From: a virus
Reading direction: 5' to 3' (one strand)
IMG/VR virus record: IMGVR_UViG_3300030102_003729
Location: 1 to 42,900 of that record
Length of the DNA: 42,900 bases
Position 1 is the first letter of the stretch; each line of letters begins with the position of its first letter. The notes beneath the pieces are model-generated. The model was not told the DNA's origin. It did no database searches and saw nothing but the letters and a program-made list of their open reading frames with translations. The translations under genes and the position numbers were made by a program. Below, one piece after another: positions 1 through 42,900 of the stretch.

Positions 1-110
1 ATAGAAGCATAAGTCAAAGTTGCTGCAGCAATCGCTGCAATAGGGCTGCCACCACTTGTAACAAAAGCTACTGCTCCTGCTACTGCTGATTGTACAATAT
101 CGCCACCCAT
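1..110 (-). CDS. Tail protein, N-terminal fragment (runs off the left edge)
   Basis: The leftward ATG at 110-108 follows the stop of the upstream peptidase gene directly. About 36 codons are visible before the window edge; the C-terminus is missing. The visible part is rich in Ala, Gly, Ser and Val and begins MGGDIVQSAV. In GTA-like phages the gene after the NlpC/P60 peptidase is usually the tail-tip or host-specificity protein, so a tail role is inferred from position only. No domain can be recognised in so short a piece. Confidence 0.55.
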   Translation of the reverse strand, partial: MGGDIVQSAVAGAVAFVTSGGSPIAAIAAATLTYAS

Positions 111-560
111 TTAAACTTTCCAAGCCATAGTTAAATTTTCTCTTCTTATATCTTGATAACCATTTCTCATTACAAATCTTCCAAAACCTTCACACATTAT
201 ACCTACTGTAAATCCACTATCTTGCAAATCATTTATTTTACTTATTTCTTCAGAATTAAATCCTACGACATCTCCTCTTTGTGCAAGATTAATATGTGTT
301 CTTTTATATAATTTATCGAATAAATTTATAATATGTTCATTAAGAGTATTTCCTTTTGTTCCCCATTCTCTTAATAATTTTAAACCTTGAGAAAGATTAT
401 TATATTTACCATAATATTTATCTGCTAATTTATTATCTGTATAGCTTGATAAAACATCAAGAACGAACATAACACAATCAGTAGTTCCTCTATTAAAAGT
501 TCTTTCTTTTTCTATAGCCCTCTGAAAAGCTATTTGCCAATTATTTATCCTCTTCCCCAT
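111..560 (-). CDS. NlpC/P60-like tail peptidase (DUF6950-like)
   Basis: A 149-residue protein resembling the small phage/GTA peptidases that sit before the tail-tip gene and are thought to cut peptidoglycan during DNA entry. What is visible: an N-terminal W..AF region, a TTDCVMF segment near residue 28 whose Cys fits the nucleophile of the papain-like fold, and an AQRGDVVGF segment near residue 95 that is typical of this family. The matching His is not obvious to me. It overlaps the DUF2163-like gene by 16 nt and lies directly before the partial tail gene, the usual GTA order (DUF2460, DUF2163, peptidase, tail tip). The family call rests on motif recall, so activity is inferred. Confidence 0.6.
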   Translation of the reverse strand: MGKRINNWQIAFQRAIEKERTFNRGTTDCVMFVLDVLSSYTDNKLADKYYGKYNNLSQGLKLLREWGTKGNTLNEHIINLFDKLYKRTHINLAQRGDVVGFNSEEISKINDLQDSGFTVGIMCEGFGRFVMRNGYQDIRRENLTMAWKV

Positions 561-1489
561 ATTATCTCATCGTCCTGTAAACCTGCAACATATTCTAAAC
601 CCTTATCATCTGGAAAATCTATTTTTTGGTCCTCTGGAGTATATCTTCTTGTATTTGGTCTTTCTAAAGCTATTAATTGACTTTCACAGCTTACTGAAAT
701 ATTTGCTGTTCCTCCAGAGTCATTTAATCTCATTATGTCCATAAATCCATCAAATATAGTATAAGGTTGATATATTACAATACCTGTACTCATGTAAATT
801 TCTCCTCCCATACCACTATGATAATGACAAAAATAATATAAAGTAGGAGCATCATCAGCTACAGTTATTTTTAATTTTCTTGAAGTTGCAGAATTAAAAT
901 TTGAAGTATTTACATAATCAGCTTCACTTTTTGAAACTCCATCAAGTTCATAAGTTACTCCTGTGCTATAAGTTGAACCACCTCCATGTGAACCATTTGA
1001 AGTAGTAGAAAATTTCATTGGGTGTCCATCTACAGAACTATCAGATAAATCAAAACAATATTTATTTCCTTTTTTAAAATCTACTCTAGCTTGTTGTTCT
1101 TCTTCAATAACATATTTATTACCACCAGAAGTTGCTACTACTTTAACTTTTAATGTTGTTTCTTGGTCAGGGTCAGGAGCCAAAAAACATATCTTTGCTT
1201 TAAATGGTCTACCTGTATATGGTTCTGATAAAGCTATAGAAAGTAAAGAAGAATCTAATCCTGTTAATGTAGCTGTAAAACCATTTGCTCTTGTTTCTAT
1301 TGATTCTTGAACAGAAGATATATCTAAAAGTTTTCCTGCTCCTGCATAAGTTACACCACCATATGTTAAATTGCCATATCCATTCCAAAGATAAACTGCA
1401 CCAGAAGAGAAAGTTGCTTCAATTAAAACTCCTACTTTAATTTTTGTTGACCTTGCTATGGCTCGAAAAATTGCTGAAGTATCTCTCAT
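545..1489 (-). CDS. DUF2163-like distal tail protein
   Basis: A 314-residue protein. The N-terminal part (about residues 15-110: KVGVLIEATFSSG, a YAGAGKLLDISS region, ANGFTATLTGL) matches the pattern of the DUF2163 tail protein of GTAs and alphaproteobacterial siphophages, a component of the distal tail/baseplate hub. An insert rich in Gly and Ser lies around residues 160-200. The C-terminal part (DGFMDIMRLNDSGGTANISVSCESQ, then a RRYTPEDQKIDFPDDKGLEYVAGLQD end) is also typical of the family. The order tape measure, next tail protein, DUF2163, peptidase matches the GTA tail cluster. Start and stop overlap those of its neighbours, implying translational coupling. Confidence 0.68.
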   Translation of the reverse strand: MRDTSAIFRAIARSTKIKVGVLIEATFSSGAVYLWNGYGNLTYGGVTYAGAGKLLDISSVQESIETRANGFTATLTGLDSSLLSIALSEPYTGRPFKAKICFLAPDPDQETTLKVKVVATSGGNKYVIEEEQQARVDFKKGNKYCFDLSDSSVDGHPMKFSTTSNGSHGGGSTYSTGVTYELDGVSKSEADYVNTSNFNSATSRKLKITVADDAPTLYYFCHYHSGMGGEIYMSTGIVIYQPYTIFDGFMDIMRLNDSGGTANISVSCESQLIALERPNTRRYTPEDQKIDFPDDKGLEYVAGLQDDEIIWGRG

Positions 1490-2142
1490 TAATATCCTCC
1501 TGAACCACCTACTGTAGTGTCAACTACTTCTCTAGCTGTAAAAGATATTCCATAAGTAGAAGCTGCATTAGTATCCCAACCTGTAACATTACTTGAAAGT
1601 CTAAAAACTCCCTTTGTATTAGCTACTGTTAAAGCTGTATCATCATTAGGACTTACTCTTAAAGCAGGTTCTATAGAAAGAGTAAAGTTACCACTTCCGT
1701 CAGAATTAGAATCTGCTACAACCATGTGAAGTCTTTGTGTAGAACCAGAACCAATCTGTATGTAATCTCCTGCTTTTAAATATCCTGTTGCATTATTAGG
1801 TGCTCCATCACAAATTAAAGAATTACCTGTTTGACTAGCACCATTTACTAAAGGAGTACCTGCACTAGTACTAGCACTACCTAAAGCTGTTCTTGCATCA
1901 AAATCTCCAAGATAAAAGCTACCATACTGCCCTCTTAAAGAAACTAAAAAAGCAACGAAAGACCTTGCAGTAGCAGTCCTCATTGGGGGCATACTTAAAT
2001 CTACTTCCCAAAACTCTCCACTATATTGATAGACTTGTTGACTTGCAGTATATATACTCTCTGTAACGCCAACAATTCTATTTATTCTAAAATTAGTTGA
2101 AACAGGTACAGTGCTAGGAAATGTTAAAGGATATGTTGTCAT
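1489..2142 (-). CDS. Distal tail protein (DUF2460-position)
   Basis: A 217-residue protein between tape measure and the DUF2163-like gene, overlapping each by 1-4 nt. The N-terminal half has the pattern of a distal tail (Dit-like) domain: an R.....VTESIYTASQQVYQYSGEFWEVDLS stretch (only key residues given), then FLVSLRGQYGSFYLGDFD near residues 66-83. The C-terminal half is rich in Gly, Ser and Thr (beta-strand-rich, perhaps OB/galectin-like). In GTAs a DUF2460 protein occupies this slot. The sequence is not clearly DUF2460, so only the structural role as a distal tail component is proposed. Confidence 0.55.
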   Translation of the reverse strand: MTTYPLTFPSTVPVSTNFRINRIVGVTESIYTASQQVYQYSGEFWEVDLSMPPMRTATARSFVAFLVSLRGQYGSFYLGDFDARTALGSASTSAGTPLVNGASQTGNSLICDGAPNNATGYLKAGDYIQIGSGSTQRLHMVVADSNSDGSGNFTLSIEPALRVSPNDDTALTVANTKGVFRLSSNVTGWDTNAASTYGISFTAREVVDTTVGGSGGY

Positions 2143-4547
2143 TTAAATATATCTGCTACCTTTCCACCACGCTCTTTGGCATCAATCATAGCATCGACTG
2201 ACTGTTGTTTTATTGCAGGTAATAAAGAAACAATCTCTGCTCTTACAGTCTGTGCTACGCCTACATCAATATTTAGAGTTTGATTAACAGTGCCTCCTCC
2301 TCCTGTCATTTGTCTTGATTGATTATTAGTCATAATATTTCCTGCTGTATTTGGAACAAACATTTCTGGTCCACGCTCCCCAACCATATAAGGTCTATTA
2401 GGTGCTACAAATCCACCACCCTGTCTAAAAAATCCACCACCAGAATTAAAAGATGCGTAATTACTTGTATTTGTTGGAACACCTCCTCCACCAAATAATG
2501 AACCAATAGAAGAGAATATACCACCTCCTCCTCCCATACTTGATAAAGACCTTGTAATCATCGCTTGCATCTGTACTCGCATAAACTGTGCTATTATATC
2601 TCTTACAATACCTTTTAAACTATCTCTGAATCCTTTCCAACCTTCTCCCATGTGCATTAAGCTATCAGCCATAGTAGTTGATAAAGAATCCATAGTTCTA
2701 TTTAATCCATTCATCAATATGCCACCTGCTTCTGTTGATTCAAACATTTTCATATTTAGTTTAGTTAAGGCAAGTTCATATTCTCCTGTAGAAATTTCTC
2801 CTAAAGCATGTGCTTGATTTAGAGCATTTATTTCTTCCCTATAATCTTTATTTCTTAATCCAAGCTCTTCAAGTATTCTTACTGTATCTAATTTTGTTTT
2901 ATTATTAGCTTCATTTATTTCGTTTTCTAGTTCTTCTATTTCTTTTAATTCATTCATTTTGTCGATAATTGGTTGCATTTTTTCTAACTGCTCTATCTCG
3001 TCAATCATTTTTGTTACTTCTAATTGTTCTTTTTCTATCTGTGTTTGTAATTTTTTTGCTTCAGTAAGTTCTTTTGTTTTTGCTATCTCTTTTTCAAGGA
3101 CAGCTAATTGTTCTGTTGAAAATTTTATGTTATGTTCTTTTTCTAAATTATATTTTGCTAATTCAAAGGCACTTAAAGTTAATTTAGCTTGATTATCTTT
3201 TTCTGTTTCTATCAAATCTTTTATTGCCCTATTTGCTTTATCTGTTGCTTGTTCTCTTTGTTTAGCTTCTTTTATTGCTTTCTTTATACCACCAAAGTCC
3301 TCTACTCCTGTATTTCTTTGAATTCCAGAATCAGCAAAGAATTTATTTAATTTTTGTCTTACTTCAAGTTGGTCTTGCAATAATTGTTCTTGTTCTGATA
3401 ATACTTTATTATTATTAAGTGTTGCCTCTGTATTATCATCATTTGCTTTTATTAAACTCCTTATTCCTAAAGTAACAGCAGTTATAGTTCCTACAATAAG
3501 TGAACCTATCATAACATAAGGATTTGCTCTAGTTGCAGCATTGAATGCTAACTGTGAAACTGTACCTGCATTTATTGCTACTCTTAATGCAACAAAAGCC
3601 TGAACCGCAGTTCCTACAAATGCTCCTATCTTTAGACCTATAAATACTATAAAAGCATTTTTTAATAACTCTGCATTATTTACTACTGCTTTTATTACAG
3701 TTACAAATCCTTGCATAGCACTAACTAATATACCACTCAAGTCTGCAGCAAATTGTTTTATTTCTTCTTGGTTCTCATCTATTTGAGCTTTTAAGTTTTG
3801 GAAATGTTTAGTTAAAGAAGCAAAAAACCCTGCATCATTTACAGTTCTTTGAAAGGTAAAAATTGCATCACCAATCATACTTAAAGTACCTTGAAAAGTA
3901 CCTGCTAATCTATCTGTAATACCATCATTATCTTCTGCAAACCTTTCTAATGCTTCTCTAGTATCTTCAACAGAAGTTGCAACACCTGCCTTAAATCCCA
4001 ATAATGCAGTTACACCTCTATCTCTAAATAAGTCTGCTGCACCTATACCTGCTGATAATGACCTTTGTATTTGTTCTGATGTTGTTCTAAAATCTAGTCC
4101 TGTTGCAGCAGCAATAGTACCTGTCATTTTCATTAGTCTGCCTAATTCTTCTGCATCACCTGCTACTGATAATAAACTACCAGAACCTGCTTGAATTTCT
4201 TGTAAACTAAATGGAACTTGAGATGCAAAGTTTGCCATCTCTTGAAATGCTTTTTGACCTTCTTCTGCTGAACCAAATAGTGTCTCAAATCGTATTTGAA
4301 GCGATTCTATGTTGCTTCCAACATCTATTAGGGATTTTATACCTGCTCCTGCTCCAAGTCCTATTATAGCTCCTTTAAGACTGAATATAGCAGTTCCAAC
4401 ACCACTTATCTTTTTCTTTAAATTACCAAAAGCATCTCCCATACTTTTAGTAGTAGCTCTAGTTGATGATTGAGCTTGACCAAGCTTTCTTTTGAGGTCA
4501 GATAGGTCTGCCTCTATCTTAACTATTAATTTATCTACTGTTGCCAT
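2139..4547 (-). CDS. Tape measure protein
   Basis: An 802-residue protein that sets tail length and helps DNA enter the cell. What is visible: an N-terminal KIEADLSDLKRKLGQAQ coiled segment; hydrophobic stretches about residues 45-75 and 270-370; a long charged coiled-coil about residues 375-560 rich in K, E and Q; then Gly-rich loops (SSMGGGGGIFSSIGSLFGGG) and the motif VGERGPEMFVP near residue 720, typical of lambda/HK97-type tape measures. It lies directly downstream of the two tail assembly chaperone frames, as in nearly all siphophages. Its ATG overlaps the stop of the frameshifted chaperone frame (TAATG). The length would suggest a tail of roughly 110-120 nm under the usual 1.5 Å per residue rule (inference). 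Confidence 0.92.
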   Translation of the reverse strand: MATVDKLIVKIEADLSDLKRKLGQAQSSTRATTKSMGDAFGNLKKKISGVGTAIFSLKGAIIGLGAGAGIKSLIDVGSNIESLQIRFETLFGSAEEGQKAFQEMANFASQVPFSLQEIQAGSGSLLSVAGDAEELGRLMKMTGTIAAATGLDFRTTSEQIQRSLSAGIGAADLFRDRGVTALLGFKAGVATSVEDTREALERFAEDNDGITDRLAGTFQGTLSMIGDAIFTFQRTVNDAGFFASLTKHFQNLKAQIDENQEEIKQFAADLSGILVSAMQGFVTVIKAVVNNAELLKNAFIVFIGLKIGAFVGTAVQAFVALRVAINAGTVSQLAFNAATRANPYVMIGSLIVGTITAVTLGIRSLIKANDDNTEATLNNNKVLSEQEQLLQDQLEVRQKLNKFFADSGIQRNTGVEDFGGIKKAIKEAKQREQATDKANRAIKDLIETEKDNQAKLTLSAFELAKYNLEKEHNIKFSTEQLAVLEKEIAKTKELTEAKKLQTQIEKEQLEVTKMIDEIEQLEKMQPIIDKMNELKEIEELENEINEANNKTKLDTVRILEELGLRNKDYREEINALNQAHALGEISTGEYELALTKLNMKMFESTEAGGILMNGLNRTMDSLSTTMADSLMHMGEGWKGFRDSLKGIVRDIIAQFMRVQMQAMITRSLSSMGGGGGIFSSIGSLFGGGGVPTNTSNYASFNSGGGFFRQGGGFVAPNRPYMVGERGPEMFVPNTAGNIMTNNQSRQMTGGGGTVNQTLNIDVGVAQTVRAEIVSLLPAIKQQSVDAMIDAKERGGKVADIFK

Positions 4548-4762
4548 TAATCTGGGTATAACTCCATTAAATTATTTAATTCATCTTTTGTAAGACCTTG
4601 ACTCTTCTTATTTCCTGTAAATTCAATAAAACCATCTATTGCTGTATTTAATTCTGTTAAACTCATTTTCCAGAAATCTTCTGGAGGTATATGCAACATT
4701 CCCAAACCAATCTCCATATATCGAAGCCAGTCTAGTTTGGTTGACTTGACTCCGTTTCTTCT
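4547..4762 (-). CDS. Tail assembly chaperone, -1 frame extension (GT part)
   Basis: This frame has no good start of its own except an internal ATG at 4717, yet similarity to the GTA tail chaperone family (Phage_TAC_6-like) begins upstream of that ATG: LDWLRYMEIGLGMLHIPPED, then FWKMSLTELNTAI. It is therefore best read as the C-terminal part of a -1 frameshift product of the upstream chaperone gene. From the slip point at 4762 it gives 71 further residues, so the fusion is about 181 residues. It ends at 4547 overlapping the tape-measure ATG. The function is to bind and keep the tape measure soluble during tail assembly, as lambda gpGT does (established for the family). Confidence 0.75.
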   Translation of the reverse strand, partial: RRNGVKSTKLDWLRYMEIGLGMLHIPPEDFWKMSLTELNTAIDGFIEFTGNKKSQGLTKDELNNLMELYPD

Positions 4763-5091
4763 TTTTTTTCAATGTCGTCATTCTCTCCTCCTGTAATAGT
4801 ATTTGTTAATATTTCGCCTACTACTTTGAAAGATTCAACAATTCCTATATCAAAAACTATTCGACCTATTTCTTTTTCAGTCAAATCATTTCCGCCACCT
4901 CTTATAGCTTGTGTTAAAATAGTAATAACATCAGTCATTTTCATACGACTATTCATCAAATCATTTGCTACTTCAAGTATGGATTTTCCTAAAGCAGTTT
5001 CTATTCTTACTATTGAGTCTAAAGAAAGTTTAGTCTTGTACTTCTTCCCCTTTAGACTTATTTCTAGTTCTCCTCGATACTTGTTTACCAT
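4732..5091 (-). CDS. Tail assembly chaperone (G-like, Phage_TAC_11/GTA type)
   Basis: A 119-residue protein beginning MVNKYRGELEISLKGKKYKT, which matches the GTA tail-chaperone pattern (N-terminal RGE....G..Y...L, then a helix with IETALGKSILEVAND). A GGAGG Shine-Dalgarno lies upstream. The C-terminus is a charged tail (NDDIEKKEETESSQPN) encoded over an A8 run at 4769-4762, where a -1 slip would extend the protein into the next frame. It is followed by the tape measure and preceded by the tail tube genes, the expected order. Together the short and extended forms would act as G and GT. Confidence 0.78.
   Translation of the reverse strand: MVNKYRGELEISLKGKKYKTKLSLDSIVRIETALGKSILEVANDLMNSRMKMTDVITILTQAIRGGGNDLTEKEIGRIVFDIGIVESFKVVGEILTNTITGGENDDIEKKEETESSQPN
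4762..4768 (-). promoter_or_regulatory. Candidate programmed -1 frameshift site A_AAA_AAA
   Basis: On the leftward strand the chaperone gene reads GAA AAA AAA GAA here, so A_AAA_AAA is in the correct phase for tandem -1 slippage. The -1 frame then stays open to 4547 and encodes a recognisable second chaperone domain. No downstream stimulatory hairpin was worked out. Confidence 0.72.
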
Positions 5092-5290
5092 CTTGTTTTA
5101 CCTCCAATTTTAGTGTTTCATTTCTATCGCCAATATCAGTTATCATTGTAACTTGTATTGGATTTCCGTCAATAGAAATAACACTATCTGGGTTAATATC
5201 TTCTTGATAAGGCATTTCAATTATATTGCCTTTTTTATAACCCTCTACTTCTTTACCATTGGCTGTAATAGTAATTTTTTCCCAAGCCAT
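5030..5290 (-). CDS. Small conserved tail-region protein, function unknown
   Basis: An 86-residue protein that overlaps the following chaperone gene by 62 nt. The start is supported by an AGGAGTTTAAT Shine-Dalgarno just before the ATG at 5290. It begins MAWEKITITANGKEVEGYKKG and looks beta-rich, ending in a basic segment (KQVSRRTRNKSKGEE). It lies between tail tube and tail chaperone, so a minor tail or assembly role is possible. I do not recognise a family. Confidence 0.6.
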   Translation of the reverse strand: MAWEKITITANGKEVEGYKKGNIIEMPYQEDINPDSVISIDGNPIQVTMITDIGDRNETLKLEVKQDGKQVSRRTRNKSKGEEVQD

Positions 5291-5303
5291 ATTAAACTCC
5301 TAA

Positions 5304-5717
5304 CTATACTGTTGCAAAAGTTATAGCTCCACTACTCTCAAAAGTAAAAGAATATTGAACAGAGTCATTATATTCTCCAGAATATTCTAAAGTAGTAAGC
5401 ATAAATGAACCAGTATATGTTCCAAAATCAGGTACTAAAAATTGATAGTTTGCCAAAGTTGCACTATCAAATTTTCCTTCTAATGTAGCCTCCGAAGCTG
5501 AATCAGTAAATACTCCTGAACCAGATATAGTCATACTATTGATACCACCTTGTGCAAGTATTGTTCTTGCTCTTGAACTGTCTTTGTTTGTTATATCAAC
5601 CATTTCATCGTTCATTGAAATAGAAGTTGAACGCATACCTCCTATAGTAGTAAATGCTTCAGGTGAACCTGCATTTCCTATCTTCATCAATAACGCTGAA
5701 CCTTTTTGAGCTGCCAT
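5304..5717 (-). CDS. Major tail tube protein (TP901-1/GTA-like)
   Basis: A 137-residue protein with the signature of the phage tail tube family: N-terminal KGSALLMKIG, an IGGMRSTSISMNDEMVDITN region with the typical LNDE.VD.TNK pattern near residue 30, then a central beta-rich domain and a C-terminal YTGSFMLTTLEYSGEYNDSVQYSFTFESSG. In known members these form the hexameric rings of the tail tube. It is abundant late in infection, and a clean TAAGGAGG-type site precedes the ATG. The order (tail completion, tube, chaperone, tape measure) supports the call. Confidence 0.85.
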   Translation of the reverse strand: MAAQKGSALLMKIGNAGSPEAFTTIGGMRSTSISMNDEMVDITNKDSSRARTILAQGGINSMTISGSGVFTDSASEATLEGKFDSATLANYQFLVPDFGTYTGSFMLTTLEYSGEYNDSVQYSFTFESSGAITFATV

Positions 5718-5735
5718 ATTAAACCTCCTTATTAA

Positions 5736-6134
5736 TTAATCTGTTATAAAAGCTCTAAATCTCATTATACCATGACGGATTACTCCGTCGCCCTCTATTA
5801 CTTGAGTTGTAAATTCACATCTCAAGGTAATTAAGTTTGCACCACTCACACTTAAACTATGGTCGTGCAATAATTCATATACTCTTTGCATAATTGTTTT
5901 TGTTTCTTTCATTCCTCTATATGAACTATAAACATCTATATTAAAGACATAATCCCTTGCGTCAAGGTCTTTCATAGCATTATCTGTTGTTGTCCCTTCT
6001 CCTAGAGTAACTATTGGCAAAGTATTATCATCAGGAACTCCATCAAATACTCCTTCTACTAAACCTCCTAATGTACCATCTCCGTTTAACCTAGAATACA
6101 GGGCTTCTTGTAATGGGAATGTATCTAAACTCAT
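5736..6134 (-). CDS. Tail completion/terminator protein (DUF3168)
   Basis: A 132-residue protein with the DUF3168 pattern: LQEALYSRLNGDGTLGGLVEGVFDG followed by P.VTLGEGT and YVFNIDVYSS...TKTIMQRVYELLHD. These proteins sit at the head-proximal end of the tail (HK97 gp10/lambda gpU position) and stop tube growth. It is upstream of the tail tube gene and overlaps its other neighbour by 4 nt. The sequence pattern and position agree, so the call is fairly secure. Confidence 0.8.
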   Translation of the reverse strand: MSLDTFPLQEALYSRLNGDGTLGGLVEGVFDGVPDDNTLPIVTLGEGTTTDNAMKDLDARDYVFNIDVYSSYRGMKETKTIMQRVYELLHDHSLSVSGANLITLRCEFTTQVIEGDGVIRHGIMRFRAFITD

Positions 6135-6484
6135 ATTTTTACTTTTACCTCATAATAATCTTGACCTAAACTTTTTTCTTTACCAGATATTATTCTTCCT
6201 ACTATTTCGTGTTTATAACAATCATATTCTACTGATGATATAGATTTAGCTTGTATAGATTCGTCTACATCAACAAATCCTGCTACATAATCTCCTACTT
6301 CAAATTTTCCTTGTATTAATAGCGTATAAATGCCCTCTGATAACAATTTCTTTGGAATAGAGTTCTCTACTATAACATACATTCTAATATCATCTAGCGT
6401 GTCGCATAATAGACCATCATTATTAATACCCATAACTTGAAATCTAGTATCTAGTTCTATTTTTTCTTCTTTTTTTTCTTGCAT
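6131..6484 (-). CDS. Unknown 117-residue protein in head-tail region; possible frameshift partner
   Basis: The first ATG is at 6484; a longer reading from TTG at 6490 has no support. There is no Shine-Dalgarno before either. The product starts MQEKKEEKIELD and then looks like a compact beta-rich domain (VMGINNDGLLCDTLDD, YTLLIQGKFEVGDYVAGFVD). I do not recognise the family. The gene begins inside the end of a 33-codon ORF (6457-6558), and an in-phase A_AAA_AAG heptamer there would join the two frames. The stop overlaps the DUF3168 start by 4 nt, so it is part of the translationally coupled head-tail operon. Confidence 0.65.
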   Translation of the reverse strand: MQEKKEEKIELDTRFQVMGINNDGLLCDTLDDIRMYVIVENSIPKKLLSEGIYTLLIQGKFEVGDYVAGFVDVDESIQAKSISSVEYDCYKHEIVGRIISGKEKSLGQDYYEVKVKI

Positions 6485-6558
6485 AAGCAAAGTTTACCAA
6501 ATAATCTATTTTTTATCTTTTTAAATATATTTTTTATCTTTTTACCTATAATTTTCAT
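6457..6558 (-). CDS. Short, very basic ORF (33 codons), possible start of a frameshift fusion
   Basis: The ATG at 6558 overlaps the stop of the upstream gp10-like gene as ATGA, a strong sign of translational coupling. The peptide begins MKIIGKKIKNIFKKI and is a cationic amphipathic helix in appearance, with a CLC near the end and seven final Lys residues encoded over the A8 run at 6477-6470. This fills what would otherwise be the only sizeable gap in the head-tail operon. It may be a short peptide in its own right, or the N-terminus of a -1 frameshift product with the 6131-6484 frame (about 142 residues). Confidence 0.5.
   Translation of the reverse strand: MKIIGKKIKNIFKKIKNRLFGKLCLCKKKKKKK
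6469..6475 (-). promoter_or_regulatory. Candidate -1 frameshift heptamer A_AAA_AAG
   Basis: In the 33-codon ORF the codons are AAG AAA AAA AAG from 6480, so A_AAA_AAG (6475-6469) lies in the phase needed for tandem slippage. It is the heptamer known to work best in E. coli. Slipping back one base continues as GAA GAA AAA ATA, exactly the frame of the downstream gene. Confidence 0.45.
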
Positions 6559-6998
6559 TTTAATCCTTTTTTGATTGCTCTTTGACTATCTAATTTATAT
6601 TTTTTACGAACTACCTCTGCTGCAGGTTGCATAAAAGGTCTAGCTCCCATATTTATTGTTCCAAACTCTAATGCCTCGCTATAATCTGCATTACTTATTA
6701 CTTCTCCTCCTAATTTATTAGCATCAATCTTACTAGCAATATTAGAAGCTAAAAATCCTGTATCACTTGCAGGCGGACCTCCTTCTTTAGAAACAGATAT
6801 AGTTCTTTTAGGATTATATCTTGTTACTACTCCCCCTGTTCTAGCATTTTGCAAAATACTTCTTACAGCAATATTTCTTACTTCATTAACTGCTAAATTT
6901 ACTGTTTTAATCATTTCTTTCTGAATATCGTTAGATTGTTTTTTCAATCTCTCATCAAATTGTCTTTTATTTACTACTTTTAAATTAATACTAGACAT
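6555..6998 (-). CDS. HK97 gp10-like head-tail/tail protein
   Basis: A 147-residue protein matching the HK97-gp10_like family: N-terminal LKVVNKRQFDERLKKQSNDIQ, a central ARTGGVVTRY then GGPPASDTGFLASNI (the usual P...TG.L..SI motif) and a C-terminal YSEALEFGTINMGARPFMQPA, which is the family hallmark (YA..vEfGT....ARPF..PA). These proteins act at the neck or tail terminator during joining. It overlaps the head-closure gene by 8 nt on one side and the 33-codon ORF by 4 nt on the other. Confidence 0.85.
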   Translation of the reverse strand: MSSINLKVVNKRQFDERLKKQSNDIQKEMIKTVNLAVNEVRNIAVRSILQNARTGGVVTRYNPKRTISVSKEGGPPASDTGFLASNIASKIDANKLGGEVISNADYSEALEFGTINMGARPFMQPAAEVVRKKYKLDSQRAIKKGLK

Positions 6999-7362
6999 CT
7001 TCTTGATTTCCCTCTGAACATCTAAATAATAAGAATTTATCTCTTTCTTCTAAAGTATATACATACTTTACTGATAATATTCTTGTTGTACCATTATCTG
7101 ACCAACTTATCCTCATTTGTCCACCATTTGCTTTATAATCAATATCATTATAATATCTAGTATAAACATCGTGAGTTAGCTTGTGTTCTATTCTTCCTGA
7201 TTTATAATTATCTGAACCATTTAATGGTTTTATATAAGCAAATAAAGTTCTAGTATTACCAAAAGTAGAAGCAAAACCTCCTCCTGTATCTGTTGATTTA
7301 CTTCTAGTTTGTAAATTTACAGAATATCTTAAACTACTAACTGTAACTGATTGTTTAGCCAT
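6991..7362 (-). CDS. Head-closure / head-tail joining protein
   Basis: A 123-residue protein with the phage head-tail joining (Phage_H_T_join / SPP1 gp16-like) pattern: RYSVNLQTRSKSTDTGGGFASTF, a beta-rich middle (LFAYIKPLNGSD) and the typical HKLTHDVYTRYYNDID near residue 60, ending in ILSVKYVYTLEERDKFLLFRCSE. Members form a ring below the portal/connector that closes the filled head. It lies between the connector gene (1-nt overlap) and the gp10-like gene. Confidence 0.8.
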   Translation of the reverse strand: MAKQSVTVSSLRYSVNLQTRSKSTDTGGGFASTFGNTRTLFAYIKPLNGSDNYKSGRIEHKLTHDVYTRYYNDIDYKANGGQMRISWSDNGTTRILSVKYVYTLEERDKFLLFRCSEGNQEDV

Positions 7363-8024
7363 CAGCTAAATCCTATACCAAATCGTCTAACAACAAAAGG
7401 TCTTAATAAAGATTCTAATACTCCACTAACTCTTGTTGCAGTTTCTCCTTTTATTACTGGTTCTGGATTTTCAAAAATATTTACTGCCATAGTAATTATC
7501 GCTTGTCTTATAGCAATAGGAACATTACCAGAAGCAGAGCCATAACCTCCTACATAAGTAATCTCCATTGAATTTGCTACTCTTAACATTTCTCCCCATA
7601 CTTCTCCTCTTCTTAATACTACTCTGCCTATATCACTAGCAGTATCAACATAATACACTCCTGTTGATAAAGTAGTAGCAGTATCGCTATCATTAAATGT
7701 TTTTATATGTGTAACTGATACTAATGGGGGTTGCGGTAAATATATTGACCTTGATATATAAGACATATAAGGACCTACTGATACTCCTTCTTGTATTGGA
7801 ATATTATCATTCTCATAAGGTAAAGCATCTAAAGATAACTTTAATGTTCTATTTATAAGTGAACGCCCTAGATATTCCTCAACTATTTGTGTAGCCGTTG
7901 ACCTTGCTGTACTAATTAAATTATCGTGAGTTGAATCATTTGTAGCTATGCGCAAAGCTCTTTTAATCTCATCATCGTCAATAGGATTAGCTGAAGCAGG
8001 TGTAACTACTGTAACTCCACTCAT
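7362..8024 (-). CDS. Head-tail connector (gp6/phiE125 gp8-like)
   Basis: A 220-residue protein. The N-terminal region IDDDEIKRALRIATNDSTHDNLISTARSTATQIVEEYLGRS has the helical pattern of HK97 gp6-like and phiE125 gp8-like connector proteins. Further on there is a beta-strand region (PPLVSVTHIKTFNDSD, ITYVGGYGSASGNVPIAIRQAI, typical of this family) and a final ..LLRPFVVRRFG. The protein would form the dodecameric ring under the portal. It ends 1 nt into the head-closure gene, and the small unknown gene precedes it by 3 nt. Confidence 0.85.
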   Translation of the reverse strand: MSGVTVVTPASANPIDDDEIKRALRIATNDSTHDNLISTARSTATQIVEEYLGRSLINRTLKLSLDALPYENDNIPIQEGVSVGPYMSYISRSIYLPQPPLVSVTHIKTFNDSDTATTLSTGVYYVDTASDIGRVVLRRGEVWGEMLRVANSMEITYVGGYGSASGNVPIAIRQAIITMAVNIFENPEPVIKGETATRVSGVLESLLRPFVVRRFGIGFS

Positions 8025-8027
8025 TTA

Positions 8028-8279
8028 CTATTCCTTATCAGTTTCGTCTATTTTAACTTCTTTTATTTTTTTAGTTTCTTTTTTAGTTTCTTTAGGCTTA
8101 ACTATTTTCTTTTCTATTTTATTTATTTCTTCTGCTACTCCATTTTCAATAAATTTATCGCCTAGTGCTTTAGACCAATCTTCATTCATATCATAAGTTA
8201 CTCCTGCCTCGTAAGTCATGCTTACACTTCCTGTACTGTTAGCAGTTGCTGCCTTATTTTGTAACATTTTTATCTTCAT
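8028..8279 (-). CDS. Small head-region protein with charged C-terminus
   Basis: An 83-residue protein. The N-terminal half (MKIKMLQNKAATANSTGSVS, VTYDMNEDWSKALGDKFIENGVAEE) follows the pattern of short proteins often found just before the head-tail connector. The C-terminal 35 residues are a low-complexity K/E stretch. Function unknown. It is the first gene after the hairpin at 8300-8320, so it may begin a new translation unit or be expressed by read-through. Confidence 0.6.
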   Translation of the reverse strand: MKIKMLQNKAATANSTGSVSMTYEAGVTYDMNEDWSKALGDKFIENGVAEEINKIEKKIVKPKETKKETKKIKEVKIDETDKE

Positions 8280-8295
8280 TTTAACCTCTTATTTT

Positions 8296-8320
8296 AAAAG
8301 GGGGATATATTTCAACCCCC
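8296..8320 (-). terminator. Terminator-like hairpin after the capsid genes
   Basis: On the leftward strand a GGGGG/CCCCC stem (8320-8316 with 8304-8300, loop of 11) is followed by TTTT. It lies between the end of the 154-residue gene and the next leftward gene, and would stop or weaken transcription after protease, capsid and the small head gene. Confidence 0.6.
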
Positions 8321-8343
8321 CTAATTATCAACCCACCAATCAA

Positions 8344-8808
8344 TTAGCCTGTTGGAGAACCATCATTTCCTCCAGAAGCAGGTTTATGTATTGGACTTGT
8401 AAGACCAACTACTCCATGTGGGGTTCCATTAGTATGAGTTCCTGTTTTAGTTACAGCCACTCTAACATATCTATTAGGACCAATATAACCTATTGGATAT
8501 GCAGCATCGTCTTCTGCTGCAGCATCAACAGTTGCAAAAATTCCAGAACTATCAACTGTACCATAAGTAACAAAATCACTATTGGTAACTGCTGAAAAAC
8601 TTGCATTATCTGATGAATCCTGAAGGATATAATCCCACTTAACAGTAGAACTTAAAGTATCTCCACTTTCTCCACAATTAACTATAATCATAGCACTTCC
8701 TGTAGTAAGAGCTGTATCTATACCATTGGAATTTGCAGTTGCAGTTAGGGTAGCAGGGTCTAGTAACTGAGTAACAGTCAAATTATTTGCTAAATCTTTT
8801 TTAGACAT
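8344..8808 (-). CDS. Probable head decoration/minor head protein
   Basis: A 154-residue protein directly downstream of the major capsid gene and closed by a terminator-like hairpin. It is rich in Ser, Thr, Ala and Asp and predicted by eye to be all-beta: TALTTGSAMIIVNCGESGDTLS, KWDYILQDSSDNASFSAVTNS, GPNRYVRVAVTKTGTH. This pattern is common in phage proteins coded next to the capsid and read as decoration or head proteins. The role is inferred from position and fold type, not from a catalytic motif. Confidence 0.6.
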   Translation of the reverse strand: MSKKDLANNLTVTQLLDPATLTATANSNGIDTALTTGSAMIIVNCGESGDTLSSTVKWDYILQDSSDNASFSAVTNSDFVTYGTVDSSGIFATVDAAAEDDAAYPIGYIGPNRYVRVAVTKTGTHTNGTPHGVVGLTSPIHKPASGGNDGSPTG

Positions 8809-8823
8809 ATTATTTCCCTCCTA

Positions 8824-10053
8824 TTATGTTAATGTTAATTTACGGATAGCTTCTGCCATTACAACTTGACCACCAACTCTTTTTCTAGCTAAAAATCTGA
8901 TAGAACCAGATGCAGCTTGAGTGAATGGGTCACGAAGTATTGATAGATTAATTCTATCCACGATTGTATAACCTCTGGAATAATCACCAAAGATTACAGG
9001 AACAGTTCCATCACCAATATCAGGCATATCTGCTGCCTCAACATAAGGCTGACCTAATATTGTATTTGGAACACCAGTCTGTAATGAGAAACCAGATTGG
9101 AAAACATAAGAACCACCTGTTCCTGTGTTTAACTTTCTGATTGCAGCTAGAGTACCTCTATTGAACATAAATGTTCCATTTCTAGCATAATCACTTTTGA
9201 GGTCACCATATAATGTTAATAGATTATCAATAGTGATTGAATCATTTGCACCTGCAGTAGAGCCAATACTTGTATTTGTTAAAATACCTTCTGGCTGACC
9301 TGCTCCTGTTCCAGAAATAAAAGAAGTACCCTCTGCTACTGCAAATTGAGTTGCAAATTCACTTGAGAGTTCTGCTTCCATATTAAAGACTGGGTCCTCA
9401 ACATCAGCTTGAGAAATATCTACAAGAGCATATAACTCGTGTGCAGTAATTTCTTCTAAACCATAAGTAAGACCTGTACTTTCTGACCTAGAGCCTATTT
9501 CAGAAACCCAAGATGCACTAAATACTCCTGTTCTTGATGGTATCTGTATGCTTCTTTGAGTTGTGCTTCTTACTCTAGCCACTGCTCTAACAGGGGACAT
9601 TTCAGTTACTTTTTTGATGATTTCTCTAACATACTCTGGAGGTGCTAAATATCCACCGCCTGTATCATTAGAAACAGTTAATGTCTTGACTTCCATTTCG
9701 TCTAGGTTCTCTACACCTTTTCTTAAATATTTGTCATACACTACTGCTTTTTCATCTATTTGTTTAGCTGAAAAATTGCTACCTGGTCTTTTTAGCATTG
9801 TTTCTAAATTGTCAACTTTATCGCCAACTTTCTTTTGCTCCATAGCTATTTTAGTTGCTTTCTGGTTAAAATCTTCTAGGGAATCTAAAGTGCCTTCTAT
9901 CTTCTTTAACTTTTCGTCAACTAAAGGGTCTACAGAACCTTTCTTTTCAAGGGCTGTAAGCTTTTCATTATAGGTGCTTTTAAATTCTTCAAAAGCCTTT
10001 CCTGTATTTTCTATACATTCCTTGAGTTCTGTTTGAGTAATATTTTCACTCAT
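8824..10053 (-). CDS. Major capsid protein, HK97 fold
   Basis: A 409-residue HK97-family capsid protein. Residues 1 to about 90 are a charged coiled-coil delta/scaffold region (ELKECIENTGKAFEEFKSTYNEK...), normally removed by the prohead protease. The mature part has the family marks: KTLTVSNDTGGGYLAPPEYVREII, VRAVARVRSTTQRSIQIPSRTG, the E-loop-to-P-domain passage HELYALVDISQADVEDPVFNMEAELSSEFA, then GTGAGQPEGIL and a C-terminal VPVIFGDYSRGYTIVDR. An AAGGAGTTAAG Shine-Dalgarno precedes the ATG. It is next to the protease, as in other HK97-type phages. Confidence 0.95.
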   Translation of the reverse strand: MSENITQTELKECIENTGKAFEEFKSTYNEKLTALEKKGSVDPLVDEKLKKIEGTLDSLEDFNQKATKIAMEQKKVGDKVDNLETMLKRPGSNFSAKQIDEKAVVYDKYLRKGVENLDEMEVKTLTVSNDTGGGYLAPPEYVREIIKKVTEMSPVRAVARVRSTTQRSIQIPSRTGVFSASWVSEIGSRSESTGLTYGLEEITAHELYALVDISQADVEDPVFNMEAELSSEFATQFAVAEGTSFISGTGAGQPEGILTNTSIGSTAGANDSITIDNLLTLYGDLKSDYARNGTFMFNRGTLAAIRKLNTGTGGSYVFQSGFSLQTGVPNTILGQPYVEAADMPDIGDGTVPVIFGDYSRGYTIVDRINLSILRDPFTQAASGSIRFLARKRVGGQVVMAEAIRKLTLT

Positions 10054-10055
10054 TC

Positions 10056-11174
10056 TTAACTCCTTGTTTTATTGGTTGAAATAATATTGATAATATCTTT
10101 CATAGATGTTACCAACTCCGAATTGTCTTGTTTTGCACCATCCCAGTGGTCAACCAGACTGTTATAGACAGCTTTACTTGCTATCTTACTTTGAGACCTT
10201 GACAAATCACCTACATCTCGTAGGAACTTCTCCCAATCTCTAATAGTTCTGTCACTCGCCTTAACCTGTGTTATTTGTGCTTTTGGGTTCATAGGAAAAG
10301 TAACAAGACTAATTTCCATGAGGTCTACTTCTTTCAAATATCTTCTTCTCTTTCTTTCGTCATAGACCTGTTTCTTTGGGTCTGCTTTATACCCAATAGA
10401 TAATCCATCTAATGCACCCATTTTCAGTAATTCATAAGCCTCCTTACCTTTTTGTGTGCCGAGTGCAAGTCTTCCTTGCACTTTTAATCCGTTTTCATCT
10501 TCTTTAATTTTTTCATATACTCCTATAGGCATTTTTGTATCGTGTTGCATTAACATCTTTACATTCTTTGGTCGTCTTTTCATAAGGCTTTTTCTAAATG
10601 CACCTTCCATTACAATATCGTTTCCTAAATCTTTATTACCAAAAATAGATGCATAACCTTGAAATCTTCCCATATCTTCTTCATCTTCATCTTCCTTATA
10701 TGCTTTAAGTTCTGCAATACAAGTAAAAGTTTTACTTTCAAAACTTTTTTCTTCTTCCTCTTGTTCATATTCTGGTTTGTATTTTAAAGGACTTTCCATG
10801 TCATCATCAAATAAATCACTCATAATATCATAATACCTATTAATTTTTGTTGTTATAGTCTGCTTATCTCTCTCTGGGATATTAACACCACCTCTAGCTC
10901 CTCTTAATACTCCTGCTACTGCAAATATTGCTCTAGGTATTGCTACCATCCTATTATTTACAATATCAGCTATCGGTAATTTATACCCCTTAAAATTATC
11001 ATCATCTTCTGGGTCAAAATATAAAAAAGCATTTCTATATCTGGAACTAGGTTTATCTTTGCTATTTGTAAAATCTCGTATTCTTTGTATTGCACTATCT
11101 GAGTCCCATTCTCTATCCCTGTCATTCAAAACAGGTAACATATTTCGTGGAGTTGATTTCTTTATAACACTCAT
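10056..11174 (-). CDS. Prohead protease with long N-terminal extension
   Basis: A 372-residue protein. The HK97-type prohead protease domain occupies about residues 155-300: a FQGYASIFGNKDLGNDIV start, a VKMLMQHDTKMPIG segment with the catalytic His near residue 210 and a GALDGLSIGY segment with the catalytic Ser near residue 257. It cleaves the capsid delta region and itself. Residues 1-140 form an extra domain (DSAIQRIRDFT..., a YLYFDPEDDDNFKGYKLP-like stretch, AIFAVAGVLRGARGG, then KINRYYD) also seen in other phage proteases and of unclear role. It is the first gene of the leftward capsid unit, with a candidate promoter about 100 nt upstream. Confidence 0.9.
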   Translation of the reverse strand: MSVIKKSTPRNMLPVLNDRDREWDSDSAIQRIRDFTNSKDKPSSRYRNAFLYFDPEDDDNFKGYKLPIADIVNNRMVAIPRAIFAVAGVLRGARGGVNIPERDKQTITTKINRYYDIMSDLFDDDMESPLKYKPEYEQEEEEKSFESKTFTCIAELKAYKEDEDEEDMGRFQGYASIFGNKDLGNDIVMEGAFRKSLMKRRPKNVKMLMQHDTKMPIGVYEKIKEDENGLKVQGRLALGTQKGKEAYELLKMGALDGLSIGYKADPKKQVYDERKRRRYLKEVDLMEISLVTFPMNPKAQITQVKASDRTIRDWEKFLRDVGDLSRSQSKIASKAVYNSLVDHWDGAKQDNSELVTSMKDIINIISTNKTRS

Positions 11175-11278
11175 TTATATGTCCCTATCGAATCAATGTA
11201 CTATTTATTTTTATTAATGCAAACAAATTTTTTCCAATCTATACCCAGAATGTACTAGATTTCTCCCTTTTTTTAGTA

Positions 11279-11306
11279 ATTAAATATATTTGTTGACATC
11301 TGTAAA
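11279..11306 (-). promoter_or_regulatory. Candidate leftward promoter for protease/capsid unit
   Basis: On the leftward strand TTTACA (11306-11301) and TTTAAT (11284-11279) are separated by 16 nt. The -35 lies in the palindrome at 11290-11309. The expected transcript carries AGAAATCTAG (11264-11255) near its 5' end and reaches the protease ATG at 11174. It is predicted by eye. Confidence 0.4.
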
Positions 11307-11320
11307 CAATATGTTACTAT
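11290..11320 (+). promoter_or_regulatory. Rightward promoter overlapping shared palindrome (copy 1)
   Basis: TTGACA (11293-11298), 16-nt spacer, TACTAT (11315-11320). The -35 is embedded in the near-perfect palindrome TTGTTGAC-N4-GTAAACAA at 11290-11309, a likely operator shared with four other rightward promoters in the window. Confidence 0.65.
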
Positions 11321-11325
11321 TAGAT

Positions 11326-11562
11326 ATGATTAAAAAACACACAGCTAAATATATCGGAGAAGATGGAGATGGAAGCATCTGGCATTACAGAGGTTTCGAA
11401 ATTACTAGTTTCAAATCACAATATGGAAAAGGTTGGGATTGGTCTTATGGACAAATTGGACAAAGCAAATATGATGCCCAAAACACATTGAAGGAAGCTA
11501 AATTACATATCGACCAAATGCTAGACTCTGGTATAGAACTTATTAACGAAGATACAATTTAA
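11326..11562 (+). CDS. Small unknown protein, possibly translated from a leaderless message
   Basis: A 78-residue protein beginning MIKKHTAKYIGEDGDGSIWH. Longer readings from TTG at 11290 or ATG at 11311 would lie within or before the promoter, so ATG 11326 is chosen. It sits about 6 nt after the -10 box, so the message would be nearly leaderless; there is no Shine-Dalgarno. The middle is rich in aromatic residues (YGKGWDWSYGQIG) and the end is a helix (ALKEAKLHIDQML-like). I do not recognise a family. The gene points against the late operon that surrounds it and is followed at 11576 by a second small gene. Confidence 0.6.
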   Translation: MIKKHTAKYIGEDGDGSIWHYRGFEITSFKSQYGKGWDWSYGQIGQSKYDAQNTLKEAKLHIDQMLDSGIELINEDTI

Positions 11563-11575
11563 CAAGGGGAATATA

Positions 11576-11782
11576 ATGTACAACAACGAAGATATAATGC
11601 AAGAGATTAGAGAATTAAGAAAAGACAACTCTGCTTTAATGAGAGGCACACAAGAAGCAGAAGAAAAATTATTAACAAGGATTCAAGGATTAGTTGCACA
11701 AAATGAAATGCTTGTTAATGCTTTAGAAAAAGTTACAATAAGATTAAATAAGATAGAACAAGATAATATGTTGAGAGATTAA
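11576..11782 (+). CDS. Small coiled-coil protein
   Basis: A 68-residue, highly charged helical protein (NEDIMQEIRELRKDNSALM, then KLLTRIQGLVAQNEMLVNALEKVTIRLNKIE) with heptad-like spacing through most of its length, so a coiled-coil oligomer is likely. An AACAAGGGG Shine-Dalgarno lies just upstream, the same leader sequence used by several early genes here. It is in one rightward unit with the 11326 gene. Its stop overlaps the stop of the leftward 11779-11991 gene by 4 nt. Function unknown. Confidence 0.65.
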   Translation: MYNNEDIMQEIRELRKDNSALMRGTQEAEEKLLTRIQGLVAQNEMLVNALEKVTIRLNKIEQDNMLRD

Positions 11783-11991
11783 TTTCTACTATTATTTATA
11801 GTATTTTCTATATTACTTACTTTTTCTTTTATAACAGATATATCTATTGACATTTGTAATATCATATCTGTTTTGTTCTCTAGCTCTGTTACTCTAGTAG
11901 TTAAAGAACCATAGGCTACCCCTGCACCTATAATTAGAATAACTATAGTAATTACTGTTTCTATCTTTATGTTTATTCTTTTAATCATCAT
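11779..11991 (-). CDS. Small single-pass membrane protein with coiled coil
   Basis: A 70-residue protein with one membrane segment near the N-terminus (ETVITIVILIIGAGVAYG, residues about 11-28) after a short basic stretch, then a heptad-like helix (LTTRVTELENKTDMILQM...). This layout resembles small i-spanin or holin-accessory proteins, but no lysis gene is next to it; holin and lysozyme are at 38.2-39.1 kb. It overlaps the upstream membrane protein by 4 nt, so it is coupled to the portal/terminase operon. Function uncertain. Confidence 0.6.
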   Translation of the reverse strand: MMIKRINIKIETVITIVILIIGAGVAYGSLTTRVTELENKTDMILQMSIDISVIKEKVSNIENTINNSRN

Positions 11992-12446
11992 AATGTCATT
12001 AAATATTGTATATAATAATAACCGCCAATCAATGCAACAATAATTATAAGACTAACTATAACTATAGTTTGATTCCTTGCTTTTATTCTTGCTTCTTCTT
12101 CTATTGCTTCCATTTGCATCTTTCTTTGTCTTGCAATCTCTCCCTGTAGTCTTTCCCATTGACCAGGTTTTCCATATAGCATAAACATCTCTCTTAATTT
12201 AGCTCTTGTTTCTGCTACTTCTTCTTTCTTGAAGAACTCATCTATTGCATTACCTTCTACATTACCTAACTTTGAAAAGAAACTATTTCTTTTTCTTTTT
12301 GCACCTACTTGTAATTGAGCTTCTGCTTTTGCATATTTTGCTATAGGTCCACTCAAAGCTGATATATCTCTACCTGCTTTTATTGCAGATGATATTGCAC
12401 TACTCGCTGCACTTACTGCCGCAAATGCTGACATTGGGTCTATCAT
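11988..12446 (-). CDS. Head-region protein with C-terminal membrane anchor
   Basis: A 152-residue protein: an Ala/Ser-rich N-terminal segment (SAFAAVSAASSAISSAIKAG), a charged middle (KAEAQLQVGAKRKRNSFF, KKEEVAETRAKLREMFML, GKPGQWERLQGEIARQRKMQMEAIEEEARIKARN) and one strongly hydrophobic C-terminal helix (about residues 126-147: TIVIVSLIIIVALIGGYYYI). This looks like a virion or ejection-related protein that can insert in the membrane; I do not recognise a family name. It follows the Mu F-like gene and overlaps the next gene by 4 nt. Confidence 0.6.
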   Translation of the reverse strand: MIDPMSAFAAVSAASSAISSAIKAGRDISALSGPIAKYAKAEAQLQVGAKRKRNSFFSKLGNVEGNAIDEFFKKEEVAETRAKLREMFMLYGKPGQWERLQGEIARQRKMQMEAIEEEARIKARNQTIVIVSLIIIVALIGGYYYIQYLMTL

Positions 12447-12456
12447 ATTTTGTACC

Positions 12457-13239
12457 TCATTGTATTATTCTAGTTTCTTCTTCTATATAGAGTGTAACAC
12501 ATCTACAATTAATTACATTCTTTGCTCCACCATTAGGGTCTCCAGTATATTGCATTTTCATACCGCCAACCACAAAATGCTCATCAATGGAGACTCTTGT
12601 TCCGTTTGCTATTCTATGAATTTCTCTAGTTCTTTCATCAGAAGTAGCAACCCATTGTTTCTGCATAGTTATACCTGTATTTACTAACTCTTTTCCCATT
12701 TGATGATTTGCAAAACTTGCTGCACTATGGGTTTCTGTTCTTGCTATTGTATTTGCTCTAGCTCTTACAAATCTTGGACTAAATCTTTCTTTAATTTTTT
12801 TTGCTGTTTCTGCTACACTCAATCCTACTTTTTGCGAATCGATAATTACTTTTCTTAAATACTTTAAAGTAGTTGCTGATATATCGTTTATATGTTTTAA
12901 TCCTACAGTTTGTATAAATATGCTAGTAAGTCTAGTATAAAAGTCATTCTCTCTTTTTACTATCATTACTTCCAATCTTTCAGCAAAAGTTTTTATCACT
13001 TCAAAATAATGCCTTCTAAATAATTCGTCTAGTTGTTTTTGTGCTTGAATAAAATAAACTTCTACTCCTTGAGTTCCTGTAGATTCAAAAGTAGTAGCTC
13101 CATTAGTTCCTATTGAATTAAATAAAGTTACTAATCTCATAGTAAAACTTCTTTCAAAAGATATACGAATTCTATTTTGTTCTATGGATTCTTTTCTTGC
13201 ACTTATTATTCTTCTTTGCTTGAATTTTAAATTGTGCAT
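12457..13239 (-). CDS. Minor head protein, Mu gpF/SPP1 gp7-like
   Basis: A 260-residue protein. The C-terminal part carries the Mu F-like hallmark: ARANTIARTETHSAASFANHQ (about residues 160-180), then QWVATSDERTREIHRIANGTRV and a final DPNGGAKNVINCRCVTLY with the conserved N-CRC. Members are minor head proteins attached to the portal and involved in head morphogenesis or DNA entry. The N-terminal half is helical. It starts at the stop of the portal gene (1-nt overlap), the standard position for the family. Confidence 0.88.
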   Translation of the reverse strand: MHNLKFKQRRIISARKESIEQNRIRISFERSFTMRLVTLFNSIGTNGATTFESTGTQGVEVYFIQAQKQLDELFRRHYFEVIKTFAERLEVMIVKRENDFYTRLTSIFIQTVGLKHINDISATTLKYLRKVIIDSQKVGLSVAETAKKIKERFSPRFVRARANTIARTETHSAASFANHQMGKELVNTGITMQKQWVATSDERTREIHRIANGTRVSIDEHFVVGGMKMQYTGDPNGGAKNVINCRCVTLYIEEETRIIQ

Positions 13240-15746
13240 TATTTTTTTCTAGCTAAAGGATGGTCTTTAGGTAACAAGTCCCTATCAAATTGACCGCTTC
13301 TAAATCTACCAGTCCTTACAGCAAAGAGGAAAGCATTAACTCTAGCTATAGCCCATTGGTCTGGACCCATAACATTTCTTCTTACACTTTCTGGATTTGT
13401 TCTATATGCTCCTACTCCTCGTCTAAATACGGCTTCAAGCATTCTTTGAGTTACTCTCTTTCCTCTCTTGTCGCCATGTTTATCATTATGTTCTTTTACT
13501 TTATTAGCTATTGTTTTCTTAATTTTCCCTGATACTTCTTGTTTATCTTCCTCTGCAGGTATACTTATTTCTTCCTCTAGTTCTTTCTTATCTCTTTCAG
13601 CATTAAGTTGATTACGAACTCTCCTAGACCAAGCAAAACCTGCATCACCTCCCCAAAGACCCCAAGCTACTCGACCTGGTGTTGGGTAACCTTCTTCTCC
13701 TCGTCTAAATCCTTCTGCTTCTTTATCTACTTCATGTCTAGCAAAAAAACTAAACATTCTACGAACTGTATCTGGAGATAAATTATCCCTGCGTACTAAT
13801 TGATTAGCTCTTGCTACACCTACTCTTGTACCTCCTCTGTTACCCTCTCTTCTCCAGTCTAAAGACCTTTGAGCCTCCTCTGCCATAGCTTCTGTTGGCT
13901 TTGTATCTATATCACTCTCTGCTTTATCTTGACCTGTTTCTCTTAAATAAATAGCGTGTGAGCTACAAGGCATATATACATTTCCATCTGGAGTTCTTAA
14001 AGTATGAGTTCCTTCACAGCCTATTTGCTCTGCTCTGGCTCTGGCTTCTGCTACACTATCAAATACATCTCTTCCTTCTCCCATTCTTGGGTCTGGTGGT
14101 TGCTTCAAATCTCTACCTGTAATTTGTATATAATCACTATGGCTATCGCAGGGCATATAAACTATCTCATCACCCTCTTGATGTGCATGATAACCTCTGC
14201 AACCTAACTCATTTGACCTTTCAACTGCTTCTTCTATAGTAGAAAAAACATCTCTACGGACTTCTTCTTTCAAATCTCTACCTGTTATTTCTGTATAATC
14301 ACTATGACTTTGACATGGCATAAAGACTTGAGTATCTCCTTCTTGGTGTGCATGGTATCCAACACAGCCTAATTCTATTGCCCTTTCTGATGCCTCTTCT
14401 ATTGTAGAATATACATCTCTTCTAATCTCTCTTTTAATTCCATAATATTCCTCTGCTATCTTTTCTGCATCTTCTCCTGTTACTGGTTGAGCAGGGGAAG
14501 GTTGAGGACTACCTAATGGAAACAAATTAGCAGGAATATAAACTTCATCACCTCCTGATATAGGTTCTAGGTTTAATCTTTCTCTTGCTTCATTTCTAGT
14601 CAATACTCCTTCATTAACTGCACGCAGTATATTATCAGTTACCATTCTTCTTCTTTCTGTAATAGCAGGAATATCATCAACATTATACATCAAGTATAAA
14701 TCATCTCCATAACTAGGTACTAGCCATTCATTTAAATCTGATTCTATATGTCTTAATAATGGTATTATAGTTTCTTCATACAGAGCTAACCTTGCCTCTG
14801 CCATATTTGCATAAGTTTGTGCATCTGGAATTCCAACAAGTTGTGCAGGAACTCCAAAAGTTAAAGCAATATCTCTAGCACTCAAATTTTTCATATTTGA
14901 AAAGTCCATTTCTTTAGGACTTAAACCCATCTCTTTATAATCGAAATCTCCTTCTAATATCATAGTTCTGCCAGAGTTTTCTGTTCCTGTAAATCTGCTT
15001 TGCAAATCTTGTCTTAATTGTTCCCTTTGACTATCTGTTAAAGTAGTCATAGCTCCAACCTCATCTTTAGGTTTATATACTACTGCACCAGATGGTCTAG
15101 CTCCATTGACTAATAAATGAGTATTATGTCTATTAGTTAGATTGTGTTGGTCTATATCACCTGCACTTGGCATTACAGGGCTTAATCCTAAATAATCATC
15201 TAATGGGTGAAATGTTTTTATATGTTTTACTTCAGACTGACCATTCATCTGGTCAACAGGGTATATAGCTTTTGTTTTGCCATTTATAACAAGATTATAA
15301 GATTCTGGATAATAACTATCTGATGTTTTGATTTGTATTCTATCTGGTCTTAATGTGTGTAACTCTCTTGGAGCTTGATTTTCTTCTCCTATTTTTAATA
15401 AGTAAGAATTACCTGCTAGTAATAAATAACTATAAACCATTCTAAAATATTCAAATTGAGAACATGTAGGATTTGGTCTTTGTAATAAATCTAGTAATGG
15501 GTGGTCATCTATTGGTTGTTCTCCACGCATTAATTTAAATGTTACAGCACTTGCACCATTTGCAATTTCATTAATACATCTATATGCTACTGCATTTTCT
15601 ACATATCCATCTGTTGCTAAATCATTATAGCTATCTCTTTTTGTTCTATTGTTATACCCTGTTTGATGATAAGCAACCATTGGTTGAGTATTATATTTTT
15701 TTTCTGTATTATCAAAAAGGGCTTTCCACGCATTTTTTATTCCCAT
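13239..15746 (-). CDS. Portal protein (HK97 type) with long multi-domain C-terminal extension
   Basis: The start is placed at ATG 15746, which has a GGAGG site and overlaps the terminase stop (TAATG); a longer 854-codon reading lacks this. It gives 835 residues, about twice the usual HK97 portal (about 400-430). Residues 1-430 are a typical portal: YVENAVAYRCINEIA, HPLLDLLQRPNPTCS, LAGNSYLL, RPDRIQI, then DIALTFGVPAQLVGIPDAQTYAN-type motifs. Then come three repeats of about 50-55 residues (roughly 436-494, 495-548, 556-608), each with R-DV-ST-EEA-ER--ELGC-GYHAHQEGD---MPC-SHSDY--TGRD. After these are a basic domain with RRMFSFFARHEVDKE and WGLWGGDAGFAWSRR (about 640-720), and a last basic domain (KRVTQRMLEAVFRRGVGAYR). 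The portal forms the DNA gate; the extras look like originally separate head-associated domains. Confidence 0.9.
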   Translation of the reverse strand: MGIKNAWKALFDNTEKKYNTQPMVAYHQTGYNNRTKRDSYNDLATDGYVENAVAYRCINEIANGASAVTFKLMRGEQPIDDHPLLDLLQRPNPTCSQFEYFRMVYSYLLLAGNSYLLKIGEENQAPRELHTLRPDRIQIKTSDSYYPESYNLVINGKTKAIYPVDQMNGQSEVKHIKTFHPLDDYLGLSPVMPSAGDIDQHNLTNRHNTHLLVNGARPSGAVVYKPKDEVGAMTTLTDSQREQLRQDLQSRFTGTENSGRTMILEGDFDYKEMGLSPKEMDFSNMKNLSARDIALTFGVPAQLVGIPDAQTYANMAEARLALYEETIIPLLRHIESDLNEWLVPSYGDDLYLMYNVDDIPAITERRRMVTDNILRAVNEGVLTRNEARERLNLEPISGGDEVYIPANLFPLGSPQPSPAQPVTGEDAEKIAEEYYGIKREIRRDVYSTIEEASERAIELGCVGYHAHQEGDTQVFMPCQSHSDYTEITGRDLKEEVRRDVFSTIEEAVERSNELGCRGYHAHQEGDEIVYMPCDSHSDYIQITGRDLKQPPDPRMGEGRDVFDSVAEARARAEQIGCEGTHTLRTPDGNVYMPCSSHAIYLRETGQDKAESDIDTKPTEAMAEEAQRSLDWRREGNRGGTRVGVARANQLVRRDNLSPDTVRRMFSFFARHEVDKEAEGFRRGEEGYPTPGRVAWGLWGGDAGFAWSRRVRNQLNAERDKKELEEEISIPAEEDKQEVSGKIKKTIANKVKEHNDKHGDKRGKRVTQRMLEAVFRRGVGAYRTNPESVRRNVMGPDQWAIARVNAFLFAVRTGRFRSGQFDRDLLPKDHPLARKK

Positions 15747-17044
15747 TAAGTTATCCTCCACATAGCTTGTTTGCTTGATGAAGTAAGCTCTGTCATAGCC
15801 CATACCATAGCATCTAGTCTATCTGGTGATTTATGTCTATCTCCTGTATAGCTACACATCTGGTCTTCTAGTATTTTAAAACTTCCACAATGACTGACTT
15901 TCTCCTGTTCATATAATGCTGATATTGGTTCTGCTCTTACCATCTTACCCCTAGTAGCAGATACTGATTTATATTTAACTGCATTGTCAATACTTCTTAT
16001 TAGTCTTTCAACTAAATCCCCTCCGTTATTAACTTCTGCTATAATCATATTTGCTTTATATTTATAGTAAGCATTAATTGATACTCTAGCCCAATTATCA
16101 GCAGTCATCTTACCAGAAATATCATCTATTATATAATACTTTTCGTCAACCCCTTTTCCTGCTACAATAATTCCTGTTTCATCACTATTAATATTATTTG
16201 TTACTGCAGGGTCTACTCCTATTATTATTCTTTGCATCTCTGGTAAAAATTTTGTTCTTGTTTTTTCTATCATAGAATAAGTCCATAAAGCACCCTCAAA
16301 ATCATCTAGTATCTCTGCATATAATTCTTGTCTACCTAATCTAGTTCCCTCATATCTTTCTTTAAATGCTTGTAAAGCAGAAGGTGCAAGGTTATCTTTA
16401 TTTTCAAATGTATTGCCAGTAGTAATATGTACATCATCTCTTTTCATTATGTTTTTTATAAGCTCTGTAGGTCTAGGAGTAGTTGTAATGACAGTTTGAG
16501 GTCTTTGACCTAATCTCATACCAAATTGTAATTGGTCATAAGCCTCTGGGTATCTCCACGAAGCTAACTCATCACACCAAGCTCTATGATATTGAGGTCC
16601 ACGAAATCTGTCTGGTTCTATTGCTGCATATCCTTGTATGATGCTACCATTGTAAAAATTTATTTCTACCGCTGATTTGTTATATCCTTTTGACCTTGAT
16701 TGCTTATAATAACATTCGTCTGGTATGATAGATAGTATTCCAGAATCTCCTTCAAAACATACTCGTCTTAAATCACCAAAAGTAGGAGCAACTACTGCAC
16801 ATCTTACATTACTCTTTGTACTAGCATAGTGTACTATGTCTTGTGCACCTGTTCTTGTTTTACCCCAACCTCTACCTGCTAAAATGAGCCATACATTCCA
16901 ATCTCCAGATGGGTGCATTTGTTTTGGTCTGGAATTGTTTATCCAATTAATGTATTGCTTTCTCGCTATTTCGCTTGGCTTCTGCAAGTTGTTCAAGTAT
17001 CTCATCAACCTGTCTTGCTGTGGCTTCATCATTAAACTCTGCAT
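15746..17044 (-). CDS. terL: Terminase large subunit
   Basis: A 432-residue packaging ATPase-nuclease of the GTA/HK97-related type. Walker A is GRGWGKT (residues 57-63), Walker B with the catalytic acid is RAWCDEL (154-160, DE at 158-159), and a coupling-like motif VITTTPRPTEL follows. The C-terminal RNase H-like nuclease begins IIIGVDPAVTNNINSDETGIIV, giving its first acid; IIAEVNNGGDLV and a final DRLDAMVWAM supply the later ones. The start is supported by GAGGATAA before ATG 17044. It overlaps the small subunit by 98 nt and the portal by 1 nt. It drives DNA into the prohead and cuts concatemers. Confidence 0.95.
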   Translation of the reverse strand: MQSLMMKPQQDRLMRYLNNLQKPSEIARKQYINWINNSRPKQMHPSGDWNVWLILAGRGWGKTRTGAQDIVHYASTKSNVRCAVVAPTFGDLRRVCFEGDSGILSIIPDECYYKQSRSKGYNKSAVEINFYNGSIIQGYAAIEPDRFRGPQYHRAWCDELASWRYPEAYDQLQFGMRLGQRPQTVITTTPRPTELIKNIMKRDDVHITTGNTFENKDNLAPSALQAFKERYEGTRLGRQELYAEILDDFEGALWTYSMIEKTRTKFLPEMQRIIIGVDPAVTNNINSDETGIIVAGKGVDEKYYIIDDISGKMTADNWARVSINAYYKYKANMIIAEVNNGGDLVERLIRSIDNAVKYKSVSATRGKMVRAEPISALYEQEKVSHCGSFKILEDQMCSYTGDRHKSPDRLDAMVWAMTELTSSSKQAMWRIT

Positions 17045-17519
17045 TTATCCTCGTATTTTCTGTTGTATCTCCTAAAGCTAATCTGCCAATCTTTTGTACT
17101 GACATTAAAGCAGTAGCAAGTTTTGTTAAACTTTCTGGACTGAAAGGTTTAGCAGTATTATTTTGTTGTATTAATCTTGCTCCTTGACTTAATAAATGAG
17201 TTATCTGTCCTTGCATAGCTTTAGCAAGGTTTAAATTTCTTGCATCAAACTCAACAGATTCTTTTACTAATACTTCTCTTTTCTTTGCATCTTTTTCTTC
17301 TGCTAACTTCTTTTCAAATATTTGTCTTTGCTCTTTCCAATCTCCATCTTTTGCTTTTCTGAATAAAGTTACTTTTGCAACATTATGTGTTTCTGCCAAA
17401 CTCTCGATTGAAGGGTACACTCTATCTCCATTTGCATTCTCTGTTCCTGTTACATAGAGTTCTCTTATCTGTTCTATAATACTAGCAGTAGGTTTATTTT
17501 TTTGCGAATCATTAGACAT
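16947..17519 (-). CDS. terS: Terminase small subunit
   Basis: A 190-residue protein directly upstream of TerL and overlapping it by 98 nt. The N-terminus carries a helix-turn-helix (YPSIESLAETHNVAKVTLFRKAKDGDW, about residues 36-62) of the type used to recognise the packaging site. A long helical stretch (residues 70-150) with EKKLAEEKDAKKREVLVKE fits the oligomerisation part. The C-terminus (ATARQVDEILEQLAEAKRN) would contact TerL. It is the first gene of the leftward portal/terminase unit, with a candidate promoter about 75 nt upstream. Confidence 0.82.
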   Translation of the reverse strand: MSNDSQKNKPTASIIEQIRELYVTGTENANGDRVYPSIESLAETHNVAKVTLFRKAKDGDWKEQRQIFEKKLAEEKDAKKREVLVKESVEFDARNLNLAKAMQGQITHLLSQGARLIQQNNTAKPFSPESLTKLATALMSVQKIGRLALGDTTENTRINAEFNDEATARQVDEILEQLAEAKRNSEKAIH

Positions 17520-17597
17520 AGAAATTACTATAATAATAAAAATTGATTATTTCAACAAAAAAATAATTTTAAAATCCCTAAAATCCTAGCTTTCTAG

Positions 17598-17625
17598 AGT
17601 ATATTTATTTGTTGACAAATGTAAA
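17598..17625 (-). promoter_or_regulatory. Candidate leftward promoter for terminase/portal unit
   Basis: On the leftward strand TTTACA (17625-17620), 16-nt spacer and TATACT (17603-17598). The -35 falls in the palindrome at 17609-17628. AGAAAGCTAG (17595-17586) lies just downstream, the counterpart of AGAAATCTAG near 11.26 and 27.18 kb. Confidence 0.5.
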
Positions 17626-17639
17626 CATATCTATATTAT
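17609..17639 (+). promoter_or_regulatory. Rightward promoter overlapping shared palindrome (copy 2)
   Basis: TTGACA (17612-17617), 16-nt spacer, TATTAT (17634-17639). The palindrome TTGTTGAC-N4-GTAAACAT is at 17609-17628. The leader ends in TTAATTAACAAGGGG, the same sequence as before the 34844 gene. It drives the amidoligase operon. Confidence 0.65.
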
Positions 17640-17674
17640 AGTAATATATTAATTAACAAGGGGATAAAAAAAAG

Positions 17675-18715
17675 ATGTTTAGAAATTTTGGAATTGAAAT
17701 AGAATTCATAAATACAAACAGAGATAAGCTTGTAAGGGAAATGCAAGCAGAAGGACTTGAATGTTACTTCGAGGGATATACTCATAGAAGAACATCTCAT
17801 TGGAAAATTGTAACTGACGCTTCAGTTTCAAATGGATATGAACTAGTTAGTCCAATCCTTAATGGAGAAGATGGTCTACTTGATATCAAGAAAGCAACAA
17901 GAGCAATTCAAAGAGCAAGAAGAAACCAAGATATGGATTCAGTAAATAGGTCTTGCGGTCTCCATGTTCATCTTTGTGCAGATAATCTTACAAGCAAAGA
18001 CCTTGGTTGGATTGTAAAAAGATATAAAGATAACGAAGAAAACATTGATAAATTCTTCCCACTTTCAAGAAGGGGTAATGCATACTATTGTAACTCTATT
18101 GATAGGACTTGGCAGAAAATTGATGAGCTTGTAAATAAGCACGAAACAGAACTTTCAAGATATTTTTACTCTTATAATTACTCTAGATTTTCAAAGGTAA
18201 ATTTTTCAAAGGCTTTTCAAACACACAGAACAATAGAATTTAGACAACACTCTGGAACTATTGATTATAACAAAATAGCTAATTGGATTGAATTCCTACA
18301 GAACTTCGTTGAACAATCTATCAAATGCAAACAACAAGGAGGTATCGACCCTAACTACAAACCTAACAAACCTTCAGCTATGTTCTCATCAATCAGAGAG
18401 CAAGTAGCAAGGCTAGGTGGCAAACTTTTCTATCAAGGTTGTTGGAAGATAATAGACGAGAATGGACAGACACAGATAATACAAGATAATTCTGGACAAC
18501 ATAGAAATTGTGGATATGTTCCTCTTTCAAAACTTTATGAGGTAGAAGGATATAAAGGCAAACTTAACAAAGAAAGATTTACAGCTTTTATGAGAACTCA
18601 TTTTGCTAGAACAATAGAAAATTCAGATAGCGACCCTTCACTTTGGGCAGGTCAACCAGAATATGTTAAAGAGTTCTTTAAGATGAGAACAGCTCAACTT
18701 GAAAGGAGTGCTTAA
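17675..18715 (+). CDS. Putative amidoligase (glutamine synthetase-fold)
   Basis: A 346-residue protein with the pattern of the predicted amidoligase family (Amidoligase_2): N-terminal FGIEIEF (residues 4-10), whose glutamates bind metal in this fold; HWKIVTDASVSNGYELVSPIL (about 49-69); SCGLHVHLC (about 98-106); and a later RTIEFRQHSGTID (about 186-198). Family members are predicted to form amide or peptide bonds with ATP, possibly tagging proteins or modifying cell-wall peptides; the phage role is not established. A CAAGGGG site precedes the ATG. It is directly coupled (TAATG) to a gamma-glutamylcyclotransferase-like gene, a pairing known for this family. Confidence 0.82.
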   Translation: MFRNFGIEIEFINTNRDKLVREMQAEGLECYFEGYTHRRTSHWKIVTDASVSNGYELVSPILNGEDGLLDIKKATRAIQRARRNQDMDSVNRSCGLHVHLCADNLTSKDLGWIVKRYKDNEENIDKFFPLSRRGNAYYCNSIDRTWQKIDELVNKHETELSRYFYSYNYSRFSKVNFSKAFQTHRTIEFRQHSGTIDYNKIANWIEFLQNFVEQSIKCKQQGGIDPNYKPNKPSAMFSSIREQVARLGGKLFYQGCWKIIDENGQTQIIQDNSGQHRNCGYVPLSKLYEVEGYKGKLNKERFTAFMRTHFARTIENSDSDPSLWAGQPEYVKEFFKMRTAQLERSA

Positions 18716-19167
18716 TGATAAATTATTACTTCGCTTATGGAAGCAATCTCAACATAGAGCAGATGTCTAGGAGATGCCCAAATGCAGAACCTATTATTTT
18801 AAAAGAACCATTATATATTCCTAATTGGCAATTATGTTTTAGAGGGGTAGCAGATATAGAACCCTGCGACCAATCATTTTTGCCAATAGGATTATGGAAG
18901 ATAACAGAGGATTGTGAAAAAGCTCTGGATAGCTATGAGGGATACCCTCGACTATATGGCAAGATATACTTTCAAATGGAAATACAAAATAAAAAAGAAA
19001 CTATCTTATGTTACCAAATGAATTCTGATAGATACTCTGCACCTTATCAAGTATATTATGATACTATATTACAAGGTTACAGAGATTTCAATTTAGACAC
19101 GAAATACTTAAAACAAGCTAAAAATCGAACTATATCCCTAAAACATCAGATTTTAAAGCTGTTTTAA
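18715..19167 (+). CDS. Gamma-glutamylcyclotransferase-like protein (GGCT/AIG2 fold)
   Basis: A 150-residue protein with the GGCT signature YFAYGSNL (residues 5-12) forming the substrate loop, followed by NWQLCFRGVADIEP, and SYEGYPRLY (73-81) with Glu75 at the position of the catalytic acid. Members cyclise gamma-glutamyl groups to release 5-oxoproline, and so can undo gamma-glutamyl amide links. Because the adjacent gene is a predicted amidoligase, the two could make and remove the same bond (inference; the pairing itself was noted before in comparative genomics). The ATG overlaps the amidoligase stop, with AAAGGAG upstream. Confidence 0.85.
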   Translation: MINYYFAYGSNLNIEQMSRRCPNAEPIILKEPLYIPNWQLCFRGVADIEPCDQSFLPIGLWKITEDCEKALDSYEGYPRLYGKIYFQMEIQNKKETILCYQMNSDRYSAPYQVYYDTILQGYRDFNLDTKYLKQAKNRTISLKHQILKLF

Positions 19168-19175
19168 GCTTCATA

Positions 19176-19206
19176 GAGTACCCATTAATATCCCCAATGG
19201 GTATTC
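19176..19206. terminator. Hairpin between convergent operons
   Basis: TACCCATT (19179-19186) and AATGGGTA (19196-19203) form an 8-bp perfect stem with a 9-nt loop, extendable to 11 bp through G-U. It lies between the ends of the amidoligase/GGCT operon and the leftward 19.2-23.3 kb operon. T-tracts are weak, so bidirectional termination is likely but not certain. Confidence 0.5.
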
Positions 19207-19868
19207 TATCCTTCTTTTTCAACCTCTTTCTCTAGTCTAATCATAGCTTTTGACTTCCAACTTTTATTGTACTCTACATCTTCAAACAACTTTGAAAAGC
19301 CAGTTATATGCTTTAGTCTTAAGAGTTCATCTGCACCCATTCCTAAATGGTTACATATCTCCTCATCTTGCCACCCATTGTCTAACATCTTGAAAACCAT
19401 ATTGGACATTCCATTAACAGAGTGTTTTCCTCTGGCTCTATTATGACGAACTGTTGATGCCATTCTTTCGTTTATATTTTTATCTAGTACTACTATTGGT
19501 AATTTGCCTTTATTCCTTTCAGCTATGTCTGGATTATTTTTACAAGTATAGTACCTATGGAAACCATCTACTATAATATACTTTTTCATTTTTTTATCAT
19601 AAATTGTTACTACTGGTTGTGTATACCCATCATGTTTAATAGATACATATAATAGTTTCATTTCTTGCCCTGCTACTGAATTAGGATTATAGTCATTAGC
19701 TTGTACTTTATCTATATCAACCCATCTTACTTGATTTATAGGTTGTTCTCCTAAACTTGTTAAATTATTTATATTATCTTTTACAATCTCCATATATTCT
19801 ATTTTTTCACTCTCTGATAAACCTTTTATGTCTTCTTCTATTAACTTTACTATTTTACTAACATTCAT
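19206..19868 (-). CDS. IbrB-like ParB/Srx-domain protein
   Basis: A 220-residue protein with a ParB/sulfiredoxin N-terminal domain: VRWVDIDKVQANDYNPNSV (about 46-64), SIKHDGYTQPVVTIYD (about 75-90) and IIVDGFHRYYTC (about 97-108; the G-H-R box). It continues with IVVLDKNINERMASTVRHNRARGKH and a C-terminal HTH-like part (DEEICNHLGMGADELLRLKH). This arrangement fits IbrB, the usual partner of IbrA, here separated from it by one methyltransferase gene. The domain binds DNA or nucleotides in known families. It is the last gene of the leftward operon, ending at the hairpin. The biochemical role is unproven. Confidence 0.75.
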   Translation of the reverse strand: MNVSKIVKLIEEDIKGLSESEKIEYMEIVKDNINNLTSLGEQPINQVRWVDIDKVQANDYNPNSVAGQEMKLLYVSIKHDGYTQPVVTIYDKKMKKYIIVDGFHRYYTCKNNPDIAERNKGKLPIVVLDKNINERMASTVRHNRARGKHSVNGMSNMVFKMLDNGWQDEEICNHLGMGADELLRLKHITGFSKLFEDVEYNKSWKSKAMIRLEKEVEKEG

Positions 19869-20549
19869 TTAAAGCTCCTTAAAGTTTTTAAAATTTGTTA
19901 CGACATAATACTTACATACTTTTGAGGTATCATCTTCTAAATCGGAATTGATTGTAAGACCATATTGTGTTTCATAGTTCATATCTTTGTTTTTTAAATA
20001 ATACGAGAAACCTGATACTCTTGGAAAGATACCATGCGCATTCATTTCTGTTACAATATCTTTTGGAGTAAACTGTATCTGATGCTCTGAAGTGTAACTA
20101 TAATCTTTATGGTTATCTGCATATATTACTGCTATATATTTAACATTATTCTTTTGACCTTTTAGAATATTACAAAAAGCATCTAAACCTATATAATTGA
20201 CTTGACCATATACTGCCAATACAACATCATATTTAATTAAGTCAAAACTAATTTTTGTTATATCTTCTTGCAAAAATTTATGCTTGGGATATTTTTCTTT
20301 TGCATCTTGTATCATACCTTGTGATATATCAACACCCAAATATTTATCTTTATTCAAATTAGCTAATGTAATTATATGTCCTGTACCACAGCCAATATCT
20401 AATATTGTTTCATTCTTTTCTATATTATCAGATATAATTTTGCCTATTATTTTGTCTTCAATCAGATGGGTAGAACATTTATACTTATCATCATATTCTT
20501 GTGAAATGTTATCGTATATACTTTTTATCTTTGCAAAATTACTAATCAT
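19869..20549 (-). CDS. Class I SAM-dependent methyltransferase
   Basis: A 226-residue protein with a Rossmann-fold methyltransferase core: motif I TILDIGCGTG (48-57), acidic motif II LGVDIS (ribose-binding Asp), QEDITKISFDLIKYDVVLAVYGQVNYI as motif III/IV. It ends in a beta-rich region (HGIFPRVSGFSYYLKNKD). The N-terminus (YDNISQEYDDKYK) is typical of small-molecule or type 11 methyltransferases and not of DNA methyltransferases; there is no NPPY or DPPW. It sits between the IbrA-like gene (4-nt overlap) and the IbrB-like gene (adjacent). The substrate is unknown; decarboxylated SAM made by the upstream decarboxylase is a speculative alternative donor. Confidence 0.8.
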   Translation of the reverse strand: MISNFAKIKSIYDNISQEYDDKYKCSTHLIEDKIIGKIISDNIEKNETILDIGCGTGHIITLANLNKDKYLGVDISQGMIQDAKEKYPKHKFLQEDITKISFDLIKYDVVLAVYGQVNYIGLDAFCNILKGQKNNVKYIAVIYADNHKDYSYTSEHQIQFTPKDIVTEMNAHGIFPRVSGFSYYLKNKDMNYETQYGLTINSDLEDDTSKVCKYYVVTNFKNFKEL

Positions 20550-21739
20550 TTTAAAAATTGTTCCTTTATTTGTTTATTATATATTGAGTCTGGTGGATTT
20601 CTTAATGTTCTGCCTTTCTTCCAATCTCTGTAAACAACCAAATAAGGTCTTTGTAAATATGACTCTATTCTTGCAAACTCGTTATCATTTACTAAAATTG
20701 ATTTGATTTGTTCTTTATATAACTCTTTTGGATTGCGTAACATATCGTATAACTTATCATGCTTCTTCCATTCTACTTTAAAATATTCTCTTTGTTTTTC
20801 ATCAATAATTAATTTTTCTGTTAAAAAGTCTCGGTATTCCTTCCAATCCTTAAACATATATGGTAAAGTATTTACCCTTATTAATTCTGTTTTTTCTATA
20901 TGTTTAGCTTGATTGATACCTTTAAGTCTTCTTGTTAACTTATCCCAAGTATGCCCTTCTAACTCGTGAAGATAATGTAAACATTTAACCGCTGTTTCGT
21001 GATGCAAATTTGATACCCTCATATCCTTTACAGGTAAACCATATCTGAAATATTCATTATAGATATTACAATAATTCCAATTATTATCGTGTATAGCTTT
21101 CCAGACATCACTAACTGACCAATCAAATAAAGGATAAAAATTATAATGTTTTTTTCTTTTATTTAATTCTTTACCCCAAGTAATATGTTTATATGTTGCA
21201 CCTGAAGTAAGAGCTGTTAATCTTTGTGGAGCTTCCTCTGCTCTCATACCTGCTAAAAATACTGCAGGCTCATCTGGATATAGTATATCAATAGACTTTA
21301 CAAAATAATTATACCAATACCCTCTCTTTGCTTCCTTCTCTGCTTTACCTTTTAATTCGTGATTGTCTTTTATAGAAATATCTTCTTTTGGTCTCATCCA
21401 TTCTCTGCCCTCCTCCCAAGTTACTAGATAAGGTTCTTCCTGCGATAAAGAATTAGGTAAAAATATTGGCACTTGAATCCAGAGAGGCTTTACTTCATCT
21501 CTTGACATAATCTCTCTCATGTAATCTACAACAGACTCCCACTCTGCTTCTTGGTCAAGAAAATAAACAGGTAATGGCAATCGTTTCTTTTTTCTTGCTA
21601 CTATCAAAGCTAACTCTAATGTTATAGTAGAATCTTTGCCTCCAGAACAACAGACTATAACATTTTTAAATTCATCAAATAAAAACTCTAACCTTTCGAT
21701 TGCAGCATCCCAAACATTTTGGTCTAAATATATTTTCAT
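20546..21739 (-). CDS. IbrA-like PAPS reductase-family protein (DUF3440-like)
   Basis: A 397-residue protein of the PP-loop ATP pyrophosphatase/PAPS reductase superfamily. The P-loop is CSGGKDS (31-37). Then come VYFLDQEAEW, a AGMRAEEAPQRL region with the conserved R-EE, and the core HYNFYPLFDWSVSDVWKAI (DUF3440-like). The C-terminal half (GHTWDKLTRRLKGINQAKHIE..., PPD near the end) fits IbrA. PAPS reductases reduce sulfate; relatives such as DndC/SspD put sulfur into DNA. No cysteine desulfurase or Fe-S partner is present here, so phosphorothioation cannot be claimed. It is flanked by two methyltransferases, overlapping each by 4 nt. Confidence 0.82.
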   Translation of the reverse strand: MKIYLDQNVWDAAIERLEFLFDEFKNVIVCCSGGKDSTITLELALIVARKKKRLPLPVYFLDQEAEWESVVDYMREIMSRDEVKPLWIQVPIFLPNSLSQEEPYLVTWEEGREWMRPKEDISIKDNHELKGKAEKEAKRGYWYNYFVKSIDILYPDEPAVFLAGMRAEEAPQRLTALTSGATYKHITWGKELNKRKKHYNFYPLFDWSVSDVWKAIHDNNWNYCNIYNEYFRYGLPVKDMRVSNLHHETAVKCLHYLHELEGHTWDKLTRRLKGINQAKHIEKTELIRVNTLPYMFKDWKEYRDFLTEKLIIDEKQREYFKVEWKKHDKLYDMLRNPKELYKEQIKSILVNDNEFARIESYLQRPYLVVYRDWKKGRTLRNPPDSIYNKQIKEQFLK

Positions 21740-22353
21740 TTACTTAATCTATCTATTGTTTTTTGTAGTCTTTTCTTATTTAATTCATTGCCATAAAAGG
21801 TCATATTTCTATTTACAGTAGCTTGAGCAGTAAATCCCATTCCACACATAGGGTCTAATACTAATCCCTCTTTAATAGCTAAATAATCAAATATATACTC
21901 TACTAATTTCAAATCCTGAAGTCTTTTACAATCCTCTTTGAATTCATCAGTTAATAGTATATCTGAAGTCTTGCTTAAAAAATGTAAATCACAAGGTCTA
22001 TCCAAAGAACCTGCATTATAATAACAGACAGTAGAACCATTATGTTTAAATCCTACTTCAGTAGCCATTGCTACTATGTCATCATTCCATTGACAACCGT
22101 ATTCTATAACACATTTATCTTTTGAGTATTTGTATATCAAATTAAAAAAATGCTTGATAAAATTACTATACTCTACATCTTCTCTTGGGACTTCATTCAT
22201 TTTAAAATTCATTGTCTGCCAATATCTTAAATTACCCTGTCCCCAAGGTGGGTCTGAATAAATGAAATCAGCTTTTTTATCTAACATTAAATCATCTATA
22301 CCTGACATAATATTTCCATTTTTTACCTTATGATTTTTAATAAGCGTTAACAT
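21736..22353 (-). CDS. DNA N-methyltransferase-like protein (DPPW, beta-type order)
   Basis: A 205-residue protein. The catalytic motif DPPW (34-37, in IYSDPPWGQG) precedes the SAM motif LDPMCGMG (166-173), followed by TFYGNELNKKRL (185-196). This order is that of beta-class amino-methyltransferases that modify adenine N6 or cytosine N4. The region between is short, with no large target-recognition domain, so either it recognises little sequence or the neighbouring ParB-like protein helps. An AAGGAG site precedes the ATG. It lies next to the AdoMet decarboxylase gene, so dcAdoMet as a donor is conceivable (hypothesis). Confidence 0.82.
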   Translation of the reverse strand: MLTLIKNHKVKNGNIMSGIDDLMLDKKADFIYSDPPWGQGNLRYWQTMNFKMNEVPREDVEYSNFIKHFFNLIYKYSKDKCVIEYGCQWNDDIVAMATEVGFKHNGSTVCYYNAGSLDRPCDLHFLSKTSDILLTDEFKEDCKRLQDLKLVEYIFDYLAIKEGLVLDPMCGMGFTAQATVNRNMTFYGNELNKKRLQKTIDRLSK

Positions 22354-22354
22354 T

Positions 22355-22750
22355 TTACTCCTTTATTGTTACTGGTGTATTTGTTTCTTGTAATAACTTA
22401 AATTCTTTCTCTCTATCATAAAATTTATATCTTACATTTGTGGCATTGAATTTACTAACCATTTGCCAGACATTATCTAAATTTAGAGTGGAACAAGTAT
22501 AAACATCTAATTGCATTTTTGAAGGATTAGGTTCATCCCATATATGCAAAGCTATGTGAGAAGTTTCTATTGCACAAATACAAGTCAATCCTCTATTGCC
22601 TTCAGTATGACAATATACTGCTTTTGGTTCTATCAATGCTTTCATATTTAAAATATTTATTAGGTCATTAATCCATTTTTCTGCTAATTGTTCATTTTCT
22701 GGTGGAGTATCAATATTACCCATTAATAATAAATGCTTATGGTCTAACAT
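22355..22750 (-). CDS. speH: S-adenosylmethionine decarboxylase (SpeH-type)
   Basis: A 131-residue proenzyme of the prokaryotic AdoMetDC family, close to the usual length. The self-cleavage region is TSHIALHIW: Ser64 would become the pyruvoyl group after cleavage between Thr63 and Ser64; His69 and Cys86 (DVYTCS) occupy the other catalytic positions. It converts SAM to decarboxylated SAM, the aminopropyl donor of spermidine synthesis; I see no spermidine synthase in the window. It lies between a ParB-like gene and a DNA methyltransferase gene with 1-nt gaps. So it could support host polyamines, deplete SAM against restriction, or feed an aminopropyl modification of DNA. Only the first is known biochemistry. 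Confidence 0.88.
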   Translation of the reverse strand: MLDHKHLLLMGNIDTPPENEQLAEKWINDLINILNMKALIEPKAVYCHTEGNRGLTCICAIETSHIALHIWDEPNPSKMQLDVYTCSTLNLDNVWQMVSKFNATNVRYKFYDREKEFKLLQETNTPVTIKE

Positions 22751-22751
22751 A

Positions 22752-23342
22752 TTAATATCCTGTTATCGTAAATTCGTGTTTGCATTTAGGACATATAACT
22801 TCTAGTCCTTCCTTATGTTTTGCAGTAGTTACTCCTTGTATGGATTGGTCTATTTTATTTTGTGCTGAATCTAAATCTTTTCCTGTTACATCTGCATTTA
22901 TCATAGCATTCATATTAGGTGAGAAATTGCCAAAATTTATATCTTGTTCTAATCCTATTGTAGTTAAATCAAATTTTATATCATTTAAATATTTTAACTC
23001 TGACATATATAATTCATAGTTCCATTCTGAATTTTCTGCTATTTTATTATCTGCTATTACATATGCTTTTTTCTGGTCTAAACTTAATCCATGTAATCTT
23101 AAACAAGGTATACTATCAATTCCTGTTTCGAAATAAGTTTTGTCTAATAATTTAAATGCTTCTACTCTACCATGACCTGCTAATATCATATTATTTTCAT
23201 CTATGATAATTGGATTAGTAAACCCAAATTCTTTTATACTTTTTGATAGTTGAATTATTTGCTCTTTATTATGTATTCTACTATTTCTTTCGTAAGGTTC
23301 TAACTCATCTACTTTGAGATATTCAACTATTAATTTTGTCAT
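22752..23342 (-). CDS. ParB-like nuclease-domain protein with C-terminal zinc-ribbon-like end
   Basis: The start at ATG 23342 has CAGGAAAAAAT upstream; a longer reading from 23399 would pass the palindrome and lacks this site. The protein has 196 residues. The ParB/Srx domain is at about 9-70: VDELEPYERNSRIH, SIKEFGFTNPIII, ILAGHGRVEAFKLL (the GHGR box). The linker LSLDQKKAYVIADNKIAE is typical of phage ParB-methyltransferase proteins. The end has CPKCKHEF, half of a zinc ribbon. In many phages this domain is fused to a DNA methyltransferase; here the two are separate genes in one operon, with AdoMetDC between. It is the first gene of the operon. Confidence 0.8.
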   Translation of the reverse strand: MTKLIVEYLKVDELEPYERNSRIHNKEQIIQLSKSIKEFGFTNPIIIDENNMILAGHGRVEAFKLLDKTYFETGIDSIPCLRLHGLSLDQKKAYVIADNKIAENSEWNYELYMSELKYLNDIKFDLTTIGLEQDINFGNFSPNMNAMINADVTGKDLDSAQNKIDQSIQGVTTAKHKEGLEVICPKCKHEFTITGY

Positions 23343-23375
23343 ATTTTTTCCTGTGATAAATTTATTATAGTATAC

Positions 23376-23392
23376 TAGCATATAATATGCTA
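23376..23392. repeat. Perfect 17-bp inverted repeat between divergent genes
   Basis: TAGCATAT-A-ATATGCTA lies in the 88-nt space between the leftward ParB-like gene (start 23342) and the rightward DUF932 gene (start 23431). Position and symmetry fit an operator. It is unlike the TTGTTGAC palindrome. The leftward strand also has a TATAAT-like box just downstream of it. Confidence 0.55.
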
Positions 23393-23430
23393 TATTCAAT
23401 GTAAATAAATAATATTTTTTGGAGGGAAAT

Positions 23431-24465
23431 ATGATTAGTTATGATTATGAAACATTTAGTAAAAGTGTAAATAAAAATGCTTTATTAAGAGATGATACTA
23501 TAAGTAGTATGAAAAATTTTTTTGTTATTGATGGGAAACAAGCTGTATTGAATGGCAAAGTATATGATATGACAGAATCTTTCCATAACAATTTAGCTAG
23601 GAAATTTGACATACCTATTCATTATTATAGAAGAATAAAAAAGGAAGAACCTAAATTATTTGAAAAAACAATAAATACTTTGAACAAGAATAGTAATCCT
23701 CAAATGTTTAGAAAATATAGAGTAAAGAAAAAATTTAGACTTAAAAATATTATCAATGGTCAATCCTCTGGTAATTTAAGAGCATTATTGTCTGATAGAT
23801 ATAAGATAATGGACAACAAAGAAATACTAAAACATTTAGAACCTAAATTTGATAAAAAGAATTTTGTTTTATTATCTGGTTATGAAGACGAAAATGTTAT
23901 GAGTTGCAAGATTAGATTTAGTAATTTAATAGGTTCTGTAAGACAAGGAGATACTGTCTATGGTGGTATATACTTGAGAAATTCTGAAGTAGGTCGTTCC
24001 TCTCTGACTATATCAGCTTTAATATATAGATTAGTATGTACTAATGGCTTAATGATACCTAATACAGAAACGATATATAATACTTTTCATTTAGGTGCTA
24101 AAAACCCTATAAATTATACACCTAATTATATTGTACCAACTTCAGCTTTGGACAATATAGATTTAGTTATAAATCATTTATTGAGTAAAAATCTATTCAA
24201 AGATAAATTAGAGTCATTAAGACATACAACTACTCAATCCATCAAAAAAGTAAAATACGATAAGATAAAAGAATTTTATGCTACTACTGATGATGAGCAA
24301 GAAATGATTAAACAAGAATTTGAAACAGAAAATGATTTTACTTTATATGGTTTAATACAAGCATTTACATCTACTGCAAGAAAAATAAAAAATATACAAA
24401 GGTCTTTATACCTTGAAAAAATTGGCGGTAGATTAATTTATAATAGTGAGAAAATTTATATATAA
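23431..24465 (+). CDS. DUF932 phage/plasmid-like protein
   Basis: A 344-residue protein; the ATG at 23431 has GGAGGGAAAT upstream, so the longer TTG start at 23419 is rejected. It shows the DUF932 pattern: N-terminal LARKFDIPIHYYRRI (about residues 52-66), a NLRALLSDRYKIMDNKEIL block (about 113-131) that is the most typical part of the family, and YGGIYLRNSEVGRSSLTISALIYRLVCTNGLM (about 176-207). The family is common in phages and plasmids, often near replication genes; its molecular function is not established. It is followed at 3 nt by a small HTH-like gene. Promoter not clear; a palindrome lies upstream. Confidence 0.85.
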   Translation: MISYDYETFSKSVNKNALLRDDTISSMKNFFVIDGKQAVLNGKVYDMTESFHNNLARKFDIPIHYYRRIKKEEPKLFEKTINTLNKNSNPQMFRKYRVKKKFRLKNIINGQSSGNLRALLSDRYKIMDNKEILKHLEPKFDKKNFVLLSGYEDENVMSCKIRFSNLIGSVRQGDTVYGGIYLRNSEVGRSSLTISALIYRLVCTNGLMIPNTETIYNTFHLGAKNPINYTPNYIVPTSALDNIDLVINHLLSKNLFKDKLESLRHTTTQSIKKVKYDKIKEFYATTDDEQEMIKQEFETENDFTLYGLIQAFTSTARKIKNIQRSLYLEKIGGRLIYNSEKIYI

Positions 24466-24467
24466 AT

Positions 24468-24698
24468 ATGAGCAAGGAAGAGTTGAAAAGTATAGGTGTA
24501 AAACTTTATGCTTATGGGTGGCAAACACATTTAGCAAAAGCATTAGGTATTACACCTCAACACTTCCGTAGATATGTAAGCGGTAAATCAGTTATTCCAG
24601 AGTCTAAACAACAACATATTTATATGATGTATTTCTTATACAAGAATAATCTTTGGTATGATTTTCAAGCATATATTTTAAATAAAAAAATTAATTAA
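24468..24698 (+). CDS. Small HTH-like protein
   Basis: A 76-residue protein. Residues about 17-40 (GWQTHLAKALGITPQHFRRYVSGKSVIP) match the helix-turn-helix of XRE/Cro-type proteins: LAKALGI for helix 2 and the turn, then PQHFRRYVSG for the recognition helix. The C-terminal half is helical and aromatic-rich. It is a likely DNA-binding regulator, or accessory to the DUF932 protein it is coupled to. Its 3' end overlaps the convergent primase-helicase gene by 8 nt. Confidence 0.62.
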   Translation: MSKEELKSIGVKLYAYGWQTHLAKALGITPQHFRRYVSGKSVIPESKQQHIYMMYFLYKNNLWYDFQAYILNKKIN

Positions 24699-26460
24699 TC
24701 CACCAAGCATTTCTTGTATCTATCTCTTGTTTAATTTCTTCTGTAATTTTTTCTCTATAACTTCTTGTTCCTACATCATAAGTAAACAAGCATTCTCCAA
24801 TCTCTCCATATAAGCCTTGCTCCCTTATTTTTTTTACATATAATATTGTTTCATTATCTTCAAAATTTCTATGCACACACAATCCTATATCTGCCATGTT
24901 ATGCCAATGAGCTGAACCAGATATATCATACATACTTGGGACAGGATAAGTTCCATCATTTCCTCTTTGCATTTTTGCAGGGTGTGCAATAATCCAGACA
25001 GAAACATTATGTGTTCTGGCAAATCTTTTACAAGCTGAAATAATATCTTTTATATGTTCATCTTCTCTTTTAGTTCCTCTATCATTTACATCTATTTCAT
25101 TATAAGGGTCTATAACTATTCCTTGTATTCCTTCTCTGATAACTGTAACTCTTGCTTTTTCTAATATCCATTTTATAGTTGGTCTTTCATCTCTTGACTC
25201 TAAAAAGAAAAAATTTTGATTTAAATATTTCATAGCTTGTAATAATTCTGTTTCATTCATTTTTCTTGATGCTCCCTCTGTAAAAGGTAATTCCAAATAT
25301 TTTTCTGCTAATCTTGTTAAATGTCTTGGGGTAGAATGTTCTGGAGAAAATATTGCAAATTTCCATTTATGTAATTTACTAGCATTAATTAATATCTGGT
25401 CTAAAAAATTACTTTTTCCGTGATTAGGTATTCCTGTTACAACTGTAAAAGTTCCTGTCATTAATCTATAAACTGTATCTAAAACTTTGTAACCTGTAGT
25501 TAGAGGTCTATCTTCTTTCCCTTCATATAAATCAATTACTTGGTTTATGTAATCATTAGCTTTATATAAACCATCTACAGGGTATGGCTTTGCTTTCTCT
25601 ATAAATAATTTTACAGTATCTATTGCTCCATAAGTAAGAGCATCTGAAGCGTCTTTACAAGTTACATCTCCAATAAGAGTCATTGAACCCCAATCAACAG
25701 AACTACATCTATCTTTTCCAAATCTATGAGCTAACTCTAATGCCAATGCTTTCCCTGCCTCATCATTGTCCGTAGCTATAATTATATTTTTTTCTTTTGC
25801 TAAATCTTCTGCGTGTAATTTTAATGCTTCAAACCTAGCATCATCAGGTAAATACTTTGCTTCTTTAGGTGCCCCATCTGGCAAACTTACAACTTTCCTA
25901 TATCCACATTCATATAATGTTAGAACATCAAGTTCTCCTTCTACTATAATTAATGGTTCTTTTTTGTTTTCTTCTTTTGATAAAGAATCAATATTGAATA
26001 ATGTTCTTTGAGAATCTTTTGTCTGTCTAAACTCTTTGTCTATACTTCTAAATTTTTGATTAACAATTTTTTCTTTATAGTAATATGGAAAAATAGCAGT
26101 ATCTTTTTTTGTATTTCCAAAAGACATTTGTGTAAAAGTAATATTGAAATAGTCCAAAGTAATTTTTGATATTTTTCTATCATTAAAAAATTTTTCATAT
26201 TTATCATTTTTCTTTTTTCCCAAGTCTATATTTTTTGGAACTTGATAAACTTTTTTATCTGTATAAGGGTAGTAATGTCTTTTATGATGATTAGGAGAAT
26301 ATCCTCCACTATATCCACAATGATGACAATGCCAAACATAGCTATTATCACTTTCTAATGTAACTGAAAGACAAGGGTCTGATTTGTTCTTTCTTGTATG
26401 AGAGCATTTTGGACATCTTATTTTATTATTACCTATTCTTAAACTTGATATATTTATCAT
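24691..26460 (-). CDS. Primase-helicase (T7 gp4/Twinkle-like)
   Basis: A 589-residue protein that unwinds DNA at the fork and probably primes it. The N-terminal zinc-binding part has C16-x2-C19 and C45-x2-C48. The TOPRIM domain shows EPLIIVEGELDVLTLYECG with its Glu, and NIIIATDNDEAGK with DND. The helicase C-terminal half has Walker A GIPNHGKS (about residue 344), Walker B GIVIDPYNEID, a VWIIAHPAK motif and SGSAHWHNMADIG. All are characteristic of the RecA-like DnaB/T7 gp4 helicase family. No DNA polymerase lies beside it in the window. The start follows a short intergenic stretch after the replication-protein gene. Confidence 0.93.
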   Translation of the reverse strand: MINISSLRIGNNKIRCPKCSHTRKNKSDPCLSVTLESDNSYVWHCHHCGYSGGYSPNHHKRHYYPYTDKKVYQVPKNIDLGKKKNDKYEKFFNDRKISKITLDYFNITFTQMSFGNTKKDTAIFPYYYKEKIVNQKFRSIDKEFRQTKDSQRTLFNIDSLSKEENKKEPLIIVEGELDVLTLYECGYRKVVSLPDGAPKEAKYLPDDARFEALKLHAEDLAKEKNIIIATDNDEAGKALALELAHRFGKDRCSSVDWGSMTLIGDVTCKDASDALTYGAIDTVKLFIEKAKPYPVDGLYKANDYINQVIDLYEGKEDRPLTTGYKVLDTVYRLMTGTFTVVTGIPNHGKSNFLDQILINASKLHKWKFAIFSPEHSTPRHLTRLAEKYLELPFTEGASRKMNETELLQAMKYLNQNFFFLESRDERPTIKWILEKARVTVIREGIQGIVIDPYNEIDVNDRGTKREDEHIKDIISACKRFARTHNVSVWIIAHPAKMQRGNDGTYPVPSMYDISGSAHWHNMADIGLCVHRNFEDNETILYVKKIREQGLYGEIGECLFTYDVGTRSYREKITEEIKQEIDTRNAWWIN

Positions 26461-26484
26461 TATGTACTCCTATTATATTACATA

Positions 26485-27081
26485 TTAACCTGCGATGGTA
26501 TCTTTTCTTATCCTTGTAAAATTTTCATAGTCTAAATATATTTTTCTATTTAGATATGTTGATGCGTGAGGTATAAATTTTAAATCTGTATTTTTATTTT
26601 TCTTAATAAAATATTTTGTAAACCTCATAATATCTTCTGGTTCTGTTTTCTTTATAGCTTTATTCCAACATTCAAATGCGTAATATTTATTTTCTTGTCT
26701 TGGATATAATAACCAAAAATTGTTAAAGTCTTCTGTATATATATTATTCTTTTTGTTATTCTCTTTAAGGGTGGACACCTGTGTCCTAGAGGGGGTGGAC
26801 ATTTGTTGTATGTCATTAATTAATATTTTGTAATCATTCCTAATTTGTCTACCACTAGAATCAAATCTGCTAATAATTTTTATTAGGTTTTTTTCTTGTA
26901 AATTTTTTAAACTTCTTCTAGCTGTTCTTGGCGTACTATTCATAATATCTGCCAAATGATTTTCTGTAGCCCAAGCTACATTGTCCTCCTGTGCGTAATT
27001 ACAAAGCCAAGTAAGACAAAGTTTATCTGTGCAGTTAATGTCCTTAACTGTCTTGCTCCAAAGTAAACATTCTATGCTCAT
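26485..27081 (-). CDS. Replication protein with winged-helix N-terminus (helicase loader-like)
   Basis: The start at ATG 27081 is supported by GGAGAATCACT upstream, giving 198 residues. The N-terminal half has a winged-helix pattern: KLCLTWLCNYAQEDNVAWATENHLADIMNSTPRTARRSLKNLQEKNLIKII (about 20-70, key residues only), as in phage replication proteins O or DnaD/RepA-type factors. The C-terminal half (EDFNNFWLLYPRQENKYYAFECWNKAI) is a common DnaT/loader-type end. It sits immediately upstream of the primase-helicase in the same leftward unit, so origin binding or helicase loading is likely (inference). Confidence 0.72.
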   Translation of the reverse strand: MSIECLLWSKTVKDINCTDKLCLTWLCNYAQEDNVAWATENHLADIMNSTPRTARRSLKNLQEKNLIKIISRFDSSGRQIRNDYKILINDIQQMSTPSRTQVSTLKENNKKNNIYTEDFNNFWLLYPRQENKYYAFECWNKAIKKTEPEDIMRFTKYFIKKNKNTDLKFIPHASTYLNRKIYLDYENFTRIRKDTIAG

Positions 27082-27213
27082 AGTGATTCTCCATAAATTA
27101 CAATTATATACATATATGACAACTTGTGTATATTTTTTTTTTACATTATTTTGCATTTTTTTAAAAAAAGCCTAGATTTCTGGGAAAAAAAAGTTTATTT
27201 ATTTGTTCTTTTC

Positions 27214-27244
27214 TTGTTGACATAGTAAACAAATGTGATACTAT
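27214..27244 (+). promoter_or_regulatory. Rightward promoter overlapping shared palindrome (copy 3)
   Basis: TTGACA (27217-27222), 16-nt spacer, TACTAT (27239-27244). The palindrome TTGTTGAC-N3-GTAAACAA covers 27214-27232. In the leftward direction no good -10 follows, although AGAAATCTAG (27181-27172) is present. A CAAGGGG leader precedes the first gene at 27293. Confidence 0.65.
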
Positions 27245-27292
27245 GTATACATGATTAAGAAAAATTTAATAACTAAACAAGGGGATAAAAAA

Positions 27293-27787
27293 ATGACAAA
27301 CTTAATTAACAAAAACAAAACTATATCAATCGATACAAAATTAGGAAAGGTAGACATTTCTTATTTTGATTTAATCATCAAAGATTACTCAGATGCAGGA
27401 GAGGACCCATATTATATTGGACATGTTCAAGCTGTATTCAAGCAAGACAATCCTTGGTCAGCTATGTATTTCGCAGATAGAAATGAAGAAGACTGGGACA
27501 ATATGCAATCTTTCTTGAAGACTATAGAAGATGTTACCAAGAATATGATAAAGGAATCTTTTCCAGAATTGGAAGATGCAGAAATACATTATTCAGAACA
27601 AGGTATGCAGGGAAAGAACTTTATGGATATGGATATACACTTTATATCTAAACCTATCAACGGTGAAAAATTTGGGAGAGTTGACGAAGAAAGAACAAAC
27701 AAAGTTTTTTCAAAGATAGTTGGTGGAGATGACGAAGCAAGTATAATCTTCAAAGTTGACGAAGACAAAATGAAAAGCATAGCTTAA
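27293..27787 (+). CDS. Unknown early protein (164 residues)
   Basis: ATG 27293 is chosen because AAACAAGGGGAT lies just upstream, as in other early genes here; a longer reading from 27251 has no such site and starts close to the -10 box. The protein is acidic, with a central DPYYIGHVQAVFKQDNPWSAMYFADRNEEDWD stretch (key residues) and a C-terminal FKVDEDKMKSIA. I do not recognise a family. It is the first gene of a rightward early unit ending at the hairpin near 29.05 kb. Confidence 0.65.
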   Translation: MTNLINKNKTISIDTKLGKVDISYFDLIIKDYSDAGEDPYYIGHVQAVFKQDNPWSAMYFADRNEEDWDNMQSFLKTIEDVTKNMIKESFPELEDAEIHYSEQGMQGKNFMDMDIHFISKPINGEKFGRVDEERTNKVFSKIVGGDDEASIIFKVDEDKMKSIA

Positions 27788-27790
27788 CTG

Positions 27791-28039
27791 ATGACTAGAT
27801 TTACTAAAAGAAATATTCAACATTTTATGGAGCTTGTTAAATATATCAAAGTTGACAAGCTCTCACAAAAAGATTTTGAAAAAGAAATGGAAGATATTTA
27901 CAGAGGTATTTTTAGAGAAACTACATCTGGAGAATTTGTAACAGAAACTATGCCACACGAAAAAGAAAATTGGAGAATATACAAGCCAACACAAACAAGA
28001 GAAGAAGTTTTACAAATCATAAAAAAAGGAGATAAATAA
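27791..28039 (+). CDS. Unknown small protein (82 residues)
   Basis: A charged, mainly helical protein (RFTKRNIQHFMELVKYIKV, LSQKDFEKEMEDIYRGIFRE) ending in RIYKPTQTREEVLQIIKKGDK. It follows the 164-residue gene by 3 nt and ends directly before the next ATG. A segment of about 25 residues recalls the 42-residue ORF at 33511 (KY-SQKEY---V--LYQDIFR), so the two may be distant relatives. Function unknown. Confidence 0.6.
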   Translation: MTRFTKRNIQHFMELVKYIKVDKLSQKDFEKEMEDIYRGIFRETTSGEFVTETMPHEKENWRIYKPTQTREEVLQIIKKGDK

Positions 28040-28279
28040 ATGCACGAATGTATTGACAAAGAAAAAAAACTAAATGAAATATCTGGTATACTTGATAAAT
28101 TGAATAAGTCATTTATTCAGATAAGAGAAAGAACAGAAGACAATGATATAAATATTATATGTACTTCATCAATCCAAACAATTCAAAAAGCATTGTTAAC
28201 AACATACAAGCTATGGAAAGATGAAAAAGATGCTATAATTGAATTACAAAAATATGCTAAAGAGGAAAGCATCAAATGA
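28040..28279 (+). CDS. Unknown small helical protein (79 residues)
   Basis: The ATG follows AAAGGAGATAAATAA. The product is helical throughout and charged (CIDKEKKLNEISGILDKLNKS, IQTIQKALLTTYKLWKDEKDAIIELQKYAKEE). It overlaps the next gene by 4 nt (ATGA). No family recognised. Confidence 0.58.
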   Translation: MHECIDKEKKLNEISGILDKLNKSFIQIRERTEDNDINIICTSSIQTIQKALLTTYKLWKDEKDAIIELQKYAKEESIK

Positions 28280-28749
28280 ACATATTTTATTTAGATAACA
28301 ATCCTTATGAATGTGCTAGATTACATTGTGATAAACATTGTGTAAAAATGATAATTGAATATGCACAACTATTATCTACTGCACATAGAGTATTAGATAA
28401 TAATTATGAAGTTTACAAAATTGCACATCTAAACCATCCTAGCACTATTTGGACAAGAACCAATAAAGCAAATTACAAATGGCTTTCTATGTTATGGGTT
28501 TACCTATGCATTGAATATACTCATAGATATGGAAGAATACATATTACAGAAAAAAAATTAAGACATCATTTAATACACTCACCAAGAAATATTGCACTAG
28601 GAGAATTTTATGAACCTCCTCAATGTATGCCAGAAGATGTAAAAAGAGATTCTACTATTTTAGCTTATCAAGAATATTACAAAAAATATAAACGATACTT
28701 TGCTAGATGGACAAAAAGACCATTACCAAAATTTATGGAGGTAGCATAA
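28276..28749 (+). CDS. Conserved phage protein with HCDKHCVKM motif
   Basis: A 157-residue protein starting MNIFYLDNNPYECARLHCDK. The segment HCDKHCVKMIIEYAQLLSTAHR (about 17-38, key residues) followed by HLNHPSTIWTRTNKANYKWLS and CIEYTHRYG is a pattern I know from many phage genomes, including marine ones, without an established function. The invariant-looking His and Cys suggest a metal or catalytic site. A repair-glycosylase reading exists in some annotations, I believe, but I cannot support it from motifs. It is coupled to its neighbours by overlaps on both sides. Confidence 0.72.
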   Translation: MNIFYLDNNPYECARLHCDKHCVKMIIEYAQLLSTAHRVLDNNYEVYKIAHLNHPSTIWTRTNKANYKWLSMLWVYLCIEYTHRYGRIHITEKKLRHHLIHSPRNIALGEFYEPPQCMPEDVKRDSTILAYQEYYKKYKRYFARWTKRPLPKFMEVA

Positions 28750-29015
28750 TGCAAAATGTTTTTAGAAAAAAAGTAACAAAATTATATCAAGGATTTTTAG
28801 TAAGCATAAGAGATTACGAAAGAGATAAAGCAATAAAACAAGGTGGTATGATACTTATGCACGAAAATCAAACAATGTTTTTTTCTCCTAAAGCACTAAA
28901 AGAACTAAAGCCTAGTACTAAAATATTTAAATCTAAATTTGGCAAAGATTACAGACTTATTGACATAAGATGGAATCCAGATAATAATAAAAATCAAATA
29001 AGATTATTTTTTTAA
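28749..29015 (+). CDS. Unknown basic protein (88 residues)
   Basis: The start at ATG 28749 has a GGAGG site at 28737-28742 and overlaps the upstream stop (TAATG); a longer reading from 28707 is unlikely. The protein is basic with a beta-like pattern (VTKLYQGFLVSIRDYERDKA, GGMILMHENQTMFFSPKALKE, KDYRLIDIRWNPDNN). It is the last gene of this rightward unit, before the convergent hairpin. No family recognised. Confidence 0.6.
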   Translation: MQNVFRKKVTKLYQGFLVSIRDYERDKAIKQGGMILMHENQTMFFSPKALKELKPSTKIFKSKFGKDYRLIDIRWNPDNNKNQIRLFF

Positions 29016-29035
29016 TTTATTCATCTCCAAAATAT

Positions 29036-29063
29036 AATGCCTCTTATTTATTTAAGGGGCATT
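29036..29063. terminator. Bidirectional terminator-like hairpin
   Basis: AATGCCTCTTA (29036-29046) and TAAGGGGCATT (29053-29063) form an 11-bp stem with one G-U pair and a 6-nt loop, flanked by A/T-rich tracts. It lies between the convergent genes ending at 29015 and 29064. Confidence 0.65.
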
Positions 29064-29303
29064 TTAAAATAGTTTACGAAACCAAGCAATATACTGTAAA
29101 CGATAAAAACACAATATAAAAGTACATAAACTACTAGACAAACTAATAAGAACATAAAACTGCTTACTAAATATAATAGTAACAATAATGACTGTAAGAA
29201 CATCTGTAATATATACATCTTTTTTAAAATACCAACTTATACACATTCCGATTATGCAATACAAAGGTATACATAAATTATATGGTAATAAATAGTCTAT
29301 CAT
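29064..29303 (-). CDS. Small multi-pass membrane protein
   Basis: A 79-residue hydrophobic protein with two or three likely membrane segments (YNLCIPLYCIIGMCISWYF; VYITDVLTVIIVTIIF; FYVLISLSSSLCTFILCFY). It follows the 114-residue gene with a 4-nt overlap and ends at the hairpin. Its small size and hydrophobicity would suit a holin-like or superinfection-related role, but no motif shows this; a separate GTA-type holin is encoded at 38.2 kb. Confidence 0.6.
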   Translation of the reverse strand: MIDYLLPYNLCIPLYCIIGMCISWYFKKDVYITDVLTVIIVTIIFSKQFYVLISLSSSLCTFILCFYRLQYIAWFRKLF

Positions 29304-29644
29304 TTTACAAATATGTTTTTATCTGTATTTTTTTTTGTAACTTTTCTTTTTTTTTTTTGTTCCTCTGGTAATTCTATTTTATAAACAAAATTAGGTGGAG
29401 CAACAAAATAAATAAACTGTCTATGATAATAAACCATTATTTTTTTTTGTTTATGTAAACCCCATCTAAACTCTATTGCATTATCTTGTATGAGTAGTTT
29501 CATATATGTATATTTATTAGCATCTTCTTCTTGAGTAAATCGCCAAACTCTTTTTGCATTAAATACCATAGCATAAGGATTATCTCCTCCTTGCCTTTTC
29601 CATTTTATACCAATATCAAATTTAACTATTTTCGTGACATCCAT
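29300..29644 (-). CDS. Unknown protein (114 residues)
   Basis: A protein with a beta-rich, aromatic middle (FDIGIKWKRQGGDNPYAMVFNAKRVWRF, FRWGLHKQKKIMVYYHRQFIYFVAPPNFVYKIELP) and a Lys-rich C-terminus. It overlaps the EF-hand protein by 19 nt and the following membrane protein by 4 nt. No family recognised. Confidence 0.58.
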   Translation of the reverse strand: MDVTKIVKFDIGIKWKRQGGDNPYAMVFNAKRVWRFTQEEDANKYTYMKLLIQDNAIEFRWGLHKQKKIMVYYHRQFIYFVAPPNFVYKIELPEEQKKKRKVTKKNTDKNIFVK

Positions 29645-29958
29645 GCAGTAGCTCCCATATAAGCTCCAACAATTCCTGCTCCTGATATATAAAATAAATT
29701 ACTAATATCACTTAGTGCTTCTATTCTCTCTATGGTTACAAAAGGCATAAACATCATAGCAGTAAATAAACCCATTCCAACTAAACTAAAAGTTGCCATT
29801 CTTCTTTGGGCTCGGTGCTTTCTTAATTCATGTTCAAGTGTTTTTATTTCCTTCATATTTTCTATTTCTTCATCTGATACAATTCCATCTTTATTAACAT
29901 CATATTCAGCATATTTAGATTTTTTCTGAAGTTTTTTTTGTGTATTTTTTTGTTTCAT
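29626..29958 (-). CDS. Membrane protein with EF-hand-like calcium loop
   Basis: Read from ATG 29958 (110 residues); a reading from TTG 29997 adds 13 residues but has no better site. A basic N-terminus leads to DVNKDGIVSDEE (20-31), a full EF-hand loop with Asp1, Asn3, Asp5, Gly6, Val8 and Glu12. Then come a charged helix and two hydrophobic segments (about 54-76 and 87-107). A calcium-binding, membrane-bound protein is thus likely (inferred), perhaps in lysis control or as a virion membrane component. It overlaps the MT-A70 gene by 44 nt. Confidence 0.65.
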   Translation of the reverse strand: MKQKNTQKKLQKKSKYAEYDVNKDGIVSDEEIENMKEIKTLEHELRKHRAQRRMATFSLVGMGLFTAMMFMPFVTIERIEALSDISNLFYISGAGIVGAYMGATAWMSRK

Positions 29959-30532
29959 TTCCCCAAGTGTCCCAACCTTTATTTTCTGTTCTTGCAAACA
30001 ATTCTATTCTAGGTAAATCGCCACAAAGTGCAACTATTTTATCTCGTATTACATCTGGCTTTCTGCTATGCTCTCTGATTGGCTCGTATATAATTTGATG
30101 TATAGAATTAGATTGTTTTTTTATGCTACCCTTTTTAGCTATCAAACATATCTCTGCATTTGACCTAGTCCAATATCCTAAACCCATAAATGAGTCAAAA
30201 GAATCAGTAGGAAAAAAAGATGTCTGATTTATATTAAAATTTTTATTTGTTTTTATCCAAACAAAACCGCAAGTAGAATATTTAAAACCCCAATTTTTTA
30301 TTACTTCAAAACTTTCTTGTAAGATAGGAAATGTAACCCATAAAAATAGAATGCAATTCTTATCTATTATATTTTGTATTGGTAAATTTTTTATCCAGTC
30401 CATACTTTGACATTCATAATGATTATCTGCACTTTTTTTTTTGCCTTTATCTGAATAAGTTTTAAATGTCCAAGGGGGGTCTGCATATATTATATTATAT
30501 TTTTTATTGGGTAAATTTATTTGCCAAGACAT
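29915..30532 (-). CDS. MT-A70-family adenine methyltransferase
   Basis: Read from ATG 30532 (205 residues); the alternative TTG 30550 would add six residues. Motif IV is DPPW at 18-21 (YNIIYADPPWTFKTYSDKGK). It continues with HYECQSMDWIKNLP, ILFLWVTFPILQE and GFKYSTCGFVWIKTNK, which are marks of the MT-A70 family as used by many phages for N6-adenine methylation. The end EHSRKPDVIRDKIVALCGDLPRIELFAR...WDTWGNE (key residues) is highly characteristic. It may protect phage DNA from restriction. It overlaps the upstream unknown gene by 16 nt. Confidence 0.92.
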   Translation of the reverse strand: MSWQINLPNKKYNIIYADPPWTFKTYSDKGKKKSADNHYECQSMDWIKNLPIQNIIDKNCILFLWVTFPILQESFEVIKNWGFKYSTCGFVWIKTNKNFNINQTSFFPTDSFDSFMGLGYWTRSNAEICLIAKKGSIKKQSNSIHQIIYEPIREHSRKPDVIRDKIVALCGDLPRIELFARTENKGWDTWGNETKKYTKKTSEKI

Positions 30533-30822
30533 CTTTTGGTAAAAGAGCAATTTTTTTGTTCTTCAAAAAATATACTTCTTGTTCCATCTGGGTGTTCATA
30601 GGTACACATATGTCTTCCATCTCTATATTTATAGTCAATTAATTTACAATCAGATACCCTTTTATTAAAATCATCAATACTTTTTTTAATTGTATCATCG
30701 TGCTTATCTTCATTTGCACATACAATCAAATCACGCATAATATAATCACAAGCATTTGATAAAGTAGCAATAGGATTATAAGCAATAGACATAAATATTA
30801 CTGATGCAATAGTATCTATCAT
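30517..30822 (-). CDS. Unknown Cys-containing protein (101 residues)
   Basis: A protein with a hydrophobic N-terminus (MIDTIASVIFMSIAYNPIATL) that could be a membrane or export segment, then a charged part with several Cys (CANEDKHDD, CKLIDYKYRDGRHMCTYEHPDGTRSIFF, CSFTKRC). The Cys and N-terminal hydrophobic run might mean secretion with disulfides, which would be unusual for a gene set between a regulator and a methyltransferase. No family recognised. It starts with a 4-nt overlap to the HTH gene. Confidence 0.55.
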   Translation of the reverse strand: MIDTIASVIFMSIAYNPIATLSNACDYIMRDLIVCANEDKHDDTIKKSIDDFNKRVSDCKLIDYKYRDGRHMCTYEHPDGTRSIFFEEQKNCSFTKRCLGK

Positions 30823-31007
30823 TTGTAAATAAAATCATTTGCGGTTACTTCCCCATTAGTTAACTCTTGTATTTTTTTAAGATGTTCTTTTCTTGGAAAT
30901 CTTTGACCATAGAGCCATTTATGTATAGCACTAACGGATAACCCCAATTCATCAGCAAAGTCCTTGTGTGTCTTTCCTGCGTACTTTAAATAGCTATTTA
31001 ATCTCAT
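30819..31007 (-). CDS. Small Cro/CI-like HTH regulator
   Basis: A 62-residue protein consisting almost wholly of an XRE/Cro helix-turn-helix: KTHKDFADELGLSVSAIHKWLYGQRFPRKEHL (residues about 12-43, key residues), with LGLSVSAIHKWLYG as recognition helix region. It is divergent from the recombination operon, with the 108-nt space between holding promoters in both directions, so it may regulate both. The promoter for it reads TTGATG (31045-31040), 17-nt spacer and TATAAA (31022-31017). Confidence 0.8.
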   Translation of the reverse strand: MRLNSYLKYAGKTHKDFADELGLSVSAIHKWLYGQRFPRKEHLKKIQELTNGEVTANDFIYK

Positions 31008-31016
31008 AATATATAA

Positions 31017-31045
31017 TTTATAAATGTTTTTAATAAATACATCAA
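31017..31045 (-). promoter_or_regulatory. Leftward promoter candidate for Cro-like gene unit
   Basis: On the leftward strand TTGATG (31045-31040), 17-nt spacer, TATAAA (31022-31017), starting a few nt before the regulator's ATG at 31007, so the leader would be very short or absent. Confidence 0.45.
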
Positions 31046-31054
31046 TTAATTTCC

Positions 31055-31083
31055 TTGACTATGCACATTTTGTGTAATATTAT
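31055..31083 (+). promoter_or_regulatory. Rightward promoter candidate for recombination operon
   Basis: TTGACT (31055-31060), 17-nt spacer, TATTAT (31078-31083). It carries a different dyad, CACA-TTT-TGTG (31064-31074), not the TTGTTGAC palindrome. The leader ends in GCAAGGGG before ATG 31116. Confidence 0.5.
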
Positions 31084-31115
31084 GTTAATTTATAAAATAA
31101 AGCAAGGGGAAAAAC

Positions 31116-31913
31116 ATGAAATCTAATTCACCATTTTTACAACATAAGATTGAATGGTTATCAGTTAGCAAGATAAACGCATGGATAAGTAACCCTGCTT
31201 CAGTATTGTATTCTATGGCAGGCGGTACAGATGACTTCGGACCTTCTGCTTGGAGAGGTAGTGCAGTAGAAGAAGGCTTTGAAAAATTAATGACTTCCAA
31301 TAATTTATCTGTCGAGCAAGTTATAGACATAACATTTACAGCTTATGACAATAGAATTACTTGGGACGGATTTTCAGATGAAAAGATAAGCAAGGAAAGA
31401 GCTACTATACCAGATTATATAAAATCAGGTTACAATCATTTTATAAATCTAGGAGAACCTACAAGCTATCAAAAAAAGATTACTTACCAATTTGATGAAT
31501 TAGAAATACCTTTTATAGGTTATATAGATTTTGAATTTGGTAAGTCTGGAGAATTTCACTCTATAAGAGATTGCAAGACAAGTATCTTTAGACTTGGCAA
31601 GATGAAAGAATCCTATGGAAGACAATTAGCTTTGTATGGTGCATCAGCAGGAACAGATTTTACTGAATTATGGATAGACAATGTAACCAGAAAAGAAGTT
31701 CAATCTGTTAGACTAGAAGACCCTGCTCCATATCTAAAAAATCTGTTACAAGCATCTTTAGGTTTTAGGAAATTCTTATCTACTTCAAATGATATAGAAG
31801 AATTATTACAAATGATACAACCAGATTTAGACGATTGGAAATGGGCAAATTCAAAAACAAAAAAACAAGCTAAACAAATATGGAGATTGGATTATGAACA
31901 ACAACAATTTTAA
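31116..31913 (+). CDS. PD-(D/E)XK (RecB/Cas4-like) nuclease
   Basis: A 265-residue protein. It begins with SVSKINAWISNPASVLY (about 16-32; the usual start of phage RecB-like nucleases), RGSAVEEGFE (47-56), and the catalytic core FIGYIDFEF...HSIRDCKTS with Asp138 and Asp152-Cys-Lys154 as the D...DxK motif. After it KESYGRQLALYGAS corresponds to the Q..Y helix. Enzymes of this type make single-stranded DNA for the annealing protein. It forms a unit with the ERF gene (20-nt overlap) and the SSB-like gene. A CAAGGGG site precedes the ATG. Confidence 0.85.
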   Translation: MKSNSPFLQHKIEWLSVSKINAWISNPASVLYSMAGGTDDFGPSAWRGSAVEEGFEKLMTSNNLSVEQVIDITFTAYDNRITWDGFSDEKISKERATIPDYIKSGYNHFINLGEPTSYQKKITYQFDELEIPFIGYIDFEFGKSGEFHSIRDCKTSIFRLGKMKESYGRQLALYGASAGTDFTELWIDNVTRKEVQSVRLEDPAPYLKNLLQASLGFRKFLSTSNDIEELLQMIQPDLDDWKWANSKTKKQAKQIWRLDYEQQQF

Positions 31914-32352
31914 TGTTGAGAACAAAGCAGAATTTGAAACTGATTTAGTAAATTTATTAAATGCAGTACAGAACCCTATAAAAGATTCGGAGATAACTTA
32001 TTTATCAAGAAAATCAGATAACAAATTTATGTATGCAAGTTTATCAAATTGTCTGAAGATAGTAAAAGATGAATTGCCAAAACATAATTTTGGATTAAGC
32101 CAAGCAATAGTTAGAGATGAAGGAAGGGCATTATTACAAACTAGGTTAATACATAAATCTGGTAAATGGTATACAGATGGTGGAGTACCATTAATAGCCA
32201 AAAATACAAATGACCCTCATCAATTAGGAAGTTCTATTACTTATGCTAAAAGATATGGATTACTAGCCTTGCTAGGATTAGACGGAGATGACGATAATGA
32301 TGCAACCGATATAGATAATATAGAAAAGATAAATATTCAACAGAAAGGTTAA
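31894..32352 (+). CDS. ERF-family single-strand annealing protein
   Basis: A 152-residue protein matching the ERF superfamily (P22 Erf-like): a short helix at the start, FMYASLSNCLKIVKDELPKHNFGLSQAIV (about 45-73), LQTRLIHKSGKWYTDGGVPL, and DPHQLGSSITYAKRYGLLALLGLDGDDDND (about 108-137; the family hallmark). It anneals complementary single strands in phage recombination. It lies downstream of the nuclease and upstream of an SSB-like protein, a standard recombination module. It is shorter than P22 Erf and lacks a long C-terminal domain. Confidence 0.92.
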   Translation: MNNNNFNVENKAEFETDLVNLLNAVQNPIKDSEITYLSRKSDNKFMYASLSNCLKIVKDELPKHNFGLSQAIVRDEGRALLQTRLIHKSGKWYTDGGVPLIAKNTNDPHQLGSSITYAKRYGLLALLGLDGDDDNDATDIDNIEKINIQQKG

Positions 32353-32355
32353 TAT

Positions 32356-32790
32356 ATGGAATATGATAATAGAAATAAAGGTGCGTTATGGAAAATTAAT
32401 CCAGACACACCTTATAATGTTGTAATGCAGGGTAAGATAGACTTTGATGGTTTTGAAAGACATTGTATTTTGATAAAAAGAAAAAATGCACAAGGTCAAG
32501 ATACATTTGAAGTATTCGAATCTATTGGAAATGTAAAAAAGATTATGCCAGAAGATAAGCAAAATGAAAAAGCTCCAGATGGCAAAGGTGTTGTAGAGAT
32601 TAGAAAAATACAGAATACAATGGGTATAGCTTTTTGGAAAAGACAAAAAAAAGACGGAGAAGGTTTTTTATCAGTACAATTATCAGAATACAAAACAGAT
32701 AATACAAAAGATGATATTAACAAGATAAAAGAAACTTTCCCAGAATCAAAAGTTTTAACAGATGATTTGCCAAAAGACGATGGGTTTTAA
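32356..32790 (+). CDS. Probable single-stranded DNA-binding-like protein
   Basis: A 144-residue protein. The beginning, NRNKGALWKINPDTPYNVVMQGKIDFDGFER (key residues), has the NkGaLWk...Y.G.i...G pattern of OB-fold-like phage proteins, followed by beta-rich stretches (HCILIKRKNAQGQDTFEVFE, IAFWKRQKKDGEGFLSVQL). The end is acidic (DDLPKDDGF), reminiscent of the SSB C-terminal tip. The position right after ERF supports a role in DNA replication or recombination. It is not a canonical SSB, so confidence is moderate. Confidence 0.62.
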   Translation: MEYDNRNKGALWKINPDTPYNVVMQGKIDFDGFERHCILIKRKNAQGQDTFEVFESIGNVKKIMPEDKQNEKAPDGKGVVEIRKIQNTMGIAFWKRQKKDGEGFLSVQLSEYKTDNTKDDINKIKETFPESKVLTDDLPKDDGF

Positions 32791-33173
32791 TGGCAAAGAG
32801 ATATGTTAATAAGAAACACCTAGAATATGTACATACACTTGAGTGTTGTGTGCTTATATATTTTAGGTCGCAGGAGATGATGGGTAATTACCTTTCAAAT
32901 GATGGACAATCCCCTTGTTTCACATCTGATAGTGTCCAAGCTCATCATCTTCTAAAACCATATTTTTCAGAGAGAGGTATGAGTAGAAAAAGTGGAGATG
33001 CAGATGTAATACCTTTATGTATGATGTGTCATACAAAACTACATAGAGCAGGGAATGAATTTAATTACTTTGAAAAAATTACAGGACAACATAACTATGG
33101 TCAGCTAGTAGCAATAAAGACTTGGTTACAAAGTCCATACTATGAGAATGTTTATGAAGATAAAATTACATAA
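32790..33173 (+). CDS. HNH-type nuclease / Ref- or DUF968-like protein
   Basis: A 127-residue protein; ATG 32790 overlaps the upstream stop (TAATG). The metal-binding core shows VQAHHLLKP (His52-His53), then GDADVIPLCMMCHTKLHRAGNE with Cys77, Cys80, His81 and His85. This is the pattern of small phage HNH nucleases related to Ref/DUF968, which cut displaced or single-stranded DNA in recombination. Two further Cys (19-20) may complete a zinc site. The context after nuclease, ERF and SSB-like genes is fitting. Which branch it belongs to is not certain. Confidence 0.75.
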   Translation: MAKRYVNKKHLEYVHTLECCVLIYFRSQEMMGNYLSNDGQSPCFTSDSVQAHHLLKPYFSERGMSRKSGDADVIPLCMMCHTKLHRAGNEFNYFEKITGQHNYGQLVAIKTWLQSPYYENVYEDKIT

Positions 33174-33396
33174 TATATGTTTATTGGATTATAAAAAAGG
33201 TACAGTAAATTACTATGTAATTAGACCAAAAAATGATAATTATATAGAAGATATAAATAAATTACTAAAAGAAAACAATCACGAGCCAAAAGAGTGTTCT
33301 TGGATTATATTTGATGCTATAAATGAAAAACCATTATTTAAAGAAATACACAGATTACAAGAATTACTAAATGAAAAAGAAACCCAAACTAATTGA
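33154..33396 (+). CDS. Unknown small protein (80 residues)
   Basis: The start is uncertain between ATG 33142 and 33154; the latter is preferred because the former lies close within the HNH gene. The product has a short beta segment (HNICLLDYKKGTVNYYVIRP) then helices (YIEDINKLLKENNHEP, FKEIHRLQELLNEKE). It overlaps its neighbours on both sides. Function unknown. Confidence 0.5.
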   Translation: MKIKLHNICLLDYKKGTVNYYVIRPKNDNYIEDINKLLKENNHEPKECSWIIFDAINEKPLFKEIHRLQELLNEKETQTN

Positions 33397-33532
33397 TGAC
33401 GGAAATATGTATTGTATAAAATGTGGTGGTAATCCAATAAAAAAAGTAGATAATGCTAAAGACTATGTTTGTTGGAAATGTTTAATAAAATTTTTAGAAG
33501 AAAGAACAAAATGGAAAATAAAGGGAAAATAG
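33371..33532 (+). CDS. Zinc-ribbon mini-protein (53 residues)
   Basis: A short ORF begun by ATG 33371 inside the end of the previous gene. It encodes a clear zinc ribbon: YCIKCGGNPI (Cys15-x2-Cys18) and YVCWKCLIKF (Cys34-x2-Cys37). It ends KWKIKGK at 33532. The four Cys in correct spacing argue that it is real. It probably binds nucleic acid or another protein; no family assigned. Confidence 0.65.
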   Translation: MKKKPKLIDDGNMYCIKCGGNPIKKVDNAKDYVCWKCLIKFLEERTKWKIKGK

Positions 33533-33639
33533 AACTCTTTAGAACATTGGTATGTGAAATAGATATAACGAAATATTCACAAAAAGAATATATAAAAATA
33601 GTAAATCTTTTGTACCAAGATATTTTTAGAAATTTATAG
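33511..33639 (+). CDS. Very small ORF (42 residues)
   Basis: Starts at ATG 33511 within the end of the zinc-ribbon gene and ends 8 nt before the next ATG. It reads MENKGKIELFRTLVCEIDIT then KYSQKEYIKIVNLLYQDIFR. The last part resembles the DKLSQKDFEKEMEDIYRGIFR segment of the 82-residue protein at 27791, which supports translation. Function unknown. Confidence 0.5.
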   Translation: MENKGKIELFRTLVCEIDITKYSQKEYIKIVNLLYQDIFRNL

Positions 33640-33647
33640 GAGGTAAT

Positions 33648-34097
33648 ATGTCACAAGCAGTAGTAAGAGGAACATACGCAGATTTCAAATTAGTAAAAAC
33701 AAGAAGTGTAGTACAGATGATTATAGAGGTACCTATAGAAGAAGCACAAAAAGTTACAAACAGTTTTGGTATTCCTACACCAAGCGAAGAAAAATGGGTA
33801 GCAGTAGCTTTATTAGATAATCGAAGAATTGAAGTAAATACAAGAGCAAGTAAAGCAATACAGCAAGCAGGTATACTTGGTAACGATGTAACCTTTGGTA
33901 CATTTCTACAAACTAAAGTGCCAGAAGTTATCCCTAACAAAGTAGAAACAATAGTACAAGGAATTAGAGCTTTGACAGGAGTAAGAAGTAGGTCAGAATT
34001 TACAACCAATAATACAGCATTACAAATATGGGAAAAGCTATATGATGAATATAAAAGCAAAGCCACTTTCCTACTAAATAAAAATTTAGAAAAATGA
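33648..34097 (+). CDS. Unknown protein (149 residues)
   Basis: A strong site (AGGAGGTAAT) lies before ATG 33648. The protein begins SQAVVRGTYADFKLVKTRSV and has alternating beta segments (VVQMIIEVPIEEAQKVTNSFG, EKWVAVALLDNRR) and a helical C-terminus (ALQIWEKLYDEYKSKATFLLN). I have seen this general pattern (short beta domain ending near ...IP.P.E..WVAVAL) in phage genes near recombination modules but cannot name it. It overlaps the oxygenase gene by 4 nt. Confidence 0.62.
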   Translation: MSQAVVRGTYADFKLVKTRSVVQMIIEVPIEEAQKVTNSFGIPTPSEEKWVAVALLDNRRIEVNTRASKAIQQAGILGNDVTFGTFLQTKVPEVIPNKVETIVQGIRALTGVRSRSEFTTNNTALQIWEKLYDEYKSKATFLLNKNLEK

Positions 34098-34771
34098 CAG
34101 AACATAAAAAATATGATTTACCTATAGAGGTTCTTGCACCTTGGGCAAATATAGTATTAAAAACTAAAATACCAGATGAAGTATTTAAAGACTTATTACA
34201 AATGTATGAAGAAGTTATGCAAAGTAAATGGGAAAGTAATGGTCAAACTTTAGTAGGTCAAATAGAAGAAGAACCAAAAATAGATTTAGAAGTACAAAGA
34301 AAACATACTGTATGGATTAACTTCTGCATACAAATGATACAAAAATTTATAAGCATACAAGGAAATACAAATCAAGTATCTGATACTACTGAAATTAAAA
34401 AACAAAAAACAAATAAAATATTAACTCATATAACAAATATGTGGTTTGTAAATCAAAAAGCTGAAGAATATAATCCTGCTCACGTTCATAGTAATTGCTC
34501 TATATCTGCTATTGCTTATTTAAAAACACCAAAGAATAAAATACAAAGCAAAAAAACTTTTTACGATACAGATGGAAAAATATCTTTTATAAATAATGCA
34601 GGTCTTGATTCTAGATGGTCTGTACCAATTTTAAATTTAGAACCTAAAGAACAAGACTTCTATATTTTTCCTGCATATCAAACTCATTTAGTTTACCCTT
34701 ATAAATCTAATGACCCTAAAGACATTAGGGTTTCCATTTCTTTTAACGCAGATATACAAAATAAGAAATAG
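34094..34771 (+). CDS. 2OG-Fe(II) oxygenase-like protein (TIGR02466 type)
   Basis: A 225-residue protein. Its C-terminal half matches the putative 2OG-Fe(II) oxygenases of the TIGR02466 group common in marine phages: EEYNPAHVHSNCSISAIAYLKTP (His130 and His132), ISFINNAG, then QDFYIFPAYQTHLVYPY (His198) and DIRVSISFN (Arg212). The two-His plus His iron site and Arg for 2-oxoglutarate are thus present. The substrate is unknown. It is the last gene of the recombination unit and is coupled to the preceding gene by ATGA overlap. Confidence 0.8.
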   Translation: MTEHKKYDLPIEVLAPWANIVLKTKIPDEVFKDLLQMYEEVMQSKWESNGQTLVGQIEEEPKIDLEVQRKHTVWINFCIQMIQKFISIQGNTNQVSDTTEIKKQKTNKILTHITNMWFVNQKAEEYNPAHVHSNCSISAIAYLKTPKNKIQSKKTFYDTDGKISFINNAGLDSRWSVPILNLEPKEQDFYIFPAYQTHLVYPYKSNDPKDIRVSISFNADIQNKK

Positions 34772-34781
34772 TTATATTTAG

Positions 34782-34813
34782 TTGTTGACAAAAGCAACAA
34801 ATAGTATTACTAT
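34782..34813 (+). promoter_or_regulatory. Rightward promoter overlapping shared palindrome (copy 4)
   Basis: TTGACA (34785-34790), 17-nt spacer, TACTAT (34808-34813). The palindrome is TTGTTG-N7-CAACAA (34782-34800). The leader TTAATTAACAAGGGG repeats that of the amidoligase gene. Confidence 0.65.
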
Positions 34814-34843
34814 GATTCTATATTAATTAACAAGGGGATTAAA

Positions 34844-35056
34844 ATGAATTTTGAATGGGATAAAAAAACACAAAAAGACTTCGAAGAAATGCAAGACAAA
34901 TGTAGAGCTTTCGCTGAAGAGGTTGCTAAATGGAGGGAAGAAGTAACTACTAATAGGGAAGATATGACTTCACAAGATAGTGCAGTTAGCAAATTCGTAC
35001 ACGAAGTAGAACAAATGTCAGAAGCATTTAGAAGAATGAAACATAATTGTTTCTAA
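34844..35056 (+). CDS. Unknown small acidic/helical protein (70 residues)
   Basis: A single-gene unit with its own promoter and terminator. The product is helical and charged (WDKKTQKDFEEMQDKCRAFAEE, KWREEVTTNREDMTSQDSAVS, FVHEVEQMSEAFRRMKHNCF), likely a coiled coil. A CAAGGGG site precedes the ATG. An autonomous early unit for such a small protein suggests a host-takeover or regulatory role (inference). No family recognised. Confidence 0.65.
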   Translation: MNFEWDKKTQKDFEEMQDKCRAFAEEVAKWREEVTTNREDMTSQDSAVSKFVHEVEQMSEAFRRMKHNCF

Positions 35057-35063
35057 CAAATAG

Positions 35064-35088
35064 AGGGGGGTAACTCCCCCTTTTTTTA
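35064..35088 (+). terminator. Rho-independent terminator
   Basis: A GGGGG (35066-35070) and CCCCC (35076-35080) stem with a 5-nt loop, extended by G-U and A-U, followed by seven Ts (35081-35087). It closes the 34844 gene unit just before the next promoter. Confidence 0.85.
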
Positions 35089-35095
35089 TAATTAG

Positions 35096-35147
35096 TGTTG
35101 ACAAGCATAAACAATTAGATTACAATAGTTGACATATTAAACAAACA
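35096..35147 (+). promoter_or_regulatory. Rightward promoter with two palindrome-like motifs (copy 5)
   Basis: TTGACA (35098-35103), 17-nt spacer, TACAAT (35121-35126), close to consensus. The palindrome is degenerate (TGTTGAC-N4-ATAAACAA). A second half-conserved copy, GTTGAC-N4-TAAACAA, at about 35128-35144 covers the start point, so tandem operator sites are possible. Confidence 0.65.
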
Positions 35148-35158
35148 AGGGGAAATAA

Positions 35159-35476
35159 ATGACAATAAAAGATAATTTAGAAATAGCAAATACAATTAGA
35201 AATCAAATTGATTCAAGAATTTTGATGTGTGCAGGTGCTCACGATTATAGAGCAGGAAATAGAAGTTTATTTTTTACAATACAAAATACTTCTTTATATA
35301 GGAAAGCAATCGTAGTAATCGAATTAAATTACAGCGATACTTATAACATCAAATTAATGAAACCAAAAACTTATGAAGAATTACAAAAAGTAAAAGGTAT
35401 CTATGCAGATGAACTTTCTTATACATTAGAAGGTTTATGGGAAAATAAGGAAACATTAAAGGCTTGGTCAAGATAA
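35159..35476 (+). CDS. Unknown protein (105 residues)
   Basis: An ACAAGGGGAAATAA leader precedes the ATG. The protein starts with a helix (NLEIANTIRNQIDSRILMCAG), a short AHDYRAGNRSLFFTIQ segment and a beta region (KAIVVIELNYSDTYNIKLMKP), then a helical end (GIYADELSYTLEGLWENKETL). This kind of small phage protein is widespread but unnamed as far as I know. It is coupled to the next gene (TAATG). Confidence 0.62.
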   Translation: MTIKDNLEIANTIRNQIDSRILMCAGAHDYRAGNRSLFFTIQNTSLYRKAIVVIELNYSDTYNIKLMKPKTYEELQKVKGIYADELSYTLEGLWENKETLKAWSR

Positions 35477-36438
35477 TGGATAATTTAGATGTAACTCATA
35501 TCTTGAAAAATTATGAATATATTATTCGTAATCCAAGACATACAAAGTATACTGATAAACAATTTCCTAAAGACGCATTTTTGCACAATAAAAAAAATCC
35601 TTATAAAACATTGATAGCTGAAATGTACATAGACTTTATTGATGCCAGAAAAATTATTATGACAGAGGATTTGGTTAATACTATTTCTGCTAATGATTAT
35701 ATTATGGGTGCAGAATTTTTACCCTATTATGATAATCAAATTTTACTTGTAGAAAATCCTAACCCAGACCAAAAAGGTAATCATATTGGTTTTTGGATTA
35801 GAGATAGAAAAGACTATTTTTTAGTTTCTGCCTTTATATGCCTTTCAGATTATGGATTAGTAAACCTTAAAATAGATTGGGGTATAAGCAAAACAAAAAG
35901 TTTATGGAACGAACATTGGGAAAAAGAAAGCAGTACACATGGTAATAATAAACAGTTATTGAAAAGTTGGTTTTCAAAAGACGAAGCTATGTTTCAATAT
36001 TACTATGATTGGTGTAAACCTTTTCAACATTGGGCTATGAAAAATCCAATAGAGAATCCTTATGTTAGGGAGCTAGACTTTCAGAATAAGGAAGAAATAT
36101 TTATACCAATTAAAGTACATCATTTTATATGGGCATTAAGTAATTTGAAAAATGAAAATAATATTACTTTAAAAGACCCAGAGGAAAGACAAGCCAATTT
36201 AAGAAAGAAGAAACCATTTAGCTATCAATATAAAATACTAGAAATTACTGATAGCAAGAAGACTAATTTTATTTACAAAAGGAATGTAAACAAAAATAGA
36301 TTTCACGAAGTACGAGGATTCTATAGACATTACAAATCTGGAAAAAGAACTTGGATTAAGAATCATAGTAGAGGAAATAAGTCTATAGGAATAATACAAA
36401 AAGATTATAAAATTTCAAAAACCAATAAGGAGATATAA
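35476..36438 (+). CDS. Unknown 320-residue protein with C-terminal RG-rich basic motif
   Basis: Read from ATG 35476, which overlaps the upstream stop. Residues 1-230 are mixed and aromatic-rich (MYIDFIDARKIIM, EFLPYYDNQILLVENPNPDQ, FWIRDRKDYFLVSAFICLSD), a pattern I cannot assign. The C-terminus carries FHEVRGFYRHYKSGKRTWIKNHSRGNKSIGI..KDY, a motif (H-VRG--R-Y--GK-TW---H-RG---G----DY) that recurs in phage and bacterial proteins of unknown function; the basic residues suggest nucleic-acid binding. No catalytic residues can be named. It is followed closely by a small ORF with AAGGAGAT. Confidence 0.65.
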   Translation: MDNLDVTHILKNYEYIIRNPRHTKYTDKQFPKDAFLHNKKNPYKTLIAEMYIDFIDARKIIMTEDLVNTISANDYIMGAEFLPYYDNQILLVENPNPDQKGNHIGFWIRDRKDYFLVSAFICLSDYGLVNLKIDWGISKTKSLWNEHWEKESSTHGNNKQLLKSWFSKDEAMFQYYYDWCKPFQHWAMKNPIENPYVRELDFQNKEEIFIPIKVHHFIWALSNLKNENNITLKDPEERQANLRKKKPFSYQYKILEITDSKKTNFIYKRNVNKNRFHEVRGFYRHYKSGKRTWIKNHSRGNKSIGIIQKDYKISKTNKEI

Positions 36439-36440
36439 AA

Positions 36441-36587
36441 ATGAAATTTACACTTAAAGAAATATTAGAAGTATGGAGAAAAACATATAATCAAGATATG
36501 CACTTTAACCACAGCAAATTTATTCATAATCTAATTATGGAATTTGACAACACAAGAATTAAAAAAGAGGAGAATGAAAATGAATAG
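36441..36587 (+). CDS. Small ORF (48 residues)
   Basis: ATG 36441 follows AAGGAGATATAAAA. It encodes MKFTLKEILEVWRKTYNQDM then HFNHSKFIHNLIMEFD and a charged end; it overlaps the lipoprotein gene by 8 nt. The good ribosome-binding site is the main support. Function unknown. Confidence 0.55.
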   Translation: MKFTLKEILEVWRKTYNQDMHFNHSKFIHNLIMEFDNTRIKKEENENE

Positions 36588-36846
36588 ACAATATATTATT
36601 TTATTAATTGGCATTGTAATAATGGGTTTACTAATTCAAGGGTGTACTGTAAAATATCAGCCAAGAATTGACCCAAGGGTGTCAGAAAATTATGCTAACA
36701 TAACAAGGGATATTTTAGAATGCAAAGAATTGACACAAGACCTAGAACAACATTGGCTACTCTGCCAGAGGTATTTAGAGGAATCTAACTGCAATAAAAA
36801 ACTAAAACAATGCTTAATAGCCAGAGGACACTCGGTCTTAAACTAG
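36580..36846 (+). CDS. Small lipoprotein
   Basis: Read from ATG 36580, with AGAGGAG 9 nt upstream; ATG 36574 is too close to it. The 88-residue product has a signal peptide (QYIILLIGIVIMGLLIQGC) with a lipobox LIQGC and the lipidated Cys22, then a soluble part (VKYQPRIDPRVSENYANITRD..., CKELTQDLEQHWLLCQRYLEES) with several Cys. It could be an outer-membrane lipoprotein, for example an o-spanin-like or superinfection-exclusion protein. Being on the rightward (early) side argues against a lysis role, but this is only contextual. Confidence 0.68.
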   Translation: MNRQYIILLIGIVIMGLLIQGCTVKYQPRIDPRVSENYANITRDILECKELTQDLEQHWLLCQRYLEESNCNKKLKQCLIARGHSVLN

Positions 36847-36856
36847 AGGAGTTTAT

Positions 36857-37033
36857 ATGGAACAAAATACAAAAAAACAAAGAGAGAATATATCATCTGC
36901 TATAGATATATGTAAAGCGATTAGACGAAACATAGAATCTAAAAATACACTAGGTGCAGAAGCACAAACAGAACTTTTACAAAATAAATTAGAAAGAATG
37001 TTAGAGGAGGACTTTTACTATGAAAGCAAATAA
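36857..37033 (+). CDS. Small helical ORF (58 residues)
   Basis: ATG 36857 follows AGAGGAGTTTAT. The product is helical (QNTKKQRENISSAIDICKAI, GAEAQTELLQNKLERMLEED) and overlaps the next gene by 14 nt. It is supported by a good ribosome-binding site and by filling the space between neighbours. Function unknown. Confidence 0.58.
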   Translation: MEQNTKKQRENISSAIDICKAIRRNIESKNTLGAEAQTELLQNKLERMLEEDFYYESK

Positions 37034-37235
37034 AATAACAATAAGTAATTTTTTTGAAACTAGCTCTGTATTAACAAGACTTAATACTGCTTATGAAAGA
37101 GCAACAAATGAAGAGTTCCAAAAATTATGGTTAAAGAAATGGAATCAATATGCAAAAGAAAATTGTAACGGAGCTTTAGGCAAAAGAGATTTTGATATAG
37201 AAAAAAAATTTAAAAAACATTCGTTGAATAATTAA
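37020..37235 (+). CDS. Unknown small basic protein (71 residues)
   Basis: The ATG has GAGGAGG at good distance. The protein reads KANKITISNFFETSSVLTRL, ERATNEEFQKLWLKKWNQYAKEN, then a basic end. It resembles small phage proteins of the early region but shows no motif I can name. It lies upstream of an HTH gene. Confidence 0.6.
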   Translation: MKANKITISNFFETSSVLTRLNTAYERATNEEFQKLWLKKWNQYAKENCNGALGKRDFDIEKKFKKHSLNN

Positions 37236-37257
37236 ACATAAGGTATATAATAAGATT

Positions 37258-37443
37258 ATGATAAATTCAGCAAAAGAACTAAAACAATATCGAATAACTA
37301 ATAATATATCACAACAAACAATGGCAGATAGATTAGGATATGCAAATAGGTCTAGTATACATTTGATAGAAACAGGTAAAAGGGAGTTTCCAGATAGAAT
37401 GCGTATGCTTATAAATTATTTAATAGCAGATAAAAAAATATGA
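37258..37443 (+). CDS. XRE-family HTH regulator (61 residues)
   Basis: A protein consisting of one Cro/CI helix-turn-helix: SAKELKQYRITNNISQQTMADRLGYANRSSIHLIETGKREFP (key residues, about 4-45) with SQQTMADRLGY for helix 2 and RSSIHLIETGKR for the recognition helix. It is the third small HTH protein in the window (with 24468 and 30819) and is coupled to the 2OG oxygenase gene (4-nt overlap). The target is unknown; the repeated palindrome could be bound by any of the three. Confidence 0.82.
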   Translation: MINSAKELKQYRITNNISQQTMADRLGYANRSSIHLIETGKREFPDRMRMLINYLIADKKI

Positions 37444-38009
37444 GTTTATGTATTCCACCAAAGCTAGGCGGAGAACATGGAATTACAAAGACTGATATAT
37501 TGCCAAAGGATTTATGTAATAAGATAATTGGCTTGTCAAAAAAATCTACATATAAAGCAGGTAAGGTATTAGATAAACAAGGCATAGAAACAAATGTAGT
37601 AAGCATAAGACAAGTAGATGTTTGGAGAATACACGAACAAGAAGTATGGTTAGATGAACTATTGATAGAACAAGTAGTTAGAGCAAATGAAACATTCAAT
37701 TATAATTTATCTGGACTATTGGAAAGACCTCAACTTTTAAGATATAAGTCGCCAAATAATAATTATGATTGGCATAGTGATATGGGAAGTGGAGATGCAA
37801 GTAACAGAAAAATAAGTTGTTCTATATTACTAAATCAAGATTTTAAAGGAGGCACTTTAGAATTTTTTTTGAATGGTAAACAGTCTTGTAATATGCAAAT
37901 AGGCGATTGTATATTATTCAGTAGTTTTATTTCACATAGAGTAACAAGAGTAACAGAAGGAGAAAGATGGTCGTTAGTTGCTTGGTTTAGCGGTCCACAA
38001 TTTAGATGA
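37440..38009 (+). CDS. 2OG-Fe(II) oxygenase, PKHD (prolyl hydroxylase-like) type
   Basis: A 189-residue protein with the full iron/2OG signature: YDWHSDMGSGD (His112, Asp114), KISCSILLNQDFKGGTLEFF, IGDCILFSSFISHRVTRVTEGERWSLVAWFSGP with His166 and Arg176. The pattern is that of PKHD-type hydroxylases found in cyanophages and pelagiphages. The substrate (protein, peptide or small molecule) is unknown. It starts by overlap with the HTH gene, so regulator and enzyme are co-expressed. Confidence 0.88.
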   Translation: MSLCIPPKLGGEHGITKTDILPKDLCNKIIGLSKKSTYKAGKVLDKQGIETNVVSIRQVDVWRIHEQEVWLDELLIEQVVRANETFNYNLSGLLERPQLLRYKSPNNNYDWHSDMGSGDASNRKISCSILLNQDFKGGTLEFFLNGKQSCNMQIGDCILFSSFISHRVTRVTEGERWSLVAWFSGPQFR

Positions 38010-38010
38010 T

Positions 38011-38175
38011 ATGATAACACCAGAAATACAAAAATTAATAGACAGATATAATTGGTATCTAAAACATAAATTAGACGATGATGATGAAGCTGATGAAATT
38101 TACATAGAGGCTGATAAATTAGCACAAAAATATAAAATGGAAAAAGAGGACTTCTGGTTCATTTATTTTACTTAA
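38011..38175 (+). CDS. Small acidic protein (54 residues)
   Basis: Read from ATG 38011, just 1 nt after the oxygenase stop. The product is helical and acidic (ITPEIQKLIDRYNWYLKHKL, then a run of Asp/Glu, KLAQKYKMEKEDFWFIYFT). It is the last rightward gene before the convergent lysis genes. The 70 nt to the holin gene contain only an AT palindrome and no clear terminator. Function unknown. Confidence 0.6.
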   Translation: MITPEIQKLIDRYNWYLKHKLDDDDEADEIYIEADKLAQKYKMEKEDFWFIYFT

Positions 38176-38245
38176 TGAATAATCACAAGTCAGATATATT
38201 TATGTATACCCAGAGAGCTTTAAAATGACTTTAAATTATATATAA

Positions 38246-38626
38246 TTATTTCTTACTGTCTGTCTTTTTATATTTATCAAAACTTCTTAAACCAGATATG
38301 CCTAACATACCAAAAAGCAGGGGCATCATTACAGACATATCTGCTTGAGGAATAATAATACCGAATCCTGCACAAATTGGAGAAATCATATAATTAATAG
38401 CTAGGGATAGCCCACAAATCCAACCGATGAGAGGTCTCCACGAGGATTGAAACCAATTACCTTTAGCTTCTTCTGTATTAAGTTTAATTTGAGCCAATGC
38501 TAACTCTTGTGCGTGTTTTTCTGCCATTGTTGATAAATCGTGTGCTAATTGAGCTTGTTTATCTTTATCTCTAACAAACTTGCCAATAAGTTTGGTTGCA
38601 GGTCCAATTAATGCTGTTAATGCCAT
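38246..38626 (-). CDS. Holin, GTA 3-TM type
   Basis: A 126-residue protein matching the holin family of GTAs and related phages (PF11351-like): a charged N-terminal half (LIGKFVRDKDKQAQLAHDLSTMAEKHAQELALAQ), then SSWRPLIGWICGLSLAINYMI (about 62-82) with the typical W-RP--GW, and further membrane segments (SPICAGFGIIIP; VMMPLLFGMLGISGLRSFDK). It would make membrane lesions to release the lysozyme encoded by the adjacent upstream gene (10-nt gap). The order tail genes, lysozyme, holin is a late leftward unit. Confidence 0.82.
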   Translation of the reverse strand: MALTALIGPATKLIGKFVRDKDKQAQLAHDLSTMAEKHAQELALAQIKLNTEEAKGNWFQSSWRPLIGWICGLSLAINYMISPICAGFGIIIPQADMSVMMPLLFGMLGISGLRSFDKYKKTDSKK

Positions 38627-38635
38627 TTTATTTCC

Positions 38636-39094
38636 TTACACATTTTCTTTCGATATACTTTTACTCATCTTTTCAATTAGTCTATTTGCTCTATTTGTTG
38701 TTTGAGTATACCACTTGCTATCTTTCATTTGATTCATAGCTTCTTGAATATTATTTTCTTGTAATGCTTTTTTAAATTTTACAAATTTATTTAATCTAGT
38801 AAGTCCTAATTGAAATACCATGTGAACAATACATTCTTTAGCATTTTCATCTATATTAATGTCTTTGCAAAAAACCTCTGCATCTCCTATAGCAATCTGT
38901 AAATCATTAGCAAAACATTCATCTACTCTTTCTTCTGATACTTTAGTACCAACTTCCATGTCATTTTCTGGGTCAGTTGATAGGCATAAATGTCCTACAC
39001 CAAAAGTTTTATATCCTAAATGGTCATTATATATTTTATATACAACGCCCTCCTCTTTCTTTATTTCTTCTTTTAATAACTCTAAATTTATCAT
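38636..39094 (-). CDS. Lysozyme (GH24, T4 lysozyme-like endolysin)
   Basis: A 152-residue glycoside hydrolase that cuts peptidoglycan at lysis. The catalytic triad of T4 lysozyme is conserved in place: Glu15 (KEEGVVYKIYND), Asp24 and Thr30 (GYKTFGVGHL). Later matches include HMVFQLGLTRLNKFVKFKKAL and KDSKWYTQTTNRANRLIEKM, near-identical in pattern to the T4 C-terminal domain (MVFQMG, SRWYNQTPNRA). No signal peptide is present, so export depends on the holin. It overlaps the upstream tail-fibre-associated gene by 4 nt. Confidence 0.95.
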   Translation of the reverse strand: MINLELLKEEIKKEEGVVYKIYNDHLGYKTFGVGHLCLSTDPENDMEVGTKVSEERVDECFANDLQIAIGDAEVFCKDINIDENAKECIVHMVFQLGLTRLNKFVKFKKALQENNIQEAMNQMKDSKWYTQTTNRANRLIEKMSKSISKENV

Positions 39095-39720
39095 AAAGGC
39101 ATACCATCAGGCTCTTCTGGAAAGTTATATAAAGTAGCAGGTGTTTTGATTGTGCCATCTTTATTGGTTTCTGGAGTCAATAAAGATACTATAGCATCAA
39201 AAGTTTTTGCATTAGTAATAGCTGTTTCCATAGCAGTTGCTGAATCTCTTATTCCTTTTCTATAAGTTCCTACAGTTGTTGGAATAGCATCATCTGTATC
39301 TGCTTTTCGTATTATCCATTTATCAGTATTAGATAAAAGACTAGATTGTATCTCTCTTACTTTATTTTTGAGTGTAGTTTTTAAGCCAAAATTTATAATT
39401 TGTTTTCCATCTTTATCTTTTAAATCTTTGCCATCTTCATCTTTTGCATTTGTATCATCCAAATTTTTTGCAACAGCATTATAAGTTCTTTCTATTTTTT
39501 TATCTTTATCATTCCATACATAAGATTCACTTATACCATTATATAATTCAGCATGAACAGGCATTGTGTTTTTATTAATTACTGAGTAAATATAAAAATC
39601 TTCTAATCTTTTACTGTTCTGAAATATAGATTTTGGATACTGAGTACCATTAGCATCTCTTATTATTTCTGGATATTTATATATTTTTGTTATTTTTTTA
39701 TTTTCTATTTTACCCCACAT
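39091..39720 (-). CDS. Tail fibre assembly-like protein (DUF4376-like)
   Basis: A 209-residue protein with an almost perfect ribosome-binding site (AGGAGGTGAAAT). The N-terminus MWGKIENKKITKIYKYP and QYPKSIFQ is typical of phage proteins that begin with a short beta domain, and the C-terminal part (LKNKVREIQSSLLSNTDKWIIRKADTDDAIPTTVGTYRKGIRD, key residues) of tail fibre assembly or chaperone proteins. It is next to the receptor-binding-like genes and upstream of the lysozyme, so an assembly or tail role is likely. The family name is a recollection and not certain. Confidence 0.6.
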   Translation of the reverse strand: MWGKIENKKITKIYKYPEIIRDANGTQYPKSIFQNSKRLEDFYIYSVINKNTMPVHAELYNGISESYVWNDKDKKIERTYNAVAKNLDDTNAKDEDGKDLKDKDGKQIINFGLKTTLKNKVREIQSSLLSNTDKWIIRKADTDDAIPTTVGTYRKGIRDSATAMETAITNAKTFDAIVSLLTPETNKDGTIKTPATLYNFPEEPDGMPL

Positions 39721-39733
39721 ATTATTTCACCTC

Positions 39734-41515
39734 CTATAAAGTATTGTTATATTTAAATGGCACATCTCCCCAACACATGTAGATATATGTTGCACCACTT
39801 GTATTATTTAATCCACCATTCCCACGCAGTTTAAAACCATTGGATAAAAAGTCAATTTTGTGAGCACTTGTGTTGCTTCCTACTACATTTCTATTCCATT
39901 GTAATTGAGAAGTGCTATCATTTGAACTAGGATTTGTTGTGCTTCTGGCTGTATCAAAAACACCCCAATCCTCTGCTGAATTTACACCTGTTAACCATTT
40001 AATTGCGACTAATCTAGGTCTGAATCCTAGATGAATAAATGGTCCATCATTATTACCATTTCCAACATATGTTCCAAACTTTTGAAAACCTTCTACATCT
40101 GCCCACGCATACATAACATAGTTATAACTACTTCCTCTATTTAGTTGTTCATTTCCTGCAAAAGCTATTTTAGTTGAATCAGGTGCTATATTTACATTTT
40201 GATTACTTGCTAAACCATTAGAAGAATTTAAATATACTAAACTATTATATCCTGTATTAACTGTTCCACCAGATTTATGATACACACCCCACCCATGAGT
40301 ATCATTTCTAGCTTTATAAATAATAAAATTAGGTGTAGTTCCAAGTCCATGTAAAACTTCTGCTGTAGAACCTGAACCTGTATAAGTAATAATTGAAAAT
40401 TTACTTTTTGTATTAGCCTGATATGTTCCTGCTAATTGATTACCACTTGCTGAAAAACTTGTAGTTGTTCCTCCATTAGCTCTCCAACACCAAGCAACTA
40501 TTGAGTCACCACTATCATTTAAGGATGCTTCACTACCTAAAGTAAATCCATCACTATCAAAAGTCCTAAGACCAACATTAGAAGAAGTAAGGTCTATTTC
40601 AGCATTTGATGTGTCTGATTGTAAAACTCGATTAGCTCCTCTTGAAGAATCATATAACATATTATTGTAAGCATGAGGACTTCTCATTTTACCCCACACT
40701 AAATCAGGTTTAAATCCTAAGCCTGTAACACTAAGAACTCCACCATTACCAGTATAAGTAACCACACCAAATTGTTTACCACCTACAAAGTCATCATCAG
40801 TCTGTGCAGGGTCTATGTCTGAACTAATTGGTAGATTAGCAGAACACAAAGCCAAGAATCCTGAAGGAGGTGAATATTTAAAATCTCCAAAACCATTACC
40901 ATCTGCATTACCACCTGCTGATACACCTCCACTAAATGTAGAATCTTGTCCAAAGTTCCATATATGATATTCACTATTAGAAGCAGAACCACCCATAACA
41001 TAACTTTTATTTGTAATAGTATAAGTTGCTGTTCCATTACCTGAAGGATTAGATTGGTCCCAAGTATTATTTTTTCCGAACCATAGTTTATTATTGTCTA
41101 AATCTACAGCTATTTGATATATGTCGCCATTTGCTCCCCTTGCTAAACCAGTATCAGAAGAAGAACCATTATGATATTTTTTTGAATAAGTACCATTTGC
41201 ATGAGTATATATTGAATATCCTTCTCCTGCAGTAGAAGTTGCCATACCTATATATTGAGGATTACCTTGACTAGTTTTATCTCCTAAATAACTTAATTCT
41301 CTAGCATCTTGTATTCCCATAGGAAAACTAGCATCTGCTCCAACAATGTTAGGTGTACGACATTCTGCATACCATTTACCACTAGTAGGTAAAGCTATTG
41401 TTCCATAGTAAGTTGCCCAATAAAAAGTGCTATCAGCTCTAATATTACCTCGTGATAAGGTTACTCCTTTAGTTGATAAAGGATTTAAAGTACAAAAATT
41501 TCCACTACTTGCCAT
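39734..41515 (-). CDS. Tail/receptor-binding protein: SPRY-like domain plus three beta repeats
   Basis: A 593-residue, Gly/Ser/Asn-rich protein. Residues about 30-190 resemble a SPRY/concanavalin-like fold (GKWYAECRTPN, FPMGIQDARELSYLG, IAVDLDNNKLWFGKNNTWD). The remainder holds three units of about 90-110 residues, each starting F-x4-YTGNG-like (FGVVTYTGNGG, FSIITYTGSGS, FGTYVGNGNNDG) and continuing H-LGFKP-LV--K, as in DUF7483-type tail proteins of marine phages. These units probably bind host surface glycans. It lies between another lectin-like gene and the assembly-like gene. Confidence 0.75.
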   Translation of the reverse strand: MASSGNFCTLNPLSTKGVTLSRGNIRADSTFYWATYYGTIALPTSGKWYAECRTPNIVGADASFPMGIQDARELSYLGDKTSQGNPQYIGMATSTAGEGYSIYTHANGTYSKKYHNGSSSDTGLARGANGDIYQIAVDLDNNKLWFGKNNTWDQSNPSGNGTATYTITNKSYVMGGSASNSEYHIWNFGQDSTFSGGVSAGGNADGNGFGDFKYSPPSGFLALCSANLPISSDIDPAQTDDDFVGGKQFGVVTYTGNGGVLSVTGLGFKPDLVWGKMRSPHAYNNMLYDSSRGANRVLQSDTSNAEIDLTSSNVGLRTFDSDGFTLGSEASLNDSGDSIVAWCWRANGGTTTSFSASGNQLAGTYQANTKSKFSIITYTGSGSTAEVLHGLGTTPNFIIYKARNDTHGWGVYHKSGGTVNTGYNSLVYLNSSNGLASNQNVNIAPDSTKIAFAGNEQLNRGSSYNYVMYAWADVEGFQKFGTYVGNGNNDGPFIHLGFRPRLVAIKWLTGVNSAEDWGVFDTARSTTNPSSNDSTSQLQWNRNVVGSNTSAHKIDFLSNGFKLRGNGGLNNTSGATYIYMCWGDVPFKYNNTL

Positions 41516-41520
41516 TCTAT

Positions 41521-42312
41521 TTAACTCCCAAAAGTTGGACTATCAAGAACTTGATTTGTTGATGTTAGACCAGTTTCTGTCCAATCTCTATTATTGCCAC
41601 TCGAATCATTACCTAAGTCACTTGCGTTTTCAAATTTTAAATAAAAATCTTTATTAGATAAACTACTTATGTCAATAGGTCGCCATACTCCTCTATGCTC
41701 TTCTGCAAAAGAAGTTGGTGTTAATACTCCTGCACTTCCACTTGCACTTATCATCATCATTTCTGCTAAATAGCCATCAACATAGTTGCCATCTGAATTT
41801 CTACCTCTACTTATATAATGAGAACAACCTGTATTATTTATAACACTTCCTGAACCACCATCTAAAGTACCACTTCCTACTTGAGTACCATTAATATATA
41901 AAACAGTAGAACCATTATTGTTGTTCCAAACAAGATGTGTCCATCCTGCAGGGTCACGAAATTTTGCACTTGTATCAATTATATTTGTTGAACCAGAGTT
42001 AATTCTTATAAAAGAGCCATTACTTTGGTCCATTAAGCCTATTCTTAATAAAGTATCTGAAGAACTACTACCACCATTACCAGCAGATAAAAACTCTTGT
42101 GATGTTCCTGAAGCAAGTGATGCTGTTTTAAACCAAAAAGAAAATGTCCAATAATCATTATTACCACTTCCTTCAGATAATCTTAAATAAGAAGGAGTTG
42201 CTTTATCGAATCTACAGCTTTGTTCTATTTGATAACTATAAAATCCTCCACCTCCCCCTCCTGCACCTTGTCCAGATGCTCCTGCTCTATTTGATGTATT
42301 TAATACTGCCAT
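41521..42312 (-). CDS. Tail protein with LamG/concanavalin A-like lectin domain
   Basis: A 263-residue protein. After a Gly-rich start (GASGQGAGGGGGGFYSYQIEQS) there is a lectin fold: RFDKATPSYLRLSEGSG...WTFSFWFKTASLASG, GLMDQSNGSFIRINSGST, AGWTHLVWNNNNGSTVLYINGTQVGSGT, DGYLAEMMMISASGSAG (key residues). This is the standard LamG/ConA-like series (FSFWFK, W-H-V-----G---LYING). Such domains decorate tail spikes and fibres and bind host glycans. It is followed at 5 nt by the SPRY/repeat gene. Confidence 0.8.
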   Translation of the reverse strand: MAVLNTSNRAGASGQGAGGGGGGFYSYQIEQSCRFDKATPSYLRLSEGSGNNDYWTFSFWFKTASLASGTSQEFLSAGNGGSSSSDTLLRIGLMDQSNGSFIRINSGSTNIIDTSAKFRDPAGWTHLVWNNNNGSTVLYINGTQVGSGTLDGGSGSVINNTGCSHYISRGRNSDGNYVDGYLAEMMMISASGSAGVLTPTSFAEEHRGVWRPIDISSLSNKDFYLKFENASDLGNDSSGNNRDWTETGLTSTNQVLDSPTFGS

Positions 42313-42313
42313 A

Positions 42314-42900
42314 TTATGCGTATGCCTTCGTTCCTACTATTTGAATTAAACTTGTTGTATGTACGATATAATCAATTCTATCTACAGCACTTGCAGCAGT
42401 TGATAATGTAAATCCTGCAGCTCCTGCTGTTTTAAACTTTGAACCATAAGCTAGAGTTCTTCCTCCTGTACCATCTTGCTTAACGAAAATAGAACCTGTT
42501 TGTCCTGCTACTAAATTACTAGGATTAGCTAAAGTATATGCACCAGAGTTATCTGCTCTTAAATCTCCATTCCCTGCATTATCTGATAATAAAAAATGAT
42601 TATTTAAAGCAAAATCTGGAGTAATTGTTCCATTACTAGCAGAGTTTACCTGAGTAATACTACCTCTTTGTGCTTTTGTAAAAGTCTGATTTGCGTCATT
42701 AAAAACTATATTTGCTGTATCTGCTGTTTGATTAATTGTTGCTATAGTAACCCAAGCGTCATTTGCAGAGTTTCTTAACTTTAAAATATTACTACTTGTA
42801 TCAAACCACCACATATAAGCATATTTAGTACTAGGTTCTGAACTACTACTATTGTTTGATACTATTGCAGCTAATGCTGAATTTATATCTGCTCTAACTG
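42314..42900 (-). CDS. Tail fibre-like protein, C-terminal part (runs off the right edge)
   Basis: The frame stays open to the window edge, so the start is outside. An ATG at 42814 exists, but sequence before it (VRADINSALAAIVSNNSSSS then EPSTKYAYMWWFDTSSNILK) is clearly part of the same protein: the (E)PS-T-AYM-W-D--------R-----WV pattern is a repeated tail-fibre motif. The rest is beta-rich (FTKAQRGSITQVNSASNGTI, FALNNHFLLSD, TGSIFVKQDGTGGRTLAYGSKFK). It is the upstream member of the leftward tail fibre/lysis unit. Confidence 0.75.
   Translation of the reverse strand, partial: VRADINSALAAIVSNNSSSSEPSTKYAYMWWFDTSSNILKLRNSANDAWVTIATINQTADTANIVFNDANQTFTKAQRGSITQVNSASNGTITPDFALNNHFLLSDNAGNGDLRADNSGAYTLANPSNLVAGQTGSIFVKQDGTGGRTLAYGSKFKTAGAAGFTLSTAASAVDRIDYIVHTTSLIQIVGTKAYA

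Follow-up and report, generated by a model that had tools for sequence, protein, structure and literature searches.

A phage operon built around IbrA and IbrB as a putative DNA-hypermodification cassette with exchangeable cargo

On balance we take a six-gene operon of a marine, siphophage-like virus to be one allele of a modular cassette for post-replicative DNA hypermodification in tailed phages. The operon lies between the primase-helicase and the terminase in a 42.9-kb virus record (31% GC; 42,900 nucleotides, the whole stretch of DNA that was analysed, hereafter the window), where terminase, portal, major head and tape-measure genes are present. The assignment to this class of function is moderately supported; the exact chemistry we infer, as we do DNA being the substrate, the order of the steps, an amine being the attached group and the masking from host defence. 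The core of the cassette would be IbrA and IbrB, usually together with ParB1, and the cargo of the window would be the methyltransferases mt3 and mt5 and a SpeD homologue. A large branch of phage IbrA proteins, often annotated as PAPS reductases or as co-activators of gene expression, is hereby placed at the heart of a shuffling, predicted DNA-modification cassette.

Operon layout and gene families

All six genes point leftward (minus strand), in the order ParB1 (22752..23342), a SpeD-type pyruvoyl-dependent decarboxylase (22355..22750), mt3 (21736..22353), IbrA (20546..21739), mt5 (19869..20549) and IbrB (19206..19868), with intergenic gaps of 1, 1, -4, -4 and 0 nt. A hairpin on the same strand (19173..19209, -21.5 kcal/mol, z = -5.0) stands at the end of the operon between convergent genes, but it has no U-tract and intrinsic-terminator prediction did not call it. 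The preliminary description of this DNA had read the region as a single operon of six leftward frames with almost no space between them, closed by a hairpin, in which an IbrA/IbrB pair is merged with a ParB/methyltransferase module and the content fits DNA modification, and the reading frames, family matches and folding energy bear it out on all these points.

ParB1 has a ParB/Srx fold and a C-terminal CPxC...F motif, and matches PHROG 620 (E 2e-47), the ParB_N match in Pfam being weak. Its start is the ATG at 23342, with an in-frame TTG at 23399, and residues C203, P204, C206 and F210 (numbered from the TTG) are kept in the alignment. It also matches the N-terminal half of the ParB-methyltransferase of PHROG 498 (E 2e-40) and the N-terminal part of a PADLOC type II methyltransferase model (E 2e-26). 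Judged by these matches, ParB1 is the ParB half of the known ParB-methyltransferase fusions. The small protein mt3 (N6_N4_Mtase, E 1e-6) carries DPPW (34-37, motif IV) and then DPMCGMG (167-173, motif I, of the form DPxCGxG), which is the order of a beta-class amino-methyltransferase, (D/N/S)PP(Y/F/W) ahead of an FxGxG-like motif. D34PPW37, D167P168, G171 and N189E190 are invariant, and no separate recognition domain is found in mt3. The other methyltransferase, mt5, is a class I SAM enzyme (Methyltransf_25, E 5e-14). It also has a hit to a phage family labelled tRNA methyltransferase (E 4e-12), and no CmoA model is among its best 25 NCBIfam matches. Further cassettes carry relatives of mt5, in many cases as fusions with a domain we call FAKT, and mt5 is predicted to be a tailoring enzyme.

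IbrA combines PAPS_reduct (E 3e-12) with DUF3440, and IbrB, its ParB/Srx-fold partner, carries ParB_N and matches PHROG 2159 (E 2e-73). The two families occur together in nearly all relatives, and mt5 sits between them in the window. No protein of the cassette is better conserved than IbrB, which has a mean column identity of 67% over 12 phage homologues and the motifs DGFHR and RHNRARG. IbrA resembles PP-loop ATP-pyrophosphatases and adenylyltransferases; S32GGKDS37, which fits the ATP-binding signature SGGxDS, is invariant in the alignment, other PP-loop residues are kept, and the nearest solved structures are CysD (1ZUN) and FAD synthase (8ROM). There is no conserved cysteine in the alignment of the cassette branch. 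The IbrA of the window has four cysteines, which are unconserved among cassette IbrAs (the most frequent one is found in 34%), and the catalytic ECGxH motif of CysH is absent from it and from all 167 IbrAs examined. Most bacterial IbrAs have a C-x-C...C set (54 of the 77 from genomes and plasmids), but it is missing from ten prophage-type cassettes among these. Since the cassette IbrA has neither conserved cysteines nor ECGxH, a role as sulfurtransferase or as CysH was judged unlikely on these active-site residues. The sulfur-bearing bases that the preliminary description suggested looking for find no backing, and adenylation is the better guess for what this enzyme may do.

The pair also has a life outside cassettes. 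In bacteria IbrA-IbrB is usually a bare pair, and standalone ibrAB is found on plasmids of the Enterobacteriaceae E. coli and Klebsiella and in many gut bacteria. These bare pairs, and the 13 of 96 phage IbrA loci without recognised cargo (some on truncated contigs), mean that IbrA and IbrB by themselves may serve some purpose other than modifying DNA.

Core and cargo across phages

IbrA, mt3 and SpeD served as queries against viral contigs, alongside a search with an IbrA alignment, and the relatives so obtained were annotated with profiles made from the window genes and from the proteins found in the variable slots; bacterial genome contigs were searched with IbrB. We counted 96 distinct phage IbrA loci, many of them on truncated contigs. 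IbrB accompanies IbrA in 92 of the 96 and ParB1 in 78, and terL is nearby in 60. The cargo varies, mostly between ParB1 and IbrA: a glycosyltransferase in 56 loci, the FAKT domain of about 90 residues in 53, an amino-methyltransferase in 33, a 2OG-Fe-like oxygenase in 24, a GNAT in 20, an mt5-type SAM methyltransferase in 16 and SpeD in 7. Among the glycosyltransferases are members of a phage glucosyltransferase family. All six genes of the window were seen together in one other locus only, the contig L094, where a stretch of 4.5 kb holds the same families in unchanged order, mt5 again between IbrA and IbrB, and FAKT is fused to SpeD. The match of gene order in L094 and the recurring IbrA-IbrB-ParB1 neighbourhood make the grouping more than chance, and the conserved neighbourhood in related phages, on which the preliminary description had staked its reading beforehand, is there. 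Its claim of a single system stands as far as the operon goes; it does not stand as a fixed set of six genes, as IbrA and IbrB (with ParB1) are constant and the rest is exchangeable cargo. A search of phage records with the DNA of the operon gave short pieces only.

The cargo is a cluster of enzymes that could create a handle on a base and enzymes that could tailor it, the oxygenase, glycosyltransferase, amino-methyltransferase, GNAT, SAM methyltransferase and SpeD being interchangeable. The HxD...H residues are invariant in the oxygenase family (OG2), whose AF2 model (pLDDT 94) matches proline hydroxylases and AspH in Foldseek (best E 2.9e-4). In the 45 loci with well-covered flanks, to which the co-occurrence test was limited, OG2 is found with a glycosyltransferase in 14 of 14 cases (P 0.004) and with an amino-methyltransferase in none of 14 (P 0.0006), the P values being indicative only because the loci share ancestry. 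One locus of truncated coverage in the wider set (L034) holds both OG2 and an amino-methyltransferase. Most simply read, the pattern in the 45 loci means that either a hydroxylase or an amino-methyltransferase would act first, and that the decoration added would differ between cassettes, being a sugar, an acyl group, a methyl group or an amine.

FAKT is absent from the window and is in some phages fused to mt5, GNAT or SpeD. It has no significant sequence match in Pfam, PHROG or PDB, one query gave no tblastn match in phage records, and its AF2 model (pLDDT 93) has no Foldseek match at E <= 0.001, the best VIA Z being 4.2. Hints of a plant NAC domain were non-significant (Pfam NAM E 0.046, Foldseek E ~0.5) and the assignment was not kept. 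A SNF2-helicase was seen with IbrA/IbrB in Streptococcus and Flavobacterium phages; as a component of the cassette it was dropped, since only 5 of 70 bacterial-type pairs have it.

Similar loci are present in isolates. Microbacterium phage Hendrix has two glycosyltransferases, a FAKT-methyltransferase, a GNAT, IbrA, IbrB and two ParB1 genes, in a locus that spans the ends of the record, and its genome is circularly permuted (PMC7302621). Mycobacterium phage Bernardo, Arthrobacter phage Laroye and Bacillus phage 055SW001 show ParB-IbrA-ParB arrangements, with an annotated methyltransferase in the latter two, and prophage-type cassettes are found in the genomes of Flavobacterium sedimenticola YZ-48 and Treponema bryantii B25. 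Our search of the accessible literature found no paper that describes this cassette; it may have been noticed in silico before, most likely by Iyer et al. 2013.

The SpeD homologue

The decarboxylase of the window (AdoMet_dc, E 5e-12) has the motif ETSH...WDE...QLDVYTC and keeps the self-processing serine (S64) and the catalytic histidine and cysteine (H69 and C86). For phage homologues of SpeD, activity on arginine or ornithine in place of SAM has been demonstrated (PMC9992855, PMC10407285). Among phage records, all matches to the window protein come from pelagiphages, apart from one in an uncultured marine phage. The pelagiphage homologues are its closest relatives in isolates and include that of HTVC201P (44.5% identity), a proven arginine decarboxylase (PMC9992855). 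The motif of the window protein, ETSHIALHIWDE...QLDVYTCS, follows that of HTVC201P, ETSHIAFHSWDE...QLDVYTCS. The AdoMetDC signature ESH..HTWPE, seen in the solved structures 2III and 1TLU, is replaced by TSH..HIWDE. The signature includes the proline by which PMC10407285 tells AdoMetDC from ADC, and we assigned its column by our own reading of that text. Four diagnostic residues of the SpeD-derived ornithine decarboxylase, Gln, Thr, Phe and Tyr, are given there as well; by our own assignment of columns the window protein has T63, Q80 and Y84, but like HTVC201P it carries Leu81 at the place of Phe, so that the set is incomplete. The cassettes of L164, L167 and L168 hold a different SpeD, with TSH and QFD.YSC, and all four ornithine decarboxylase residues as we read the same description.

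In the tree, where some branches are long, all cassette SpeDs fall apart from the proven phage AdoMetDCs (100/100), the two cassette types stay apart from each other, and the window protein groups with HTVC201P at 82/92, which is not a starred branch. Residues, proven relative and tree together make an amine, and not decarboxylated SAM, the likely product, and the enzyme is probably an arginine (or ornithine) decarboxylase. The name AdoMet decarboxylase used earlier is thus right for the family and probably wrong for the activity, as the residues diagnostic of AdoMetDC are missing and a proven arginine decarboxylase is among the closest isolates. SAM decarboxylation was judged unlikely on the active-site residues, and aminopropyl transfer likewise finds no support (PMC9992855, PMC10407285). 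The two types, one with ADC-like and one with ODC-like residues, suggest that SpeD has probably been recruited into cassettes at least twice.

Proposed function, alternatives and known systems

The cargo comes from enzyme classes that known DNA hypermodification also uses, which favours that reading, and no enzyme that modifies nucleotides was seen in the window by inspection, as would suit action after replication. We hypothesize that ParB1 and mt3, a split ParB-methyltransferase fusion, engage phage DNA and act on a base, and that IbrA, helped by IbrB, spends ATP on adenylating, and thereby activating, this base or a group that it bears. The SpeD homologue would produce either agmatine, from arginine, or putrescine as the amine to be coupled at the activated site, and mt5 would methylate the attached group. 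Elsewhere the same core would be served by a 2OG-Fe hydroxylase and a glycosyltransferase, or by a GNAT acyltransferase, and by the time the DNA is packaged its restriction sites would be hidden by the bulky base. A bolder version is that IbrA/IbrB form a new route, a DNA counterpart of tRNA lysidine and agmatidine, in which a PP-loop adenylyltransferase activates a base, or a group it bears, to which SpeD-made agmatine or putrescine is coupled, with sugars or acyl groups in sister phages, giving combinatorial DNA modifications; in this specific form we regard it as rather unlikely and put it forward tentatively.

A regulatory or host-takeover operon, with IbrA and IbrB as co-activators of gene expression and the methyltransferases and SpeD as unrelated accessory genes, would fit the label "Co-activator of prophage gene expression" in phage records and the standalone ibrAB on E. 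coli and Klebsiella plasmids. It leaves unexplained the constant linkage to glycosyltransferases, 2OG oxygenase, amino-methyltransferases and GNATs in one operon, and the mutual exclusion of oxygenase and amino-methyltransferase, and we think it unlikely. Plain anti-restriction methylation is doubtful to the same degree. Here ParB1 and mt3 would methylate adenine N6 or cytosine N4, SpeD would supply polyamines for phage growth and IbrA/IbrB would be otherwise employed; the DPPW and DPxCGxG motifs of mt3 agree with this, ParB-methyltransferase fusions are common in phages (PMC12704722), other marine phages carry SpeD homologues at loci without IbrA, and in HTVC201P the gene adjoins ribonucleotide reductase. 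However, many cassettes are without mt3 and have a 2OG oxygenase and a glycosyltransferase in the same slot, and SpeD is present in 7 of the 96 cassettes, compared with 143 of the 50,697 phage records as a whole, with no correction for relatedness.

A cassette for RNA (tRNA) or protein is less probable again: PP-loop ATPases and SAM methyltransferases are common in tRNA modification, and mt5 has its tRNA methyltransferase match, but ParB1 and mt3 match DNA methyltransferase families, the cassette often adjoins terL and its cargo includes glycosyltransferases of a phage glucosyltransferase family. We consider it very improbable that IbrA is a DndC/SspD-like sulfurtransferase for phosphorothioate or other sulfur modification. 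The PP-loop superfamily is common to them and there is a weak match to the DndC model (E 2e-5), but against this stand the cysteine pattern described above, the adenylyltransferases as nearest solved relatives, and the lack of a cysteine desulfurase, DndD/DndE or SspB/SspC among the six genes and, by eye, in the rest of the window. Least credible of all is auxiliary metabolism, with IbrA as PAPS reductase in sulfate assimilation and SpeD as a polyamine enzyme; phage records do annotate IbrA as PAPS reductase (cysH), and a phage PF01507 protein, not necessarily an IbrA, has been called a sulfur AMG (PMC10434257), but ECGxH is missing from every IbrA examined and the genomic context is DNA-related.

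If the hypermodification reading is true, a chemistry would for the first time be assigned to IbrA/IbrB, many phages would turn out to contain unknown bases, and pyruvoyl arginine/ornithine decarboxylases would have been recruited for DNA decoration and not for polyamine supply. The question is open to a direct test by LC-MS in phage Hendrix, which was isolated on Microbacterium foliorum and has a cassette of this kind.

To our knowledge none of the known hypermodification relatives, be it that of phiW-14, the glucosylated bases or the CmoX/CmoY system of 2025, uses IbrA/IbrB. The modification of phiW-14 works from hydroxymethyl-dU. The putrescinylthymine of this Delftia phage (PMC5977210) and other hmU-derived hypermodifications place an amine on a phage DNA base, as is predicted here, but no hydroxymethyl-dU precursor enzymes were seen in the window. 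The CmoA/CmoX/CmoY system for 5-carboxymethylcytosine-glycine, which includes an AMP-forming ligase (PMC12783734), is likewise a phage cassette with a SAM enzyme, a chemical handle on DNA and often a ParB protein; here an amino-methyltransferase (mt3, with DPPW) stands in place of a C5-methyltransferase with an SPPC motif, and the PP-loop IbrA in place of the CmoY ligase. Dnd/Ssp phosphorothioation (PMC10853773) also joins a PP-loop enzyme with a ParB-superfamily protein, in a DNA modification that here is predicted, whereas our operon has no conserved cysteines, desulfurase, DndD/DndE or SspB/SspC. The phage SpeD-derived arginine/ornithine decarboxylases (PMC9992855) are of the same family with similar diagnostic residues, but there the gene is a polyamine gene beside ribonucleotide reductase and here it lies inside a modification cassette. 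With the ParB-DNA methyltransferase fusions (PHROG 498; PMC12704722) the operon has ParB1 and the amino-methyltransferase in common, but here each has a gene of its own and both stand in linkage with IbrA/IbrB. The IbrA/IbrB pair of bacteria and phages unites the same two families, PAPS_reduct with DUF3440 and ParB_N; the cassette differs in an IbrA without the C-x-C...C of most bacterial ones, and in the company of ParB1 and a modification cargo.

The amidoligase gene, its partner and other genes outside the operon

The operon is adjoined, on the opposite (plus) strand, by genes for an amidoligase (PHROG 2443) and for what we take to be a gamma-glutamylcyclotransferase-like protein (17675-19167). 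Such a pair flanks the IbrA/IbrB cassette, on one side or the other, in 12 of the 45 well-covered loci, and it might be a component of the cassette. At the other end, a divergent PHROG 1362 gene (23419-24465, plus strand), presumably DUF932-like, adjoins ParB1, and its counterparts adjoin the cassette in loci L004, L005 and L007 too. Besides mt3, the window encodes a second methyltransferase with a DPPW motif, outside the operon at 29915-30550 (minus strand); on visual inspection it resembles MT-A70.

The FAKT domain

An orphan domain of about 90 aa with the motif FAKTMPxxPHxY, here called FAKT, is found in locus L003 (2003-2269) and in at least 50 further cassettes (alignment A5), and is missing from the operon in the window. 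Its fold is predicted confidently, no clear match to that fold was found, and in some phages the domain is fused to a methyltransferase, GNAT or SpeD. Among the well-covered loci FAKT is less frequent where the amidoligase is present (4/14 loci, versus 28/31 without it; P 6e-5, which is indicative since the loci are related).

IbrA neighbours, subfamilies and annotation

A SNF2-like helicase gene immediately precedes IbrA/IbrB (or IbrB-IbrA) in Flavobacterium and Streptococcus phages (L084, L085, L088, L089) and in L189, L190, L192, L194 and L201. A set of marine phage contigs that lack IbrA (L049-L052, L058-L062, L066-L070 and others) has such a gene beside a SpeD homologue, the two lying on opposite strands. 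A haloarchaeal Actinarchaeum plasmid (L175, 2892-7074) carries two genes that resemble IbrA, together with one IbrB-like and one methyltransferase-like gene.

Most bacterial IbrAs (L189-L255, from bacterial genomes) have a conserved C-x-C...C set, which the phage-cassette branch lacks. Judged from these residues, IbrA comprises two subfamilies, possibly with different chemistry. In phage records, e.g. NC_047977 and NC_027125, IbrA-family proteins are labelled phosphoadenosine phosphosulfate reductase although they lack the ECGxH motif of CysH, and this may affect surveys of viral "cysH" genes.
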